Origin: Ilumatobacteraceae bacterium
Lineage (GTDB): Bacteria > Actinomycetota > Acidimicrobiia > Acidimicrobiales > Ilumatobacteraceae
Reading direction: 5' to 3'
NCBI GenBank assembly: GCA_025358075.1
Contig: JANYKU010000003.1
Coordinates: 1 to 64,000 of the forward strand
DNA: 64,000 nt
Shown here: in pieces, positions 1 through 64,000 of the stretch
Position numbering within the stretch: the stretch's first letter is position 1
Layout of the letters: each line of letters starts with the position of its first letter
Program-made: the position numbers and the translations under genes
The notes under the pieces: model-generated
Database searches by the model: none
What the model saw: the letters and a program-made list of their open reading frames with translations, nothing else
Told to the model about the DNA's origin: nothing

Positions 1-24
1 GGGGAAGAGCGAAAGCTCTTCCCC
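1..24. terminator. Perfect 10-bp hairpin with GAAA tetraloop at window edge (probable terminator of an upstream gene)
   Basis: ggggaagagc-gaaa-gctcttcccc; no T-tract follows on + strand. Confidence 0.5.
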
Positions 25-99
25 ACTCCTGCGCGCACGGCATGGGTTCGCCGCACTTCGTGTATCGTCGCATCACCCCCGAGAAGAAGGACACGTTCG

Positions 100-411
100 A
101 TGGCCACCCCCAAGCTCACACCGCTCCAGGAGATGGAAGCCCGACGCACCGCGTCGGCGGCCGACAAACCCAAACGTGTGATCTCCGAGGAGGAGAAGGC
201 AACCCGCCGCGACCGGGTCGCCAAGGCCAAAGATGCGCTGGCTCGCTCGGTCGGCGCGAAGGGCGAGCACGTCACCACCGCTCGCGCCGCGCTGAAGACC
301 TACCTCCAGCGTTTGAACGAGCCGAAGCAGCCCGATGACGCCCAGTTCGAAACGCTCATCGAAGCGCCGTTCAAGGCGCCGCCGAAGAAGCGTTCGAACG
401 ACCGTTACTGA
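100..411 (+). CDS. Hypothetical protein, Lys/Ala-rich, 103 aa
   Basis: ORF MATPKLTPLQEMEARRTASAADKPKR...; no recognised domain. Confidence 0.6.
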   Translation: MATPKLTPLQEMEARRTASAADKPKRVISEEEKATRRDRVAKAKDALARSVGAKGEHVTTARAALKTYLQRLNEPKQPDDAQFETLIEAPFKAPPKKRSNDRY

Positions 412-421
412 CCGCTAAGGG

Positions 422-1603
422 TCACCCCCAGCGCTGCGGGTCGTCGGGGTTGAGCCCGAGGCACAGCTTGGCCACCAGTTCGTGGGCGAGCAAGGTGTTG
501 CCCGGGTGGAACCGACCCATCCGCACGTCGCGGAAGATCTGCTCGAGGCGGTTGCCCTTGAACGCCGCACTGCCGCCCGACAGATCCATGGCCCGGTCGG
601 CGATGTCGTAGGCGCTGTTGATGATGAAGTGGCGCGCGCCGATCAAGCGCACGGGCCAGTCAGCGTGAGCGACGCCAGTCGCCCAGTCGCCGCAGACTCG
701 ATCCAGCAACGCCTCGCTGGCGTCGAGGGCAATGCGCATCTCCGACACGTTGTGTTGCACCTCGGGGTGGTGAGCCATCGAGTTGGTGAGGGCGACGGAT
801 GTGCGTTTTGGCATGCGATCGATCGTGATGTCGAACGCCCGCCGGGCAGCGCCGAGGTAGACGGCGGAGAACCCCATCAGTGCCCAGGCGAACACCGCGA
901 CCTGGAACATGCCGGCGCCGGCGAAGCCGGCCGGGCAGACCAGCACGATGTTCTCATCGGGCACGAACGCACGATCCAGCACGGTGTCGTGGCTCTGCGT
1001 CGCACGCATGCCGATGGTGTCCCAGGTCTCGATGATCTCGTAGCCGGCCGACGTGCGCGGCAGGAATCCGTGAACGATCTTCGGATTCGTCGGATCGGAG
1101 GTGTCCATCGCGTGGAAGCCGGCAAGTGTCCACACCGGCGAGAGGCTGCCGAAGATCTTGTGGCCGGTGATCTCCCAGCCACCCGGAACCTTCTCGGCCT
1201 TCGACGACGAGAGCAGCAGCGGGATGTCGTTGCCGGCTTCTCCGTGAATCGCAGCGAACACCTCGCCCTCAGCGGCTCGTTCCAGCAACCAGCGGCACGA
1301 CGTGTCGCCGGAGCGGAGCAGGTCGGCGGCGACTCCTGTCCAGTACAGGTGCATGTTGACTGCGACGGCGGTCGCCGGCGCGTAGTAGGCGAGGCGACCT
1401 TGCAGGCGAGCCATGGCGTCGAGCCCGAGGCCGTGGCCGCCGAATTCGGTCGGCACCGCGGCCAGCAGGTAGCCGGACTGTCGAAGTTCGTCCCAATCCT
1501 CGTCGAAGAATCGGTTCTCTCGGTCGTAGATCGGGGCTCGGCTATCGAACCTCGCCATCATCTCGTCGGTGAGGAGGTCGGTTGTTGTCGTGGTTGTCGT
1601 CAT
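422..1603 (-). CDS. Acyl-CoA dehydrogenase family protein
   Basis: 393 aa; ACAD-type fold motifs (FGGHGLGLDAMARLQ..., GEAGNDIPLLLSSSKAEKVPGGWEITGHKIFGSLSP, DLSGGSAAFKGNRLEQIFRDVRMGRFHPGN). Confidence 0.88.
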   Translation of the reverse strand: MTTTTTTTDLLTDEMMARFDSRAPIYDRENRFFDEDWDELRQSGYLLAAVPTEFGGHGLGLDAMARLQGRLAYYAPATAVAVNMHLYWTGVAADLLRSGDTSCRWLLERAAEGEVFAAIHGEAGNDIPLLLSSSKAEKVPGGWEITGHKIFGSLSPVWTLAGFHAMDTSDPTNPKIVHGFLPRTSAGYEIIETWDTIGMRATQSHDTVLDRAFVPDENIVLVCPAGFAGAGMFQVAVFAWALMGFSAVYLGAARRAFDITIDRMPKRTSVALTNSMAHHPEVQHNVSEMRIALDASEALLDRVCGDWATGVAHADWPVRLIGARHFIINSAYDIADRAMDLSGGSAAFKGNRLEQIFRDVRMGRFHPGNTLLAHELVAKLCLGLNPDDPQRWG

Positions 1604-1657
1604 TGTTCTTTCCAGTGCGAGGTTTCAGGATGGTGTCGTTGACGACGACGATTCATT

Positions 1658-1915
1658 TCATGCGACCGGGACGGGCCCGATCTGCTCGACGGCGACGATG
1701 ACATCTGCAGGAATGCCGAGACGAGCGGCTGCTTCGATGATGGCCTCCGGGTTGGGGGCTTCGTAGAGGCAGTACGTCTTCTTCTTGTCGGCGGACAAGA
1801 ACGAGTAGACCCAGCGGATCCCCACGTCGTCGTTCACCAGCTTGATACCGGCACGATCCAAGCCATCGACATCGAGCTGTTCGGCGAAGTTTCGTTCGAT
1901 CACGAAGAGGGCCAT
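1658..1915 (-). CDS. Small DUF4242-like protein
   Basis: 85 aa MALFVIERNFAEQL...WVYSFLSADKKKTYCLYEAPNPEAIIEAAARLGIPAD, typical of DUF4242. Confidence 0.7.
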   Translation of the reverse strand: MALFVIERNFAEQLDVDGLDRAGIKLVNDDVGIRWVYSFLSADKKKTYCLYEAPNPEAIIEAAARLGIPADVIVAVEQIGPVPVA

Positions 1916-1942
1916 GGATCATCTCCTGCTTCTGTCGTGAAC

Positions 1943-1966
1943 CCTCCCGCCGGGCCCGGCAGGAGG
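1943..1966. repeat. 24-bp near-perfect palindrome in divergent intergenic region
   Basis: cctcccgccggg|cccggcaggagg, 11/12 pairs. Confidence 0.6.
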
Positions 1967-2094
1967 TCTCACGTCGTCGTCACGATGACTGTAGAGATTC
2001 TGGAACTGCCTGTCATGACCATGTTTTGCCTTCTGTGCGCCTTATTTCGTTGACTCGTCCCGCGGTTGGTAGTCAGATCTGACTAGGAGGACGT

Positions 2095-5000
2095 GTGAAC
2101 CCAGCCCAGAATCGGACTTCGACGGTGCTGTGCACCGACGTCGCGCCGGCCGAGCGCGGGAAATGGTTCACCGAACTGGCGCGCGCCCGCTCAGGGGTCG
2201 ATGTGAATGCGAATGCGGAGATGGCGCTGATCGCGTTCGACAGTGCCTCGGCCGCCGTGGCCGCCGCCGTGGAGATGCAGCGGGTCGCCGCGTCTGCGGC
2301 CGATGCCTCGCCGATCCGCATCGGCCTGGCCACCGGTGACGTGGAGTGGGGCGATGGCGTGTGTACCGGCTCCGCTGTCGGGACCGCCGCCGGCCTGCTC
2401 GCTCGGGCCGAGCCGGGGCAGATCTTGGCGAACAACGTCGTGCGCTGGCTTGTTGGGGGCGCGGCGGCCAATGGCTACGTGCCAGTCGGCGCCGTCGAGA
2501 TCGATGGCCTCGACGAGCCGGTCGAAGCGTTTGCCGTCGATTGGCAGCCCATCGAGGCGGTTGTCGAGGTCGCCGATCGCCTCGGGCACCCTCTTGTACC
2601 GCTGCCGGCCGGGATCGCTGCGGCCGCGCGCCAACCGTTGGTGGGTCGGGAAGCGGAATGGCACCTCCTCGACGAGGCGTGGAATCGCGTCCGTGACGGC
2701 TCTCGTGAAGTCGTGCTGATCGGCGGCGAAGCCGGTGCCGGCAAGACCCGTTTGGCCGCCGACTTCGCCCGTCGGTGTCACGAGGCCGGGGCGATCGTAC
2801 TGCTCGGAACCTGCGATGCCGAGCTCGCCCTTCCGTACCAGCCGTGGGTTCATGCCCTTGATCACCTGCTTCGTTCCCTTCCCGGCTTCGGCCGTCCGCA
2901 GAACAGTGGTCGTGATCTCGGTGACCTCCTCGTCCTCCTGCCGCAGCTCGAACGGCTGCTGCCCGGATTGTCGAGGTCTCCGGCGGCAGATCCCGAGACC
3001 GAGCGATACCTGCTGTTCTCGGCGGTCGATCGGGTGCTGGCCAACGCCGCGCAGGCGGTGCCGATGGTCCTCCTCCTCGACGACCTCCACTGGGCAGGCC
3101 GACCGACGCTGGAGCTCCTCCGGCACTTGGTTCGAGCCGGCTCGGCCGCCCGCCTGATGATCATCGCCACCTTTCGCGATGCTGCAGCCGAGCTGACCGA
3201 CCCGCTGGCCGAATGCCTCGTCGATCTGCAACGAAGCGAGAGCGTCAGCCGCGTGCGGTTGGGCGGCCTCGACGCGATCAGCGTCGAGCAGTTCGTGGCC
3301 GGTGCCCTCGGCCAAGAGCTCGACGGGGATCTCCGTCGTCTGGCCGCAGTCGCTCGAGATCGCAGCGGAGGGAACGCCTTCTTCCTCGGGGAGTTGTGGC
3401 GCCAACTCGTCCAACAGGGAGTCGTCGCCCGCCGGAACGATCGGTGGTTCGTTCGCCGAGACGTCGCCGGCGTCGGGGCGCCAGACAGCGTCAGAGATGT
3501 CGTTGCCGCGCGCATGGCCAGACTGTCCCGGCGGGCGCGGCGACCCGTGGAGTTGGCGGCCGTGGCCGGTCAACGTGTGGAGTTCCGCGTGTTGTCTCTT
3601 GCCGCGGACATGAGTGTCGATGACGTCGGCGCCGGTCTCGACGAGCTCGTCAACACCGGCTTCCTCGTCGAGGTCGGCGGTCATCTCCCCACCTATCAGT
3701 TCACTCACGCCCTTGTACGAGACACGGTCGAACAGGTGCTGTCGTCGTCGGCACGGGCTCGTCTGCATCTCCGAATCGCCGAGGCCCTCGAGCAGGTGTA
3801 CGAAGCAGATCCTCGGTCGGTCTTCGCCGAGCTCGCCTACCACTTCAGCGCAGCGACCGCGGTCGGGGGCATCGAACGGGGTATCCGCTACGGGCGCCTC
3901 GCCGCCGAGCAGGCCCGAAGCTCGGTGGCCTACGACGAGGCCATCTCGCAGTTCGAAGCAGTGCTTCAACTCCTGCCCGTCGAGAGCGTTGAGGCGACCG
4001 AGGTGCTGATCGATCTCGGCCTGGTCCAGACGCGTCGAGGTTTCTCGTCCGCGGCACAGGGCACCTATCAACGGGCATTCGACACTGCGCAACGCGAGAG
4101 CTGGGCCGAACTGATGGCTCATGCCGCGCTCGGATACGAGGAGTGCGTCCACCAGCGCGGGGCACCGGGAGCTCCGGCAGTGCTGATGGTTTCCGAGGCG
4201 ATCGGTCTCGTCGGTGATCAGCCGGGCCCGCTGCGCGCTCGGCTCCAGGCCTCGCTGGCTCGAAGTCTGTCGCTGTCGGGTGACCACGACGCTGCCGTCG
4301 ATGCCTGCGAGCTGGCTCTGGCGATGGCCAGAGCGGTCGGCGACCTGGGCTGCGTCATCGCTGCGCTTCAAGCCACGACCATCGTGTCGTCGGAGCCGTC
4401 GCGACTCGTCGACGCGAGCACCGAGCTCCGTGATGTCGCGCTGCAGGTCGGAGACCATTGGAGCGCCGTCTACGCAACCGGCAACATGTGTAGAGGCTTG
4501 ATGGAGCTCGGTCGCCTCGGAGAAGCCGCTGACGTCCTCGTGCAGCATCGGCTGATGGCCGAACGCGGTCGCTTCTTGATGTTCCAGTACATGGGCCATG
4601 TGTACGAGGCGGTGCTGGCACTCGCCGCGGGAAGGTTCGACGAGGCCGAGCAGGCGGCCGAACGCGCCCACGAAGTTGGCGACTCGAGCAACATCGTGTT
4701 CGACGCCGGCGTGTACGGCTTGCAGATGTTTGCTATTCGTCGCGAGCAGGGCCGTCTGGCAGAGGTGCTGCCGCTCATGCGGTTTCTCTCCGAGCATCAC
4801 GGAGAGGAAGCAGTCTGGCGTCCTGGCCTCACCGTGCTCTACGCCGAGCTCGGCATGCTCGAGGAGTCGATTCGTGAGCTCGACGCGCTGTCGCCCGATG
4901 AGTTCGCCTCGATTCCACGCGACTCCGTCTGGCCGGCCTGCCTCACCTTCTTGGCCGAGGCATGCATCGCCTGCGGAGACGAGAAGCACGCCGCCGTGCT

Positions 5001-5571
5001 ACTGCGCGAACTGGACGCATACGCCGGTCGCAATCTGATGGTGGCGATGACGATCTGCTTCGGGCCGGCCGACCGACTGCGCGGCGGGCTGGCCCGCCTG
5101 GTGGGATTGACCAACGAGGCCGAGGGCCATTTCCGCGCGGCGTTGGCACTCGCCGACCGCAGCGCTTCGCCGGTGTGGAGAGCGCACGTCCAATACGACT
5201 GGGCGGTCCTCGCCGCGGCTCGGAGTGACTTCGCCAAGGCCGATGCGATGGTGGGAGAGGCCCATGCCGTTGCTGTCGCTCTCGGCATGAACGCGCTGGC
5301 CGAGCGGGCCTCGTCGCTTCGTGCTCGCATCGCCGCGCCGTCTCCCTCCCTCAGTGATCGAGAAGGACTGTCGCATCGTGAGCTGGAAGTTCTTCGCCTC
5401 ATCGCCGAGGGCTGTTCGAACAGGGAGATCGGCGAGCGGTTGTTCATCAGTCAGCACACGGCCGCCAATCACGTGCGCTCGATCCTGCAGAAGTTGGGAT
5501 GCGCCAACCGGGCCGAGGCCGCGGCCTTCGCCGTGCACCGCAACCTCATCGGACAGGCTCAGACCAACTGA
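2095..5571 (+). CDS. Large LuxR-family (LAL-type) regulator: degenerate nucleotidyl-cyclase-like domain + AAA ATPase + TPR-like region + LuxR HTH
   Basis: 1158 aa; Walker A GGEAGAGKTRLA, Walker B MVLLLDDLHWA, C-terminal LSHRELEVLRLIAEGCSNREIGERLFISQHTAANHVRSILQKLG. Confidence 0.9.
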   Translation: MNPAQNRTSTVLCTDVAPAERGKWFTELARARSGVDVNANAEMALIAFDSASAAVAAAVEMQRVAASAADASPIRIGLATGDVEWGDGVCTGSAVGTAAGLLARAEPGQILANNVVRWLVGGAAANGYVPVGAVEIDGLDEPVEAFAVDWQPIEAVVEVADRLGHPLVPLPAGIAAAARQPLVGREAEWHLLDEAWNRVRDGSREVVLIGGEAGAGKTRLAADFARRCHEAGAIVLLGTCDAELALPYQPWVHALDHLLRSLPGFGRPQNSGRDLGDLLVLLPQLERLLPGLSRSPAADPETERYLLFSAVDRVLANAAQAVPMVLLLDDLHWAGRPTLELLRHLVRAGSAARLMIIATFRDAAAELTDPLAECLVDLQRSESVSRVRLGGLDAISVEQFVAGALGQELDGDLRRLAAVARDRSGGNAFFLGELWRQLVQQGVVARRNDRWFVRRDVAGVGAPDSVRDVVAARMARLSRRARRPVELAAVAGQRVEFRVLSLAADMSVDDVGAGLDELVNTGFLVEVGGHLPTYQFTHALVRDTVEQVLSSSARARLHLRIAEALEQVYEADPRSVFAELAYHFSAATAVGGIERGIRYGRLAAEQARSSVAYDEAISQFEAVLQLLPVESVEATEVLIDLGLVQTRRGFSSAAQGTYQRAFDTAQRESWAELMAHAALGYEECVHQRGAPGAPAVLMVSEAIGLVGDQPGPLRARLQASLARSLSLSGDHDAAVDACELALAMARAVGDLGCVIAALQATTIVSSEPSRLVDASTELRDVALQVGDHWSAVYATGNMCRGLMELGRLGEAADVLVQHRLMAERGRFLMFQYMGHVYEAVLALAAGRFDEAEQAAERAHEVGDSSNIVFDAGVYGLQMFAIRREQGRLAEVLPLMRFLSEHHGEEAVWRPGLTVLYAELGMLEESIRELDALSPDEFASIPRDSVWPACLTFLAEACIACGDEKHAAVLLRELDAYAGRNLMVAMTICFGPADRLRGGLARLVGLTNEAEGHFRAALALADRSASPVWRAHVQYDWAVLAAARSDFAKADAMVGEAHAVAVALGMNALAERASSLRARIAAPSPSLSDREGLSHRELEVLRLIAEGCSNREIGERLFISQHTAANHVRSILQKLGCANRAEAAAFAVHRNLIGQAQTN

Positions 5572-5622
5572 CGCCTCGGCGGGCGGGCAGCACTCGCTAT
5601 CGGCCGAGTACGGTCGTGAGGA

Positions 5623-6606
5623 ATGACCGTGCTGGTGGGCAACCTTCACTCCGAGTTTCGAGCGTTCTGGCATCCTGTCGCCTGGTCGTACGAGGTCGCC
5701 GACACTCCGCTCGGCGTCACGCTGCTCGGCGAACCGCTGGTCGTCGTGCGACGCCCTTCCGGCGAGATCGCTGCGTTCGCCGATGAGTGCCCGCACCGCG
5801 GCGCGCCCCTGAGCTTCGGGCGCGTCGAGGGTGCCGAGCTCGTCTGCGCCTATCACGGTTGGCGGTTCGGTTTCGACGGCTCCGCCACCTGCGTTCCGGC
5901 TCTGGGTGCTGGATCGCCCATTCCGTCTCGGGCGCGCCTCACCCCACCCGCTGCGGTGTGCGAGCAGTACGGCATCGTCTGGGTGGCGTTGGAGCCTCCA
6001 CGCACGCCGATCCCCGTGTGGTCCGATGGCGACGACAAGAGCCTGGGAGCGTTCGCGCCAACCGCGCACACCAGCCACGTGCTGGCCGCGTACCAGACCG
6101 ACAACCTGCTCGACGCCAGCCACTTTCCGTTCTTGCACGGTTCGCTCGGCGACCGCAATCCGTTGATCGGCGGGCACGAGGTCGTCGAGCAACACGACCT
6201 CGGCTTCTCGAGCGTGCTGCGCAAGTTGAACGACGACCACGAGTCGACCGAGGGATGGTTGCGGTACACGTTTGCCGCGCCCTTCACCGTTCTCTTGCGC
6301 AGCGAAGAGCCCGATGGTGCGCTACGACAGTCGTTCTTCCAGGCCGTCCAACCGATCGACGAGCGGCGCACACGGTTGTTCTTCATGGTGCGCGTTCCAG
6401 AAACGGCGACCGACGTGCTCGCCGAGCTGCTCGCCCAGGAAGAGATCGTCCAGCAGGAAGATGTGTGGATCACCGCCGCGCTGCGTCGTCGAGGCATGCC
6501 GATCGGCGGCGCGCAGGATCTCCACGTGCGATCCGATGCAAACGCGATCCTCTTCCGCCGCGTGCTACGCCACCTCTTCGATTCAGCCGCCACAGCAAAG
6601 GCATGA
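5623..6606 (+). CDS. Rieske [2Fe-2S] aromatic ring-hydroxylating oxygenase-like protein
   Basis: CPHRGAPLSFGRVEGAELVCAYHGWRF Rieske motif; 327 aa. Confidence 0.9.
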   Translation: MTVLVGNLHSEFRAFWHPVAWSYEVADTPLGVTLLGEPLVVVRRPSGEIAAFADECPHRGAPLSFGRVEGAELVCAYHGWRFGFDGSATCVPALGAGSPIPSRARLTPPAAVCEQYGIVWVALEPPRTPIPVWSDGDDKSLGAFAPTAHTSHVLAAYQTDNLLDASHFPFLHGSLGDRNPLIGGHEVVEQHDLGFSSVLRKLNDDHESTEGWLRYTFAAPFTVLLRSEEPDGALRQSFFQAVQPIDERRTRLFFMVRVPETATDVLAELLAQEEIVQQEDVWITAALRRRGMPIGGAQDLHVRSDANAILFRRVLRHLFDSAATAKA

Positions 6607-7118
6607 GCGGCCCGGCTCGGTCGTGGTTCGTCGGCGCGTGGCGTCGCCGTTCGATCGTCGTGCCGGGTGGCGATCCAACCGAGCCGTGCGAGGCGTGGTG
6701 GATCCAGACCGAGCACGCGTTCGTCGATGTCAGGGTCACGTTGCCCGGCCACGAGCACAACGGGTTGCCGTACTCGTCGACTCGCGCGTTCGCCGGCATG
6801 TTCGAGATCGCCGACGGTGAAGCGCGTTGGCATGTCGAGCTCGACTCTGAGGGGCTCGTTCCGCGCACCGACCGCGCGGCCGCATCGGGGTTGTTCGTTT
6901 CCAGGGATGACCCACTGTTGATGATCGAGGATGCCCCCGGACGGTTTCGCGAGGAATGGGTTCAATGCGCACCGCTCGGCGAGGTGGAACTCGTTCGCGC
7001 CGGCAACGTCGTCGCCGTGCGGGTCGGCGATGTCAGTGGCGTCGTGTTGTCGGTCGACGGGGCGGTGTCCGGCCGGGTCTGGCACGGAGCGCAGTCCATC
7101 GGGGTCGATCGCGATTGA
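6603..7118 (+). CDS. Hypothetical protein, HRI1-like beta-barrel possible
   Basis: ATGA overlap with the Rieske gene; 171 aa MSGPARSWFVGAWRRRSI...; start chosen inside ORF 5787..7118. Confidence 0.65.
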   Translation: MSGPARSWFVGAWRRRSIVVPGGDPTEPCEAWWIQTEHAFVDVRVTLPGHEHNGLPYSSTRAFAGMFEIADGEARWHVELDSEGLVPRTDRAAASGLFVSRDDPLLMIEDAPGRFREEWVQCAPLGEVELVRAGNVVAVRVGDVSGVVLSVDGAVSGRVWHGAQSIGVDRD

Positions 7119-7200
7119 CCACACGTTCATCGCGCCCGCAGCTCGACTCGATGAGGAATTGCGATTGCATTGGGTCGCCGCGTTGGCCGAGGATCTTCGA

Positions 7201-8169
7201 GTGACCAAGCGAGGGTGGCTGCTGTTCGGCGCGATGGCGGTGATCTGGGGAATCCCGTACTTCCTGATCCGCGTGGCGGTCAAGGAGCTCCAGCCGCCGG
7301 TCGTGGTGTTCGGTCGCACGACACTGGCTGCGATCGTGCTGCTCACGATGGCCGCGCGCACGGGGGGAATTCGGCCGGCGCTCCGACGATGGCGGCCGGT
7401 TCTGGCATTCGCCATCATCGAGATGGCCATCCCGTGGATCCTGCTCACGACCGCGGAACGACACCTCGCGTCCGGACTGACCGCGTTGATCGTCGCATCG
7501 GTTCCCATCGTCGGGACCATTGCTGCGTTCCTCCTCGGCGACCGCAATGCGCTGCGGTTGGTGCGAATCATCGGCATCGCCTTGGGCCTCGGCGGGGTTG
7601 CGCTGCTCGTCGCACGCGACCTCACGAGCAACAACGCACCGCCATGGTGGAGCGTGGCCGAAGTACTCGTCGTCTGCGTGTGCTACGCCACGGCGCCCTT
7701 CATCGCCTCCCGCAAGCTGGCCGATGTCGCCTCGGTCGGCGTCATCGCCGTTTCGCTCGCCATCGTGACCGTCATCTACGCACCGATCGCCGCCGTGTCA
7801 CTCCCCAGCCACGCGCCTCGTATCAACGTGATCCTGGCCGTGCTGGGGTTGGCGTTCATCTGTACCGGCCTGGCATTCGTGGTGTTCTTCAAGTTGATCG
7901 AAGAGGCCGGACCGGCTCGTGCCGGCCTCATCACGTTTGCCAATCCGGTGGTGGCCGTGGCGCTCGGCGCAGTGTTCCTCGACGAGCTGATCACGGTGGC
8001 CACCATTGTTGGATTTGTGCTGGTGCTCGCCGGCTGCTGGCTCGCAACGCGTCCCCCGCGAGTGCTGGCCGGCGCGCCGGATGACGGAGTTTCAGCGCAA
8101 GCATCGGTCGTGTTGGCCGAGGTCGTGCCGGTCTCGTCGGGAGAGCTTCGGACGGCCGAAGACGCATAG
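7201..8169 (+). CDS. EamA/DMT-family transporter
   Basis: GTG start; MTKRGWLLFGAMAVIWGIPYFLIRVAVKEL..., ten hydrophobic helices. Confidence 0.88.
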   Translation: MTKRGWLLFGAMAVIWGIPYFLIRVAVKELQPPVVVFGRTTLAAIVLLTMAARTGGIRPALRRWRPVLAFAIIEMAIPWILLTTAERHLASGLTALIVASVPIVGTIAAFLLGDRNALRLVRIIGIALGLGGVALLVARDLTSNNAPPWWSVAEVLVVCVCYATAPFIASRKLADVASVGVIAVSLAIVTVIYAPIAAVSLPSHAPRINVILAVLGLAFICTGLAFVVFFKLIEEAGPARAGLITFANPVVAVALGAVFLDELITVATIVGFVLVLAGCWLATRPPRVLAGAPDDGVSAQASVVLAEVVPVSSGELRTAEDA

Positions 8170-8376
8170 CCGGATCGCTGGAGAGTCGGGATCTTGCTCG
8201 TGGCGCACGATCTGGACGCCACACTGACTTCACCGCCCCTGGTTCGAAGCGTTCGTTGGCGCCCAGATCTGGGGGAGGTGTGCGACTGATGTATTCGATG
8301 ATGACCTGAGTCGACCTTGATCGATACGGTGAGCGCCGATCGCTGCGCGAAGCGATGGCCGAGAAAGGGTCGTGAT

Positions 8377-9264
8377 GTGAGGAACTTCGTTGGCAAGACC
8401 GCATTCGTCGCGGGAGGTGCCAGCGGCATCGGCCTTGGCATCAGCAAGGCGCTCCTGTCGGAAGGCATGAACGTCGTGATCGGTGACGTCAACGCGGCGC
8501 ACATGGCATCGGCCGGCGAGGAGTTGGCAGGAGCCAATGTCGTGTTCGTCCACGTCGACGTCACCGACCGTGCCTCAGTCGCTGCTGCCGCTGAAGCGGC
8601 AGTCACCGCGTTCGGCTCGGTCCACGTCTTGTGCAACAACGCTGGCATCGCTGGAGGTGGTGCCGTGGCCGATCCGAGCTTCGCCGATTGGGACCGCGCA
8701 ATGGCCGTGAACCTCGGCGGGGCAGTGAACGTGGTCAAGACGTTCGTACCGCTGATACGCGAGCACCGCAGTGGTGGGCACATCGTCAACACCTCGTCGA
8801 TCGCCGGAATCACCGCGCTGCCCTACGAGGGCGGCGCGTACACCACGGCGAAGTTCGCCGTGCGTGGCCTCAGCGAGTCGCTTCGGCTCAGCCTGGCTCC
8901 GGAGGGCATCGGCGTGTCGGTGCTTTGTCCTGGGCTCACCCGCACCCGAATCCTCGACGCGCCCGACCGTGAAGACCCCGATGCGAAGCCGATGGCCAGC
9001 GAGGGTGACCCGGACGTGCTGTTCAACTCGATGGAAGGGGCCATGGATCCCATCGAGGTCGGGCGTGCCGTGGTTCGCGGCATTCGCGACAACCTTCCGT
9101 ACATCCTCTCGCACGGCGAGTTCAAGGATGAGATCCAATCCCTGTTCGACGAGATCGTCGAGGCGTTTCCCACCGATCAGTCGGTTCCGTCAGCCCGCGC
9201 CGCCTTTGAGCGCGGACGTCGAGAGCTGTGTGACAGCTTGCGAGATCTGCCGGTGATCGACTGA
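8377..9264 (+). CDS. Short-chain dehydrogenase/reductase
   Basis: AFVAGGASGIGLG, NNAGIAGGG, YxxxK-type site (YTTAK). Confidence 0.9.
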   Translation: MRNFVGKTAFVAGGASGIGLGISKALLSEGMNVVIGDVNAAHMASAGEELAGANVVFVHVDVTDRASVAAAAEAAVTAFGSVHVLCNNAGIAGGGAVADPSFADWDRAMAVNLGGAVNVVKTFVPLIREHRSGGHIVNTSSIAGITALPYEGGAYTTAKFAVRGLSESLRLSLAPEGIGVSVLCPGLTRTRILDAPDREDPDAKPMASEGDPDVLFNSMEGAMDPIEVGRAVVRGIRDNLPYILSHGEFKDEIQSLFDEIVEAFPTDQSVPSARAAFERGRRELCDSLRDLPVID

Positions 9265-9276
9265 TCGATAGGCCCT

Positions 9277-9310
9277 CTCGGGCGATATGACTCGGAGGAC
9301 TACGCCCGAG
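9277..9310. terminator. Inverted repeat between convergent genes
   Basis: ctcgggcg (9277-9284) ... cgcccgag (9303-9310). Confidence 0.35.
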
Positions 9311-10343
9311 TGAGAACGACCTTCAGCGCACCGGTGTCAGCCGCGCGACCGAACACGTCGTAGGCCTCGATGAAGCCATCGAGGTGGAAGTGGTGGGTGA
9401 CGAACTTGCCGGGAGTTACCTGTCCGCTGCTGATGAGCTTCAGCAACGTCGGCGTCGAGTAGGCGTCGACGAGACCGGTGGTGATGGTCACGTCCTTGAT
9501 CCACAACGTCTCGAGGTGCAAGGTGACCGGCTCGCCGTGGACTCCGATGTTGGCCACTCGTCCACCGGGCCGGATCAGCTCGGCGGCCAGTTCGAAGGTG
9601 GCGGGTACACCGACTGCTTCGATCGCCGTGTCCGCGCCCAGACCACCAGTGAGACCGTGAACAACTGCCAGCGGATCTTCCCGACTGTTGTTGACCACGA
9701 TGTCCGCGCCGAACTGCTTGGCAGCCTCGAGGCGGCTGTCGGCCTTGTCGATGGCGATGATGTGACTCGGGCTGAACAGCCGCGCGCCCATGATTGCCGC
9801 GAGGCCGATCGGGCCGGCGCCGACGACGGCGACGACGTCACCGGGTCGGACGGCACCGTTGAGGACGCCGACTTCGTATCCCGTCGGAAGGATGTCGGCG
9901 AGCATCAGCAACTCTTCGTCTGATACGCCGGCCGGGGCCTGGTAGGTGGAGGTGTCGGCAAATGGCACCCGCACGTACTCGGCCTGGGTGCCATCGATCT
10001 TGTGACCGAGGATCCAGCCGCCGCCGCCCAGGCATTGACCGGAGCGACCCTCGCGACAGAAGCGGCATGTGCCGCACGCGGTGATGCACGAGACGAGGAC
10101 CTTGTCGCCGACCTTGGTGTTCTTCACGCCCGCACCGACTTCCTCGACCGTTCCGACGGCTTCATGGCCGAGGATGCGTCCGTCGGTCACAGCCGGAACG
10201 TCGCCCTTCATGATGTGGAGGTCAGTGCCGCAGATCGTTGTGGCATCGACCCTGATGATCGCATCGGTGTCTGCCTGAAGAGTTGGTTTCGGAACTTCCT
10301 CCCAGGCTTTCTGGTCGGGACCGTGGTAGACGAGTGCCTTCAT
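9300..10343 (-). CDS. Zinc-dependent alcohol dehydrogenase family
   Basis: MKALVYHGPDQKAWEEVPKP; TICGTDLHI, GHEAVGTVEEVG, structural-Zn cysteines CGTCRFCREGRSGQC. Confidence 0.92.
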   Translation of the reverse strand: MKALVYHGPDQKAWEEVPKPTLQADTDAIIRVDATTICGTDLHIMKGDVPAVTDGRILGHEAVGTVEEVGAGVKNTKVGDKVLVSCITACGTCRFCREGRSGQCLGGGGWILGHKIDGTQAEYVRVPFADTSTYQAPAGVSDEELLMLADILPTGYEVGVLNGAVRPGDVVAVVGAGPIGLAAIMGARLFSPSHIIAIDKADSRLEAAKQFGADIVVNNSREDPLAVVHGLTGGLGADTAIEAVGVPATFELAAELIRPGGRVANIGVHGEPVTLHLETLWIKDVTITTGLVDAYSTPTLLKLISSGQVTPGKFVTHHFHLDGFIEAYDVFGRAADTGALKVVLTRA

Positions 10344-10377
10344 GGGTATTTCCTCCATTGGTTTGGATCGATGGTGA

Positions 10378-10845
10378 TCAGGTGAAGATGATCTGCCCGC
10401 CCGCAGCCTTCTCGTAGAACTCACCGACCGTGATGATGTCTTGCACTTGTGGAATGAGGTCGTTCTTCTCCAGCCCGAACAGGTCGACCGACGCCTTGCA
10501 GGCGAACAGGCCGGCACCGGTGTCGGCGATCATCTCGATGAACTCGGGGATGGACGGAATGTCGAGCTTTTCCATCTTGTGGTTCATGAAATGAGTGAGC
10601 GCGGTCGAGATCCCTGGGATCCCGCCGAGCATCGTCGGCATGTGCAGTCCGGGGTTGCCGACTGTCGCCATCTTGATGTGCTCATGGCGGGCCTTGTGGA
10701 TCGCATCGAGGCCGAAGAACGTGAAGAACAGATTGGCCTCGATGCCCTCTGCGCGGGCGCCGTTGGCCATGATGAGTCCCGGGTACACCCCGTCGAGCGA
10801 ACCCTTCGAGATGATGATCGAAACCTTCGTGATGGCGTCAGTCAT
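10378..10845 (-). CDS. DsrE/DsrF-like (DsrE2-type) sulfurtransferase-family protein
   Basis: MTDAITKVSIIISKGSLDGVYPGLIMANGARAEG...GAGLFACKASVDLFGLEKNDL. Confidence 0.85.
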   Translation of the reverse strand: MTDAITKVSIIISKGSLDGVYPGLIMANGARAEGIEANLFFTFFGLDAIHKARHEHIKMATVGNPGLHMPTMLGGIPGISTALTHFMNHKMEKLDIPSIPEFIEMIADTGAGLFACKASVDLFGLEKNDLIPQVQDIITVGEFYEKAAGGQIIFT

Positions 10846-10858
10846 GATGAGCTCCTTG

Positions 10859-11176
10859 TCAGATGCAGCCGCGTGGCTTTGGGATCCCGGCGATTCGCGC
10901 GGCGACCTTCGCAGGGCCCTTCGGGAACAGTTGGTACAACTCCTTGACCGATATGCCCGATGACTTGCCGAGAACACGCACTGTCGGGCCGGTGCCCTTG
11001 TCGAAGTACTCGGACCGCATGAAACGGATGACCGTCCAATGCGCAGAGGTCAGTTCGTCGATGCCTTCACGCCGGGCGAGCTCGTCCGCCATGGATTCGG
11101 TCCATTGTTCGGGGTTGACGAAGAACCCTTCGTCATTGAGTTCGACGGGGGTGTCGGCGATGGTTGCGGTGGACAT
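10859..11176 (-). CDS. TusE/DsrC/DsvC-family sulfur relay protein (single C-terminal Cys, TusE-like)
   Basis: 105 aa; GFFVNPEQW, ends LFPKGPAKVAARIAGIPKPRGCI. Confidence 0.92.
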   Translation of the reverse strand: MSTATIADTPVELNDEGFFVNPEQWTESMADELARREGIDELTSAHWTVIRFMRSEYFDKGTGPTVRVLGKSSGISVKELYQLFPKGPAKVAARIAGIPKPRGCI

Positions 11177-11188
11177 GGATCAGTCCTT

Positions 11189-12490
11189 TCACTTGCGGAT
11201 GAGTTCGCGCGGCTTGCCAGCGGTCGGCATGGCCGACCCCATTCCGGGGATGTCTCGCCCGGGCAGGAGGCTGTGCCAGTAGAACCACTGCAACATCAAC
11301 TTGCCGAGGTGGTTGAGCCGCGACTCCTTCAGCAGCGGCAAGCCAACGCGGCCAGGGAAATGGCCCGGGAGCGGCTCGGTGTCGTAGTTGAAGTCGATCA
11401 ACAGCGCCTTGCCGAAGCCCGTCTCGATGAAGCAGTTGGCGTGGCCGTCGAAGTTGTCGACGAGTGGTTCGTCGGCCAGGAAGTGGCGGATGTTGGCGAC
11501 GACCGTTTCGCCTTCGAAGTGGGTGACCGAGCCAGCCTTGGAGGCGGGCACGTTGGCGGCGTCGCCGATGACGAAGATGTTGGGTGCGGTCCGGGATTGC
11601 AGGGTGTGCTCATCCGTCGGCACGAAGTTCAACGCGTCGCCGAGGCCCGGCGAGCGACCGATGTACTCGGCTCCACCGTGCAACGGCACGACGACTCCAA
11701 GATCGAACGGGACCTCGCGGCCGTCATACGCCACGAGCCGGCCGCCCTCGCCGTCGACCTCGCCGGTGTTGAACTCAGTGACCAGTTCGATGTCCTTCTC
11801 TTCGCGCATGCCGCCGAGCTGTCGTGACGCGATCGGCTTGGTGAAGGCCGCGTCGAGCGGCGTGACATAGGTGAGTGAGACACGATCGCGTATGCCGCGT
11901 TCGCGGAAGTACCAGTCGGCAAGGAAGTAGAACTCGAGTGGGGCAACGGGACACTTGATCGGCATGTCGACGACGTTGACGACGAGGCGGCCACCGTCGA
12001 ACTTGGCCAGCGCGCCCTCCAGCGCGGCCGCGCCTTCCGGCGAGTAGAACGTGAAGACCCGCTCCATCCATCCGGGGCCGGTCAAACCCTGCGTTTCCTC
12101 CGGCAGCAGGACCGCACCTGAGGCAACGACGAGCACGTCGTAGTCGAGGGTCCTACCGTCGACGAGGTTCACCGAGTTCGCCTGGATGTCGACCCCGTCG
12201 ACCGCCGCCTCGACGAAGCCGATGTCGTGCGACAGTTGCTGGGACCGTGGCCGGACGATGTCGTCTGTATGGCTCAACCCGAACGGTACGAACAGCAGGC
12301 CAGGTTGATAGACGTGCCGATCATCCTGATCGACCACGAGGATTTCGAGCTCCTCGGCATCGAAGATCCGGCGCAGACGATTGGCGACAAGGGTGCCACC
12401 GGTACCGCCACCGAGAACGATCACACGCTGACTCACCAATTCATCCAACGCCGCGGGTGTTGTGTTCAATAGGGTCGAAGGACCTGTCAT
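11189..12490 (-). CDS. sqr: FAD-dependent sulfide:quinone oxidoreductase-like protein
   Basis: VIVLGGGTGGTLVANRLRR, MPIKCPVAPLEF, NIFVIGDAANVPASKAG, NCFIETGFGKALLIDFNYDTEPLPG. Confidence 0.85.
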   Translation of the reverse strand: MTGPSTLLNTTPAALDELVSQRVIVLGGGTGGTLVANRLRRIFDAEELEILVVDQDDRHVYQPGLLFVPFGLSHTDDIVRPRSQQLSHDIGFVEAAVDGVDIQANSVNLVDGRTLDYDVLVVASGAVLLPEETQGLTGPGWMERVFTFYSPEGAAALEGALAKFDGGRLVVNVVDMPIKCPVAPLEFYFLADWYFRERGIRDRVSLTYVTPLDAAFTKPIASRQLGGMREEKDIELVTEFNTGEVDGEGGRLVAYDGREVPFDLGVVVPLHGGAEYIGRSPGLGDALNFVPTDEHTLQSRTAPNIFVIGDAANVPASKAGSVTHFEGETVVANIRHFLADEPLVDNFDGHANCFIETGFGKALLIDFNYDTEPLPGHFPGRVGLPLLKESRLNHLGKLMLQWFYWHSLLPGRDIPGMGSAMPTAGKPRELIRK

Positions 12491-12586
12491 CGCACGGGGG
12501 GAGTCTGCGAGTGCAACGAGTCGGGGCATGCCCGGCGACGCATTCATGCAGGTGAAAGGGGACCTTGTCCTCTGGACCCACCTGAC

Positions 12587-12601
12587 CATGTGCTCTACAT
12601 G
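12587..12601. promoter_or_regulatory. Candidate ArsR operator dyad
   Basis: catgt-gctct-acatg perfect 5-5-5 inverted repeat between sqr and arsR starts. Confidence 0.35.
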
Positions 12602-12630
12602 TTCGGGTCTGCCGGCCGCACAATGCAGTC

Positions 12631-12927
12631 GTGAAAGCGCCAACGACGGTTGATCAGTTCAAGGCACTTGGAGATCCGGTGCGATGGGCGATCGTGGGCG
12701 AACTGCGCAGTTCTACGTGCTATGCTCGCCGGCTCGCCGATGCCGTTTCCGTCTCACCAACACTGTTGTCACATCATCTCAAAGTGTTGCGTGAAGCCGG
12801 TCTGATCGTAGGCGCACGGCGTGGTCGGTGGATCGACTACAGCGTCGACGAGACTGCACTCGCCGGCCTGGCAGGCGCCCTGAACGGGCGTTCGTCAGCT
12901 CATCGAACGAACGGAGCGGAGCCATGA
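12631..12927 (+). CDS. ArsR/SmtB-family transcriptional regulator
   Basis: FKALGDPVRWAIVGELRSSTCYARRLADAVSVSPTLLSHHLKVLREAGLIVGARRGRWIDYSV. Confidence 0.92.
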   Translation: MKAPTTVDQFKALGDPVRWAIVGELRSSTCYARRLADAVSVSPTLLSHHLKVLREAGLIVGARRGRWIDYSVDETALAGLAGALNGRSSAHRTNGAEP

Positions 12928-13097
12928 GTGACCAGTCGCCGATCGAGGAAGAGTACGTGCCTGCCGACATCGACCCAGACAACCTGATCGCCTCGTTGCC
13001 CGACAGCGACGTGCCGCCGGTCGAAGCAGATCCTGCCGACTGGGTCGATCAACATCGGATCGTTCCCGAGGATCTCGACGACGAGGAACGCGGCTGA
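12924..13097 (+). CDS. Small acidic hypothetical protein, 57 aa, translationally coupled to arsR
   Basis: ATGA overlap; MSDQSPIEEEYVPADIDPDNLIASLPDSDVPPVEADPADWVDQHRIVPEDLDDEERG. Confidence 0.6.
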   Translation: MSDQSPIEEEYVPADIDPDNLIASLPDSDVPPVEADPADWVDQHRIVPEDLDDEERG

Positions 13098-13104
13098 CAG
13101 GTCG

Positions 13105-13482
13105 TCAGCTGAGGGCCGCGACGAACTGGTCGGGCTCTTTGAGGCTCAGCGTCAGCTGTTTGACCTTGATCGGCGCCACCAGGCAACGACCGCGGCCTGC
13201 CGGATCGATCGTCACCCGGACCAGCCCCCGGCTGGAGCCGTTGATCAGCCAGTGTCCTCGCCAACCGTGCGCGCCCCACCCCAAGACCGGGCCGGTCACC
13301 CGCTTGACGCCGATGATCGACGACCGCGGAACGGCGGCTGAGAACGCCCACGCACCCAGTCCCATCTTCACGTCGAGCCGGTCGGCGGTCAGCACGACTC
13401 GGCAGTGTCGGGGCCCGGCAAGGATCGGCGTCATCACGATTCTCATGAACGTGTTGAACGACAGCCCGAACTTCTCCTTCAT
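13105..13482 (-). CDS. Hypothetical protein
   Basis: 125 aa MKEKFGLSFNTFMRIVMTPILAGPRHCRVV... Confidence 0.6.
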   Translation of the reverse strand: MKEKFGLSFNTFMRIVMTPILAGPRHCRVVLTADRLDVKMGLGAWAFSAAVPRSSIIGVKRVTGPVLGWGAHGWRGHWLINGSSRGLVRVTIDPAGRGRCLVAPIKVKQLTLSLKEPDQFVAALS

Positions 13483-13575
13483 CTCGCACAGTATGGAGGG
13501 TTCCTCTTCACCGAGGAGGTCGGTCCCGCCGAAACGCCGGCTACTCGGTGGCGGGGCGTCTTGCCTTCCTCGAAG

Positions 13576-13598
13576 ATACTGCGTATACTACGGAGTAT
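13576..13598. promoter_or_regulatory. Candidate PadR operator
   Basis: atactgcgtatactacggagtat: atact-acgg-agtat dyad plus an additional upstream atact, just upstream of padR. Confidence 0.5.
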
Positions 13599-13634
13599 GC
13601 TGAAGCGAACGACCCTTTCAATGAGTAGTCGGCA

Positions 13635-14216
13635 ATGAGTGTTCCGCACGCCCTGTTGGCCCTGTTGAGCGAGGGTCCGACGTTCGGGCTCCGCTTGCGT
13701 CAAGAGTTCGAGGCGCGAACGGGTGAGGTCTGGCCGCTGAACGTCGGGCAGGTGTACACCACCCTGCAGCGCTTGGAGCGCGACGGGCTGGTCGAGTCCG
13801 ACGAGGAGGGCGCCGACGGATCGCAGAAGCGGTATCGCATCACTGCTGCAGGCGCGACGGAGCTCGCCACCTGGCTGCACACGCCTCCCGACACCGCGCT
13901 GCCCCCGCGAGACGAGTTGATCATCAAAGTGCTGGTGAGCCTGCGCTTGCCAGGGGTGGACCTGCACGAGGTCTTGCAGGTCCATCGCCGCCATTTCGTC
14001 GAGGCGATGCAGCACTGCACGCAGATCAAGGCACGAGCCACCGACGACGATCTGGAGCTGGCCCTGGTGGCCGACGCAGAGTTGTTCCGCCTCGACGCCG
14101 TGGTGCGCTGGCTCGATGCGGCCGATTCTCGGTTGAAGCGCCGGCCGGTCCGTAAACCCGATGAGGTCGCCGTGTCGTCGCCGCGGTCAGCACGAAAGGC
14201 AACGGTGTGGGGATGA
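13635..14216 (+). CDS. PadR-family transcriptional regulator
   Basis: HALLALLSEGPTFGLRLRQEFEARTGEVWPLNVGQVYTTLQRLERDGLVES. Confidence 0.93.
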   Translation: MSVPHALLALLSEGPTFGLRLRQEFEARTGEVWPLNVGQVYTTLQRLERDGLVESDEEGADGSQKRYRITAAGATELATWLHTPPDTALPPRDELIIKVLVSLRLPGVDLHEVLQVHRRHFVEAMQHCTQIKARATDDDLELALVADAELFRLDAVVRWLDAADSRLKRRPVRKPDEVAVSSPRSARKATVWG

Positions 14217-14938
14217 CGGGCGTGATCGAGCTCCGAGGCGTGTCGAAGGTCTACGGGTCGGGTGCCGCCGAGGTGCATGCCCTGCGCGACATCGATCTGA
14301 CCGTCGGCACCGGTGAGCTGGTGGCGGTGATGGGGCCGAGTGGCTCGGGCAAGAGCACGTTGCTGACGATCGCCGGCAGCCTCGAGGATCCGAGCGATGG
14401 GGAGGTGCTGATCGATGGTCTCCTATTGTCGGCGATGTCTCGCAACGACCGAGCGCGCCTGCGTCGGCGCTCGATCGGATACGTGTTCCAAGACTTCAAC
14501 CTGCTGGCCGGTCTCACCGCGGCCGAGAACGTGACCTTGCCGCTCGAACTCGACGGCATCGGCTCGAAAGCTGCGCGTGTCCTCGGTCTCCAGGCGCTCG
14601 TGGCACTCGGCCTCGACGGCCACGCAGATCGCTTTCCCGACGAGCTGTCGGGCGGCGAGCGGCAGCGCGTCGCGATTGCCAGGGCCCTGGTCGGTGATCG
14701 TCATGTGCTGCTGGCGGATGAGCCGACGGGTGCACTCGACTCGGCAAACGGCGAGGCGGTGATGCGGTTGCTGCGCTCCGCCGCAGAAGGTGGCGTCGCC
14801 GGCATCATCGTCACCCATGACGCGCAGCTGGCGTCGTGGGCCGATCGAGTGGTGTTCCTTCGCGATGGCCGGATCGTCGATCAAACAGCACGACCCGCGA
14901 GCGCCGAATCGCTGCTCGTTCCAGGGCCGAGCTCGTGA
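14213..14938 (+). CDS. ABC transporter ATP-binding protein (MacB/LolD-like)
   Basis: Walker A GPSGSGKSTLL, LSGGERQRVAIARAL, LLADEPTGALD. Confidence 0.95.
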   Translation: MTGVIELRGVSKVYGSGAAEVHALRDIDLTVGTGELVAVMGPSGSGKSTLLTIAGSLEDPSDGEVLIDGLLLSAMSRNDRARLRRRSIGYVFQDFNLLAGLTAAENVTLPLELDGIGSKAARVLGLQALVALGLDGHADRFPDELSGGERQRVAIARALVGDRHVLLADEPTGALDSANGEAVMRLLRSAAEGGVAGIIVTHDAQLASWADRVVFLRDGRIVDQTARPASAESLLVPGPSS

Positions 14939-17478
14939 CGGCGCTCGACGCCGGCTACGCGCTGAGGCGAGCCGGGGCCGGTCGAGGTGGTGCCAGTCGA
15001 GGCGGCGGAGGCGTTGCCGGTCGCCGTGCGGTTGTACGGTGGGCGTGGCGGATGTTCCGACGTGAGTGGCGGCAACAGGTTGTCGTGCTCGTGCTGCTCA
15101 GCCTCACGGTCGCAGCGGCAGTCTTTTCGGCGATCGCCGCCTACAACATCGCGTCGCCGATCTCGGCCAACGTCGGCAACGCCGACCACCGGATCACGCT
15201 CGCCAGTCCCGACGCCGGGCTGCTGACTTCCGTGGCCGCCGACCTCACCACCAAGTACGCACCTACGGAAACGATCTGGCACGCGCAGCTCCCAGTTCCC
15301 GGATCCGTTGAGTCGGTCGACCTTCGCGCTGAGGATCCACAGGGTTCGTTGAGCGCTCCGCTGCTCGCCTTGGACGCCGGTCGCTACCCGATCAAGCCGG
15401 GCGAGGTCGCCCTGACCAACGGCGTCGCCGCAACATTCGGCCTCGCAGTGGGGGGCAAGCTGGCGATCCAGAACGACTCGTGGACGGTCGTCGGGTTGGT
15501 CGAGAACCCCACCGATCTCGGCGACGAGTTCGTCCTGACGCTGCCGGGTGATCGGCGGGCAACGCAGTCGGTCGACCTCCTCGTTGTCGGGCACGACGAT
15601 GTGTTGCATCAGTCGGCAAACTCGATCCGGCAGTTCCAGACCAAGGAGGGAGTCACCGGCTTCTCCCAGAGCCGTGGTGCCAGCGATCGGGGAGCAGCCG
15701 TGATCAGCACACTCGCCCTCGACACGGTTGCATTGCTGCTCGTGTCGCTCGTCGCCGCGGCCGCCTTCGTCGTCGTCGCCCAGCGCCGCCTTCGTCAGTT
15801 CGGCATGCTCGCGGCGATGGGCGCGACGAATCGTCAGCTGCGACTGGTGACGATCGCCCACGGACTGCTCGCCGGCCTGGTGTCTGCGGTTGTCGGTACC
15901 GGCATCGGGTTGATCGCGTGGTTTGGATGGAGCTCACGCTTGGAATCGATGGCCAACCATCGCATCGACCGCGGCGACATCCCGTGGTTCCTCCTCGTCG
16001 CCGGGGTGGCGCTGGCGCTCTTGACGACCACTGCGGCGTCGTGGTGGCCGGCGCGCACGACGGCGCGAGTTCCGGTCGTCACCGCGTTGTCGGGCCGGCC
16101 ACCTCGGCCGAAGCGGGCCCATCGCTCTGCGCTTGTTGCGGTCGTGTTCTTGGCGATGGGTTTCGTGTGCCTGGCCATCGGCATCGACAAGACCGGGCAC
16201 GCCAAGGTCATCCCCGTGATTGCCGGGCTGATCGCCATCGTGCTCGGGATCCTGTTTCTCTGCCCGATCGCGATCCGTGCCCTCGCTGCGGCGACGAACC
16301 GGCTGCCCATCGCGGCCCGGCTGGCGATGCGCGACCTCGCCCGCTATCAGGCCCGCGCCGCGGCTGCGCTGGCGGCCATCAGCCTCGGGCTCGGCATCGC
16401 CTTCACCGCCATCATCGTCTCGACAGCGGCCACGCCGAAGGCGACTGGAGGCAACTTGTCGGATCGGCAGCTCCTCGTCCGCCTCGGCGACAACCAGGTC
16501 ATCCCCGAACAGACGCCGGCTCAACTCGCGCAACTTGAATCCACCATCGCCCAGTTTGCGGCCGGTCTCGGCGGAGCCGTCGTGTACCCCCTCGATGCGG
16601 CGACTTCCTCACCCGAAGCCATCGCCGCGTCTGGCGCACCGGCACTCATCGATCCCCTCGGGCGACCGGGGCAACCCATCGTCGGCCTCGCCCATCGCAT
16701 CCCCAACGGGATCGAGATGTCTGGGGGTGACATGCTGTATGTCGCCACGCCTGAGTTCCTCGCCAGAGCTGGTGTCGACATCAGTACCATCGATCCGTCT
16801 GCCGAGGTGATCACGTCTGCCACCGGTGACCTCGTACTCGCCGACATCGAGCCCATAAAGATCAGGCCTGAAGACATGCCCGCGGCAGCTGTTCAGACCA
16901 TTCGCGATCCCGGCTACACCGATCAGCCGAAGACCTTCCTCACCGAATCGGCGCTACGTAGCCATGGTTGGGTGCGCGTGCGTGCCGGATGGTTCATCGA
17001 GGCCGACCATGCGATCACCAGCCAGCAACGCGCCGATGCCCGGGACCTCGCTGCTCGGTCCGGTTTGACGGTCGTCGCCCGCAACACGAAGCGCGGCCTC
17101 TACGTGACGCGTTTGATCGCGACTGCCGCCGGCATGCTCCTCGCCCTGGGCATCTTGGCCATGACCATCGGACTGATCCGCGGCGAGGCCGGGCGTGACC
17201 TGCAGACGTTGACCGCGACCGGCGCCACCAGCTCGGCCCGGCGAATGCTCACCGCCGCCACTGCCGCGGCGCTCGCTCTGCTCGGTTCGCTCCTCGGGCT
17301 GGTGGGTGGGTACATCGGTCTGATCGGCGGCTACCAGGACAACCTCAAGCCGCTCGCGCCAGTGCCGATCGGCTACCTGGCCGTCGTCGTCTTCGGGCTT
17401 CCGATCGTCGCCGGTGCCGTTGCATGGTTGGTCGGCGGTCGCGAACCTCCGGTTCTTGCTCGCCGCGCCTTGGAATGA
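14935..17478 (+). CDS. FtsX-like ABC transporter permease
   Basis: GTGA overlap with the ATPase; 847 aa with two FtsX-like TM blocks. Confidence 0.92.
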   Translation: MTALDAGYALRRAGAGRGGASRGGGGVAGRRAVVRWAWRMFRREWRQQVVVLVLLSLTVAAAVFSAIAAYNIASPISANVGNADHRITLASPDAGLLTSVAADLTTKYAPTETIWHAQLPVPGSVESVDLRAEDPQGSLSAPLLALDAGRYPIKPGEVALTNGVAATFGLAVGGKLAIQNDSWTVVGLVENPTDLGDEFVLTLPGDRRATQSVDLLVVGHDDVLHQSANSIRQFQTKEGVTGFSQSRGASDRGAAVISTLALDTVALLLVSLVAAAAFVVVAQRRLRQFGMLAAMGATNRQLRLVTIAHGLLAGLVSAVVGTGIGLIAWFGWSSRLESMANHRIDRGDIPWFLLVAGVALALLTTTAASWWPARTTARVPVVTALSGRPPRPKRAHRSALVAVVFLAMGFVCLAIGIDKTGHAKVIPVIAGLIAIVLGILFLCPIAIRALAAATNRLPIAARLAMRDLARYQARAAAALAAISLGLGIAFTAIIVSTAATPKATGGNLSDRQLLVRLGDNQVIPEQTPAQLAQLESTIAQFAAGLGGAVVYPLDAATSSPEAIAASGAPALIDPLGRPGQPIVGLAHRIPNGIEMSGGDMLYVATPEFLARAGVDISTIDPSAEVITSATGDLVLADIEPIKIRPEDMPAAAVQTIRDPGYTDQPKTFLTESALRSHGWVRVRAGWFIEADHAITSQQRADARDLAARSGLTVVARNTKRGLYVTRLIATAAGMLLALGILAMTIGLIRGEAGRDLQTLTATGATSSARRMLTAATAAALALLGSLLGLVGGYIGLIGGYQDNLKPLAPVPIGYLAVVVFGLPIVAGAVAWLVGGREPPVLARRALE

Positions 17479-17499
17479 GCGGCCATGCTGTGAGCAATC

Positions 17500-18495
17500 A
17501 TGAAGGCCACGATCGTCTGCCTTGTTGCGTGCGCGCTGACCGGATGTTCGGCCGGCACTCCCGCTTCGATCTCCACTGATGCGTCGACCGCTCCGGCATC
17601 GTCGACTCGTGGTACGACAGTCCCGACGACTGCCGTTTCGTCGCCCGACGTGACGACCAGCACCACCTCACTCGTCGACTGGCCCGGACCCTGCGGACGG
17701 CCGGGTGCCGCGCCTGCGTCGTACGACCATGTGATCTGGATCTGGATGGAGAACAAGAACCTCAACGCGGTGCTCGACTCGAGCAGCGCCCCGTTCTTGC
17801 GAGGCCTCACCCAATCGTGCGGCACCGCGCTGCGGTACATCGACCACGGGATCCATCCGTCGCTTCCCAACTACCTGGCGGCAACCTCCGGTGGTACGCA
17901 GGGGGTCGCCGACGACAACTCCCCTTCAGCTCATTCGTTGCAGGTCGACAACATCTTTCGTCAGGTGCGCGCCCTCGGCAAGGTGGCGAAGAGCTACGAG
18001 GAGGCGATGCCGGTCAACTGCTCGTTGCACTCCACCAGCCGCTACGCGGTGAAGCACAACCCCGCGGCGTACTACGTCGTCGGCGACGATCGTGCCGCGT
18101 GTCAAGGCGACAACGTCCCCTTCGACCAGTTCGTCCCCGACCTCGCCGGCGGACTGCCGGCGTTCTCGTTGATCACGCCCGATATCTGCAACGACATGCA
18201 CGATTGCCCGGTGGCGACCGGTGACAAGTGGCTGAACGGCGTCGTCGGCGCAATCACCACGTCGGCGACGTACCGCGACGGCCGTACTGCGGTGTTCGTT
18301 GTGTTCGACGAGAGCGAGGGCGGCGGCACGACGCCATTCTTCGCCATCGCTCCTTCGATCGTTCCCGGCACCCGCGTCGAAACTGAGCTTGACCACTACT
18401 CGCTGCTGGCGTTCACCGAAGACGCGTTGGGCGCGAGCACGCGCCTGGGGAGTGCCGCCGGCGCACCAAGCATGGCCGACGCCTTCGGGCTCTAG
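17500..18495 (+). CDS. Secreted lipoprotein, phosphoesterase/acid phosphatase family
   Basis: lipobox ALTGCSAG, Ser/Thr linker, YDHVIWIWMENKNLNAVLDSSSAPFL, HPSLPNYLAATSG. Confidence 0.82.
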   Translation: MKATIVCLVACALTGCSAGTPASISTDASTAPASSTRGTTVPTTAVSSPDVTTSTTSLVDWPGPCGRPGAAPASYDHVIWIWMENKNLNAVLDSSSAPFLRGLTQSCGTALRYIDHGIHPSLPNYLAATSGGTQGVADDNSPSAHSLQVDNIFRQVRALGKVAKSYEEAMPVNCSLHSTSRYAVKHNPAAYYVVGDDRAACQGDNVPFDQFVPDLAGGLPAFSLITPDICNDMHDCPVATGDKWLNGVVGAITTSATYRDGRTAVFVVFDESEGGGTTPFFAIAPSIVPGTRVETELDHYSLLAFTEDALGASTRLGSAAGAPSMADAFGL

Positions 18496-18515
18496 CAGCC
18501 AACGCTGACGCCGGA

Positions 18516-18534
18516 TCGGGCGTCGGACGCCCGA
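18516..18534. terminator. Candidate bidirectional terminator hairpin between convergent genes
   Basis: tcgggcgtc-g-gacgcccga perfect inverted repeat. Confidence 0.5.
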
Positions 18535-18555
18535 ATCTGCACCAGCATTCGCGGT

Positions 18556-20856
18556 TCAGACGGCGTTGAGTGCGGCCCAGACGCGCTCGGGGGTGCACAG
18601 CATGTCCATGTGGGTCACGCCGAGGTGCGACAGTGCGTCGACGACCGCGTTGTGAATGGCAGGAGTCGAGCCGATGGTTCCCGACTCGCCGATGCCCTTG
18701 GCCCCAAGTGGGTTCCGCGGGCTGTCGGTCTGGGTGTTCGACGTCTCGAAGCTCGGGAGCTCTGCAGCCGACGGCACGGTGTAGTCGAGGAACGTGGCGG
18801 TGACGGGGTTGCCGTCCTCGTCGTAGCGAAGCCATTCGTAGATCGCCTGGGCAGCACCCTGAGCGATCCCACCGTGTTGCTGACCCGACACCAAGAGGGG
18901 ATTGAGGATGCGGCCGCAGTCGTCGACGGCGACGTGACGACGCATGACCACCTTGCCGGTCTCGGTGTCGACCTCGACGACGGAGACATGTGCACCGAAC
19001 GGGAACGTCGAGTTGGTGCCGTCGAAGTCGAGCTCGTGACGCAGCACTTCGGGATCGAGCCCAGCGGGAAGCTTGCTGGCATCGCGCGACGCGACCGCCA
19101 GTTCTGCCCAGGAGATCGACTTCGACGGGGTTCCCGCCACGTGCAGTGCGCCGCCTTCGGCGACGATGTCTTCAGTGGCCGCCTCGAGCAGGTGGGCAGC
19201 GATCCGCTGTGCTCGGACGAGCACCTCCTTCGATGCGACGTAGATCGCCGAGCCGGCAGTCTGCAGCGACCTCGAGCCCAACGTGCCTGCGCCGCGGGGG
19301 ACGCGGTCGGTGTCGGAGTTGACCAGCGTGATCTTGTCCATCGGGATCCCGAGCACCTCAGTGGCGAGCATGGCGAACGCCGTGTGGTGACCCTGGCCGT
19401 GAACGCTGGTGCCGGCAAAGACGCTGGCCGAGCCGTCGTCGTGAACCTCGACGGCGCCGAACTCGATGTGCAGACCAACCGGTGCGGTGACTTCTACATA
19501 GGTCGACACACCGATGCCGAGTGCGACCGGGTCGTTGGCCGCACGTCGACGGGCCTGCTCTTCGCGGAGCTCTTTGTAACCAGCAGCGGCAAGTGCCGCG
19601 TCGAGCGCCTTCTCGTATTCACCCGAGTCGTAGGCGGCACCGGTGTTGGTGGTCAGCGGGAATGCGCCGGGCTGGATGAAGTTCTTGCGGCGGATCTCGG
19701 CGGGATCCATGCCGATCTTGCGCGCCGCGACGTCGATGACCCGCTCGATGAGCTGCGTGGCCTCCGGGCGGCCGGCGCCTCGGTAGGCGCCGACGGTCGT
19801 GGTGTTGGTGAGGACGGTGCGGGTGGCGAACTTGACCTTCTGGATGTCGTACACGCCGACGCACATCATCTGCGTCAGCATCGGGAGGATCGCCCCGATC
19901 GCCGCGTACGCACCGGCGTTGGCGGTGACGTCGCCCTCGAGGCCGGTGATCTTGCCGTCCTTCGTCACACCGAGCTTGGCGGTCATCACGTAGTCGCGAC
20001 CGTGGACGAGCGAGATCATGTCTTCGCTACGCGTCTCGGCCCACTTCACCGGGGCGCCGAGCGCACGGCAGGCAGCGGCCGCAACGAGGTACTCGGGGTA
20101 CATCGCGGCCTTCGGGCCGAACCCACCGCCGACCCAGGGACAGATGACCCGCAAGTCGGCTGGTTCCATCCCGAGCATGCCGGCGATCGCGCCGTGAGCC
20201 GAGTGCGGCGCCTGATGGGAGATCCAGCAGGTCAAGTGGCCGGGCTCCTCGCCGGGCTCGGCGAGGATGCCGTTGGTCTCCATCGGTGCACCCGCCAGCC
20301 GCTGGCTGATCATGGTCACTTCGGCGATCTCGTCGGCGCCCTCGAACGGGTCGACGTCGGCGCCGTGCTCCGTGCCGAAGCACACGTTCGAGCCGTGCTC
20401 GGGGAACAGGATCGGCGCATCGGGCGCGAGACCCTGCGCCGGCGTGACGATCGGCGTCATCGCTTCGTAGTCGACGATGACGGCCTCCGCGGCGTCGGTA
20501 GCAGCCGACTTCGAGGTGGCCACTACTGCGGCGACGATGTCGCCGACGAACCTGACGACGTCCTTTGCGAAGATCGGGCGGTTCAGTTCCGGAGGCATCA
20601 TCGGGAACCCGTTGAATGAAGGCATGCCGAGGTCATTTCCGGCGGCGTGATACACGGCCTTCACCCCTGGCATGGTCGCAGCAGCGCTGATGTCGACGCC
20701 GAGCACCTTGGCGTACGCCTGGGTGGAACGGACGAACGACACGTGGAGCGTGCCCGTCGGTGCCATGTCATCGACGTACTTCCCCGCTCCCGTGAGGAGG
20801 GTTGGATCCTCCAGGCGCTGGACGGCGTTTCCCAAGATCGATCCTGCAGTGGCCAT
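18556..20856 (-). CDS. Xanthine dehydrogenase/CO dehydrogenase-family molybdopterin-binding large subunit (form-II CoxL-like)
   Basis: GSILGNAVQRLEDPTLLTGAGKYVDD, GGGFGPKAAMYPEY, AYRGAGRPEATQLIERVID. Confidence 0.92.
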   Translation of the reverse strand: MATAGSILGNAVQRLEDPTLLTGAGKYVDDMAPTGTLHVSFVRSTQAYAKVLGVDISAAATMPGVKAVYHAAGNDLGMPSFNGFPMMPPELNRPIFAKDVVRFVGDIVAAVVATSKSAATDAAEAVIVDYEAMTPIVTPAQGLAPDAPILFPEHGSNVCFGTEHGADVDPFEGADEIAEVTMISQRLAGAPMETNGILAEPGEEPGHLTCWISHQAPHSAHGAIAGMLGMEPADLRVICPWVGGGFGPKAAMYPEYLVAAAACRALGAPVKWAETRSEDMISLVHGRDYVMTAKLGVTKDGKITGLEGDVTANAGAYAAIGAILPMLTQMMCVGVYDIQKVKFATRTVLTNTTTVGAYRGAGRPEATQLIERVIDVAARKIGMDPAEIRRKNFIQPGAFPLTTNTGAAYDSGEYEKALDAALAAAGYKELREEQARRRAANDPVALGIGVSTYVEVTAPVGLHIEFGAVEVHDDGSASVFAGTSVHGQGHHTAFAMLATEVLGIPMDKITLVNSDTDRVPRGAGTLGSRSLQTAGSAIYVASKEVLVRAQRIAAHLLEAATEDIVAEGGALHVAGTPSKSISWAELAVASRDASKLPAGLDPEVLRHELDFDGTNSTFPFGAHVSVVEVDTETGKVVMRRHVAVDDCGRILNPLLVSGQQHGGIAQGAAQAIYEWLRYDEDGNPVTATFLDYTVPSAAELPSFETSNTQTDSPRNPLGAKGIGESGTIGSTPAIHNAVVDALSHLGVTHMDMLCTPERVWAALNAV

Positions 20857-20870
20857 GACGAACCTTTCGA

Positions 20871-20929
20871 TGACGTGACGTTGAACCCCCGACGCGCTGC
20901 GACGCGTCCTCACTGGGAACGTTACGTCA
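20871..20929. promoter_or_regulatory. Duplicated ACGTnACGT dyads in divergent coxL/marR region
   Basis: tgACGTgACGTt (20871-20882) and aACGTtACGTca (20918-20929), mutually inverted, 11/12 identity. Confidence 0.6.
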
Positions 20930-21044
20930 AAGCTCGGCTTCGTCTAGCACGGTGATGGGGTCTGGGACCGAAAAGAACGGGTTCCGGCAGCGGACGAACG
21001 GGGACGCCTTGCGCAGGTCGTCGGCGCTGGGCAAGTGTCTGTCG

Positions 21045-21473
21045 ATGGCAGCCGCCCACCTCGACGATCAGCAGTATCGCGACCTGTTGAGGTTCCGGAC
21101 AGCGCTGCGAAGGTTCCTGCACTGGAGCGACGAGCAGGCCGCGGCGGCCGGACTGACTGCCCAGCAGCATCAGCTGCTGCTGGCGATCCGCGGTCACGAC
21201 GGTGCGACCGCACCCACGATCGGTGAGGTGGCCGACTCGCTGCTGTTGAAGCACCACAGCCTCGTCGAGCTCGTCGACCGCGCCGAGCAGGCTGGATTCG
21301 TGACCCGCACCGTCGATGGTGACGACCGGCGCATCGTACGGCTCAAGGTCACCAGATCCGGATTGCGGGTGCTGGAGAAGTTGTCCGCTGCTCACCTGCA
21401 GGAGCTCGCTCGTTTGGCGCCGACGATCGAACGTGTGGCTCGCGGCCTCGGCGAACCAAACCCCGCTGGCTGA
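21045..21473 (+). CDS. MarR-family transcriptional regulator
   Basis: GLTAQQHQLLLAIRG...TIGEVADSLLLKHHSLVELVDRAEQAGFVTRTVDGDDRRIVRLKVT. Confidence 0.92.
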   Translation: MAAAHLDDQQYRDLLRFRTALRRFLHWSDEQAAAAGLTAQQHQLLLAIRGHDGATAPTIGEVADSLLLKHHSLVELVDRAEQAGFVTRTVDGDDRRIVRLKVTRSGLRVLEKLSAAHLQELARLAPTIERVARGLGEPNPAG

Positions 21474-21482
21474 CTCAGGCGG

Positions 21483-21507
21483 CAATATATCGTTGCACGA
21501 TATGTTG
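21483..21507. promoter_or_regulatory. 25-bp operator-like inverted repeat upstream of clc
   Basis: caatatatcg-ttgca-cgatatgttg, 9/10 pairs, 5 nt before the GTG start. Confidence 0.65.
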
Positions 21508-21512
21508 TTCGA

Positions 21513-23267
21513 GTGATCTCTCGAACGCCAAGTCGCCGATTGCTCCTGCTGAGTTTGGCGGCCGTGGTCATCGGTGTCGCTGGGGGTGGCGCTGCTTGGG
21601 TTCTGATCCGGCTGATTCGCCTCATCACCAACATCGCCCTGTTCCACCACGTGTCGCTGCGCGAGCGCTCGATGATGGAGCTCCACGTGAGTTGGACGAT
21701 CGTGCTCGCCGCGGTCATCGGGGCAATCGTCGTCAGCCTCATGGCCAAGTTGGCGCCAGTGATCCGCGGCCACGGCATACCCGAGGCGATGGAGGCGGTG
21801 ATGACGAAGCAGAGCCGCATCGCACCGCTCACCGCGATCTTCAAGCCGATCTCGGCAGCGATCGCGATCGGCACAGGTGCTCCATTCGGTGCAGAAGGGC
21901 CAATCATCGTCACCGGCGGGTCGATCGGGTCCTTGTTGGGACAGGTCATCCCGGTGTCGCCTTCCGAGCGCAAGATCTTGCTGGCGTCGGGTGCCGCAGC
22001 CGGCATGGCCGCCACGTTCGGCGCGCCGCTCGCGGCCGTCGTGCTGGCGATCGAGTTGCTGCTCTTCGAATTCTCGGCGCGCGCCTTCGTGCCGCTCGTC
22101 GTAGCGACATCGATCGCCGGCGGGATGCATTCGGCGCTGTTCGGGAACGGCCCGTTGTTCCGCGTCTCGTCGCACGGATTCGCTGGTCTCGACGCACTTC
22201 CGGCCTTCGCAATCCTGGGAATCGCGTGCGGCGGGCTGGCCATCGTCATCAGTCGTGGCTTGTTCTTCGTGGAGGATCTGTACCGCCGCCTGCCCGTCAA
22301 GCAGTTCTGGCATCCGGCCATCGGAGCAGTGGGATTTGCGACGATCGGTCTGTTCGTTCCGCGCATCTTGGGTGTCGGATATGGCGTGATCGGCGACGTG
22401 CTCGACGCCAGGTTGGCGATCCGCACCGTGGCCGTGATCGCTGTCGCCAAGCTGGTGGCGTGGTGGCTGGCGCTCGGATCGGGCACGTCTGGTGGCACCC
22501 TCGCACCGATCCTGCTGATCAGCTCATCATTCGGTCTCGTGGTCGGTTCCGGGCTGAACCACGTGCTGCCCGGGCACGATGTCGCGCTCGGCGCGTTTGC
22601 GTTGGTTGCCATGGCCGCGACGTTCGGCGCCGCGACGCAGGCGACGTTCACGGCGATCGTGTTCGTCTTCGAACTGACTCGCGACTACGACGTCGTGCTT
22701 CCACTGATGCTTGCCACGGTGCTCGCCGACATCGTGTACAGCGCCGTCAATGACAACAGCCTGATGACCGAGAAGCTGCGCAGGCGAGGGCTCCACGTGG
22801 GTCGCCACTACGGCGTCGATCCGTTCTCCAGCACTCGGGTCGTTGAGATCATGACCTCAGTCGTGGTCACCATTTCGCGGGCGTCGACCGTCGGCGAGGC
22901 GCGGGCGCGGTTCGCGAGCGGCGGACACGGTGCGTACCCGGTCGTCGACGAGGAGAACCGTCTGACCGGCATCGTCAGCCGCGGCGACATCCTCGGCAAC
23001 GACTGCGGCGACGATGAACCTCTCATGTCGCTGGCCAGCGCGGATGTCGTGACGGTGGGCCCTGGTGACCGGGCGCAGACGGCGCTGCGGCTGATGCTCG
23101 ACGAGTCCGTCGAGCACGTGCCGGTCGTCGCCGACGGGATGCTGGTGGGCATCTGCACTCGCACCGATCTCTTGAAGGTGCGACAGCGACAGTTGGATCA
23201 CGAGCAACGCGATCCGGGTCTGACCATGCACCCCCGTTGGGCCCGACTCGGGCGCTCGGCCCGCTAG
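21513..23267 (+). CDS. ClC-family chloride channel/transporter with C-terminal CBS pair
   Basis: GHGIPEAMEA, GTGAPFGAEGPIIVTGGSIGS, GSGTSGGTLAPILLIS; two CBS motifs at C-terminus. Confidence 0.95.
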   Translation: MISRTPSRRLLLLSLAAVVIGVAGGGAAWVLIRLIRLITNIALFHHVSLRERSMMELHVSWTIVLAAVIGAIVVSLMAKLAPVIRGHGIPEAMEAVMTKQSRIAPLTAIFKPISAAIAIGTGAPFGAEGPIIVTGGSIGSLLGQVIPVSPSERKILLASGAAAGMAATFGAPLAAVVLAIELLLFEFSARAFVPLVVATSIAGGMHSALFGNGPLFRVSSHGFAGLDALPAFAILGIACGGLAIVISRGLFFVEDLYRRLPVKQFWHPAIGAVGFATIGLFVPRILGVGYGVIGDVLDARLAIRTVAVIAVAKLVAWWLALGSGTSGGTLAPILLISSSFGLVVGSGLNHVLPGHDVALGAFALVAMAATFGAATQATFTAIVFVFELTRDYDVVLPLMLATVLADIVYSAVNDNSLMTEKLRRRGLHVGRHYGVDPFSSTRVVEIMTSVVVTISRASTVGEARARFASGGHGAYPVVDEENRLTGIVSRGDILGNDCGDDEPLMSLASADVVTVGPGDRAQTALRLMLDESVEHVPVVADGMLVGICTRTDLLKVRQRQLDHEQRDPGLTMHPRWARLGRSAR

Positions 23268-23947
23268 TTCATCGGCTCATGCCTGCGAACGGTGACGCGC
23301 CGGGCGATCAGAACTCGAGCAACGATGAGGAGAGCAGTCCCGTACGCGGCGGTCACCAACCCTGGAACGAGCAGTGCGCCGTGGTCGACCAGACCGGCCT
23401 CGATGAGCCGCCTCGGTCCGTAGAAGGGCAGCACCTTGGTCGCGGCGCTGTTGGAGTGGCTCGCCAGTTGAACGCCGATCACCCCAATGAGCGCCAGCGT
23501 GCCTTCGAGCTCGTGTGGCACTGCGGCACCGATCGCCAGGCCGAACGGCACCGCTTGGAGAGCCACAGCGGCAAGTCCCAGCACGACCACCCAGATCCGC
23601 ACCGGATGCGACATGCGCGACATCAGCACCGCAAAGCCGGCCGCGATCGAGAGCGCCAGCGGACCAAGGAAGCCCACCCGTCCGAGAAGCAGTTCGACCG
23701 GACGGTAGCCCGCGAGCACCAGCCGCTGATCGACGGCGCGTGCCGACATGATCGAGAAGAGCGCGGCGCCCGACACGGCAAACGACATGCCGATGCCACC
23801 CGTGACCGGCGCGTGCACGTCGTCGCCGGCCGAGGCCAGGTAGAAGCTGAGTGGCAGGGCGATGAGCAGACCGATCGCGACATGGCGACGGATGAGGTCG
23901 CGACCGTGCATCTCGGCCATGAGCACGATTCGGCTCAGCGTCTTCAT
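23264..23947 (-). CDS. Integral membrane protein, probable ABC permease partner
   Basis: 227 aa hydrophobic; ATGA overlap with following ABC ATPase. Confidence 0.75.
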   Translation of the reverse strand: MKTLSRIVLMAEMHGRDLIRRHVAIGLLIALPLSFYLASAGDDVHAPVTGGIGMSFAVSGAALFSIMSARAVDQRLVLAGYRPVELLLGRVGFLGPLALSIAAGFAVLMSRMSHPVRIWVVVLGLAAVALQAVPFGLAIGAAVPHELEGTLALIGVIGVQLASHSNSAATKVLPFYGPRRLIEAGLVDHGALLVPGLVTAAYGTALLIVARVLIARRVTVRRHEPMN

Positions 23948-24570
23948 GCGCTCCGCCGAACATGTGCTCGGGATGGATGCGCCGGAAGCTCGATGACACG
24001 ATCGACCCGATCGAGCTCGGCGAGCATGTGGGTAACGATGACGACGGCCATGCCCTGCTCGCGCCAGACGCGGCAGTGATCCCAGAAGTTCACGTAGGTG
24101 CCGCGGTCGAACCCTTGGTACGGCTCGTCGAGGAGCAGCACGGCGGGATCGGGGAGCAAGGCGATTGCCAAGTTGAGCTTCTGGCGTGTCCCGCCCGATA
24201 GGTCGCGCACGACTACCCGCTCGTGCATCGGGTATCCGAACTCGGCGAGGATGCGATGTCCACGACCCAGCGCGTCTTCCCTACCCAGACCGGCTCCTCG
24301 ACCGAACATCACGAGGTGCTCGTCGGCAGTCAACAACTCGAACAGCCCGGCTTCCTGTGGGCAGTACCCGATCGGGGCATCCGCCCTCACCCGGCCGGAA
24401 TCGGCAGCCAGCACGCCGGCACAGATGCGCATCAGCGTCGACTTGCCGGCACCGTTCTCGCCCGTGAGCGCAACGACTTCTCCGGACGAGACCGTGAGAT
24501 CGATGTCGCTGAGAATCGTCGTCGAGCCGTAGCGCTTGTTCACGCCGGTGACCATGAGACGAGCCATCAT
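23944..24570 (-). CDS. ABC transporter ATP-binding protein
   Basis: GENGAGKSTLMRICAG, LSGGTRQKLNLAIALL, LLLDEPYQG. Confidence 0.92.
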   Translation of the reverse strand: MMARLMVTGVNKRYGSTTILSDIDLTVSSGEVVALTGENGAGKSTLMRICAGVLAADSGRVRADAPIGYCPQEAGLFELLTADEHLVMFGRGAGLGREDALGRGHRILAEFGYPMHERVVVRDLSGGTRQKLNLAIALLPDPAVLLLDEPYQGFDRGTYVNFWDHCRVWREQGMAVVIVTHMLAELDRVDRVIELPAHPSRAHVRRSA

Positions 24571-24624
24571 CAGCCCTCAGGATGCCGTGCGGGCTCAAGG
24601 TTTCAACAGAGTCGTCCCGTTCCG

Positions 24625-25284
24625 TTATTGCGAATCGACGATCGCTACTGCCCGAACCGGGAAGGTACCCATTCCGCGAACCTTGGGCGGCGCGGCAAAG
24701 AACCGGAAGGGTTGTCCGACCAATACATCGAGCTGGGTGAGGTGCTCGACGATCAGGATGCCGGCGTCGAGCAGCATGCTGTGGATCGGACGAGTCGTAC
24801 CACGGGTGTCGTCGATGTTGACGGAGTCGATGCCGGCGACGAACGCACCACCGGCGATCAGGGCTTCGGCGGCCTCGGTCGTGAGAAATGGGTGGTCGGC
24901 GGCGCCGTATTGATCGGTACGCCAGTGGCGATCCCAACCCGTGGAGAAGAGCACTGCGCGCCCTCGGAGGTCGTGACCCTCGAGCAGCTCAGCACCGATC
25001 GCAGGTCCCGAATCGCGGACGCAGAGGCCGGGCACGTTGAAGACTCGTTCGATCGGCAGACCGGCGAGGTCGAACCCGGTTGGGTATCGATGGCTGGGGG
25101 TGTCGAGGTAGGTGCCGGTGTTGGCAACCATCTCGATTCGACCGATGTGGAACTCCGTGCCGGTTGCGTAGACGGCGCGTGAGGCCTCGCGGCTGAGATG
25201 GTCGCTGATCAGCGGGCCCGGCAACCCCGGATACGTGACCATCTCGTGCTCGATCACATGCGACAAGTCGACGATCTGTTCCAT
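24625..25284 (-). CDS. Cyclase family protein (kynurenine formamidase-like)
   Basis: VDLSHVIEHEMVTYPGLPGP, NTGTYLDTPSHRY, VGIDSVNIDDT-like segment. Confidence 0.85.
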   Translation of the reverse strand: MEQIVDLSHVIEHEMVTYPGLPGPLISDHLSREASRAVYATGTEFHIGRIEMVANTGTYLDTPSHRYPTGFDLAGLPIERVFNVPGLCVRDSGPAIGAELLEGHDLRGRAVLFSTGWDRHWRTDQYGAADHPFLTTEAAEALIAGGAFVAGIDSVNIDDTRGTTRPIHSMLLDAGILIVEHLTQLDVLVGQPFRFFAAPPKVRGMGTFPVRAVAIVDSQ

Positions 25285-25326
25285 CGGCCGGACTGTACTC
25301 AACACCTCCAGGCGGGTGTTGCCGTG

Positions 25327-25887
25327 TCACCCGACCAGGCGAACCGCCAGCGCGGCTTGGGCCTCGGCGACGCTGTCGCGTGACAGGTCGCCGCGCTCGC
25401 TGAACCAGTAGGCGGGTTGATTGCAGATCGCCAGCACCGCGAAGGTCGCCATCTTCACATCGCCCGGATGGAACGCCCCCGAGTCCGCGCCCTCGGCGAC
25501 GATTGCTCGCATGATCCCCTCGTACTCATCGCGTAGGGCGACGGCGCGGATGGCGTTGTCGCCGCTCAGCGAACGCAGTTCGACATCGGCGATGATCGCC
25601 CGTTGCGGGTCCTCCAGGGTGATCAGCACGAAGTTGCGAACCGCCTCGAACAGCTGTCGCCTCGGATCGTCGGCGAACTCGGCACGGACCTTGTGCCCGC
25701 TGGTGATCAGGGGTTGCAGCGCATCACTCATCAACTCGGCCAGCAGGTCTTGCTTGCTCGGGTAGTAGTGGTACAGGGTTCCGAGGGTCAGTTCGCTCAT
25801 CTTGGCGATCTGGCGGAGGCTGGCGCCGTGGTAGCCCTGCCGAGCGAAGACGTCGATGGCGACCCGGCGAATGGTGTCCGCGTTCAT
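25327..25887 (-). CDS. TetR-family transcriptional regulator
   Basis: IRRVAIDVFARQGYHGASLRQIAKMSELTLGTLYHYYPSKQDLLAEL. Confidence 0.93.
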   Translation of the reverse strand: MNADTIRRVAIDVFARQGYHGASLRQIAKMSELTLGTLYHYYPSKQDLLAELMSDALQPLITSGHKVRAEFADDPRRQLFEAVRNFVLITLEDPQRAIIADVELRSLSGDNAIRAVALRDEYEGIMRAIVAEGADSGAFHPGDVKMATFAVLAICNQPAYWFSERGDLSRDSVAEAQAALAVRLVG

Positions 25888-27419
25888 TGCTGGCCCTGCT
25901 GCGCGGAGAGGATTCGGGTGACCAGATCGCGCACCTCGCCGGCGACCACTTTGCCGTTCTCGTTGCGGGGGAGATGGTCGACGGTCACCAGCCGCGCTGG
26001 TCGCTTGTAGTCGGCCAGCGCTCCCTCGACGAATCGGTTGAGATCGGCGAGTGCAATCGGGTCGCGCGTCACCACTGCGGCGGCGACGATCATGCCGTAC
26101 TCCTCGTCCGCCAATCCCACGACCGCGGCTTCGACCACGGACGGGTGGCTGCACAGTGCCTCTTCGACCTCCAGTGGCACCACCTTCTCGCCACCGCGGT
26201 TGATCACATCGTCGACGCGGCCGTACACCCGCACCACGCCGTCGTCGCTACGAGACGCAAGATCACCGGTGCGTAGCCAACCGTCTTCGAACTTCGCGGC
26301 CGTTGCCTCGGGATCGCGGTGATAGCCGAGCATCGTCGTCGGCGAGCGGACGAGGAGCTCGCCCGACGCTGAGATGCGGTCGACGGTCCCTGCGACGGCG
26401 ACGCCGACCTCGGTGGCCGCATGCCCGGGCCGCACAAAGTTGATGTGCGTGATGCTGGTCGCCTCGGACAGCCCATAGCAGTTGGCCAGGAGCGAGCGTG
26501 GGAACTGCTGATGCAGGTGGACGATCAATTGTGACGGCATCGGTGCGCCCCCGAAGGCGAGCGCCGGCGCCAGTTCGCAGGGAGGCGTGCCGGCGAGGTG
26601 CTCGACGATGCGGTGGTACATGGTCGGCACCCCGATGAAGTAGGAGCACGTGCCGGACTGCAAGCCATCGGCGATCTTGTCGGCACGGAACCGGCGATGC
26701 GCCTCGATGCTGCCGCCGGCGACGAGGGCGTGACCGAGTTGATCGACGAACCCGGTGTTGTGGCACAACGGCACGGCAACCGTCGTGTGCAGTTCGGGCG
26801 TGGAGTGGAACATCGCCGCGTAGGTCTCCGAGGCCCGGGTGAGCCCGGCGTTGCTGAGCATCACTCCCTTCGGCCGGTTCGTGGTGCCAGAGGTGTAGGT
26901 CAGGCAGGCCGGTGCGTCGGGGTCGGCTCGATGGGTGGAATCGTGCCCGGCCGGGGTTGTCGCGGCGCCACCGTCTCTGGGACGGTCAGAGTGTGACAAC
27001 CCCGGGGGCTGGAGCGCATGGGACAGGAGTAGGAGGCGATCGCTCCACCGCGCGCTCACGAGGGGACGAAGTGCTTCGTCGACGGCAATTGCCCGGGGAT
27101 CGGCGTGGTCCAACAACGCATCGAGCGCGTCGATCGTGACTCGCGTAGCGAGCGGAACGGTGACCATCCCCGATGCCATCGTGGCAAGGAAGGCGATGAT
27201 CCAATCGGTACTGTTCTCGGCGAGCAGCGCGACTCGTTGCCCAGCGACGAGCCCGCGTCGCCCGAGCTCCGCCGAGAGCGCCCGGACCCGCGTCGCTGCT
27301 TGGGCGTAGGACAGGCGGGTACCGGTGTCGTCGGTAACGAACGTCTTGTCCGGGCTGGTCGCCTCCCAGTGCCAGAGGTAGTCGCTGAGGCCGGCCGGCG
27401 ACCCGGGCGCCTCGGTCAT
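25884..27419 (-). CDS. AMP-dependent acyl-CoA synthetase/ligase
   Basis: LTYTSGTTNRPKGVMLSN, GYHRDPEATAAKFEDGWLRTGDLASRSDDG, PRNENGKV. Confidence 0.94.
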   Translation of the reverse strand: MTEAPGSPAGLSDYLWHWEATSPDKTFVTDDTGTRLSYAQAATRVRALSAELGRRGLVAGQRVALLAENSTDWIIAFLATMASGMVTVPLATRVTIDALDALLDHADPRAIAVDEALRPLVSARWSDRLLLLSHALQPPGLSHSDRPRDGGAATTPAGHDSTHRADPDAPACLTYTSGTTNRPKGVMLSNAGLTRASETYAAMFHSTPELHTTVAVPLCHNTGFVDQLGHALVAGGSIEAHRRFRADKIADGLQSGTCSYFIGVPTMYHRIVEHLAGTPPCELAPALAFGGAPMPSQLIVHLHQQFPRSLLANCYGLSEATSITHINFVRPGHAATEVGVAVAGTVDRISASGELLVRSPTTMLGYHRDPEATAAKFEDGWLRTGDLASRSDDGVVRVYGRVDDVINRGGEKVVPLEVEEALCSHPSVVEAAVVGLADEEYGMIVAAAVVTRDPIALADLNRFVEGALADYKRPARLVTVDHLPRNENGKVVAGEVRDLVTRILSAQQGQQ

Positions 27420-28000
27420 GTCAACCGTCGCGCTGCGAACGAGTCGGGCACCTCGCGTTCGACCCACGAATAGCCGGTTTCGACAGCGACGAGGTTGCGG
27501 GCGATGCGGTCGGCGCGGTGCGCGGGTACGACGGCACTCATGCCCTGGGTGAGCGCTTCACGCGACGCGAGGCGGGTGAGCCTGGCAACGACCCCGGCGA
27601 CGACCATGTTGCCGGCCCGCGGATCACCGGCCTCTGCAGCCATTTCGCCAACGGGGACGGCGAGGTGTTCGATGTCGCCGCGGGTGAGCCGTGACGCGTC
27701 GATGTTGGCCGTGTCGTAAGCGAGCATGCCCTCGGGGAGCAGCAGCGGGTAGTAGCGATCGAACCAGTCGTTGTGCATCGCGAACATCAAGGCGTAGTCG
27801 CTGCGCAGCGGCACTCCCGGATCGTCGCGCGATGCCGCGAGCGAACAAGCGATCTCTCCGCCGCGGATCAACGCCCCGTACACGCTGTACTGGATGGGGT
27901 TGTATCCATCGGCCGAGGCCGACCACGCCAGCAGCTCGGAGCTGAGCTTGACCCCCTGACCTCCGCGGCCCGTCAGAACGACCGACAGCACCGGGCTCAT
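27416..28000 (-). CDS. 2-oxoacid:acceptor oxidoreductase, gamma subunit
   Basis: VVLTGRGGQGVKLSSELLAWSASADGYNPIQYSVYGALIRGGEIACSLAAS. Confidence 0.9.
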   Translation of the reverse strand: MSPVLSVVLTGRGGQGVKLSSELLAWSASADGYNPIQYSVYGALIRGGEIACSLAASRDDPGVPLRSDYALMFAMHNDWFDRYYPLLLPEGMLAYDTANIDASRLTRGDIEHLAVPVGEMAAEAGDPRAGNMVVAGVVARLTRLASREALTQGMSAVVPAHRADRIARNLVAVETGYSWVEREVPDSFAARRLT

Positions 28001-28743
28001 GTGTCGCCCGTGTCTCGGCGATCGGCCAGCACCCCAGTCGGGTAGACCGTGCGCACGGACTCGCTGATGTATTCCCACGCCTGCACGGAGTCCATCCGCC
28101 AGTGTGTGGGGCACGGGCTGAGCACCTCGATGATCGACAAGCCTGCGCCGGATCGCTGCACCTCGAACGCTTTGGCGATCGCCCGTCGCACGCGGCGCAC
28201 TCCGAGCGCAGAATCGATCGCCACCCGTTCGGCATAGGCAACCCCACCGAGGGTCGCCAACATCTCCAGGAACGGCAGCGGCGGTCCGTGTTGCGGACCG
28301 CGACCTAGTGGCGTCGTGCTGGTGGCCTTTCCGGCGAGGGTGGTCGCGGCCAGTTGCCCACCGGTGTCGGCGAGCACGCCGTTGTTCAAGACGATGATCG
28401 TGATCTGTTCGCCGCGCACAGCGGTGTGCAGCGACTCGGCCGCGCCCAGCCCCATGAAACCGCCATCACCTTGTATTGCGCACACCAAGCGATCGGGCTG
28501 CATCCGCTTGTACCCGCTGGCGAGCGCCCCGGTGCGGCCGTGCGGTCCCATGATGACATCGCCGGGCATGTGCGCAGTCATGAAGTCGACGCAGCCGATG
28601 TCGACCATGAACACCGGCTTCTGATCCAGCTCGGCCACCACATCGGTGAGCGCGAGCAGCACCGACCCGTAGCCGCAACCCGGACAGAAGTCGAACCCGT
28701 GCGGCGCCAGTGCAGTCGAGTTCGGTTCAGCGACAACCTTCAT
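27997..28743 (-). CDS. 2-oxoacid:ferredoxin oxidoreductase, beta (ThDP) subunit
   Basis: FCPGCGYGSV, VDIGCVDFM, HGRTGALASGYK, GDGGFMGLGAAE. Confidence 0.93.
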   Translation of the reverse strand: MKVVAEPNSTALAPHGFDFCPGCGYGSVLLALTDVVAELDQKPVFMVDIGCVDFMTAHMPGDVIMGPHGRTGALASGYKRMQPDRLVCAIQGDGGFMGLGAAESLHTAVRGEQITIIVLNNGVLADTGGQLAATTLAGKATSTTPLGRGPQHGPPLPFLEMLATLGGVAYAERVAIDSALGVRRVRRAIAKAFEVQRSGAGLSIIEVLSPCPTHWRMDSVQAWEYISESVRTVYPTGVLADRRDTGDT

Positions 28744-29822
28744 CTCACGGCTCCCAGCTCTCGGTGGCGCTCGGCCACCTTGGATGCGAACTCTTCCGTC
28801 GATGGTGCCCGACCACCGAGCCAGTTGACGAAGCCATCGGGTCGTCGGCCGATCGCCCCGCGGACGTCGTCGATCATCTGGCCCATGCTCAACTCGGCGA
28901 CGACCACCGACTTGGCATCGGCGCACGCCGACCGAACGGCATCGCTGGGGAACGGCCACAGCGTGATCGGCCGAACCACGGCGACCTGCATGCCGAGTTG
29001 GCGCAACTGAGGGAGCGCGTACTCGGCGATGCGAGCCAGCGATCCGTAGGCGACGATCATCAGATCGACAGCACCCTCGTCGCCGCAGCGCTCGGCGCGC
29101 GGTTCGTCGCGCTCGATCGCCGCGAACTTCTGCTCCCAGCGTCGCCCCACTCGTTCGAGTGCGGCGAAGTCACCCGCTGTTTCATCGACTGCGACGAGTT
29201 CGGGCAACACCAGGCCGTTACCCCGTCCGAATTCAACGCTCCGGGCCGGGCGCGCCGCGGGATCCGGCACGACGTACTGCTCGCTGGCAATGGCCAGCAA
29301 CTGGTCGCCCAGCACCAGCACGAACATGCCGTAGCGCTCGGCCAGGTCGAAGGCCTCGATCGTCAGATCGACCAACTCCTGGACGGTCTTCGGGGCCAGC
29401 ACGATCATCTTGAAGTCGCCGTGCCCGCAGGCCCGCGTCGCCTGGTTGTACCCGTCCTGGCCGGGGCCGAGGCTGCCATCGCCCGGCCCCCACCGCTGCT
29501 GCACGACGACCACGCCGGGCAGCTCGGTCATCCCCGAGAAGAACGACAACGCCTCCGACATCAGGCTGAGTCCAAGCGGCGCCGTCGCCGTCATCGCCCT
29601 GAAGCCGGCCAGGCTCGCGCCAGCGACCATGTGGATTGCGGCGATCTCACCCTCGGTCGGCACCATCACACGGCCGTGTTGCGGAAACTTCTCGGCTGCT
29701 GCTTCGAGGATCTCGGTCGCCGGGGTGACCGGGTAGCCGGCGAAGAAATGGCAGCCGGCGGCGAGTGCGGCATCGATGACGGCTTCGTTTCCACTGGCGA
29801 AGCGTTTGGTTGCGATGCTCAT
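28740..29822 (-). CDS. 2-oxoacid:ferredoxin oxidoreductase, alpha subunit
   Basis: GNEAVIDAALAAGCHFFAGYPVTPATEILE, TEGEIAAIHMVAGASLAGFRAMTATAPLGLSLM. Confidence 0.94.
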   Translation of the reverse strand: MSIATKRFASGNEAVIDAALAAGCHFFAGYPVTPATEILEAAAEKFPQHGRVMVPTEGEIAAIHMVAGASLAGFRAMTATAPLGLSLMSEALSFFSGMTELPGVVVVQQRWGPGDGSLGPGQDGYNQATRACGHGDFKMIVLAPKTVQELVDLTIEAFDLAERYGMFVLVLGDQLLAIASEQYVVPDPAARPARSVEFGRGNGLVLPELVAVDETAGDFAALERVGRRWEQKFAAIERDEPRAERCGDEGAVDLMIVAYGSLARIAEYALPQLRQLGMQVAVVRPITLWPFPSDAVRSACADAKSVVVAELSMGQMIDDVRGAIGRRPDGFVNWLGGRAPSTEEFASKVAERHRELGAVR

Positions 29823-30058
29823 CGCTGCCCGACCTTCTCGCGTTCTTCGCGGTACACCGTGAAGACGCCGTCGGGGCACACGTCGGCGCACAGCGTGCAG
29901 CCGGTGCACCCTTCGGCCACCAGCGCGACCACTGGCCAGCCCTTGACGTTCAACCGTGGCGTCATCGCCAGCACGTGTTCGGGACAGACGACCACACACA
30001 GGTCGCATCCCTTGCACAGCTCTTCGGCGATCGTCACGGTGCCAACTGTTTTCGCCAT
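29819..30058 (-). CDS. 2x[4Fe-4S] ferredoxin subunit
   Basis: CKGCDLCVVVCP and CTGCTLCADVCP motifs; 79 aa. Confidence 0.95.
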   Translation of the reverse strand: MAKTVGTVTIAEELCKGCDLCVVVCPEHVLAMTPRLNVKGWPVVALVAEGCTGCTLCADVCPDGVFTVYREEREKVGQR

Positions 30059-30077
30059 GCTGTTGCCCTTCGTCGCT

Positions 30078-31271
30078 TCAGAACAGTGGGGTGGTCGAGT
30101 CGAGCAGGGCACGACCGATGATGACTCGTTGGATCTCGCTCGTGCCTTCTTCGATGGTTTCCAGTCGGGCATCGCGGAACCACTTCTCGACGGGGTGGTC
30201 CTCGACGTACCCGTGCCCGCCGAGCACCTGCATGGCCTGGCTGGTCGTGGCGACGGCTGTCTCCGAAGCGAACAACTTGGCCATTGATGCCTTGGTGCCG
30301 AATGGCTCGCCGCGATCGGCGGCACGTGCTGCGTCCCATGTGAGCAATCGGGATGCGTGAAGACGCGTGACGGCGTCAGCTAGCGGAAAACTGACGCCTT
30401 GGAAGCGGGCAATCGGCCTGCCGAATGCCTGTCGCTCGTTGGCGTAGTCGCGGGCGTACTCGAGCGCAGCTCTGGCGACACCGATCGAACAGGCTGCAAC
30501 CTCGATCCGGCTGAGCTCGAACGTGCGCACGGCGCCGGCGAAGCCCGTGCCGACCTCGCCGATGACGTCGTCGTCAACCACGAACAGGTCATCGATGAAG
30601 ATCTCGGCGTTGGTGGACGCGCGCCACCCCATCGTGCGAGCGCGGAGCCCGTAGGAAAGGCCGGGCGAATCGCCACGGGCCGCGAACATGGTGAGACCGA
30701 GGCGCTCGTCGCCATCCATCGCGTCGGCCACGATCAGCACCGAGTGGGCAAGACCGGCGTTGGTGATGAAGATCTTCTGACCGTTCAGCACGAAGCCACC
30801 GTCGACCTTGCGTGCTCGGGTACGGATACCCGACACGTCGGACCCACCGCCCGGCTCGGTGCAGGCGAACGCAGCCATGTGCGGCCCGTCGATGCACAGT
30901 GGTGAGAGCCACCGCCGGCGTTGGTCGTCGTTGCCGCATTCCAGCAACGCGGCGATGAACATGTTCGTGCCGCTGAGATATGAGTACACGCCGATGCATC
31001 CCCAGCACAGCTCCTCGGCGACCAGAGCCTGGGCCACGGCTGACCCGGCGCCACCGCCGCCGTACTCAGCCGGGATCCCCAACGTCAACAGCCCGGCGTC
31101 GAAGGCCGATTGCAGCACGTCGAGCGGTTGCCGGCGTTGTTGATCATTCGCCGCGGCAGACGGTCGGATGACCTCCGCGGCGAAGCCGTGTGCCCACTGC
31201 TGGAGCTCGCGCTCGACGTCATCGAGCTGAGACCTGCTGACCAGTTCCACGTCGCGACGAACCCCCTCCAA
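30078..31271 (-). CDS. Acyl-CoA dehydrogenase
   Basis: FACTEPGGGSDVSGIRTRA, FGRPIARFQGVSFPLAD, QVLGGHGYVEDHPVEKWFRDARLETIEEGTSEIQRVIIGR; start site uncertain. Confidence 0.95.
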   Translation of the reverse strand: MEGVRRDVELVSRSQLDDVERELQQWAHGFAAEVIRPSAAANDQQRRQPLDVLQSAFDAGLLTLGIPAEYGGGGAGSAVAQALVAEELCWGCIGVYSYLSGTNMFIAALLECGNDDQRRRWLSPLCIDGPHMAAFACTEPGGGSDVSGIRTRARKVDGGFVLNGQKIFITNAGLAHSVLIVADAMDGDERLGLTMFAARGDSPGLSYGLRARTMGWRASTNAEIFIDDLFVVDDDVIGEVGTGFAGAVRTFELSRIEVAACSIGVARAALEYARDYANERQAFGRPIARFQGVSFPLADAVTRLHASRLLTWDAARAADRGEPFGTKASMAKLFASETAVATTSQAMQVLGGHGYVEDHPVEKWFRDARLETIEEGTSEIQRVIIGRALLDSTTPLF

Positions 31272-31286
31272 CCCTGCTCATTTAGG

Positions 31287-31304
31287 CAGACGGACGACCG
31301 ACTG
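31287..31304. promoter_or_regulatory. Candidate TetR operator upstream of acyl-CoA dehydrogenase/korDABC operon
   Basis: cagacgg-acga-ccgactg, 6/7 pairs, 16 nt upstream of the − strand start. Confidence 0.45.
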
Positions 31305-31389
31305 TCAAGCTCGGCGAGGTGCGGCTCCGGTCGGCCGAGGGCTCGCAGTTCGCCTGACGAAGTTGAGAAACGGCGACGTCGGGGCGCGC

Positions 31390-32724
31390 TCACACCGCTG
31401 GTCGTGTGCCGGGAGCTAGGTGCGTGACGAACCAGTCGCGTGCTGCATCAGCGGCGGCGGCCAACGTGCCGGGCTCCTCGAACAAGTGGGTTGCACCCGG
31501 TATCACGACCAGGTCGGCCTCGCAGCGCAGCCGAGCGAGAGCGCCGCGGTTGAGTTGCAGCACCTGATGGTCGGCGCCACCGACGATGAGCAGCGTTGGT
31601 GCCGTCACGGCAGTGAGCCGTTCAGCCGCGAGGTCGGGGCGGCCGCCACGCGACACGACGGCGGCGATGTCGGCGCCGGGCTCCGCTGCTGCCCACAGCG
31701 CGGCACCAGCGCCGGTGCTCGCGCCGAAATAGCCGATCCGAAGCCTCACTGCCGCTGGCTGGGCGCGGAGCCAACGGGTGGCTTCGCTGAGGCGCCGGGC
31801 GAGCAACTCGATGTCGAAAACGTTCGACCGGTCGTCCTCCTCGGCGTCTGTCAGAAGGTCGAACATCAACGTGCCGAGCGCCGCCCGGTTGAGGATCGAA
31901 GCCACGAACTGGTTGCGAGGGCTGTTCCGGCTGCTGCCGCTGCCATGCGCGAAGGCGACGATGCCGATCGGGCGTTCTGGCACCGTGAGATGGCCGGCAA
32001 GTTGGATCGAACCGGCCGTCACGACGACCTCGCCATCGTACGGTGGATGGTCGTCGTCGGGAACCCGCTTGGTCGACGGGGGAGTCGCGGCCGCGGCGCC
32101 GCGTTCGAGGCACTCGACCACCTCGTCGTCGGTCGTGGCCGAGAAGTCGGCGTAGAACTCGCCAACGGCATGGAACGATCGCGGGGTCTCCAGGCTGATC
32201 AGTTCGTCGGCATCGGCGCTCAGTTGATCCGTCCAATCCTGCGGCGCAACGGGAACGGCGAGCACGATCCGGGCCGCTCCCTGGGCACGGGCCACGTGAC
32301 ACGCTGCTCGGGCAGTGGATCCGGTGGCGATGCCGTCATCGACGATGAGCGCGGTGCGGCCGGCGAGCGAGAGGCGCGGACGCGATCCGCGGAAACGTAC
32401 GGCGAGTCGCTCCAGTTCGATCCGTTCACGCTCTTCCTCGTCGGCGAGCTCTTGCGGGGTGACCTGAGCAAGTCGCACGATCTCGGTGTTGATGACCCGA
32501 GCACCGCCCTCGCCGATGGCCCCCATGGCAAGCTCGGGTTGGAACGGCACGCCCAGTTTGCGCACCACGATGACGTCAAGTGGGGCGCCGAGCGCTCGAG
32601 CCACTTCGAGCGCGACCGGAACACCTCCACGTGGAAGGCCGAGCACCACCACCGGCTCGCCCTTGAGGTGCTGCAACCTCGCAGCCAGACGCCTCCCTGC
32701 GTCAACGCGGTTGGCGAATTGCAC
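31390..32724 (-). CDS. Fused phosphoribosyltransferase + alpha/beta hydrolase (dienelactone-hydrolase-like)
   Basis: PRPP motif ALIVDDGIATGSTARAA; hydrolase nucleophile region GYFGASTGAGAAL and HLFEEPGTL. Confidence 0.88.
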   Translation of the reverse strand: MQFANRVDAGRRLAARLQHLKGEPVVVLGLPRGGVPVALEVARALGAPLDVIVVRKLGVPFQPELAMGAIGEGGARVINTEIVRLAQVTPQELADEEERERIELERLAVRFRGSRPRLSLAGRTALIVDDGIATGSTARAACHVARAQGAARIVLAVPVAPQDWTDQLSADADELISLETPRSFHAVGEFYADFSATTDDEVVECLERGAAAATPPSTKRVPDDDHPPYDGEVVVTAGSIQLAGHLTVPERPIGIVAFAHGSGSSRNSPRNQFVASILNRAALGTLMFDLLTDAEEDDRSNVFDIELLARRLSEATRWLRAQPAAVRLRIGYFGASTGAGAALWAAAEPGADIAAVVSRGGRPDLAAERLTAVTAPTLLIVGGADHQVLQLNRGALARLRCEADLVVIPGATHLFEEPGTLAAAADAARDWFVTHLAPGTRPAV

Positions 32725-32749
32725 ACGACCTCCTACATCGTCGGGTAAC

Positions 32750-34474
32750 TCATCGGTCGGCTCGCGCTTCGACGAGTGATTCCTCGGGAAGGTCGAACCA
32801 TCGCAGGTGTTCGAATTCCGCAGACAACGCGCCGGGATGCCGACCCGTTTGCGTCCACGCCGGAGCCGCCGACATGAGTTGTCGAGCACTATCGAGGTAC
32901 CCGGCGAGTGCAGATTCGGGGGCACGCGCGCAGTCGACCGACGGCCGAACGAGCTCGCCGGTTGCCGGGTCGTACGACAGTTGTGAGAGACGCAACGGTG
33001 GCTCGACCGGGCCCCTGCTGTGGTGCCACAGCCCCGAGTCCGGGTTGAAGCGGTAGTCGGGAAGCAGCCGCCATCCGTGCTCGGCGACGAGGTCGACGGC
33101 ATCGACGAGGTAGTTGAAGACCGTCTCGGAGATGAAGTAGTTGAAGCTGACCCGCGTCCAACCGGGCTTGATCCCTTCGCAGCCTTTGGCGATCTCGTGC
33201 TCGAACTCGTGCGAACGGTCGAGGTCGATCCCCAGCAGCCGGTGGCCGTACGGCCCGGCGCACGAACAACCTCCGCGGGATTGAATGCCGAACATGTCGC
33301 TGAGGAGGGCGACGACGAAGTTGTGGTGCAGAAATCGACCGTCCGGTCGCCTCACCCGGAACGACAGGATCGAGAGCCGATCGGAGCGGGTGTTGCCGAG
33401 CACGTCGATAGCCGGGTTGCTCGACCATGCCAACACTGCCCGACGCCAATACGATTCCTCGTGCTCTTTGATCGTCGGGACGCCGACGGCCTGCTTCAAC
33501 TGGAACACGAGCCCGGCTCGGATCGACTCGATGATCGCCGGGGTGCCGCCTTCCTCGCGGTGGACCGGATCGTCGAGGTAGTGGTGCTCGGTGGGGTTGA
33601 CGAACGCCACGGTTCCGCCCCCGACAACATCGGGCACCCGATTGCGCATGAGCGACCGTTTCACGACGAGCACACCTGGTGTTCCGGGTCCGCCGACGAA
33701 CTTGTGGGGACTGATGAACACCGCGTCCTTGTCGGCCAGCGGGTGCTCGGCGCACCGTGGATGCATGTCGATGTCGACGTACGGAGCCGCGCAAGCGAAG
33801 TCCCAGAACGACAGCGCCCCGTGGCGGTGCAGCAGATCGGCGATCGCGCAGGTGTTGGACACGATGCCGGTCACGTTCGATGCAGCGGAGAACGACCCGA
33901 TCTTCACCGAACGTTCGGCGTGCGCGACCAGTTCGATCTCGAGCTGGGCAAGATCGATGTGACCGTCGGAATCTTCGGGGATGGTGATGACGTCGGCGAT
34001 CGATTCACGCCACGGGAGTTCGTTGGAGTGGTGCTCGAACGGCCCGACGAAGACGACCGGCCGCTCGTCGGCTGGGATGTGCTGCGAGAGGTGGTAGCGG
34101 TCTTCGAGGTCGGCCGGCAGTCGCAAGTTCATGATGCCGATCAGCTTGTCGATCGCCCCGGTCGCTCCCGACCCGCAGAAGATCACGCAGTCGCGTTCGT
34201 CGCCACCGACCGCATCGCGGATGATGCGACGAGCATCTTCACGCAACCGCGTCGTCTGCAAGCCCGTGCCGGATGACTCGGTGTGGGTGTTGGCGTAGCG
34301 AGGGAGCACTTCGTCGCGGATGAAGTCCTCGATGAAGCTCAAGGCACGGCCGGAGGCGGTGTAGTCGGCATAAGTGATGCGGTGCGGGCCGTACGGCCCG
34401 TCCATGACTTGATCGTCACCGATGACCGACTCGCGTATTCGGCGCAGCAATGGGGTTTCCACCGGTTCGATCAC
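32750..34474 (-). CDS. Aminotransferase class V family (PLP; cysteine desulfurase-like)
   Basis: HHSNELPWRES, SFWDFACAAPYVDID, FISPHKFVGGPGTPGVL; GTG start inferred. Confidence 0.88.
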   Translation of the reverse strand: MIEPVETPLLRRIRESVIGDDQVMDGPYGPHRITYADYTASGRALSFIEDFIRDEVLPRYANTHTESSGTGLQTTRLREDARRIIRDAVGGDERDCVIFCGSGATGAIDKLIGIMNLRLPADLEDRYHLSQHIPADERPVVFVGPFEHHSNELPWRESIADVITIPEDSDGHIDLAQLEIELVAHAERSVKIGSFSAASNVTGIVSNTCAIADLLHRHGALSFWDFACAAPYVDIDMHPRCAEHPLADKDAVFISPHKFVGGPGTPGVLVVKRSLMRNRVPDVVGGGTVAFVNPTEHHYLDDPVHREEGGTPAIIESIRAGLVFQLKQAVGVPTIKEHEESYWRRAVLAWSSNPAIDVLGNTRSDRLSILSFRVRRPDGRFLHHNFVVALLSDMFGIQSRGGCSCAGPYGHRLLGIDLDRSHEFEHEIAKGCEGIKPGWTRVSFNYFISETVFNYLVDAVDLVAEHGWRLLPDYRFNPDSGLWHHSRGPVEPPLRLSQLSYDPATGELVRPSVDCARAPESALAGYLDSARQLMSAAPAWTQTGRHPGALSAEFEHLRWFDLPEESLVEARADR

Positions 34475-34623
34475 GCAATCCAACCTATCCCCGCCGGTCG
34501 CATCAGCCGTGCCGACGACCTCAGGCGTTGTCTCCCGCGGCCTACAGAACGTCGATGTTGCCACCGTTGGTCTTGGCGTCAACCGCGGGGCGTCGCACAT
34601 CTTGGTGATGCGGCCGCCGTCGT

Positions 34624-34669
34624 ACTGTGAAGCCACAGAACCGTACGGGTCGTTCTGTGGCTTCACAGT
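34624..34669. repeat. 17-bp perfect inverted repeat (long hairpin)
   Basis: actgtgaagccacagaa - 12 nt - ttctgtggcttcacagt. Confidence 0.85.
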
Positions 34670-34761
34670 TCGAGCCGGATCGACAACCCGCGCCCGAGCT
34701 GCCGATCGGTCTGGTTGTCCGGTGATGCGGAGCCGGATGACGGTGGGCGCTGCAACCCGAT

Positions 34762-35160
34762 TCAGCCGTCGAAACGCTGGACGGCCTCAGCGCTGACCGG
34801 TGTGAACAGGTTGACCAGGTTCCCGTCGGGGTCGCGGAACAGGATCGAGCGGTTCCCCCAGGGAAGGGTCGTCGGCTCCTGGACGAGCTCGGCGACGAGG
34901 CCTTGCAGCCTCTCGTAGTCGCGATCCACGTCGTCGACGCGGAACTCGATGATCACCGTGTGGTTGTCGGCCGGGACCGCGGCGCCCGCCCCGAACATCT
35001 CGATCGTGCGCGCGCTGGCGATCGCGAGCGTGCCGGTAGGGGTCAGCAGCTCGGCGAACTCGTCCGTGGCCCAACGCGCCGACAGTCCGGTGACCTGCTC
35101 GTAGAACTCGACCAACTGCTTCACGTCGCTGGCGATGACTCGTACTGAGACGAAATTCAT
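34762..35160 (-). CDS. VOC-family (glyoxalase/bleomycin-resistance) protein
   Basis: 132 aa MNFVSVRVIASDVKQLVEFYEQVTGL...LPWGNRSILFRDPDGNLVNLF. Confidence 0.9.
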   Translation of the reverse strand: MNFVSVRVIASDVKQLVEFYEQVTGLSARWATDEFAELLTPTGTLAIASARTIEMFGAGAAVPADNHTVIIEFRVDDVDRDYERLQGLVAELVQEPTTLPWGNRSILFRDPDGNLVNLFTPVSAEAVQRFDG

Positions 35161-35223
35161 GATTTCTCGTTTCCCGTCGGAGCGGTGCTCCGAGGTCGTG
35201 TTGTTGAAGTGATGGGCACGGTA

Positions 35224-35254
35224 AACCTGATACCGGACAGGTTCCGCCCGGTAT
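35224..35254. promoter_or_regulatory. Interleaved dyads between VOC gene and WYL regulator
   Basis: aacctg-ataccgga-caggtt (35224-35243) overlapping ataccgg-acaggttccgc-ccggtat (35230-35254). Confidence 0.6.
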
Positions 35255-35272
35255 TTCTGGAAAGATTGCGGC

Positions 35273-36241
35273 GTGACCCGTCCGACAGCCCGAGTCCTGG
35301 CCTTGCTCGAGATCCTTCAGGCCGGCGGCACGCGCACCGCTGCTGACCTGGCCGAACGGCTGGAGGTCGACGAGCGAACCGTCCGGCGCTACATCGAGCA
35401 TCTCCTCGACCTCGACGTACCGGTTCGCACCGAGCGCGGCCGGTACGGCGGATACCGCCTCGCCCCGGGCTACCGGATGCCTCCGTTGATGCTCACCGAC
35501 GACGAGGCGCTGGCCGTGCTGCTCGGTCTGGTCGTCGGCCAGCGCTCCGGGCTGGTCACCACGTCTGCCGAGGCTGCCGAGGCGGCGATCGCCAAGGTGC
35601 GCCGGGTGTTACCTGTCGCGCTTGCTCGCCGACTCGACGCGCTGTTGACAACCGCCGACTTCACCGAGCCCGCGGGCCTGGTGGCATCGGCGCAGACCCG
35701 GGTGCTGTTGACGATGGCCGAAGCGGCGCGAGACCGTCAACCGGTCGCGATCGAGTACGCCGACCGAGCGGGGCATCGCAGCGAACGCACCGTGCATCCG
35801 TACGGGATCGTCGCTAGCTCTGGACGCTGGTACGTCGCCGGCGCAGACTCGATCAGTTCTGACGTACGAACGTTCCGACTCGACCGGATCCAGAGCGCGA
35901 GGGTTCTCGCCGGTTCGTTCGAGCTGCCCGAGGGGTTCGACCCGGCCGCCCGGCTGTTGACGGAGGTGCCCTACCGCCACGACGTATCGGTGCGCGTCCA
36001 TGGCACGCTGCAGCAGGTGCGCTCGCGCCTACCCGCCGCAATCGCAACCGTCGAGGAGATCGTGCCGACCACGAATGGCGAATGGGTTCGAGTTCGGATC
36101 CGCGCCGAACGTCTCGACTGGGTCCCGGCGCTGCTCGCATCGCTCGATCGCCCGTTCGTGATCGAACATCCGGAGTCGCTCCGCGACGGTGTGCGCAGGC
36201 TCGCCAATCGACTGGCCGCTTACGCCGACGGCGTCGCCTAA
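35273..36241 (+). CDS. HTH/WYL-domain (YafY-like) transcriptional regulator
   Basis: RVLALLEILQAGGTRTAADLAERLEVDERTVRRYIEHLLDLDVPVRTERGRYGGYRL...; WYL-like HPYGIVASSGRWYVAG. Confidence 0.93.
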   Translation: MTRPTARVLALLEILQAGGTRTAADLAERLEVDERTVRRYIEHLLDLDVPVRTERGRYGGYRLAPGYRMPPLMLTDDEALAVLLGLVVGQRSGLVTTSAEAAEAAIAKVRRVLPVALARRLDALLTTADFTEPAGLVASAQTRVLLTMAEAARDRQPVAIEYADRAGHRSERTVHPYGIVASSGRWYVAGADSISSDVRTFRLDRIQSARVLAGSFELPEGFDPAARLLTEVPYRHDVSVRVHGTLQQVRSRLPAAIATVEEIVPTTNGEWVRVRIRAERLDWVPALLASLDRPFVIEHPESLRDGVRRLANRLAAYADGVA

Positions 36242-36262
36242 GCCTCGTCCCGGCGCGCCGCC

Positions 36263-36934
36263 CTAGGGCAGGAGGGTGGTCAACCGCACGACGAGTCCGT
36301 CAGGGTCGGCGACGTCGACGTAGACCCCCGTGCTGGACGTCGTCGGCAGACCGTGAGCGATGCTCTGCGCGTCGAGACGCTCGACGAGCGCGTCGAGGTC
36401 TTCGATCGTGCCGACCGCGAACGACAGCGCGTTGAACCCGGCGAGTGCCAGAGCCCGCAGCGGGTCGTGTCGCAGCACCACCTCGATCGACACACTCGGA
36501 CGCGCCATCGTGATCTCTGCCGTGTCGGTATCGGTCGGCTCGTGCAACACCTCGAGCCCGAACGCCCGGGCGTACCAGTCGCGACTTCGCCCGACGTCAG
36601 CGACCGGCAGCGTCACGTGGTGGATGCCTGCCAGGTCACGCACGGCCCAATCGTGTTGTACGACCACCCGCTCGCCGATCATCTTGCTGGCGAAGTCGCG
36701 GATGTATGTCTGGTGACGCTCATCGGCCACGTATCGACGGGCTGCGGCGAAGTCGGGGAAGTCCATGACGGCGACTGCGTCGAAGTTGCCCTCGAAGTGC
36801 TTGGCGTCGTCGGCGAACCGCAAGCTCGTCAACTCTGGTATCGGGCGAAGGCCGGCGAACGCTTCCCGGAACGCGGCCTTTGCTTCGTCGCTGAGGCCAT
36901 CGGCCCACCGGTAGGCGACCACCTGTCGAAACAC
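36263..36934 (-). CDS. Dabb-domain + VOC-domain protein
   Basis: MFRQVVAYRWADGLSDEAKAAFREAFAGL (Dabb) followed by GIHHVTLPVADVGRSRDWYARAFGLEVL (VOC); GTG start inferred. Confidence 0.75.
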   Translation of the reverse strand: MFRQVVAYRWADGLSDEAKAAFREAFAGLRPIPELTSLRFADDAKHFEGNFDAVAVMDFPDFAAARRYVADERHQTYIRDFASKMIGERVVVQHDWAVRDLAGIHHVTLPVADVGRSRDWYARAFGLEVLHEPTDTDTAEITMARPSVSIEVVLRHDPLRALALAGFNALSFAVGTIEDLDALVERLDAQSIAHGLPTTSSTGVYVDVADPDGLVVRLTTLLP

Positions 36935-37256
36935 GTCAGTGGATCTGTCGAGACACGATGGCTGCGTCGCACATCGCATGAACTGTATTCGCGCAGCCGA
37001 GTAGATTGCGTCAAGCAGGAGGTTTGGTCGCATCGGCTCCGTGACTGAGCTCCGGCCGCCGACTGCCGCAGCGGCGTGTTGGCCCGTAGGATGCTGAAGT
37101 CGATCACACGAGCCGGAAGGGGGTGGTCGGAGATGAAACGTTCCGAACCTCCGAGTCCCCGTTGCCCGTTTGTCCGTTTCGGCCGCTGGTCCAACGCGTT
37201 GAGGTCGTTGTAACGATCTGACGCATTGGCGCGGCCATCCGTAAGAGGTCGTCGCC

Positions 37257-38570
37257 ATGTTCCAGTTTTTCGGTTTCCATCTTCCGCGCCACGTCTCGGG
37301 TGCTCGCGCGTCGACACCCACGCGTGTGCTCGCCGGCCAGTTGATCTCGGTGGCGGGTCTCATCGGTCGCCCAGTTCTCAACCAGAGCGGTTCAGAGATC
37401 GGCAGGGTTCGCGACGTGGTCGTGCGGTGGGACGAGTCGCTGTACCCCGCGGTGGCGGGTCTGGTGGTCAGAGTCGGTCGCCGGGCTTCGTTTCTGCACG
37501 CCTCGAGCATCGCCGGAGTGGACCGCGACGGGGTTTCGCTGCGGTCGGCTCAGCTCGACCTCCGTGACTTCGAGCGGCGAGCCGGCGAGATCACCCTTGG
37601 GCGCGATGTGCTCGACCATCAGTTGATCGATGTTGACGGTGTGCGGCTCGTCCGCGCCTCGGATCTCTACTTGGCGTCGTTCGCTGGGATGTATCGCCTG
37701 GTCGGAGTGGATGTGGGGTTCAACTCGCTCGCGCGTCGCCTGGGGCCAGCGCGCTGGCGGGCCTTGCCGACGCCCAGCCGGGTGATCGACTGGGCGACGA
37801 TTCAGCCGATCGCCAAGCCTGGCGAACCGGTCCGCATCGGTCGTACCCGTCAGGCGCTGCACAGGCTGCGCCCCGCCGAGCTGGCGGAACTGGTCGAAGA
37901 GCTCGGGGCCACTCAGGGGCAAGCGTTCGTGGCCGCGCTCGACCGTGGTGTGGCTGCCGATGTGTTGGAAGAGATGAAGGTCGAGCAGGTCGATGAGCTG
38001 CTCAACGAGATGGGCCGCGAACGGGCGGCCGACCTCCTCGCGGCGATGGCCCCCGACGAGGCGGCAGAAGCGTTGCGCGAGATGGACGACGACGATCGCC
38101 AAGAGGTGATGGAGCAGCTCGCTCCGGAGGTGCGCACCGGGCTGAGTCGATTGCTCGCCTACGAAGAGGGCACCGCCGGGTCGGTGATGACGACGACGAT
38201 GGTGGTGGTCACCTCGACAGCCACCGTCGACGAGGTGATCGCCGTGTTGATTCAGCGCACCGACGACCGGGCGGAGATCGATGGCGTCCTCGTGGTTGAC
38301 GCGGACGGTGCGCTCGTCGACGACGTGTCGTTGTACGAGCTCTTGGTCGCCCCGCGTTCCGTAACAGTGGCATCGCTTGCGGGCGCACCGTTGCCCGCGA
38401 CCGTTCACGAGGCCGACGACCTGGAGAACGTGTTGTCGATCTTCATCGATTCGCGTGACACCTCGGTGGTGGTCACCGACCACCAGCGGCGCCCAGTTGG
38501 TCGCATCCTCGCCGACGATGTCATCGACGCGTTGCTCGCCGATCGGCGGTTGGCTCGGAGAGCGTCATGA
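37257..38570 (+). CDS. PRC-barrel-like + MgtE N-domain + CBS protein (no membrane domain), metal-transport associated
   Basis: LRPAELAELVEELGATQGQAFVAALDRGVAADVLEEMKVEQVDELLNEMGRERAADLLAAMAPDEAAEALREM; CBS region EEGTAGSVMTTTMVVVTSTATVDEVI. Confidence 0.85.
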   Translation: MFQFFGFHLPRHVSGARASTPTRVLAGQLISVAGLIGRPVLNQSGSEIGRVRDVVVRWDESLYPAVAGLVVRVGRRASFLHASSIAGVDRDGVSLRSAQLDLRDFERRAGEITLGRDVLDHQLIDVDGVRLVRASDLYLASFAGMYRLVGVDVGFNSLARRLGPARWRALPTPSRVIDWATIQPIAKPGEPVRIGRTRQALHRLRPAELAELVEELGATQGQAFVAALDRGVAADVLEEMKVEQVDELLNEMGRERAADLLAAMAPDEAAEALREMDDDDRQEVMEQLAPEVRTGLSRLLAYEEGTAGSVMTTTMVVVTSTATVDEVIAVLIQRTDDRAEIDGVLVVDADGALVDDVSLYELLVAPRSVTVASLAGAPLPATVHEADDLENVLSIFIDSRDTSVVVTDHQRRPVGRILADDVIDALLADRRLARRAS

Positions 38571-39814
38571 CCTCGCTCCCTGCGCGCCGCCGGCCAGGTC
38601 GCCGAATCGCCGCGGTGATCGCGGTGATGGGCCCCGGGCTCATCGCCGCGAATGCCGGCAACGACGCCGGCGGCATCGCGACATATGCGTCGGCCGGCGC
38701 GCAGTTCGCCTACCGCACGTTGTTCGTGATGGTCATCGTCACCGTCGCGCTGATTGTCGTGCAGGAGATGTCTGCCCGGCTCGGGGTGTACACCGGTGAG
38801 GGACTGGTCTCGCTCATCCGCGAGCAGTTCCCATTGCGCTGGGGTGCGTTTGCCACTGGGTGTCTGGTGATCGCCAATCTCGGCCTCGTCGTCTCCGAGT
38901 TCGCCGGCATCGGTGCCGCACTCGAACTGCTGCACGTGTCGCGGTATCTCTCGGTACCGCTCGCAGCGATCGTGCTGTGGTCGCTCGTCGTGTTCGGTTC
39001 CTACCGGTACGTCGAGCGGGTCTTCCTCATCCTCACCCTGCCGTTCCTGGCCTACCCGATCGCGGCCGTGCTGGGTCACCCCTCGTGGACCAAGGTCGCA
39101 ACGAACACGGCTCTGCCGCACCTGCTGGGCTCGCGGACCTTCCTCGTCGTGGTGGTCGCGCTCATCGGCACAACGATCACCCCGTACATGCAGCTCTACC
39201 AGGCCGCAGCCGTGGCCGACCGCGGCACGGGGGTCGACAACTACCGAGCCGCCCGCCGCGACGCCATCACCGGCTCGATCTTCTGCAACGTCATCAGCAT
39301 GACGATCATCATCGCGACCGCTGCAGCCATCGGTGGGAGCGGACCGCTCAGTTCCACCAAGCAAGCCGCGCTTGCGCTCGAGCCGGTGGCAGGAAGCGCG
39401 GCGACCGCGTTGTTCGCGATCGGACTTCTCGGCGCGTCGGCCCTTGCTGCCGCCGTCGTGCCGTTGTCCACTGCCTATGCCATCGCTGAGGCCGTTGGAG
39501 CCGAGCGGTCGGTTTCCCGCCGGTTCAGAGAGGCTCCACTGTTCCTCGGGCTGTTCACCGGGCAGATCGTGATCGGGGTGATCGTGGCCCTCGCGCCCGG
39601 CAACCTGATCGACTTGTTGATCAACACCCAGATCCTCAACGGAGTGATCAGCCCGATCTTTCTCACGTTCATCCTTCTCCTGGCAAATCGACGCAGTCTG
39701 CTCGGCAGCGCCGCAAACGGCCCTTGGTTCCGAGTCGTCGCGACGGCTTGTGTCGGTCTCGCTGCAACGCTGGCGATGACGGTTGTCGTCATCACCGTCA
39801 GCGGCTGGCTCTGA
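38567..39814 (+). CDS. NRAMP-family divalent metal transporter
   Basis: MGPGLIAANAGNDAGGIATYASAGAQF; TTITPYMQLYQAAAVAD; ATGA overlap with preceding gene. Confidence 0.92.
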   Translation: MTSLPARRRPGRRIAAVIAVMGPGLIAANAGNDAGGIATYASAGAQFAYRTLFVMVIVTVALIVVQEMSARLGVYTGEGLVSLIREQFPLRWGAFATGCLVIANLGLVVSEFAGIGAALELLHVSRYLSVPLAAIVLWSLVVFGSYRYVERVFLILTLPFLAYPIAAVLGHPSWTKVATNTALPHLLGSRTFLVVVVALIGTTITPYMQLYQAAAVADRGTGVDNYRAARRDAITGSIFCNVISMTIIIATAAAIGGSGPLSSTKQAALALEPVAGSAATALFAIGLLGASALAAAVVPLSTAYAIAEAVGAERSVSRRFREAPLFLGLFTGQIVIGVIVALAPGNLIDLLINTQILNGVISPIFLTFILLLANRRSLLGSAANGPWFRVVATACVGLAATLAMTVVVITVSGWL

Positions 39815-39824
39815 CTCCGCGTGC

Positions 39825-41489
39825 CTACGAGCGCTCGGTTTGGTCTCGACCGAGGAGATCGTTGGCAACTCCCCAGCCGATCGAAAGCGCAGCCTCCGAG
39901 CTCGACAACGCATCGACGAAGTCGGCGCCGTCGATGGTGATCAACCTCGTGGGGCAGGTGGCGACGACCGTTGCGGTACGGCCGGTGTTGCGGAGCAAGG
40001 CGATCTCGCCGAACTGGTCGCCGGGCCCGAGCGTTCCGACGCTCCGCCCGGCCCGCGACACCACGACCTCACCTTCGGCGATCACATAGAACAGCTCGCC
40101 GGGATCGCCTTCGGTCACGACCACGTCTCCCGTCGACTTCTCGGCGGTGTCGGACCGCGTCGCCAACTTCTCGAGCGTGGTCGGTGGCAGCGGTGACAAC
40201 AGCGGGATGCGGGTGAGCAAGGCGAGCACTTCGGGCAGGGGTTCGGAGTGATCGTCGATCGATCGGAACTTCGAGAGCAGCACCAGCGAGACCGCCGGCA
40301 GGATCGACCCGACCACGATCAACACAGTGCGCAGACCGAGCGAGGAGATCAAGGCTGGCGCAGCAAGCGATCCGAGGCCGCCCATCGCGATGCCGAACGT
40401 GTAGAGCACGCCGAACACGCGCCCCAGAGTTCGGTCGATACCGAGGCGCTGGATGAGGGTGAAGCCGGCGACGTCGAGGATCGCGTTGCCGACGCCGATG
40501 GTGAGCAAGGCGGCGATGGCGACGACGGTGTTGGGGAGCAGACCGACGACGGCGATCGGGAAGCCCCACAGAACGAGGGCGAGCACGAACGGTTTGGCGA
40601 GTCGTCGGTGCCCGGTCAACGTCACCGCGTACATCGCGCCGACGATTCCGCCGACGCCCATCGCCGCGGCCAGCCAGCCAACACCACTGCTGCCCAAGTG
40701 GATCAGATCGAACGAGACCGACACGAGCAGCACGCCGAGTATCCCGCGAACGAAGATCTGGGCGACGAAGCATCCGACGATGACGGCCATGTCGACGTTG
40801 GCACGGAGCTCCGTGAGGCCACCCATCAAGGCGTCTCGCGGACGATCACGTACCCGTCTCATCGCCTTCGATGGGTCGACGTCGACGTTGATCCCGACGA
40901 CTGCCGACATTCCGCCGAGTGCGGCCAGCGATGACACCGCAACGACGACCCACGGATCGACGCTGAGCAGCAGCAGTGCGGCGAGCGCCGGACCGAGGAA
41001 GGTGACCACTCCTTCCAGCGTTCCCGCGGTGACGTTCATGGCCACCAGCTCTGCGGGAGAACGAGCCACCAATGGGGCCAGCGCGAGGTGCGCAGGACGG
41101 TAGGGCGTGCCGGCGATGCTGTTGAGCGCGATGAGGCCGTAGACCACGGCGGCCGGCGCGTCCGATGCCAGCGCACCGGCGATGGCCAGTTGCGCCGCGG
41201 TCATCACCAAGAAGACGAGGGTGACGACGCGTCGTCGAGGGAAACGGTCTGCGGCCCACGCGCCGAAGGGGAGCGCGACTGCACCGGGAAGGAGGCGGGC
41301 CAACCCGACGAGGCCGACGGCCGACGTACCGCCATGTCGAAACGCCCAGACCGACAGGCCAACCATCAAGATCCCGTCGACCATGAAGTACGCGGCCCAC
41401 CCGAGCTGCAGACGGCGCAGATCCCGTGACCGCATGACATCGACGACGGCCTCGACGCGCCGTCCGAGTGCTCGCCTTCCGTGCGCCAT
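39825..41489 (-). CDS. MFS transporter with C-terminal cyclic-nucleotide-binding domain
   Basis: 12-TM MFS region then VVVTEGDPGELFYVIAEGEVVVSRAGRSVGTLGPGDQFGEIALLRNTGRTATVVA. Confidence 0.92.
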   Translation of the reverse strand: MAHGRRALGRRVEAVVDVMRSRDLRRLQLGWAAYFMVDGILMVGLSVWAFRHGGTSAVGLVGLARLLPGAVALPFGAWAADRFPRRRVVTLVFLVMTAAQLAIAGALASDAPAAVVYGLIALNSIAGTPYRPAHLALAPLVARSPAELVAMNVTAGTLEGVVTFLGPALAALLLLSVDPWVVVAVSSLAALGGMSAVVGINVDVDPSKAMRRVRDRPRDALMGGLTELRANVDMAVIVGCFVAQIFVRGILGVLLVSVSFDLIHLGSSGVGWLAAAMGVGGIVGAMYAVTLTGHRRLAKPFVLALVLWGFPIAVVGLLPNTVVAIAALLTIGVGNAILDVAGFTLIQRLGIDRTLGRVFGVLYTFGIAMGGLGSLAAPALISSLGLRTVLIVVGSILPAVSLVLLSKFRSIDDHSEPLPEVLALLTRIPLLSPLPPTTLEKLATRSDTAEKSTGDVVVTEGDPGELFYVIAEGEVVVSRAGRSVGTLGPGDQFGEIALLRNTGRTATVVATCPTRLITIDGADFVDALSSSEAALSIGWGVANDLLGRDQTERS

Positions 41490-41604
41490 CGGCGCTCATC
41501 CTACGAAGTGCTCGCCAGCGGCCAGACCGTCAGAAGCTCCGTGTGGCACCCCTTGTGTAGCGTGCTCGGTAGCGACTTCCCCGTTGTTCGAACCGTGATC
41601 GTCG

Positions 41605-42843
41605 GTGTTGAAAGGGGTGGTCGTGTCTGTTTGTGGATTGGTCGAGTCGATCGCCGCGGTCGCCCTGCCGTGCGCGGATCAACACGTGATCGAGCGTGTC
41701 CTCACCGACGTACGTCAGGTGCGGGGTTGGTTGGATTCGGTCGAGGTCGCCGCTGCTCGACGTCTGTCGGAGTTGGCGTCGGTGTCGCCGTCGTTGTTTC
41801 CGGAGCAGGTGGTGGCGCATGCGGGTCGGGTGTCGCTGGTCGAGGCGTCGAAGGGGTTTGACCGGGCCAAGACCACCGCGGCGATGCCTGAGTTGCGCGC
41901 GGTGTTGGAGCAGGGTGCTGCGTCGGCGGCGCATGTTGATGTAGTCACTCGGGCGTTGCGGCCGCTCTCGGTCGAGCACAGGCAACGGTTGGCCGAGCGT
42001 GGTCGGGTGTTGGCTGAAGCGGCGGCGGAGCTACCGTGTGATGACTTTGCCCGGGTGGTGCGTAGCGAGGTTCGCCGGATCTGCGCCGACGACGGCATCG
42101 ATCGCCTGGCGCGGCAGCGGCGGGCGACGAGCCTGCGCACCTGGGTTGATCGTGAGTCGGGGATGTGGTGTCTGCGTGGCGAGTTCGACCCGGAGACCGG
42201 GGCGATCCTCGATCGCAGGTTACGTAACACCGTCGAGACCCTGTTCCGTGACCGCACTCCCGAGACGTGTCCGACGGATCCGGTGCTGCGCCAGCAGCAT
42301 TTGCGGGCGTTGGCACTGTACGGATTGACCGCCGGTAAACCGGCCAAAGGTCGGGCTCGAACCCGGATCGATGTGTCGTTGTTGATCGACATCGGCACCT
42401 TGGTCAATGGTGTGCATGATGGTTCGGTGATCGATGTTGGGGTGCCGGTCGAGTTGCCGGTGGAAACGTTGCGACGGATGGTGTGTTGTGCGGAGGTGAT
42501 CGTGCCGATCATCGTTGCCGCCGACGACACGTCGTTGTATCTGGGTCGCGAATCTCGAGTTGCCAATCGGGCGCAGCGCCGGGCGTTGCGGGTGATGTAT
42601 CGGGGGTGTGCGATTCCGGGGTGTTCGGCAGCGTTCGATGATTGCGACATCCATCATCTGCGCTGGTACCGCAATGGTGGTCGATCCGATATCGACAACT
42701 TTCTACCGTTGTGTCACCGGCATCATCACTGTGTTCATGAGGGCGGCTGGAAACTGGCTCTCGACGCTCGCCGCAACCTGACCATCGCCTACCCCGACGG
42801 CCAAATCATGACCACCGGACCACCCAAGATCAGAGGCCGATGA
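41605..42843 (+). CDS. DUF222/HNH endonuclease (REP13E12-like family)
   Basis: HNH motif YRGCAIPGCSAAFDDCDIHHLRWYRNGGRSDIDNFLPLCHRHHHCVHEGGWKL. Confidence 0.92.
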   Translation: MLKGVVVSVCGLVESIAAVALPCADQHVIERVLTDVRQVRGWLDSVEVAAARRLSELASVSPSLFPEQVVAHAGRVSLVEASKGFDRAKTTAAMPELRAVLEQGAASAAHVDVVTRALRPLSVEHRQRLAERGRVLAEAAAELPCDDFARVVRSEVRRICADDGIDRLARQRRATSLRTWVDRESGMWCLRGEFDPETGAILDRRLRNTVETLFRDRTPETCPTDPVLRQQHLRALALYGLTAGKPAKGRARTRIDVSLLIDIGTLVNGVHDGSVIDVGVPVELPVETLRRMVCCAEVIVPIIVAADDTSLYLGRESRVANRAQRRALRVMYRGCAIPGCSAAFDDCDIHHLRWYRNGGRSDIDNFLPLCHRHHHCVHEGGWKLALDARRNLTIAYPDGQIMTTGPPKIRGR

Positions 42844-42853
42844 ACCGGCTGGA

Positions 42854-43144
42854 TCATTGTCGAGAAGATCTTCGGAGTACCCGTTGCCACAGCCGGCGCT
42901 TGGGCGGGGTCCAATCGCGGAATGCGTCGAGCAGTGCTTGGCGGCCGGGATCGGAAAGGTTCTGCTCGGAGATCGACCCGAGGGCCAGAACCGTCTCGCG
43001 GATCTGCTCCACGTACTCCGTGCACCCGTCGCAGAGGGCCAGGTGCTGGTCGAAGCGTTGTCGAAGTTCGGGTGACATCGTGCCGTCGAGGTACTCGGTC
43101 ACGATCTCGACGAGCTCGATGCAGGTCAGCGGAGCCGCGGTCAT
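42854..43144 (-). CDS. Anti-sigma factor, zinc-finger (ZAS/zf-HC2) type
   Basis: IVTEYLDGTMSPELRQRFDQHLALCDGCTEYVEQI; ATGA overlap with sigma factor. Confidence 0.9.
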   Translation of the reverse strand: MTAAPLTCIELVEIVTEYLDGTMSPELRQRFDQHLALCDGCTEYVEQIRETVLALGSISEQNLSDPGRQALLDAFRDWTPPKRRLWQRVLRRSSRQ

Positions 43145-43833
43145 TGCGTCACCTCGTTCTGCGCTGGGTCACCGAAGTAGACCTCGAGGTCGCGCCGCAC
43201 CGCGCTACGCGCCCGATGCAGCAAGATGCGCTGGTTGCCCGGTGAGAGGTCGAGCAAGGTGCACACTTCGGCGGGCTCCAAGCCGTCGACGTCACGCAGG
43301 GCGATCACCGCTCGCTGACGTTCCGGAAGATTTTCAAGACTGGAGTCAATCACGGCACGTGTTTCATTCGCCAGAAGCTCGGCCTCCGGTGTCGGCCACG
43401 GTGTCGGCGGCTGGCGCCATCCGCTGGCGTTTGGTTCGTTGGGTCCGTGGAAGCGTTCCGGGTCGACGGTCGGGCCGCCGTCGTCTCGGAACGCCGATGA
43501 GAATGGCACGACACGTTGATCCTTCACGCCTCTCGTCTTGGCCATGTTGAGCACGATCTGAAAGACCCAGGTCCGCAACGATGAGCGGCCTTCGAAGCCG
43601 TCGATGCCACGCAGCGCAGCGATCCAACTCTCTTGCACGACGTCCTCGGCGGACTCGCGAGTCGCGACGTGCATACGGGCCAGCCGCAACATCGCCGGAG
43701 ACCATTCATCGACGAGTCGAGCGAACAAGCGCTCGTTGCCGGAGCGCAATGCCGCGATGATGTCCGCGTCGCTACGTCCCTTCACGTCGTCGCGCTTCGT
43801 CCCGATTTTCCTCACGCGCCGGAACGGTAGCAA
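43141..43833 (-). CDS. ECF RNA polymerase sigma factor
   Basis: ARMHVATRESAEDVVQESWIAALRGIDGFEGRSSLRTWVFQIVLNMAKTRG; LPERQRAVIALRDVDGLEPAEVCTLLDLSPGNQRILLHRARSAVR. Confidence 0.94.
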   Translation of the reverse strand: MLPFRRVRKIGTKRDDVKGRSDADIIAALRSGNERLFARLVDEWSPAMLRLARMHVATRESAEDVVQESWIAALRGIDGFEGRSSLRTWVFQIVLNMAKTRGVKDQRVVPFSSAFRDDGGPTVDPERFHGPNEPNASGWRQPPTPWPTPEAELLANETRAVIDSSLENLPERQRAVIALRDVDGLEPAEVCTLLDLSPGNQRILLHRARSAVRRDLEVYFGDPAQNEVTQ

Positions 43834-43963
43834 CGCTCATCTTGCAGACGGCGTCGCCTTCGGCGCGTGACACTCGGCAACTTTTTTTGGCGACCGCGCG
43901 TAACGCCGACAACTTCGTCACGACAGACGTGGCAAAGCAACACGACTCATGGAGGTCTCACAC

Positions 43964-45125
43964 ATGCATTCACTCACCCGACTCTTTTCTGCAGGCGCGC
44001 TCGCCGCGGCCGCGTTCGGCGTTCTGGCCCAGCCCGCGTTTGCGAAGGGCAGAGACGATCATCACGCTCGCGATCAACGCGCTGTGTTCGTCCCGACCAA
44101 CGAAGCCACCGGCAACCACATCGTCGCCTACGACCGTGGCAGCGATGGAAACCTCACGTTCGCGGCGAGCTTTGCCACCGGCGGGCAGGGCGGTTCTCTC
44201 AGTGGCGCGGCGGTCGACAAGCTGGCCTCGCAGGGCTCGCTGACCTACGACTCGAGCCACCACCTGCTCTACGCGGTCAACGCAGGCAGCAACACCGTCT
44301 CCGTGTTCAGAGCCGACGGGTTCGCAGCTCTCGCTCCGTCAGTTGATCAGCTCTGGAGGCACGTTCCCGGTGAGCGTTGCCACCTACGGCAACCTGGTCT
44401 ACGTGCTGAACGCACGAAACGGTGGCACCATCCAGGGCTTCCGAGTCGATGACGGCCACCTGCACGCCATCCGCAATTCGAACCGGTCATTGGGCCTGGC
44501 GATCATCACTGGGGGAACCGAGTTCCTCAACACCCCCGGCCAGGTCAGCTTCACCCCTGACGGTGCCCACCTGATCGTCACGACCAAGGCCAATGGCAGC
44601 CACATCGACGTCTTCGGCGTCGGCCACGACGGTCGAGTGTCTGATTCGTTCGTCGCCAATTCGTCGACCACACCCGTGCCGTTCGGTATCGCGTTCGATG
44701 CAGCAGGCCACCTCGCCATCGCCCAAGCCGGCGGCAGCACAGTGGCAACGTACGACGTCAACGCCGACTCGACGATCAGCCCGATCGACACGTTGGCCGA
44801 CGGCCAGGCAGCCCTGTGCTGGATCGCCGCAGCGGACGGTTCGTTCTATGTTGCCAATGCCGGCGGCGATGGCACGGGTACGAACGGAAGCATCAGCGGG
44901 TACCGCGTCGACTCCAACGGACAGCTGACCGTGTTCACGACGTCGTTCACCGACAAGGGCGCGACTGACCTGACGGTGAGCCCAGACGGTGGCTATCTCT
45001 ACGCGGACACCGGCGCAAGCGGCATCGTCGACGGCTTTGCCATCAATTCCGACGGCACCCTGCACGCCCTCACACCGGTCTCGGTGCCGGGCGGTGCCGA
45101 TCTCGAGGGAATTGTGGCCATCTGA
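43964..45125 (+). pseudogene. Secreted lactonase-like beta-propeller protein, disrupted by a frameshift
   Basis: Signal peptide MHSLTRLFSAGALAAAAFGVLAQPAFA; ORF 43949..44452 (frame A) continues homologously in ORF 44343..45125 (frame B); removing 1 nt in gggttcg at 44318-44322 joins them as ...FRADGSQLSLRQLISSGGTFPVS... Confidence 0.8.
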
Positions 45126-45205
45126 GCCACCCTGAGTCCGAGCAATCACTGCTGAAGCGGAGCGGCGCCTGCGAGGGCGCTGATCCGTAGCGCGTCGGCG
45201 CTCAG

Positions 45206-46437
45206 CTACATCCGGTCGATCGGCAATCCGAAGCGGGCCTGTGTGACTGTGCGGGCGCGGAAGTCGAACTGGTGGATGGAGTTGGAGCGGAACGCGCAGA
45301 GGTCGCGCCAGTAGCGCTGCATGCGTCGGTCATCGAGGGAAGACCCAGAGCCTGCCGTTCGGAACAACAGCTCGCCGGCCTCCCACGACAATCTGGCTGC
45401 AGTCTGAACCATGCCGTACAGGCGCCAATGATCTTCCGACGAGACCGGCCGACCAGTCTCGACCGCGTTGCCGGCCAGTTCCATGTACAGCTCGCCGGAG
45501 CGCATCATGATCGCGTGAGCGGCGTCGACCCAGCCGAGCGCCATGCCGAAGGAGCGCTGATAGTCGGGGTCCATGCATCGCTTCGTGGAACTGTTTCCAC
45601 TCATCGAAACGGTCACGGTCGTGCCGAGCATCTCTTCGTACTCATCGATCATCGCTCGTGCCGCACCGACCTGCACAACGGTCAGCTCCGAGATGGCAAA
45701 CCCCATGAAGCCGCCGGCATACATCGGGTTGCCATGGATCTCCGCGCCGGGCAGCAGCTCGGTGGTCATCGGCCATTCACCGAGGAACTGCGGAACCGAC
45801 GATGTGTGGTGGGTCGGCACGAAGGCATCGTCGATGACGACGCTGTTGGATCCCGATCCCTTCAGGCCGATGAGGTCGCCCCAGTCGTCGGGCACCTCGT
45901 AGCCGTCGCGGGGGACAACCACCAGCAGGGTCTCGGCGGGGTCAGACCCTTCGACGTCGGCCAGGCCCATGAAATGGGTGGAGTACGGAACGCCCGATGC
46001 GTAGCGCCACTGACTCGGTAGCCGCCATCGACGGGGTGTGCCGGTCGGGTGCCGGGGAAGTTGCCGACGCTCAACGGGGCGACGAAATGTCCGTCAGGGC
46101 CGGCGATCTCGGCCTGAGCCTCCTGCGAGAACGACGAGCCGAGCTGCAGCGCGTGCCCGGCGCCGAGGCACAGCATCCAACCGGTGGACGGGCAGCCTCG
46201 GGCGATCTCGATGATCGTTCGGTAGAAGGTCTGGATGTCGAACTCGTAGCCGCCGAACATGCGCGGTTGCAGGATGCGGTAGAAGCCGGCCTCGACGAAC
46301 GCGTCGTGCATGTCCTTCGAGTAGCGACTGTTGGCCTCGGTGTGGGCTTGATCGTCGCGGAGACGGGACCGCAACCCGACCGCTCGGGCCACCATCTGAT
46401 CGGGTCGGAGGCCTGGTTCGGGCACGTCGAAGCTCAT
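45206..46437 (-). pseudogene. Acyl-CoA-dehydrogenase-fold flavin monooxygenase-like protein (HsaA/HpaB type), disrupted by a frameshift
   Basis: ORF 45862..46437 carries the N-terminal half, ORF 45206..45970 the C-terminal half, in different − strand frames; join near 46008-46013 (...GGYRVS | WRYASGVPYSTHFMGLADV...). Confidence 0.8.
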
Positions 46438-46492
46438 CGGGTGACCTTAGGCATAGCTACATTCGACTCGATCAACGGAAACGGAGGACTGC

Positions 46493-47026
46493 GTGGACAA
46501 CGGGATCGTCGTGCGACGGGTCACCCTCGCAGCGGGCCTCGCTCGGGCGCTGGCCGATGTGTTGATCGACTGTGTCGAAGGCGGCGCATCCGTGGGCTTC
46601 ATGCTCCCGCTCGAGCCGGAACGGGCCGAGTCGTATTGGTCGGCCACGCTCGACAGCGCGTCGCGCGGCGAGCGAATCCTGCTGGTAGCCGAGGACGTCG
46701 ACGCGGGTGCGGTGGTAGGTACGGTCCAAGTGATCCTCACCACACAGGAGAACCAACCTCATCGTGGTGAGATCTCCAAGATGTTGGTGCATCGTCGAGC
46801 TCGGCGACGCGGGGTCGGCGAAGCGCTGATGCGCGAGGCGGAGGCAGCTGCGCTCCAAGCAGGCAGAACACTGTTGGTGCTCGACACGGCAAGTGCCGAT
46901 GCCGAACGTCTCTACGATCGTCTCGGCTGGAAGCGAGTCGGTTCGATCCCCGACTATGCGCTGTGGCCGGACGGTGGCTTGGTCGACACGATCATCTTCT
47001 ACAAAGACCTGACGACTCGCGCCTGA
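46493..47026 (+). CDS. GNAT-family N-acetyltransferase
   Basis: GEISKMLVHRRARRRGVGEALMREAEAAALQAGRTLLVLDTASADAERLYDRLGWKRVG. Confidence 0.92.
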   Translation: MDNGIVVRRVTLAAGLARALADVLIDCVEGGASVGFMLPLEPERAESYWSATLDSASRGERILLVAEDVDAGAVVGTVQVILTTQENQPHRGEISKMLVHRRARRRGVGEALMREAEAAALQAGRTLLVLDTASADAERLYDRLGWKRVGSIPDYALWPDGGLVDTIIFYKDLTTRA

Positions 47027-47040
47027 CGGTGCCCGCAGAC

Positions 47041-47796
47041 TCAGCGCGGGCGTATGCGAAGCCCGGCCATTCCACCGTCGACGGCAATGGACGTTCCGGT
47101 TGTGGCACTCGCTGATGGTCCGGCGAGGTAGAGGACCGCTGCGGCGACCTCGTCGGCGGTCACGAGCCGGCCGGCCGGTTGACGAGCCTCCAGTGCGGTG
47201 CGCTCCGCCGTGGGGTCGTCGGCCTTGTCGAGGAGGCGTCCGATCCACGGTGTGTCGGTCGTGCCGGGGTTCACGCAGTTGACTCGGATGCCCTCGTGAA
47301 GATGATCTGCCGCCATAGCGAGCGTCAACGAGAGAACGGCACCTTTGCTGGCGCTGTAGAGAGCCCGTTCGGGCAACCCGGCCGTTGCTGCGATCGAGCA
47401 GGTGTTGACGATGGCGGCGTGCGAGGACTGGCGGAGGTGTGGCAGCGCCGACCGGACGACGCGCACCATTCCGAACACGTTGACGTCGAACACGCGGCGC
47501 CATTCATCGAGCGGGTTGGTCTCGACGGTGCCCTGCGCACCGATCCCCGCGTTGTTGATGACGATGTCGAGCCCGCCGAGACTCGTGGACGCAGCCGACA
47601 CGGCCGCGGCAACCGACTCGTCGTCGCTCACGTCGGCGACGAACCCAACTGCTGCGGCGGGCGCAGTGGATGGATCGAGGTCGAGCACGGCCACCGATGC
47701 GCCGCGGGCCAGTGCCCCGGACGCGATGGCGTGACCGATCCCGGACCCGCCTCCGGTGACGAGGACGCGCAGGCCGTTGAAGTCGTCGATGGTCAT
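47041..47796 (-). CDS. SDR family oxidoreductase (sugar dehydrogenase, L-fucose context)
   Basis: VLVTGGGSGIGHAIA, NNAGIGAQG, YSASK, NCVNPGTTDTPW. Confidence 0.9.
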   Translation of the reverse strand: MTIDDFNGLRVLVTGGGSGIGHAIASGALARGASVAVLDLDPSTAPAAAVGFVADVSDDESVAAAVSAASTSLGGLDIVINNAGIGAQGTVETNPLDEWRRVFDVNVFGMVRVVRSALPHLRQSSHAAIVNTCSIAATAGLPERALYSASKGAVLSLTLAMAADHLHEGIRVNCVNPGTTDTPWIGRLLDKADDPTAERTALEARQPAGRLVTADEVAAAVLYLAGPSASATTGTSIAVDGGMAGLRIRPR

Positions 47797-48653
47797 GATT
47801 GCTCCTCGTGAAGTGAATACACCGTTGTTGAATTGCCACCGAATACGGCGGCTTGCTCGTCGGGCGACAGCATCGATGTGAGACCCATGATCAAGGCGAC
47901 GACGCGGTCGTAGGTGGCTGCCACGGTGCACACCGGCCAATCGCTGCCGAACATCAGCCGCGACGGCCCGAAGGCGGCGAGGGCGTGGTCGACGTATGGG
48001 CGAAGTTGGTCGTCGGTCCACGTCGCCCAGTTGGCTTCGGTGACGAGCCCGGACAGTTTGGCGGTGACGTTTGGGCGGCGGGCGAGCTCGGCGATTCCAC
48101 CTGCCCAGGGTTCCCATTGATTTCGGGCAATGTTCGGCTTGGCGAGGTGGTCGATGACGAATGTTCCTTCGTCCACCGTCGAGACCGCTTCGATTGTGGC
48201 GTCGACCTGATGCGGCAGGATCAACAGGTCGTGCACGAGGTCGTGCGCGGCGACAGCACGAAGCCCGGCCACCACGTCGGGACGACTGAGCCAGTTCGGG
48301 TCGGTCTCGTATTGCACGAGGCTGCGCACGCCGACGAGCCAGCGCCCGCTGGCCCGGCTCTGCAGCCGATCGAGCCGCTCGCCGACGTCGGGTGCCGCGA
48401 CATCGACGTAGCCGACGACTCCGGCGATCAACGGTTCGAGCTCGGCGCGGTCGAGCAGTTCTTCGGTCTCGGTGATGTCGGCGACGGTCTGCACGACAAC
48501 GGTGCCATCGACGTCGTGACCGGCGAGCGCTGTGGTCAGCTCGGTGACGCCGAAGTTTCGTCGAAGGGGCGCCATCTCCGCCCCCACCATCCATGGCTGC
48601 GGGCGGGCAGCCAGATCCCAGAGATGGTGATGGGCATCGATGCGAAGCGTCAT
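47793..48653 (-). CDS. Amidohydrolase family, L-fuconolactonase-like
   Basis: [22 protein letters not shown]..., [20 protein letters not shown]. Confidence 0.88.
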
Positions 48654-49960
48654 TGCGTTGTCGTGGGCCTCGCCCATGCGGGGCCATCCGGATAGCGGAA
48701 CTCGGCGATCGAGCTGTCGAGCATTCGCGCCCCGCCGCCCGGACCAGTTGGCGCCCGGTATCGGCCGCCGGTCACACACACCGGATCGGTGAAGTGTTCG
48801 TGGAGATGGTCCACGTACTCGATCCATCGGTCATTGGTCGTGCCGGTGATCGCGACGAAGTCGAACATCGCCAGGTGCTGCACCATCTCGCACAGACCGA
48901 CGCCGCCGGCATGCGGACAGACCGGGATGCCGAACTTTGCGGCCAGCAACAAGATCGCGAGGTTCTCGTTGACCCCGCCGACACGGCACGCGTCGATCTG
49001 CAAGACGTCGATCGCGCGGGCCTGCAGCATCTGCTTGAAGATCACCCGATTCTGCACGTGTTCGCCCGTCGCGATCAGCGTCGGCCGGACGGCAGCGCGG
49101 ATCGTCGCGTGGCCGAGGATGTCGTCGGGCGATGTCGGCTCCTCGATCCAGTACGGCGCGAACGGGGCGAGTTGTGCCATCCATTCGATTGCCCCGTTGA
49201 CCCCCCACCGTTGGTTGGCGTCGACGGCGATCCGCGCACTTTCGCCGGCCGCATCGCGGGCCACCTTCATACGGCGAACATCGGAATTGATGTCAGCGCC
49301 GACCTTGAGCTTCAACATGGTGAAGCCGTCGGCGACTGACTGGCCAACGAGGCGGGCAACCTTGTCGTCGTCGTAGCCGAGCCAACCGGCAGAGGTCGTG
49401 TACGCGGGAAGGCCGTCGGCTTCGAGTGCTGCGATACGCGCCGGCTTCCCGCCCTGCATTTCACTGAGGATCGCCAGGGCGTCGGCCGGAGTGACGGCGT
49501 CGTCGATGTAGGTGAAGTCGATCTGGTGGACGATCTCTTCGGGAGTGAGCGACGCAAGCAGGCGCCACAGCGGTACCCCTTCGATCCGGCAGCGCAGGTC
49601 CCACACGGCATTCACCACGGCTCCGATCGCCATGTGCATCACGCCCTTCTCGGGGCCGAGCCAGCGGAGCTGACCGTCCCAGGTCAACTCCCGTGCGAAC
49701 GCACCGATGTCCGCGAGCAACTGGCTGACATCGCGGCCGACGATGTACGACGCCAGTGTGCGGACCGCTGCGCAGGCGACGTCGTTGCCGCGTCCGGTGG
49801 TGAAGAGCAGCGAGTAACCGGCGATGTCGGAGTCGTCGAGGGTCAGCACCACATACGCGGCCGAGTAGTCGGGCTCTGGGTTCATCGCGTCCGACCCGTC
49901 CAAGCCGAGCGAGGTCGGGAACCGAACGTCGATGACGTCGAGCGCGCTGATGCGGGTCAT
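48650..49960 (-). CDS. L-fuconate dehydratase-like enolase-superfamily protein
   Basis: [109 protein letters not shown]. Confidence 0.93.
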
Positions 49961-50035
49961 TGGAGTCCTTGATAGTCGATGGTGGGGTAGGGGCCCTGGC
50001 GGACGGCCGGTCGGGCCGTCCGCCAGGAAATCCGA

Positions 50036-51094
50036 TCAGCCACCGAAGTCGGCGGCGTTGTCCTTCGTGACCATCGCGGTTCCGGTGTCGATGTTGGCTT
50101 GCACGGTCTTGCCGCTGATCGCGTCGAGCGCCGCCTGAGCCCCCATCGAGCCCATCTTCGCCGGGAACTGAGCCACTGATCCGAGCTCGGTGCCGGCAAC
50201 GATTGCCTTGACCTCATCTAGCCCGGCGTCGAAGCCGATGGCCTTGGTTGCCTTGCCCGCGCTCTTGATCGACTCGAGGGCGCCGAGGATGGGCGGGCCG
50301 CATGCGCCGTAGATCAGGGTGACGTCGGGGTGCGCCGTGAGGATGTCTTGGGCGGCGTCGTGGCCCTTGGTCTGATCGCAGTCGGTCGGTAGCGATGCGA
50401 CGATCTGGAAGCCGTTGCCGAGGCCCTGCTTGAAGCCGTCGACGCGTTGCTGGAGCGACGGCGCACCGGCGACGCCCTCGAGGATGGCAACCGTGTCACC
50501 CGCCTTCAACTGGCCGGCGACGTACTTGCCGGCCAGCACACCGCCGGCGAGGTTGTCGGTTGCAACGAGGGCCGTCTTGCCGGCCCATCCGGGAATGTCG
50601 TTGTCGACCAGGATCACCTTGATGCCGCCGTCCACGGCCTTCTGCAGCGCGTCTTGCACGTTGGGGCTCGTCGGTGTGATCACGATGGCCTTCACACCTT
50701 GCGTGATCATCGACTCGATGGCGTTGATCTCGCCCTCGTCGTCGGTGCCGCTCGTCCCTTGGCCGAAGATGATTTCGACGTCGCCGTGATCCTTGTTCCA
50801 CGTCTTCGCCGCATCGACCATCGTGCTGTAGAAGTCGACCGGGAACTTGGTGATGAAGCCGATCTTGGTGGTTCCCCCGGAGCCGGCGGTGTCGGCCGGC
50901 GCGGCGGTCGTCGCCGCTGGTGCTGCCGTGGTCGGCGTTGCCGCGGTCGTGGCCGCGGGCGCGGCGGCGGTGGTTGCAGCCGGTGCGGGTGCTGCCGTCG
51001 TCGTACTGGCCTTACTGCTGGATGAGCAGGCCGCTGCGCCCGCTCCCAACGTGAGGACCAGTAACGGGGCAAAGAGGTACCTACGTAGTGTCAT
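50036..51094 (-). CDS. Sugar ABC transporter substrate-binding lipoprotein (RbsB-like)
   Basis: lipobox GAGAAACSSSS, Ala/Thr/Pro linker, KIGFITKFPVDFYSTMVDAAKTW..., IVITPTSPNVQDALQKAVDGGIKVILVDNDIPG. Confidence 0.93.
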   Translation of the reverse strand: MTLRRYLFAPLLVLTLGAGAAACSSSSKASTTTAAPAPAATTAAAPAATTAATPTTAAPAATTAAPADTAGSGGTTKIGFITKFPVDFYSTMVDAAKTWNKDHGDVEIIFGQGTSGTDDEGEINAIESMITQGVKAIVITPTSPNVQDALQKAVDGGIKVILVDNDIPGWAGKTALVATDNLAGGVLAGKYVAGQLKAGDTVAILEGVAGAPSLQQRVDGFKQGLGNGFQIVASLPTDCDQTKGHDAAQDILTAHPDVTLIYGACGPPILGALESIKSAGKATKAIGFDAGLDEVKAIVAGTELGSVAQFPAKMGSMGAQAALDAISGKTVQANIDTGTAMVTKDNAADFGG

Positions 51095-51138
51095 TTTTTC
51101 TCCTTGTGGTGGCGGCGGTGTGCCGTAGGCGTTCGCGA

Positions 51139-51942
51139 TCAGACCGGTGGTCCGGGCGACGTCGTTCTATTGGTGTTGGTGGAATCGGCAGGTTCAGCAG
51201 CGGTACCGACGATCAGCGCGACGATCCTCTGCTGGCTCTCTGGGCTTGGAACTTCTTCGCCGACCGCTCGGCCGCGTCGCATGACGATGGCCCGGTCGGC
51301 AACTTCGGTCACGTGATCCATGGCGTGTGAGATCACGATGACAGCGTGGCCCTCGGCCCGCAGGCGGAGGATGAGATCGAGCACTCGCCGTGATTCGCGC
51401 AGTCCGAGCGCGGCGGTGGGCTCGTCGAGGATGACGACTTTTGACGCGAACGCAGCGGCACGTGCGACAGCAATTACTTGCCGTTGCCCACCCGACATGA
51501 GACCGACCGCGGCCGCACGGTCGGGAAGTGATACCTGCAGTCGCTCCAGCACGTCGACGGTCGCGTCCGCCATCGATCGTCGACGCATGACGCGAAGCGG
51601 GCGTGGCAGCCATGCCGGTCCGGATTGCTCGCGGCCGGCGAAGAAGTTCGCCGACGGACCAAGGTTGTCGAACAAGGCGAGGTCTTGATACACGGTCTCG
51701 ATTCCGTGGGCCTGTGCGGCTGCCGGCGAGGTGATGTTGGCGGGTTGGCCGTCGATCTCGATCGTGCCCGAGTCGAGCCGATGTACCCCGCTGATGCACT
51801 TGATGAGCGTCGATTTCCCGGCACCGTTGTCACCGAGCACCGCGACGACCTCGCCGTGCTGCACTTCGAGATCGACCCCATCGAGTGCGAGGACGGCGCC
51901 GAATCGCTTCGTCGCGCCACGGACTGCGAGCGCGGCGGTCAC
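51139..51942 (-). CDS. Sugar ABC transporter ATP-binding protein
   Basis: VTAALAVRGATKRFGAVLALDGVDLEVQHGEVVAVLGDNGAGKSTLIKCISG; MSGGQRQVIAVARA; VILDEPTAALG; GTG start inside ORF 51139..53184. Confidence 0.93.
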   Translation of the reverse strand: MTAALAVRGATKRFGAVLALDGVDLEVQHGEVVAVLGDNGAGKSTLIKCISGVHRLDSGTIEIDGQPANITSPAAAQAHGIETVYQDLALFDNLGPSANFFAGREQSGPAWLPRPLRVMRRRSMADATVDVLERLQVSLPDRAAAVGLMSGGQRQVIAVARAAAFASKVVILDEPTAALGLRESRRVLDLILRLRAEGHAVIVISHAMDHVTEVADRAIVMRRGRAVGEEVPSPESQQRIVALIVGTAAEPADSTNTNRTTSPGPPV

Positions 51943-53054
51943 GACAGGGCCGCCTGCAACACTCGGAAGCGGTCCTCGAGCTTGGCTCGGACGACGTCGG
52001 ATTCGACGGCGAGCACGATCACGACTCCGATGACGATCGGCTGGAGGAACGCCCCGACGTTGAGCAGGTTCATGCCATTGCGGATCACGCTGATCATCAA
52101 TGCGCCGACGAGCGCATTGGCCACGGTGCCGCGGCCGCCGAGAAAGCTGGCACCACCGATGATCACCGCGGCGATCGAGTCGAGCTCGGCGAGGTTGCCC
52201 GAGGTCGGCGAGCCGGCGTTGAGCCGACCCGACGTGATGATTGCGGCGACCCCGGCCAGCACGCCACACATGACGTAGACCGAGATGAGCACCGACTTCA
52301 CGGGAATGCCAGTTCGGCGTGCTGCCTCGGGGTTGCCACCGGTCGCATAGATCCAGCGGCCCTACACGACTCGTGACAACACCGCGGCGACCACCAGCCC
52401 GATGCCGAGCACCAAGAATGCCGAATACGGCACCCAGTGGAACGAGCTGTTTCCCAGGGTGCGAACGATGCCGGGCACGCCGCGCTTGGGCCTGCCACCG
52501 GAGAACTGCAGGGCGAGTCCCCGGGCGATGCTGAGCGTGGCCAGCGTGATGATGAACGGATGGGGGAGTCGTCCCCACACGTAGACCGCGCCGTTCACGA
52601 ACCCGACGGCGGCACCGGTGGCGATCATCACGAGGATGACGACCCAACCGGAACTGCCGTGTGCGTAGGCCATCGCCCCGAGTACCGAGGCCAGCGCCAG
52701 CGTCGAGCCGACAGACAGGTCGATGCCTCGGGTGAGGATCACCAGCAGCTGGCCGATCGCCAGTACGGCGATCGCCGCGGTCTGTGACAATAAGTTGCCG
52801 GCGTTGCCCGTGGTGAGAAAGACGGGCGACAGCAACGTCATGGCGATGATCAGGCCGGCAAGGATCAACACCGGACCGAGCCGGATGACACCGAGCGCAA
52901 GGCGGAGCAACCGGTAGTTGCGTCGTTGCTGGTCGTCGGACGGGTCGGGAGATGTCAAGGATGCAATGGGCGCTGCTTCGGGAGCCGCATCGTGTGATCC
53001 GGTGGGCACGGCCTGGCCGCCGACGCTCGCCAAGTTGGACGCCAAGTTGGTCAT
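51939..53054 (-). pseudogene. Sugar ABC transporter permease (RbsC-like) interrupted by in-frame TAG
   Basis: ORF 52362..53054 part ends ...AAVLSRVV*; the same frame resumes GRWIYATGGNPEAARRTGIPVKSVLISVYVMCGVLAGVAAIITSGRLNAGSP... to 51939; stop codon at 52362-52364. Confidence 0.88.
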
Positions 53055-53123
53055 CGCGGTGTTCCCCCCGGTACCGTTCCCCACTGTCGCCGGCTGGCGA
53101 CTCGGGGTAGAGTACGCCGACAA

Positions 53124-53134
53124 ACATCTGATGT
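53124..53134. promoter_or_regulatory. Candidate GntR/FadR operator, site 1
   Basis: ACATC-T-GATGT perfect palindrome between permease and gntR. Confidence 0.6.
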
Positions 53135-53174
53135 CTAGTGGTAATTCGAGAACTCGTTGGGGAGGGTGGATTCG

Positions 53175-53858
53175 ATGGCTGCACCGCTGACCGAAGCCGC
53201 CATCGAGCGGGTCCGCCACCTCATCTCCATCGGCGACCTGGTACCCGGCCAGCGGCTGCCGCCCGAAGCGGAGCTCGCCGAGTCGCTCGGCACTAGTCGC
53301 AGCACCGTCCGTGAGGCGGTCCGCGCCCTAGTCACCGCCCGTGTCCTCGACGTCCGCCGGGGTGATGGCACCTTTGTCACCAGCCTCCGACCCGAACTGC
53401 TGTTGGCGGGCATCGGCGCCGCCGCCGACCTGCTGCAACACGGCTTCACGCTGGAGCTCGTGCAGGTCCGCCGCATCCTCGAACCGGCCGCCACCGCACT
53501 GGCGGCGACCCGCATCACCGATGCCGAGCTCGACGACCTGGAACGCTGCTTACATCAGATGTCTATCGCACCCGGTCACAACGAGTTGGTGGAGTTCGAC
53601 GAGCAGTTCCACCACATCGTCGCCAGTGCAGCCGGCAACGCCACCTTGGCATCGATGCTGCTCGGGGTTTCCAGCCGCACCACCCGCGGGCGCGCCTGGC
53701 GAGGCGTGATCGAGTCCGGGGCCATCGAGCGCACGATCTCCGAACACGCAGGCATCCTGTCTGCCTTACGCGCCCGCGACCCGTTGCTGGCAGAGGCAGC
53801 AGCACTGCTGCACGTCTCCACCACTGAGGCCTGGTTCAGGAGCGTGCTGGAAGTCTGA
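53175..53858 (+). CDS. FadR/GntR-family transcriptional regulator
   Basis: IGDLVPGQRLPPEAELAESLGTSRSTVREAVRALVTARVLDVRRGDGTFVTS; FCD-type C-terminal domain. Confidence 0.94.
   Translation: MAAPLTEAAIERVRHLISIGDLVPGQRLPPEAELAESLGTSRSTVREAVRALVTARVLDVRRGDGTFVTSLRPELLLAGIGAAADLLQHGFTLELVQVRRILEPAATALAATRITDAELDDLERCLHQMSIAPGHNELVEFDEQFHHIVASAAGNATLASMLLGVSSRTTRGRAWRGVIESGAIERTISEHAGILSALRARDPLLAEAAALLHVSTTEAWFRSVLEV
53552..53562. promoter_or_regulatory. Candidate GntR/FadR operator, site 2 (intragenic)
   Basis: ACATC-A-GATGT, same core and same TCTA-side extension as site 1. Confidence 0.4.
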
Positions 53859-53864
53859 GTCGCC

Positions 53865-54128
53865 TCATCTCCCGTTCCGGACGGGCGTGATCTCGACGGC
53901 AACCATGGTGGGGTTGATCGTGGTGCACGCAGTCGACTGGCGGCGTCGCCGTCGCACGAGAATGAGGAGGACGATGGCTGCAGCGGCGAGTCCGACCGTG
54001 CCGAACAAGGCGATACCGGCAAGCAGGCCGAGCGCGCCGAGGAAGCCGATGATCGGGCCGGCGCAGCACGCCGCGCACGCCACCGCGCCGACCCCGACGG
54101 TTGCTGCGTTCTCTTTCTTGGAGCTCAT
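53865..54128 (-). CDS. Small Cys-containing membrane protein
   Basis: 87 aa; GVGAVACAACCAGPIIGFLGALGLLAGIALFG; ATGA overlap with MerR gene. Confidence 0.75.
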   Translation of the reverse strand: MSSKKENAATVGVGAVACAACCAGPIIGFLGALGLLAGIALFGTVGLAAAAIVLLILVRRRRRQSTACTTINPTMVAVEITPVRNGR

Positions 54129-54892
54129 GCCGGCACCCCGAACAGAGTGTTCACGACGTCGAGTGCCTCCTGCGGCGAGCGGACTTCGAGTGCGACGCCG
54201 CGGGTGTCGACGGTGATGGCGAAACTGAAGAACTGACAGCAGTCCTGTTCAGCGGCGGTGAGCCCGATGAGCTCGTCGAGCGGCGTCGCCGCGCCGAACG
54301 TGACGCGCACACCGTCGTCGATCTGCTCGCGATGGACGACGTGGTGGAGCAGGGCCCGCCAGTTGTCGAGTCGCCCGCGCATCGACGCGGATGCGAGCGT
54401 GCAGGCAATCGGTACAGGTTCGTTTGTGGCCGACTTCCTGACGAGCGACACCGATTGTGATTGCGACGGTGTGTCGGCGGTGGGATCCGTGACGCAGCCG
54501 CATCGTTCGTCGCATGGGCCATCGGGTCGGTGCAGTTCGAGGGTGTTCGCCGCCTGTTGCAGTTCGCTGCTCAGGGTCATCAGCTCGACGATCTGCTGCT
54601 GCGCGCCGACGATCTTGTCGGCGACGACGGCGCGCAGCCGATCTTGCACCGGGCCGCATTGACCGCCGTCCCAGGCGAGTGTGAGATCGGCGATCTCGTC
54701 GAGCGTGCAGCCGAGTTGCTTGGCGCGGGCGATGAACGCCAGACGATCGAGCGTGCGGTCGTCGTACAGGCGGTAGCCGGCGGGGGTCCGGGTCGACTCG
54801 GGAAGCAGACCGATGCCCTCGTAGTAGCGCAGGGTCGCCGCCGTGAACCCGCTGCGCTCGGCGATGTCTTTGATCTTGTAGGCGGTGGTCAC
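54125..54892 (-). CDS. MerR-family regulator with extra C-terminal domain
   Basis: YKIKDIAERSGFTAATLRYYEGIGLLPESTRTPAGYRLYDDRTLDRLAFIARAKQLGCTLDEIADL; Cys cluster PCDERCGC; additional C-terminal region to 255 aa. Confidence 0.93.
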   Translation of the reverse strand: MTTAYKIKDIAERSGFTAATLRYYEGIGLLPESTRTPAGYRLYDDRTLDRLAFIARAKQLGCTLDEIADLTLAWDGGQCGPVQDRLRAVVADKIVGAQQQIVELMTLSSELQQAANTLELHRPDGPCDERCGCVTDPTADTPSQSQSVSLVRKSATNEPVPIACTLASASMRGRLDNWRALLHHVVHREQIDDGVRVTFGAATPLDELIGLTAAEQDCCQFFSFAITVDTRGVALEVRSPQEALDVVNTLFGVPA

Positions 54893-54905
54893 TCGCCCAG
54901 GCTAA

Positions 54906-54927
54906 ACCTTCAAGTCCACCTGAAGGT
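54906..54927. promoter_or_regulatory. MerR-type operator/promoter dyad
   Basis: accttca-agtccacc-tgaaggt perfect 7-8-7 dyad, with TTGACC-like -35 on the − strand at 54925-54930. Confidence 0.7.
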
Positions 54928-54982
54928 CAAGCGGTTTCTGTCACGACGTGCCAGGAGAGCTCGGCGCCACCCCGCTCTGGTT

Positions 54983-55336
54983 TCAGGAGCGACCGCCGGT
55001 GCGCACGTATTCACCGGCAATCCACAGACCGATGAACGACGCCATGAACAACGCCAGAAATGACTGGTGCTGAGTCGCCAAAGCGCCAACACCAAATACC
55101 AAGAACACAACGCCGCCGAGCGCCGCAGCCCACTGATGGCTGATTCGGATGGGGCCACCGATCACACGACTCGCAAGGCCCAGCACCAAGCCGAGCGCGG
55201 TGAGGTCTCGAACGTCGTCAATGATGGGCAGCCTGCCGACGGCGAGGTAGACGACGTAGAAGAAGATCGTGATATCGACCAGACATGTAGCAACGGCGTT
55301 CTTGGTGAAATACCTCATCGCGGCCCCTGTACCCAA
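54983..55336 (-). CDS. Small membrane protein, four predicted TM segments
   Basis: 117 aa MRYFTKNAVATCLVDITIFFYVVYLAVGRLP... Confidence 0.7.
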   Translation of the reverse strand: MGTGAAMRYFTKNAVATCLVDITIFFYVVYLAVGRLPIIDDVRDLTALGLVLGLASRVIGGPIRISHQWAAALGGVVFLVFGVGALATQHQSFLALFMASFIGLWIAGEYVRTGGRS

Positions 55337-55401
55337 GTTTGCACCCGGTCAGCCTTCTCCAGAGGGATGGGTAGAAAAAGAGGCAAAGGTCCTGAACAGG
55401 A

Positions 55402-56478
55402 CTACGGGAGGATCAGGTGCATGTCGCCGAACTCGTGCCAGAGATACCCCTCCTGCAGGCTCGCTGCGTACGAGGCTTCCAGCGGCGGGCGACCGGCGAC
55501 GGCTTCGAGCATCAGTAGGTGCGAGGCCTCCGGCTCGTGCCATCCCGTCAACAATCCGTCGACGACGCGCACGCCGCGCTGCGGCGTGATGACGAGGTCG
55601 GTCCAGCCGTCGACCGGGCGCACGACACCGTCATCCCCACCCGCCGTCTCGAGGGCGCGCACGACGGTCGTGCCGACCGCGATCACACGCCCACCCTCGC
55701 GCCGGGTCTCATTGACCCGCGTCGCCGTAGTTGACGAAACGCGCAGTCGCTCGGGATAGGGAAGCTCCGTCGACTCGAGCGATGCCACACCGGTGTGCAA
55801 CACGAGCGGCGATACGCCGATGCCCTTCGCTACCAAGCGCGTGATCACCTCGGCGGTGAATGGACGACCAGCGCTCGGCATCTCTGCGCTGCCGGGCTCG
55901 GTCGCGTAGACGTTCTGGTACGCGGCGATCGGCCACGGTCGGTCGACGTAGCTGTACCTGATCGGTTGGCCGTGCACCGCCAGCCATGTGAACACCGGCT
56001 GAGGTAGTTGCAGCTGGGCGACCCATAGGCGGTTGCTCCCCAGGTACGGGGCGTCGACGATGACGCGGGCGTCGGCTGCGAGGCACAGATGAGTCGGGAC
56101 CGGACCGTCCCACCGTCGCGTGGTTCGACCGTCGATGCGCCGTGGCTCCACCACCCAACGGCCGTCATCGAGCCGGGTCGAGAGGTGGAGGACGAGCTTG
56201 CTTCCGCCGTCATCCCACGCGGTCAGCGCCGCGGGCACGACGGCCGACGTGTTGACGACCACGAGGTCTCCGGCTCGGAGAAACGTGGGAAGCATGCCGA
56301 AGGTGGTGTGCTGCAGGCGTCCGTTGGAGCGCTCGGCGACGAGCATCCTCACTGCGTCGCGCGTGAGTCCTCGCGCTTCCGGCGGTTCGGCGGCCTCGAG
56401 GCGAGGCGGAAGATCGAACGAGAGCCGACCCGAGGATCCGCCAATGTCCGCGTTCGGCGTGATCGTGACCGCACTCAC
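55402..56478 (-). CDS. QueA-like S-adenosylmethionine:tRNA ribosyltransferase-isomerase family protein
   Basis: LSFDLPPRLEAAEPPEARGLTRDAVRMLV, FLRAGDLVVVNTSAVVPA, PSAGRPFTAEVI, LVLHTGVASLE, VGTTVVRALETA. Confidence 0.88.
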   Translation of the reverse strand: MSAVTITPNADIGGSSGRLSFDLPPRLEAAEPPEARGLTRDAVRMLVAERSNGRLQHTTFGMLPTFLRAGDLVVVNTSAVVPAALTAWDDGGSKLVLHLSTRLDDGRWVVEPRRIDGRTTRRWDGPVPTHLCLAADARVIVDAPYLGSNRLWVAQLQLPQPVFTWLAVHGQPIRYSYVDRPWPIAAYQNVYATEPGSAEMPSAGRPFTAEVITRLVAKGIGVSPLVLHTGVASLESTELPYPERLRVSSTTATRVNETRREGGRVIAVGTTVVRALETAGGDDGVVRPVDGWTDLVITPQRGVRVVDGLLTGWHEPEASHLLMLEAVAGRPPLEASYAASLQEGYLWHEFGDMHLILP

Positions 56479-57179
56479 GGCTCGAACTCCATCACGTCTG
56501 CGGCGCGGAACCTGCCGCTGGGCGGAGAGTTTCGTAGCAACCGTCGCAGGCCCGGCACGACGGTTTCGGGAAGCGGTCGGTCGGAGATGTCTTCGCCCGG
56601 GAATGCGGCCTGGTGCATCGCCGTGCGCATGTCGCCGGGGTCGAACCAGTACACCCGCAGCAGTGGCTCCTCGGCAGCCAGCACGTTCGACAACTGCTCG
56701 AGTGCAGCTTTCGACGAGCCGTAGCCGCCCCACCCCGCGTAGCCCTCGACGGCAGCGTCGGAGGTGATGTCGACCACCGTGCCGCCGTTCGCACGGAGCA
56801 TCGGCAGTGCCGCCTGAATGAGAGCCAGCGGGGCGATCACGTTGACCGCGAGAACGCCTTCGAACTCGTCGAGCGGATAGTCGGCGAGCGTCGGCTGCGG
56901 TGATGGTCCGAGAACGCTCGCGTTGTTGACGAGCAGGTCGAGCCGGCCCAGTCCTGCGACTGCATCGAGCAACGCGACACGGTGTCGTCGATCGGCGACG
57001 TCACCGGCGATCGCGTGCACCTCGCCGCCTGCAGGCACCGAACGAAGCGTGAAGGCCGCGTCGTTCAACGCGGACTCGTCGCGGCCGTCGATCACAACGT
57101 TCCATCCGTCTTCGACCAGGCTCGTCGCCAAGGCCAGACCCAAACCTCGAGAGCCCCCGGTGATCAATGCTGTCTGCAT
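56475..57179 (-). CDS. SDR family oxidoreductase
   Basis: ALITGGSRGLGLALATSLVEDGWNVVIDGRDE; NNASVLGP; YGSSKAALEQL. Confidence 0.9.
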   Translation of the reverse strand: MQTALITGGSRGLGLALATSLVEDGWNVVIDGRDESALNDAAFTLRSVPAGGEVHAIAGDVADRRHRVALLDAVAGLGRLDLLVNNASVLGPSPQPTLADYPLDEFEGVLAVNVIAPLALIQAALPMLRANGGTVVDITSDAAVEGYAGWGGYGSSKAALEQLSNVLAAEEPLLRVYWFDPGDMRTAMHQAAFPGEDISDRPLPETVVPGLRRLLRNSPPSGRFRAADVMEFEP

Positions 57180-57228
57180 GATGATCCTTCCTCGTCGCCG
57201 GCGCCGTTCGGCGCGGTCATTTGGCCAT

Positions 57229-57252
57229 TAAAGCAAGTAATGGCTTGCTTTA
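57229..57252. promoter_or_regulatory. Operator-like 24-bp perfect inverted repeat
   Basis: taaagcaag-taatgg-cttgcttta between SDR and kdpD. Confidence 0.65.
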
Positions 57253-59783
57253 TTCCGCGTCGGGAACAAATTCTCCGATCGCTGGTGGGCAATACTGCGC
57301 TCGTGGAACGAGGCCGGTTGCGGGTGTACCTGGGCGCAGCTCCCGGTGTCGGCAAGACCCACGCGATGCTCGATGAGGGTGTGCGGCGACGCGATCGGGG
57401 AACCGATGTCGTGATCGGGCTGGTCGACACGACCGGTCGCCCCCTGCTCGGCCTGCTCGCGGAGAAGTTGGAGCACGTGCCCACGCGGCTCGGCATCGGC
57501 GGTGTTGCCGAGCTCGACACGAACGCGGTGCGTTTGCGTCGCCCCGACCTCGTGCTCGTCGACGACCTCGCCCATCGCATCGACGATGCCCATAGCCGGT
57601 GGGAAGGCGTCGAGGAACTGCTCGCCGACGGCATCAACGTGCTCACGACCGTCGACATCTCCAACATGGAGTCGCTCGGCGACATCGTTACCGGCATCAC
57701 CGGGGCTGTGCCCGACGAGACCGTCCCAGATGTGATGGTTCGCACAGCAGCACAGATCGAACTGGTGGACATGAGCCCGGAGGCGCTGCGGCGTCGGCTT
57801 GCCCACGGGCATGTGTTTCCGCCCGAACGGGTGGACGCCGCCCTCGCCAACCTGTTCCGCCCGCAAGTGCTCGGAGCGCTCCGGCAGCTGGCCCTGTTGT
57901 GGGTCGCCGACCGCGTCGAGGAGCAGCTCGCACGAGAGCTTTCGCCCAGCGGCACGGACGAGACGCGTGACGTTCGCGAGCGGGTGGTGGTGGCGCTCAG
58001 TGGCGAGGGTGGTGATCATCTCGTGCGCCGTGCCGCCCGTCTCGCCGGGCGCACGGGCGCGCAGCTCGTCGGTGTGCATGTGGTGAGCCCCGATCGACAC
58101 CCTGGCCCCGACCTCGAACGGCAGCGGCGCTTGCTGACCGGTCTCGGCGGCGCGTATCGGGAGATCGTCGGCGACGATGTGGCCGAGGCACTCGCCGCGT
58201 TTGCCCGCGTCGAGCAGGCCACGCAGATCGTGCTCGGGGCGCGTCCAGGAGGGTCGCGATCGCGGCGGAGAACCTCGGTGGTCGGTGCCCTGGTCGGCCG
58301 CATTGCTGCTGCCGACATCCACGTCGTCGCCACCGATGCCTCGTTGGCGCTGCGTCGACTCCTCCCGTCACGTCCGGCGCGATCGGCCCGACCGCCCAGG
58401 CAAACGTTGCTGGCGTGGATGCTTTGCCTGCTGGCTCCTCCCGTGCTCACCATCGTGTTGGTGCCGCTTCGCTCGCACGTGTCGGTCGGGTCGGCGCTCC
58501 TTCTCGATCTGTGTGTGGTGATGGGCACGGCAGCACTCGGTGGGCTTCGTCCCGGCCTGGTCGCCTCGCTGAACGCGCTCGCGCTGACGAACTGGTTCCT
58601 GACGCCACCGCTACACACCCTGGCCGTAGGCGACACGCAGAACGTCGTCGCCCTGTCGGTCTTCGTCCTCGTGACCGTGGTCGTCAGCCTTCTGGTCGAC
58701 CGTGCGGCACGCCAGTCGCGCGAAGTCGCCAACGCCAGGGCAGAGGCAGCTGCATTAGCGCGGTCGGCGGCGACACTGGTCGGTGCCCACGACCCGCTGC
58801 CCGACCTGCTCGAACAGCTACGTGCCACGTTCGGTCTCAGCGCGGCATCGGTGTTGGAACGTTCGGAGCACGGCTGGTGGCCGACACATGTATCCGGCAG
58901 TCCGGAGATCCTCGATCCCGCGGATGGGACGTCGATCGACCTAGCTGCCGACGGCAGTCTGTGCCTCGTCGTGTCCGGTGATGGGCTGCGCCCCGAACAG
59001 TTCGAGGTGTTGCGGGCCTTCGCCGATCAGTTGGCGATGGCCGTGGAAGCTCGACGTCTGCGGGCGGACGCGGCCAACGCCGATGTGCTCGCCGAGGCGG
59101 ATGCGTTACGGGCGGCACTTCTTCGCGCGGTGTCGCACGACTTCCGCACCCCCCTCGCGATCATCAAGGCCTCGGCCTCCGGCCTGCTGCACACCGAGGT
59201 CGACTTCTCCGAGTCTGACCGGCGGCTGCTGTTGCACGACATCGAAGGTGCAGCCGACAGACTTGACCGGATGGTGCGCGATCTCCTCGACATGAGCCGG
59301 CTACAAGCGGGCGCGGTCGATCTCACGTTGAGGGCGGTCGCTCTCGAGGAAGTTGTTGCGTCCGCGCTCGCCGGCGTGCCAGATGCGCACCATCGTGTCG
59401 AGGTCGACGTATCGGAGTCGCTGCCAAGAGTGTTGGCCGACGCTGCACTCCTCGAACGGGCGCTGGCGAACCTCGTGTCGAACGCCATCGCGTGGTCGCC
59501 CGAGAACGTTCCCGTCAGGGTCGTCGCCGGCCTTGTCGGCGCCTTCATCGATCTGCGCGTCATCGATCAGGGTCCGGGCGTCGCTGTCGAGTATCGCGAA
59601 CGGATCTTCGTGCCGTTCCAACGCCTCGGCGATCGTTCGAACGACGCCGGCGCCGGTCTCGGGTTGGCCATCGCCAAGGGATTCGTCGAAGCGATGGGTG
59701 CCCGGCTCGATCTCGACGACACGCCGGGTGGCGGCCTGACCCTGTCGATCCGCCTCGCAATTGCCGACGAGGCCGGCGCGTGA
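57240..59783 (+). CDS. kdpD: KdpD-like sensor histidine kinase
   Basis: RGRLRVYLGAAPGVGKTHAMLDEGVRRRDRGTDVVIGLVDTTGRP, USP-like domain, DUF4118-like TM block, H-box SHDFRTPLAIIKASASGLL, HATPase GAGLGLAIAKGFVEAMG; a GTG at 57303 is an alternative start. Confidence 0.95.
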   Translation: MACFIPRREQILRSLVGNTALVERGRLRVYLGAAPGVGKTHAMLDEGVRRRDRGTDVVIGLVDTTGRPLLGLLAEKLEHVPTRLGIGGVAELDTNAVRLRRPDLVLVDDLAHRIDDAHSRWEGVEELLADGINVLTTVDISNMESLGDIVTGITGAVPDETVPDVMVRTAAQIELVDMSPEALRRRLAHGHVFPPERVDAALANLFRPQVLGALRQLALLWVADRVEEQLARELSPSGTDETRDVRERVVVALSGEGGDHLVRRAARLAGRTGAQLVGVHVVSPDRHPGPDLERQRRLLTGLGGAYREIVGDDVAEALAAFARVEQATQIVLGARPGGSRSRRRTSVVGALVGRIAAADIHVVATDASLALRRLLPSRPARSARPPRQTLLAWMLCLLAPPVLTIVLVPLRSHVSVGSALLLDLCVVMGTAALGGLRPGLVASLNALALTNWFLTPPLHTLAVGDTQNVVALSVFVLVTVVVSLLVDRAARQSREVANARAEAAALARSAATLVGAHDPLPDLLEQLRATFGLSAASVLERSEHGWWPTHVSGSPEILDPADGTSIDLAADGSLCLVVSGDGLRPEQFEVLRAFADQLAMAVEARRLRADAANADVLAEADALRAALLRAVSHDFRTPLAIIKASASGLLHTEVDFSESDRRLLLHDIEGAADRLDRMVRDLLDMSRLQAGAVDLTLRAVALEEVVASALAGVPDAHHRVEVDVSESLPRVLADAALLERALANLVSNAIAWSPENVPVRVVAGLVGAFIDLRVIDQGPGVAVEYRERIFVPFQRLGDRSNDAGAGLGLAIAKGFVEAMGARLDLDDTPGGGLTLSIRLAIADEAGA

Positions 59784-60457
59784 AGCGAATCCTCATCGTC
59801 GACGACGACGCCCAGATCGTTCGCGCTTTGGAGATCAACCTGCGCGCCCACGGCTACGAGGTCTCCACCGCGGCAACGGGGGAGGAGGCATTGACGGCAG
59901 CCGCGGCACAGGTTCCCGACGTCGTGCTGCTCGACCTCGGCCTGCCAGGGCTCGACGGCATCGACGTCATCCGTGGACTGCGGATCTGGACGTCGACACC
60001 GATCATCGTGCTGTCGGCACGTGAGGGTGACTCCAGCAAGGTGGCCGCGCTCGATGCGGGCGCCGACGACTACGTCACCAAGCCGTTCAGCATCAGCGAG
60101 TTGCTGGCCCGGACGCGGGCGACCTTGCGACGAGCGCAGCCCGCGCCGGAGGAGCCGATCATCGAGACCGACAACCTGTCGATCGACCTCGCCAAGCAGC
60201 GGGTGAGTCGCGATGGAACGCTGGTCCACCTGACACCAACCGAATGGGCAATCGTCGCGCACCTCGCCCGGTATCCGGGCCGGCTGGTAACGCAGCGGCA
60301 ACTCCTGCAACACGTGTGGGGCCCGCAGTACGAGCACGAGACCAACTACCTCCGCGTGCACCTCGCCGCGATCCGCCGCAAACTCGAGGCCGATCCCGCA
60401 CAACCGCGCTACTTCATCACCGAACCGGGCATCGGGTACCGATTCGAGGCGTCTTAG
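59780..60457 (+). CDS. kdpE: KdpE-like OmpR-family response regulator
   Basis: RILIVDDDAQIVRALEINLRAHGYEVSTAATGEEAL; KPFSISELLARTRATLRR; GTGA overlap with kdpD. Confidence 0.95.
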   Translation: MKRILIVDDDAQIVRALEINLRAHGYEVSTAATGEEALTAAAAQVPDVVLLDLGLPGLDGIDVIRGLRIWTSTPIIVLSAREGDSSKVAALDAGADDYVTKPFSISELLARTRATLRRAQPAPEEPIIETDNLSIDLAKQRVSRDGTLVHLTPTEWAIVAHLARYPGRLVTQRQLLQHVWGPQYEHETNYLRVHLAAIRRKLEADPAQPRYFITEPGIGYRFEAS

Positions 60458-60502
60458 CGCGTTCTTAGCGCTGCGCAGATCGATCTTGGCGAGGTCTTGA
60501 CG
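60452..60502 (+). promoter_or_regulatory. Four-copy phased direct repeat TCTTrGCG, candidate KdpE operator
   Basis: tcttagcg at 60452 and 60463, tcttggcg at 60484, tcttgacg at 60495 (spacings 11, 21, 11). Confidence 0.65.
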
Positions 60503-60523
60503 GCGTGAGAGACGACCGTCGAA

Positions 60524-62914
60524 TTGACTGGAGTCGTGCTCCTCGACGACGATCCGATCCTCCGCGCGACAACCGAGCAGTCGCCCGCCGACACCGCGAC
60601 GCCGACGATTCCGGAGCCGTTCTCGTACCGCGCCAAGACGAAGTTGCTCGGCCATCCGTTGCCCAGCGAGCGCCTCGCCCACGAAACGCTCGGCAAGCCG
60701 ACGGCGCTCGCCGTCTTTGCATCGGACTGCATCTCCTCGTGCGCCTATGCGACCGAAGAGATCCTTCACGTGCTCATCCCGGTGATCGGGCTGGCCGCGT
60801 TCACGCTCGTCACCCCGATCACACTGCTGCTCCTGGTGGTGCTCGGATTCCTCATCCTCTCGTACCGCCAGACGATCAAGGCCTATCCGTCGGCAGGCGG
60901 CGCGTACATCGTGACCCGCGACAACTTCGGCCTGCTACCTGCCCAGGTTGCAGGTGTCGCGTTGCTCACCGATTACATCCTCACCGTTGCAGTCAGCACC
61001 GCCGCCGGCAGCGCGGCGCTTGCCTCGGCCTTCCCGACGCTGGCGCCGTACTCGATGTGGATCGCCATCGGGTTCGTTGGAATCATCGCCTATGGGAACC
61101 TGCGCGGCACCAAGGAATCGGGCCGGCTGTTCGCCGCGCCGACCTTCTTCTTCGTGGCGGTGATGGCCGCGCTGCTGATCACCGGTCTGATCCGACTCGT
61201 CACCGGGTCGCTTCCCGTGCAGTCGAGCCACGTGCCTGGCATGTTGGTGCAGACGCATTCGGCTTCCAACGCGATCTTCATGGGTGCCGGTCTGCTCATC
61301 TTCGCCAAGGCCTTCGCCTCTGGTGGCGCCGCCGTCACGGGTGTCGAGGCGATCAGCAATGGCGTGCCGGCCTTCCGCCCGCCCGCGTGGAGGAACGCGC
61401 GCGACACGCTGGTGTACATGGGCGCGCTCCTGGGCGTGATGTTCCTCGGGCTCTCGTTCCTGGCATCGAAGGTGCATGCAACGCCGTACGCCGCCGGCAC
61501 GCCGACGGTGATCTCGCAGGTCGGCAAGCTGGTCTTCGGCCAAGGGCCGGTCGGTCATGTGATGTTCTTCGCGCTGCAGGCCGGCACGATGCTGATCCTG
61601 GTCCTCGCGGCCAACACCAGCTTCGCCGATTTCCCGCGGCTGGCCTCGTTCCACGCCGGCGACAACTTCATGCCTCGTCAGTTCATGGTTCGCGGGCATC
61701 GACTCGTGTTCTCCAACGGAATCGTCTTCCTCTCCATCGCTGCGGCGGTGACGCTGCTCGGTACCGGCGGCGAGGTCAGCCGTTTGATCCCGCTGTACGC
61801 GATCGGCGTGTTCACGAGTTTCACGCTGTCGCAGGCCGGCATGACCAAGCACCACTTCCGGCTCAAGGAGCAGGGCTGGAAGATGGGCGCCTGGATCAAC
61901 GGCATCGGCGCGGTGCTGTCGTTCCTCGTGCTGATCATCGTCGCCAGCATGAAGTTCATGGAGGGCGCGTGGGTGATCATGCTCATCGTCCCGATCATGG
62001 TCTTCGGGCTGGTGCGCCTGAACAAGGCCTACGAGGTCGAAAGCCACGAGCTTCACGAGGATGCCAAGACGGCGGCGGAAACCCGTCCGTTGCGCCGGCA
62101 TGCAGTCGTGGTGCTCGTCGACAACCTCGATGTTGCCACCGCCAGAGCGATGCAATATGCCAAGACTCTCGCCCCCGACGATCTGCGCGCCGTGCACTTC
62201 GACCTCGATGCGTGGAAGACCGACCAGCTGACCGAAGCGTGGCGGAACCTCGGCTTCTCCAGGTTCCCGCTCGACATCATCGAGTGCCCTGATCGGAGGA
62301 TTGCTCGCGGTGCGTTGGAGTTGGCGGTGAGCCTCACCGCCGACAACGAAACCGAGCTGACGATGCTGATCCCTCGTCGCGAGTACTCGAAGATGTGGCA
62401 TCGGCTGCTGCACGACCATTCATCGAACGGCATCGCTGCCGCGCTGGCCAATCAACGGCACTGCAACGTCACGATCGTGCCGTACCTGCTCGGTGCGAAG
62501 CAGGCAGGTCAACAGCCCGAAGCGCCGACACGCGCCGCGTCCCGCCCCGCGGCCACGTCGAAACCTCCTCGTGCCGCGCCCGTCGTAGCCGACGATCATG
62601 TCGCCGATCTACCAGCGGACCGCACGCGCATCGCCGCGATGAAGGGCCGCACACAGACAACCGTGGCCGGACGCGTCCGCGCCATTCGCGTGCAGCCCTG
62701 GGCCGGCAACCCCGCACTCGAGCTCAACCTCGCCGACGAGACCGGAAGCATCACCGTGGTGTTCACCGGTCGACGCGAAATCGGCGGTGTGCGTCTCGGC
62801 ACGATCATGCAAGTGACCGGTGTGTCGGGCGAGCACCATCGCATCCGGGCCATCATGAATCCGGAGTATCGACTGATCTCCAGCCCAGCCGAGCCGACGA
62901 GCCCGCAGCACTAA
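60524..62914 (+). CDS. APC-superfamily KimA-like (potassium) transporter with C-terminal OB-fold domain
   Basis: KLLGHPLPSERLAHETLGKPTALAVFASDCISSCAYATEEIL; TIKAYPSAGGAYIVTRDNFG; C-terminal TQTTVAGRVRAIRVQPWAGNPALELNLADETGSITVVFTGRREIGGVRLGTIMQVTGVSGEHHRIRAIMNPEYRLI; start codon uncertain (TTG 60524 or GTG 60536). Confidence 0.9.
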   Translation: MTGVVLLDDDPILRATTEQSPADTATPTIPEPFSYRAKTKLLGHPLPSERLAHETLGKPTALAVFASDCISSCAYATEEILHVLIPVIGLAAFTLVTPITLLLLVVLGFLILSYRQTIKAYPSAGGAYIVTRDNFGLLPAQVAGVALLTDYILTVAVSTAAGSAALASAFPTLAPYSMWIAIGFVGIIAYGNLRGTKESGRLFAAPTFFFVAVMAALLITGLIRLVTGSLPVQSSHVPGMLVQTHSASNAIFMGAGLLIFAKAFASGGAAVTGVEAISNGVPAFRPPAWRNARDTLVYMGALLGVMFLGLSFLASKVHATPYAAGTPTVISQVGKLVFGQGPVGHVMFFALQAGTMLILVLAANTSFADFPRLASFHAGDNFMPRQFMVRGHRLVFSNGIVFLSIAAAVTLLGTGGEVSRLIPLYAIGVFTSFTLSQAGMTKHHFRLKEQGWKMGAWINGIGAVLSFLVLIIVASMKFMEGAWVIMLIVPIMVFGLVRLNKAYEVESHELHEDAKTAAETRPLRRHAVVVLVDNLDVATARAMQYAKTLAPDDLRAVHFDLDAWKTDQLTEAWRNLGFSRFPLDIIECPDRRIARGALELAVSLTADNETELTMLIPRREYSKMWHRLLHDHSSNGIAAALANQRHCNVTIVPYLLGAKQAGQQPEAPTRAASRPAATSKPPRAAPVVADDHVADLPADRTRIAAMKGRTQTTVAGRVRAIRVQPWAGNPALELNLADETGSITVVFTGRREIGGVRLGTIMQVTGVSGEHHRIRAIMNPEYRLISSPAEPTSPQH

Positions 62915-62951
62915 CGGGCTGACGACCCGTCCGATGTGATCGACTGGCGAG

Positions 62952-63326
62952 ATGAGCGAGCGACATTCGATCGACGAGATCCTTGGCAGGGCGCGAACGA
63001 CCCTCGATCGTGTGCCACCCGAGCGCCTTGCAGACGAGCAGGCGCACGGAGCGCTGGTCGTCGACATCCGCCCTGTCGAGCAACGGCAACGTGACGGGCA
63101 GCTGCCGGGTGCAGTCGTCATCGACCGAAACGTCCTCGAATGGCGGCTCGACCCCAGCAGCGAGAACCGCATCGACCAAGTCACTGGGTACGACCTGCGG
63201 GTCGTGGTCGTGTGCAACGAGGGCTACAGCTCCAGCCTCGCCGCGGCCACGCTGCAGGAGCTAGGGCTCCACCGGGCCACCGACCTGATCGGCGGCTTCC
63301 AGGCCTGGCTGGCGATCGCGAAGTGA
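62952..63326 (+). CDS. Rhodanese-like domain protein
   Basis: GALVVDIRPVEQRQRDGQLPGAVVIDRNVLEWRLDP...VVVCNEGYSSSLAAATLQELGLHRATDLIGGFQAW. Confidence 0.92.
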   Translation: MSERHSIDEILGRARTTLDRVPPERLADEQAHGALVVDIRPVEQRQRDGQLPGAVVIDRNVLEWRLDPSSENRIDQVTGYDLRVVVVCNEGYSSSLAAATLQELGLHRATDLIGGFQAWLAIAK

Positions 63327-63336
63327 TCACGTCGAC

Positions 63337-64000
63337 TTATTGTGCGGGTTGGGCGTCCGCTCGTTGAAGCACGATGTCGACCTGCGGATGCGCGGCGGTT
63401 CGCCGATAGACGAGTCGACCAGGTAGGGCCTCGACAAGACGTCGCGCCAGGGGGATGCCGAGTCCGTGCGCAGCCGTACCGTCGGCGTCCAAGATCGTCT
63501 CAGGCGAGGCAGAGGGCCCGAATCCGGGCCCCTCGTCGGCCACGGTGATGGTCACCGCGTCGGCCGTGACGTGGTGATCGATGCGCACCTCGCCGGCGCC
63601 ATGGGCCAGCGCATTGTCGAGGAGCACGTCGAGTGCGTGGCGGAGCATCACGGGGTTTCCGGTGACGGCCGGTAGATCGTGTGCGTCGGCGATCGCGAGT
63701 GGCCGGCCCGCAATCGCGAGACGGCCGTGCCACGTAATGCGGAGTTGGTCGAACAGCTGGGTGAGCGAAATGGTCGCTCCGTCGATCGGTGATGTGCGGG
63801 CGATGGCGAGGAGCTCGGTGACGGTGCTCTCGAGGCGATCGATGTCGTCGAGCGACTCGCGCAGCACCTCCGTGTGATCGGGCCGAGGAAACTCGAGCTC
63901 GGTTTCGAGTGCGGCGCGCAGCCCGGCCAGCGGTGTGCGGAGTTGGTGAGACGCATCCGCACTGAACGCGCGTTCCCTCGTGACGAGATCGTCGAGCCGG
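63337..64000 (-). CDS. Sensor histidine kinase, C-terminal part (truncated by window end)
   Basis: H-box FSADASHQLRTPLAGLRAALE read from the − strand at the window edge, HATPase motifs NALAHGAGEVRI, VADEGPGFG, GLGIPLARRLVEALPG. Confidence 0.9.
   Translation of the reverse strand, partial: RLDDLVTRERAFSADASHQLRTPLAGLRAALETELEFPRPDHTEVLRESLDDIDRLESTVTELLAIARTSPIDGATISLTQLFDQLRITWHGRLAIAGRPLAIADAHDLPAVTGNPVMLRHALDVLLDNALAHGAGEVRIDHHVTADAVTITVADEGPGFGPSASPETILDADGTAAHGLGIPLARRLVEALPGRLVYRRTAAHPQVDIVLQRADAQPAQ

Follow-up and report, generated by a model that had tools for sequence, protein, structure and literature searches.

The window, i.e., the 64,000 nucleotides of an Ilumatobacteraceae contig that we analyzed, probably carries a potassium-uptake module in which KdpE controls a KimA-type K+/H+ symporter ending in a regulatory OB-fold tail. 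KdpDE is commonly viewed as devoted to regulating KdpFABC alone, whereas most of what is known of KimA concerns an importer of Firmicutes under c-di-AMP and riboswitch control. The parts of the module are known and their conserved arrangement is new. In the open-access literature searched (subscription papers were outside the scope), we found no prior report of the KdpE-kimA, KimA-OB, or KimA-TrkA links. We computed the gene order, the domain make-up, the conservation of transport residues, the operator layout, and the recurrence of the linkage; transport activity, KdpE binding, and OB function are what we infer. The features are collected in Table 1.

Table 1. Features of the candidate potassium-uptake module and its downstream neighbors (positions in the window).
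Feature	Position	Strand	Basis or remark
kdpD-like sensor kinase, 847 aa	57240..59783	+	Pfam KdpD, DUF4118, HisKA, HATPase_c
kdpE-like OmpR-family response regulator	59780..60457	+	Pfam Response_reg and Trans_reg_C
Candidate KdpE site 1, CTTAGCG-N4-CTTAGCG	60453..60470	+	Perfect dimer, conserved in relatives
Candidate KdpE site 2, CTTGGCG-N4-CTTGACG	60485..60502	+	Perfect dimer, 32 bp after site 1
kimA-OB CDS	60536..62914	+	GTG start by homology; TTG 60524 gives the longest frame
KimA transmembrane domain, residues 37-518	60632..62077	+	6s3k alignment, model helices
KimA-type alpha/beta cytosolic domain, residues 525-655	62096..62488	+	6s3k alignment, model
Variable, poorly ordered linker	62489..62638	+	Alignment A1; pLDDT <50 at 659-691
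OB-fold domain, residues 711-786	62654..62881	+	Pfam, AlphaFold, Foldseek
Rhodanese	62952-63326	+	
Histidine kinase	from 63337	-	

The initial annotation described complete, overlapping kdpD and kdpE genes, and both were recovered. The kdpD frame is open from 56982 and starts with an ATG, and kdpE starts with a GTG, the two genes sharing the four nucleotides GTGA. In addition to the domains of Table 1, Pfam gives a weak Usp match in KdpD, whose Walker A (GAAPGVGKT) and H-box are both intact and whose KdpD domain (PF02702) scores about 223.5-227.6 bits. The best NCBIfam models of the pair are KdpD and KdpE, with both scores below the model cut-offs. The pair has the composition of a Kdp two-component system, a KdpD sensor with HisKA and HATPase domains together with an OmpR-type KdpE. 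The latter is 69-72% identical to the KdpE adjoining KimA-OB in the relatives G020 and G008. A perfect 8-bp inverted repeat, AAAGCAAG-taatgg-CTTGCTTT, spans the kdpD start (57230-57251) and is a possible hairpin or regulator site. In the KimA-linked KdpD of G008 (L040:10731-13280), both Walker motifs are degenerate (A, GCAPGAGTT; B, VDRLAF), and its N-terminal nucleotide site may have been lost.

The claim that no kdpFABC is in view holds for the window, where kdpDE has no adjacent kdpFABC and is followed by kimA-OB, but not for the genome. On another contig (C22), kdpA (C22:10212-11897) is followed by kdpB, kdpC, and kdpD, and the kdpDs found at C22:14670 and C22:5599 bring the total to three with the window copy. 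The apparent lack of kdpFABC is thus an effect of the window edge. The KdpD-domain score is 227.6 bits for the window copy versus 325-329 for those on C22; as kdpFABC has its own kdpDs there and the window score is lower, the window KdpDE is an extra, more divergent copy. On C22 (loci L002 and L003), we saw no kdpE adjoining the kdpD that follows kdpFABC, while upstream, in divergent orientation, both genes of a kdpDE pair are present. That KimA substitutes for a missing KdpFABC is ruled out by the presence of kdpFABC, with its own kdpDE, on C22. As evidence against its proposal, the initial annotation had named a kdpFABC operon that has a KdpE-type site and adjoins a different kdpDE. Such an arrangement largely exists in this genome, and it removes only the idea of a replacement.

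The permease was listed as an ORF from TTG 60524, 66 nt past the kdpE stop as initially annotated, to the stop at 62914. GTG 60536 (MLLDDDP) is the likelier start, because the N-termini of homologs align there (MLLERE in L011, MVLSEKE in L010 and L039); residue numbers of KimA-OB count from TTG 60524. A phmmer comparison with the solved KimA structure (6s3k) gave E = 7.7e-114 over residues 37-654, with about 40% identity. Ten residues of B. subtilis KimA with previously described roles in K+/H+ transport (PMC6994465) were compared, namely D36, Y43, D117, Y118, T121, S125, T230, E233, N237, and Y377; all are identical in the window protein. This agrees with the predicted K+ importer of the initial annotation and makes a KimA-type K+/H+ symporter well supported at the level of sequence. 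The full-length model is of limited confidence (pLDDT 73.7, pTM 0.60) and shows, in this order, a helical transmembrane part, a five-stranded alpha/beta domain (525-655), the linker (659-691), and a beta domain (711-786). The rhodanese and the kinase reported downstream are both present; we rejected them as parts of the module, as neither turned up at those homologous loci that we inspected. A defense system was also discarded, with no PADLOC match.

The gap between kdpE and kimA contains four CTTRRCG half-sites at offsets 0/11/32/43 (60453/60464 and 60485/60496), the last of which could overlap a -35 element. E. coli KdpE recognizes TTTATA-N5-TTTACA, with an 11-bp period and the first two T invariant (PMC3264566). 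A candidate direct-repeat operator with this period is found in the window, with a half-site unlike that of E. coli. Perfect CTTRRCG-N4-CTTRRCG dimers occur five times in the 4.44-Mb genome: two in this gap, one around 50 nt upstream of a KimA paralog on contig C90, in the opposite orientation, and two (C126 and C189) with no obvious K+ context. The stricter pattern CTTAGCGNNTTCTTAGCGC occurs exactly twice in the genome, each time upstream of a KimA gene. With up to one mismatch, the dimer has 24 matches genome-wide versus 44 for the reversed control, and since the looser motif does not exceed its control, the evidence is limited to perfect dimers and to upstream regions.

The same layout was found in relatives. 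Offsets 0/11/32/43 are shared by the window, G020, and G008, while L084, L085, and L086 have 0/11/32 and G042 has 0/11/31/42; the spacing recurs even where the gene upstream of kimA is not kdpE. When one mismatch was allowed and the 300 nt preceding kimA were searched, dimers were found at 13 of the 29 Kdp-linked kimA genes versus 3 of the 76 others (p = 1.6e-6, a significance overstated by p-values that treat related loci as independent). For comparison, 8 of 3000 random 300-bp segments have such a dimer. The motif was first found in the window, which is thus not independent evidence; the relatives are independent, although some are close kin. No motif was found upstream of the KdpDE-linked kimA genes of L142, L148, and L161, nor upstream of kimA in relatives of the C90 paralog. 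The kdpFABC promoters of this genome and of G008 carry related dimers (CTTCACG/CTTGACG), 32 bp apart and on the opposite strand; the CTTCACG pattern is not unique, with four one-mismatch matches in the genome.

The association of Kdp and KimA genes recurs beyond the window. KdpDE and/or kdpFABC adjoin KimA in this genome, G008, G020, G040, and G042. The order of G040 is that of the window, G020 has kdpDE divergent from kimA-OB, G042 has kimA-OB followed by kdpABCD, and G008 has KdpD-KdpE-KimA-OB-kdpFABC-kdpD in a single direction. kdpFABC is adjacent in the related loci G008 and L084. Among 80 named loci, Kdp genes lie beside KimA in 19 and a TrkA pair does so in 30. On the KimA tree, Kdp linkage changed at least 17 times. 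The window belongs to a fully supported set of eight tree rows, with KdpDE adjoining in seven and the eighth (L042) being a cut contig. Some loci are more complex: L145, L155, L156, and L158 are potassium islands that combine KdpDE with a TrkA pair, an OB gene, and two copies of KimA, and in G041 (L043:7796-12709) KimA-OB is duplicated in tandem, both copies pointing the same way, while kdpABC and a kdpD lie close by on the opposite strand.

Two other explanations bear on the transporter and its control. The permease might be an ordinary amino-acid permease of the APC superfamily, since AA_permease_2 is its sole Pfam transporter match; this is very improbable, because KimA is its only strong solved relative, every tested K+/H+ residue is conserved, and its neighborhoods place it among K+ genes. 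Alternatively, KimA-OB might import K+ without being controlled by KdpDE; the repeats would then serve a different regulator of the OmpR family or be part of general promoter structure, and the genes would be adjacent because K+ genes cluster. The difference between the half-site and that of E. coli KdpE would fit this, as would the KdpDE-linked kimA genes lacking the motif, the one unlinked kimA carrying it (L042, on the cut contig), and the two of five perfect genomic dimers without an obvious K+ context. We nevertheless regard it as unlikely, given that motif presence follows KdpDE linkage, that dimers of a related sequence, likewise offset by 32 bp, stand before two kdpFABC operons, and that KdpE-kimA synteny is recurrent. 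The functional link proposed by the initial annotation thus gains from both the recurrent neighborhoods and the KdpE-like candidate operator. We infer that KdpE would be the protein binding the gap sites, and its predicted control of kimA-OB is fairly well supported.

The last ~75 residues of the protein were initially annotated as an OB-fold, which the structural predictions bear out for the last ~80. Pfam PF01336 matches residues 713-769 with 23.4 bits, below the cut-off of 27. The AlphaFold model built on alignment A2 (83 homologs, fused and stand-alone) has a pLDDT of 92.4 and a pTM of 0.82, shows a five-stranded barrel, and has Foldseek matches to the OB-folds of Stn1/RPA32, LysRS, RPA, and SSB. 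The sequence-profile tie to the RecG wedge domain is weak (E = 0.005). A stand-alone homolog in the same genome (C90:7087-7344) is 37% identical and scores 27.9 bits with PF01336, above the cut-off. Positions invariant across the fused set include R709, G716, D738, F747, G749, R750, G755, G759, N779, and P780. KimA and OB form a single ORF in 82 of 124 sampled sequences, which rules out an artifactual fusion, and the fusion is widespread in Acidimicrobiia and other Actinomycetota, one cultured carrier being Pseudonocardia acidicola (L137). At least six changes between fused and single forms are required on the KimA tree of 124 rows. In several related loci KimA and OB are separate genes that overlap, which suggests that they act together.

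Stand-alone OB genes near K+ transport genes, which the initial annotation described for mycobacteria, are also found in this genome. On C90, three genes follow the KimA paralog (C90:8749-10626) on its strand, first a TrkA gene that overlaps it, then a second TrkA, and then OB; no TrkA pair is found beside KimA-OB in the window. On C90 (L056:10963 onwards), this cluster is divergent from a ribosomal-protein operon apparently starting with rplC. No TrkH was found in this genome (92.7% completeness). Among 61 relatives, 6 have both KimA and TrkH, 32 only KimA, 15 only TrkH, and 8 neither (p = 1.9e-4); the two tend to exclude each other, also with one genome per family (p = 0.001). In G036, which has TrkH, we found OB-TrkA-TrkA (L194:7403-9861) with no KimA detected upstream. 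This tendency and the kimA-trkA-trkA-OB cluster suggest that, in genomes with KimA, the TrkA pairs may have it as their partner in the membrane. The mycobacterial Trk cluster presumably comprises the Rv2690c permease, ceoB, ceoC, and a nearby OB gene. In a transposon screen of M. tuberculosis, ceoB and the adjacent Rv2690c share a phenotype (PMC12216072), which fits such a partnership. We tentatively propose, as a speculative extension, an actinobacterial RCK-controlled KUP system where KimA would be the membrane subunit and two TrkA and OB its cytosolic regulators, replacing TrkH-type Trk (including mycobacterial CeoB/CeoC), with the window KimA-OB as its KdpE-controlled, stress-induced form.

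The role of the OB domain can be read in two ways. It was first proposed to be a gate sensing a ligand or nucleic acids; as such, it would be a sensor that binds nucleic acids or nucleotides and gates the transporter. The closest OB folds and profiles (RPA, Stn1, SSB, LysRS, RecG wedge) do bind nucleic acids and the family conserves a basic GRR motif, yet OB-folds in general bind many ligands, proteins included, and this family keeps few aromatics (F747), leaving the proposal possible but doubtful. The domain might instead be a protein-docking part that helps KimA contact TrkA (RCK) or its own cytosolic domain, the fusion replacing a subunit. On C90 and in many relatives, the OB gene shares a cluster with KimA and a TrkA pair. 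It overlaps KimA in several loci where the two are separate genes, and it accompanies the TrkA pair even without KimA (L194). However, no TrkA pair adjoins KimA-OB in the window and gene clustering does not demonstrate contact, so we hold docking as a plausible reading short of a probable one. In the broader sense, the most likely role of the OB domain is to tune the transporter from the cytosol, through regulation or docking.

Control of the module by c-di-AMP is possible. A diadenylate cyclase domain is encoded in the genome. The KimA pocket and cooperativity residues are known (PMC10284832), and those of the pocket compared here include R337, H579, Q581, S582, V506, and F565. The window protein has R, H, and S at the positions of R337, H579, and S582, whereas Q581 is replaced by H; several pocket residues and most cooperativity residues are changed. 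Control of kimA by a c-di-AMP riboswitch (ydaO) was discarded, since no Rfam match was found at E <= 1 across 53000-64000. The c-di-AMP-binding Usp motif of KdpD is (A/G/C)XSXSX2N(Y/F) (PMC8214093); the window reads A-L-S-G-E-G-G-D, and KdpD was rejected as a c-di-AMP sensor.

In the proposed mechanism, K+ shortage would be sensed by a KdpD/KdpE paralog distinct from those linked to kdpFABC. Phosphorylated KdpE would then act on the two tandem direct-repeat sites of the 66-nt gap and activate kimA-OB. The product would be a KimA-type K+/H+ symporter with its transmembrane and cytosolic domains, and a flexible linker would carry the OB-fold, which elsewhere is a stand-alone protein whose gene accompanies those of KimA and a TrkA pair; on this linker it could tune transport as a regulatory or docking module. 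The candidate KdpE-type operator before kimA, conserved in several genera, would join the KdpDE and KimA potassium systems. Direct evidence that the small OB genes near actinobacterial TrkA and KimA would work on K+ transport comes from the fusion of KimA and OB. Together with the exclusion of KimA and TrkH, this fusion provides a testable candidate membrane partner for TrkA pairs such as CeoB/CeoC.

The module can be compared with four known systems. Its transporter aligns with the transmembrane and cytosolic domains of B. subtilis KimA, a KUP K+/H+ symporter (PDB 6s3k, 8b70, 8b71), over residues 37-654 and keeps some of its c-di-AMP contacts, but part of the pocket is changed, a linker and an OB-fold are added, and the gene stands behind kdpDE. 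Streptomyces Vnz_27465 and Vnz_15480 are also actinobacterial KimA homologs; the study listing them gives identities to B. subtilis KimA of 39 and 42% (PMC10117811) and mentions neither an OB domain nor a KdpDE link for them. The C90 cluster resembles the presumed mycobacterial Trk cluster in that a KimA-type permease, two TrkA, and a small OB protein have neighboring genes. The window differs from both in its KimA-OB fusion and in having KdpDE as neighbors instead of TrkA. As for KdpDE/KdpFABC of E. coli, the window shares with it overlapping kdpD and kdpE homologs and a candidate operator made of an 11-bp repeat starting with TT, but differs in its target gene (kimA-OB), in its half-site (CTTRRCG instead of TTTATA/TTTACA), and in having two dimers 32 bp apart.

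Follow-up and report, generated by a model that had tools for sequence, protein, structure and literature searches.

Genes and repeats at the kdpDE-kimA locus

The window, by which we mean the whole 64,000-nucleotide stretch of DNA analysed, derives from an assembly of 193 contigs. The sensor kinase gene kdpD (56982..59783, forward strand) encodes a protein with KdpD, Usp, DUF4118, HisKA, and HATPase domains; its true start is uncertain, and the KdpD domain begins at ~57309. The response regulator gene kdpE follows on the same strand (59780..60457), and its OmpR/PhoB-family product has its best solved match in E. coli KdpE (E 8e-65). Residues R193, R200, and T215, through which E. coli KdpE contacts DNA (PMC3264566), are all conserved in the KdpE protein of the window.

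The kimA-like potassium transporter gene (60536..62914, forward strand) was assigned an inferred leaderless GTG start, the longest open frame beginning at TTG 60524. Its product combines the APC fold (AA_permease_2) with a cytosolic domain similar to that of Bacillus subtilis KimA and matched the KimA structure (PDB 6s3k) over residues 33-650 (E 7.6e-114). The protein is a KimA homologue and a putative potassium importer, and the gene neighbourhood is the one proposed in the preliminary description, with kdpD and kdpE upstream, as judged by their domains and the E. coli KdpE match, and the KimA homologue downstream. Fused behind the KimA cytosolic domain is a C-terminal OB-fold (PF01336, 62660..62830, forward strand), a weak match that does not reach the curated cut-off (E 5.6e-5). 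Orthologues from this order share the length of ~800 amino acids. A KimA close to those of Acidimicrobiia was also found on CAMCTY010000001.1, a sequence titled Bifidobacterium breve and probably a misnamed metagenome-assembled genome.

Direct reading of the window located four forward-strand repeats in the interval 60452-60502: TCTTAGCG at 60452..60459 and again at 60463..60470, TCTTGGCG at 60484..60491, and TCTTGACG at 60495..60502. Their start-to-start steps are 11, 21, and 11 bp, and both the letters and the phasing are exactly as originally claimed. Half-site 1 lies in the stop region of kdpE, as had also been noted: TCT TAG at 60452-60457 forms the final serine codon and the stop codon of the gene, which ends at 60457. 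Half-sites 1 and 2 constitute a putative distal KdpE box at -84..-66 from the inferred transcription start, and half-sites 3 and 4 a putative proximal box at -52..-34.

Distribution of the array across genomes

Allowing up to one mismatch, a search of the whole genome to which the window belongs gave three instances of the pair TCTTRGCG-N3-TCTTRGCG. Two of the occurrences are the halves of the window array, and the third lies 50 bp upstream of the start of a KimA paralogue on contig C90. The latter is a single inverted box (6677-6695 of locus L039); its other side faces a ribosomal protein operon, and the paralogue is followed by two TrkA-like genes. This second KimA type, which was found in G022 as well, has one box in the orientation seen at kdp genes.

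In this genome the kdpFABC promoter (C22:9722-9772) carries the same site in the form TGTGAAGA-N3-CGTGAAGG-N13-CGTGAAGG-N3-CGTGACTA, that is, an 11-21-11 array that is inverted relative to the one at kimA and has three mismatches to the full four-part pattern defined below; a TAGAAC hexamer lies 26 bp downstream of it. Related boxes were present in the kdp promoters of G007, G008, G020, G026, and G028. In every clear case the half-site read toward the gene is TCTTnrCG at kimA versus CGYnAAGR at kdp; this opposite orientation is regular and mechanically unexplained, and it counts against the operator reading. No kdpE follows the kdpFABC-kdpD operon of C22, and a divergent kdpDE pair is located on the same contig. 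A small membrane protein of ~70 amino acids, encoded before kdpF and ~320 to 180 bp before kdpA, is a feature of kdp operons in this order (L040-L053).

Scans for four half-sites were made by pattern only (CGYNAAGR-N3-CGYNAAGR-N13-CGYNAAGR-N3-CGYNAAGR), with gene content unused and the same pattern reversed as the control. With up to three mismatches, the only two matches in the window genome were the arrays at kimA and kdpFABC. Among 41 genomes, the same threshold gave eight matches (control, 0), seven of them at kimA or kdpFABC. The eighth, in the region 1501-2090 of L107 (G020:C75), precedes the gene of a 166-aa protein homologous to the KimA cytosolic domain alone (29% identity, E 8e-11), possibly a new protein of the potassium regulon. 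When up to two mismatches were allowed, 17 matches were obtained across 397 genomes of the order and the reversed control again gave 0; at least 16 of the 17 belong to kimA, kdpFABC, or kdpD loci, and the remaining one adjoins a gene for a DUF4118 membrane protein of the type that precedes kdpFABC elsewhere. Separate genes for such DUF4118-like proteins, which resemble the membrane part of KdpD, directly adjoin the array at L219, L220, L223, L226, and L229, and at the last three of these loci the gene precedes kdpA.

Several further sites were recorded outside these arrays. Isolated pairs inside unrelated genes (G028:C192 and G009:C58) were rejected as operators and taken as chance occurrences. 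A perfect pair on G011:C60 (L071, 3682-3700) is placed between a KdpE-like regulator gene and a gene for an APC-family permease not closely related to KimA. Three TTGACG repeats with 11-bp steps were seen near luciferase-like genes on G016:C2 (L070, 3958-3976), in a genome without kdpD.

We further analysed the spacing of TCTTNRCG half-sites on the same strand and within 60 bp of each other in 115 upstream regions of KimA-family and kdpA genes from other genomes. Spacings of 11 bp (n = 25), 21 bp (n = 10), and 32 bp (n = 16) were obtained, and small additional classes fell one base below or above 21 and 32 bp. For the corresponding shuffled sequences the mean was 0.06 (maximum 1) at 11 bp and 2.26 over all spacings. 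An 11-21-11 array precedes kimA in other genera as well. In orthologues it reads TCTTAGCG-TCTTGACA-TCTATGCG-TCTTGACG in G020, CCTTGACG-TCTTAACG-TCTTGGCG-GCTAGACG in G008, and TCTTAGCG-TCTTAGCG-TCTTGGCG-TGTGAACG in L109. The array is kept in orthologues although the sequence around the repeats differs, and it is conserved as an architecture rather than as a stretch of sequence.

The gene order around the array varies. It lies between kdpE and kimA in the window, G008, and L109 (and in G022, with a single box), between divergent kdpED-like genes and kimA in G020, G027, G032, L110, L119, L121, L122, L123, and L160, and at the head of a kimA-kdpFABC-kdpD run in G030. Shortened KdpD-like kinases divergent from kimA, with the array in between, were observed at L074, L110, L119, L121, L123, L160, and L198. 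Among 27 KimA-bearing genomes, an operator was found at a KimA gene in 10 of the 14 with kdpD versus 2 of the 13 without it. The four kdpD-bearing genomes that have no clear operator at their KimA genes are G007, G011, G026, and G031, and they count against the operator reading. The two kdpD-less exceptions (G032 and G033) carry a KdpD-like DUF4118 kinase, which is absent from six operator-less genomes; the G032 kinase is encoded at the divergent locus, and that genome has no PF02702 match.

Inferred promoter geometry and probable identity of the regulator

A -10-like hexamer, TTGACT, was inferred at 60524..60529 on the forward strand, and orthologues have TTCACT, TTCGAT, or TTCATT at equal spacing. 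A hexamer of the form T-T-n-n-n-T is placed exactly 21 bp downstream of half-site 4 in four orthologues, and the GTG codon follows it after exactly 6 nt. The gap between operator and hexamer is 10, 11, or 32 bp in other orthologues (10-11 bp in G033, G032, and G027), with the 6 nt to GTG kept, which suggests that shifts of the operator may be restricted to roughly full helical turns, in ~11-bp steps. The position of the hexamer 6 nt before GTG in orthologues also suggests that the kimA transcript is probably leaderless, starting at or next to GTG 60536. The start site had initially been placed near 60530; the hexamer geometry of the orthologues favours ~60536. The hexamer itself is poor and no sigma-70 promoter was scored, both of which count against the operator model.

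The initial proposal that TTGACG within repeat 4 serves as a -35 element was abandoned on account of its 21-bp distance from the conserved hexamer, its loss in orthologues (repeat 4 reads GCTAGACG in G008 and TGTGAACG in L109), and the outcome of the promoter search performed here, which scored no sigma-70-like promoter. In a PhoB class II promoter the last repeat lies ~10 bp from the -10 element, in contrast to the 21 bp in the window.

KdpE is named as the regulator on three independent grounds: the array found ahead of kdpFABC in this genome, the restriction of the pattern to potassium loci, and the agreement with experimentally mapped KdpE boxes. The 22-bp KdpE site of M. smegmatis, CCGTAAAGAAACCATCAAGGCC, was proven by footprinting and EMSA (PMC5401905). 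It parses as CGTAAAGA-N3-CATCAAGG, which is CGYNAAGR-N3-CGYNAAGR with one mismatch; only 7 of 500,000 shuffles of the site match the pattern equally well, and the half-sites agree at 13 of 14 informative positions. The E. coli KdpE half-sites, TTTATA-N5-TTTACA (PMC3264566), have the same 11-bp step as the direct repeats of the window, and TTTACA aligns to TTnrCG. The original proposal, in which KdpE controls the KimA-like gene through this operator, is thereby supported along four independent lines: the conservation of the array, its presence in the kdpFABC promoters of this and related genomes, the match to the mapped M. smegmatis box, and the adjacency of kdpDE. We consider it highly likely that 60452-60502 is a double KdpE operator that activates kimA under potassium limitation.

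In the model that we propose, KdpD would sense potassium limitation and phosphorylate KdpE, and a single KdpE dimer would occupy each box, made up of two TCTTnrCG direct repeats with an 11-bp step. The starts of the two boxes are separated by 32 bp, or three helical turns, which would put them on one face of the DNA. Phosphorylated KdpE is predicted to bind both and to activate the kimA-like promoter, with transcription beginning at or next to GTG 60536. Boxes of the same kind at kdpFABC and at the second, kimA-trkA-trkA cluster point to a potassium-uptake regulon in this genome, in which a second type of importer, KimA, would very probably be switched on via the same switch as the emergency potassium pump.

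The array could instead be the site of another OmpR/PhoB-family regulator, such as PhoP/RegX3 or MtrA, with the nearness of kdpE incidental. Genes for OmpR-family regulators are numerous in the window genome, direct repeats with an 11-bp step are a general trait of this family, and M. tuberculosis PhoP uses 7-bp motifs with a 4-bp spacer (PMC4832192). However, the four-half-site matches lie at potassium rather than phosphate loci, the half-site fits the footprinted mycobacterial box, and the adjacency of kdpDE persists across several gene orders, which makes this explanation very improbable. A chance origin of the repeats in the 3' end of kdpE and the adjoining spacer might be argued from the shortness of the half-sites and from the isolated pairs inside unrelated genes, but it has been refuted by the conservation found, given that the control of the four-part pattern had zero matches across the 397 genomes and that half-site spacings peak strongly outside the window genome, and its likelihood is practically negligible.

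A role of KdpE as a repressor of kimA, or mainly as an autoregulator of kdpDE, is unlikely, though some points favour it: KdpE of S. aureus represses kdpFABC (stated in PMC5401905), several relatives have the array between divergent kdpED and kimA, and the window array overlaps the end of kdpE. Against this reading, the array is positioned upstream of the inferred -10 element (-84 to -34) and does not cover it, it lies downstream of kdpDE in the window and so cannot drive these genes, and in G030 it stands ahead of kimA, kdpFABC, and kdpD in one run. Activation of kimA by KdpE is the reading that we retain.

In the window genome, three kdpD genes but only two good kdpE genes were identified; either of the two KdpE paralogues might bind the window array, which counts against the proposed model. 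The KdpE proteins of this family that are linked to kimA and those linked to kdp form separate clades (support 95/91 and 90/89) and differ in their recognition helices (NYLRVHLAAIRRKLE versus the NLLRVHVAHIRRKLE type). At kdp, 10 of 14 half-sites from four genomes with the leucine-type KdpE have C at position 5, versus none of 20 kimA half-sites from five close relatives, which have A or G instead; these counts were made by eye, and orthologous sites are not independent. We tentatively suggest, while leaning somewhat against it, that two KdpDE pairs may split the potassium regulon and be insulated by operator specificity, with TCTT[A/G][A/G]CG at kimA and TCTTCACG at kdp. Duplicated KdpDE pairs would be a naturally occurring case in which to study how paralogous response regulators keep their targets apart.

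Comparison with known systems

KimA has so far been known as a c-di-AMP- and riboswitch-controlled transporter of Firmicutes, and in Bacillus subtilis kimA is controlled by the c-di-AMP riboswitch ydaO. The window shares the transporter family with B. subtilis but has a predicted two-component DNA operator in place of the riboswitch: no Rfam match, hence no ydaO riboswitch, was found in 56500-63500, and since a leader is probably absent as well, riboswitch control was rejected. If the model is correct, KimA joins the KdpDE regulon in Actinomycetota, and the sequence signature would suffice to read the potassium regulon from genomes alone. The Streptomyces KdpDE system has been described as not yet analysed (PMC10117811), and our literature search, which covered a minority of subscription journals, found no paper linking KdpE with kimA. 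The operator type is thus known, but as far as we can tell the array doubles it and places it at a target that has not been described before.

The array resembles the tandem pho boxes of the PhoB type in that its 11-bp direct repeats are stacked on one side of the helix ahead of the promoter, but the half-site sequence and the regulon are different, and repeat 4 of the window is not at the usual distance for replacing a -35 element. The M. smegmatis KdpE box likewise consists of two CGYNAAGR-type direct repeats with an 11-bp step, in the orientation of the kdp arrays of the window genome; M. smegmatis has one described box at kdpFABC, whereas the window has two boxes 32 bp apart, in the opposite orientation, at kimA. 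The E. coli box also comprises two 6-bp direct repeats with an 11-bp step, but it is AT-rich, single, and located at -72 to -50 of kdpFABC, in contrast to the GC-rich, double array at -84 to -34 of kimA. No similarity between the E. coli and M. smegmatis boxes was seen by the authors of the mycobacterial study (PMC5401905), whereas our alignment of the half-sites suggests that the two may be the same direct repeat in opposite orientation.
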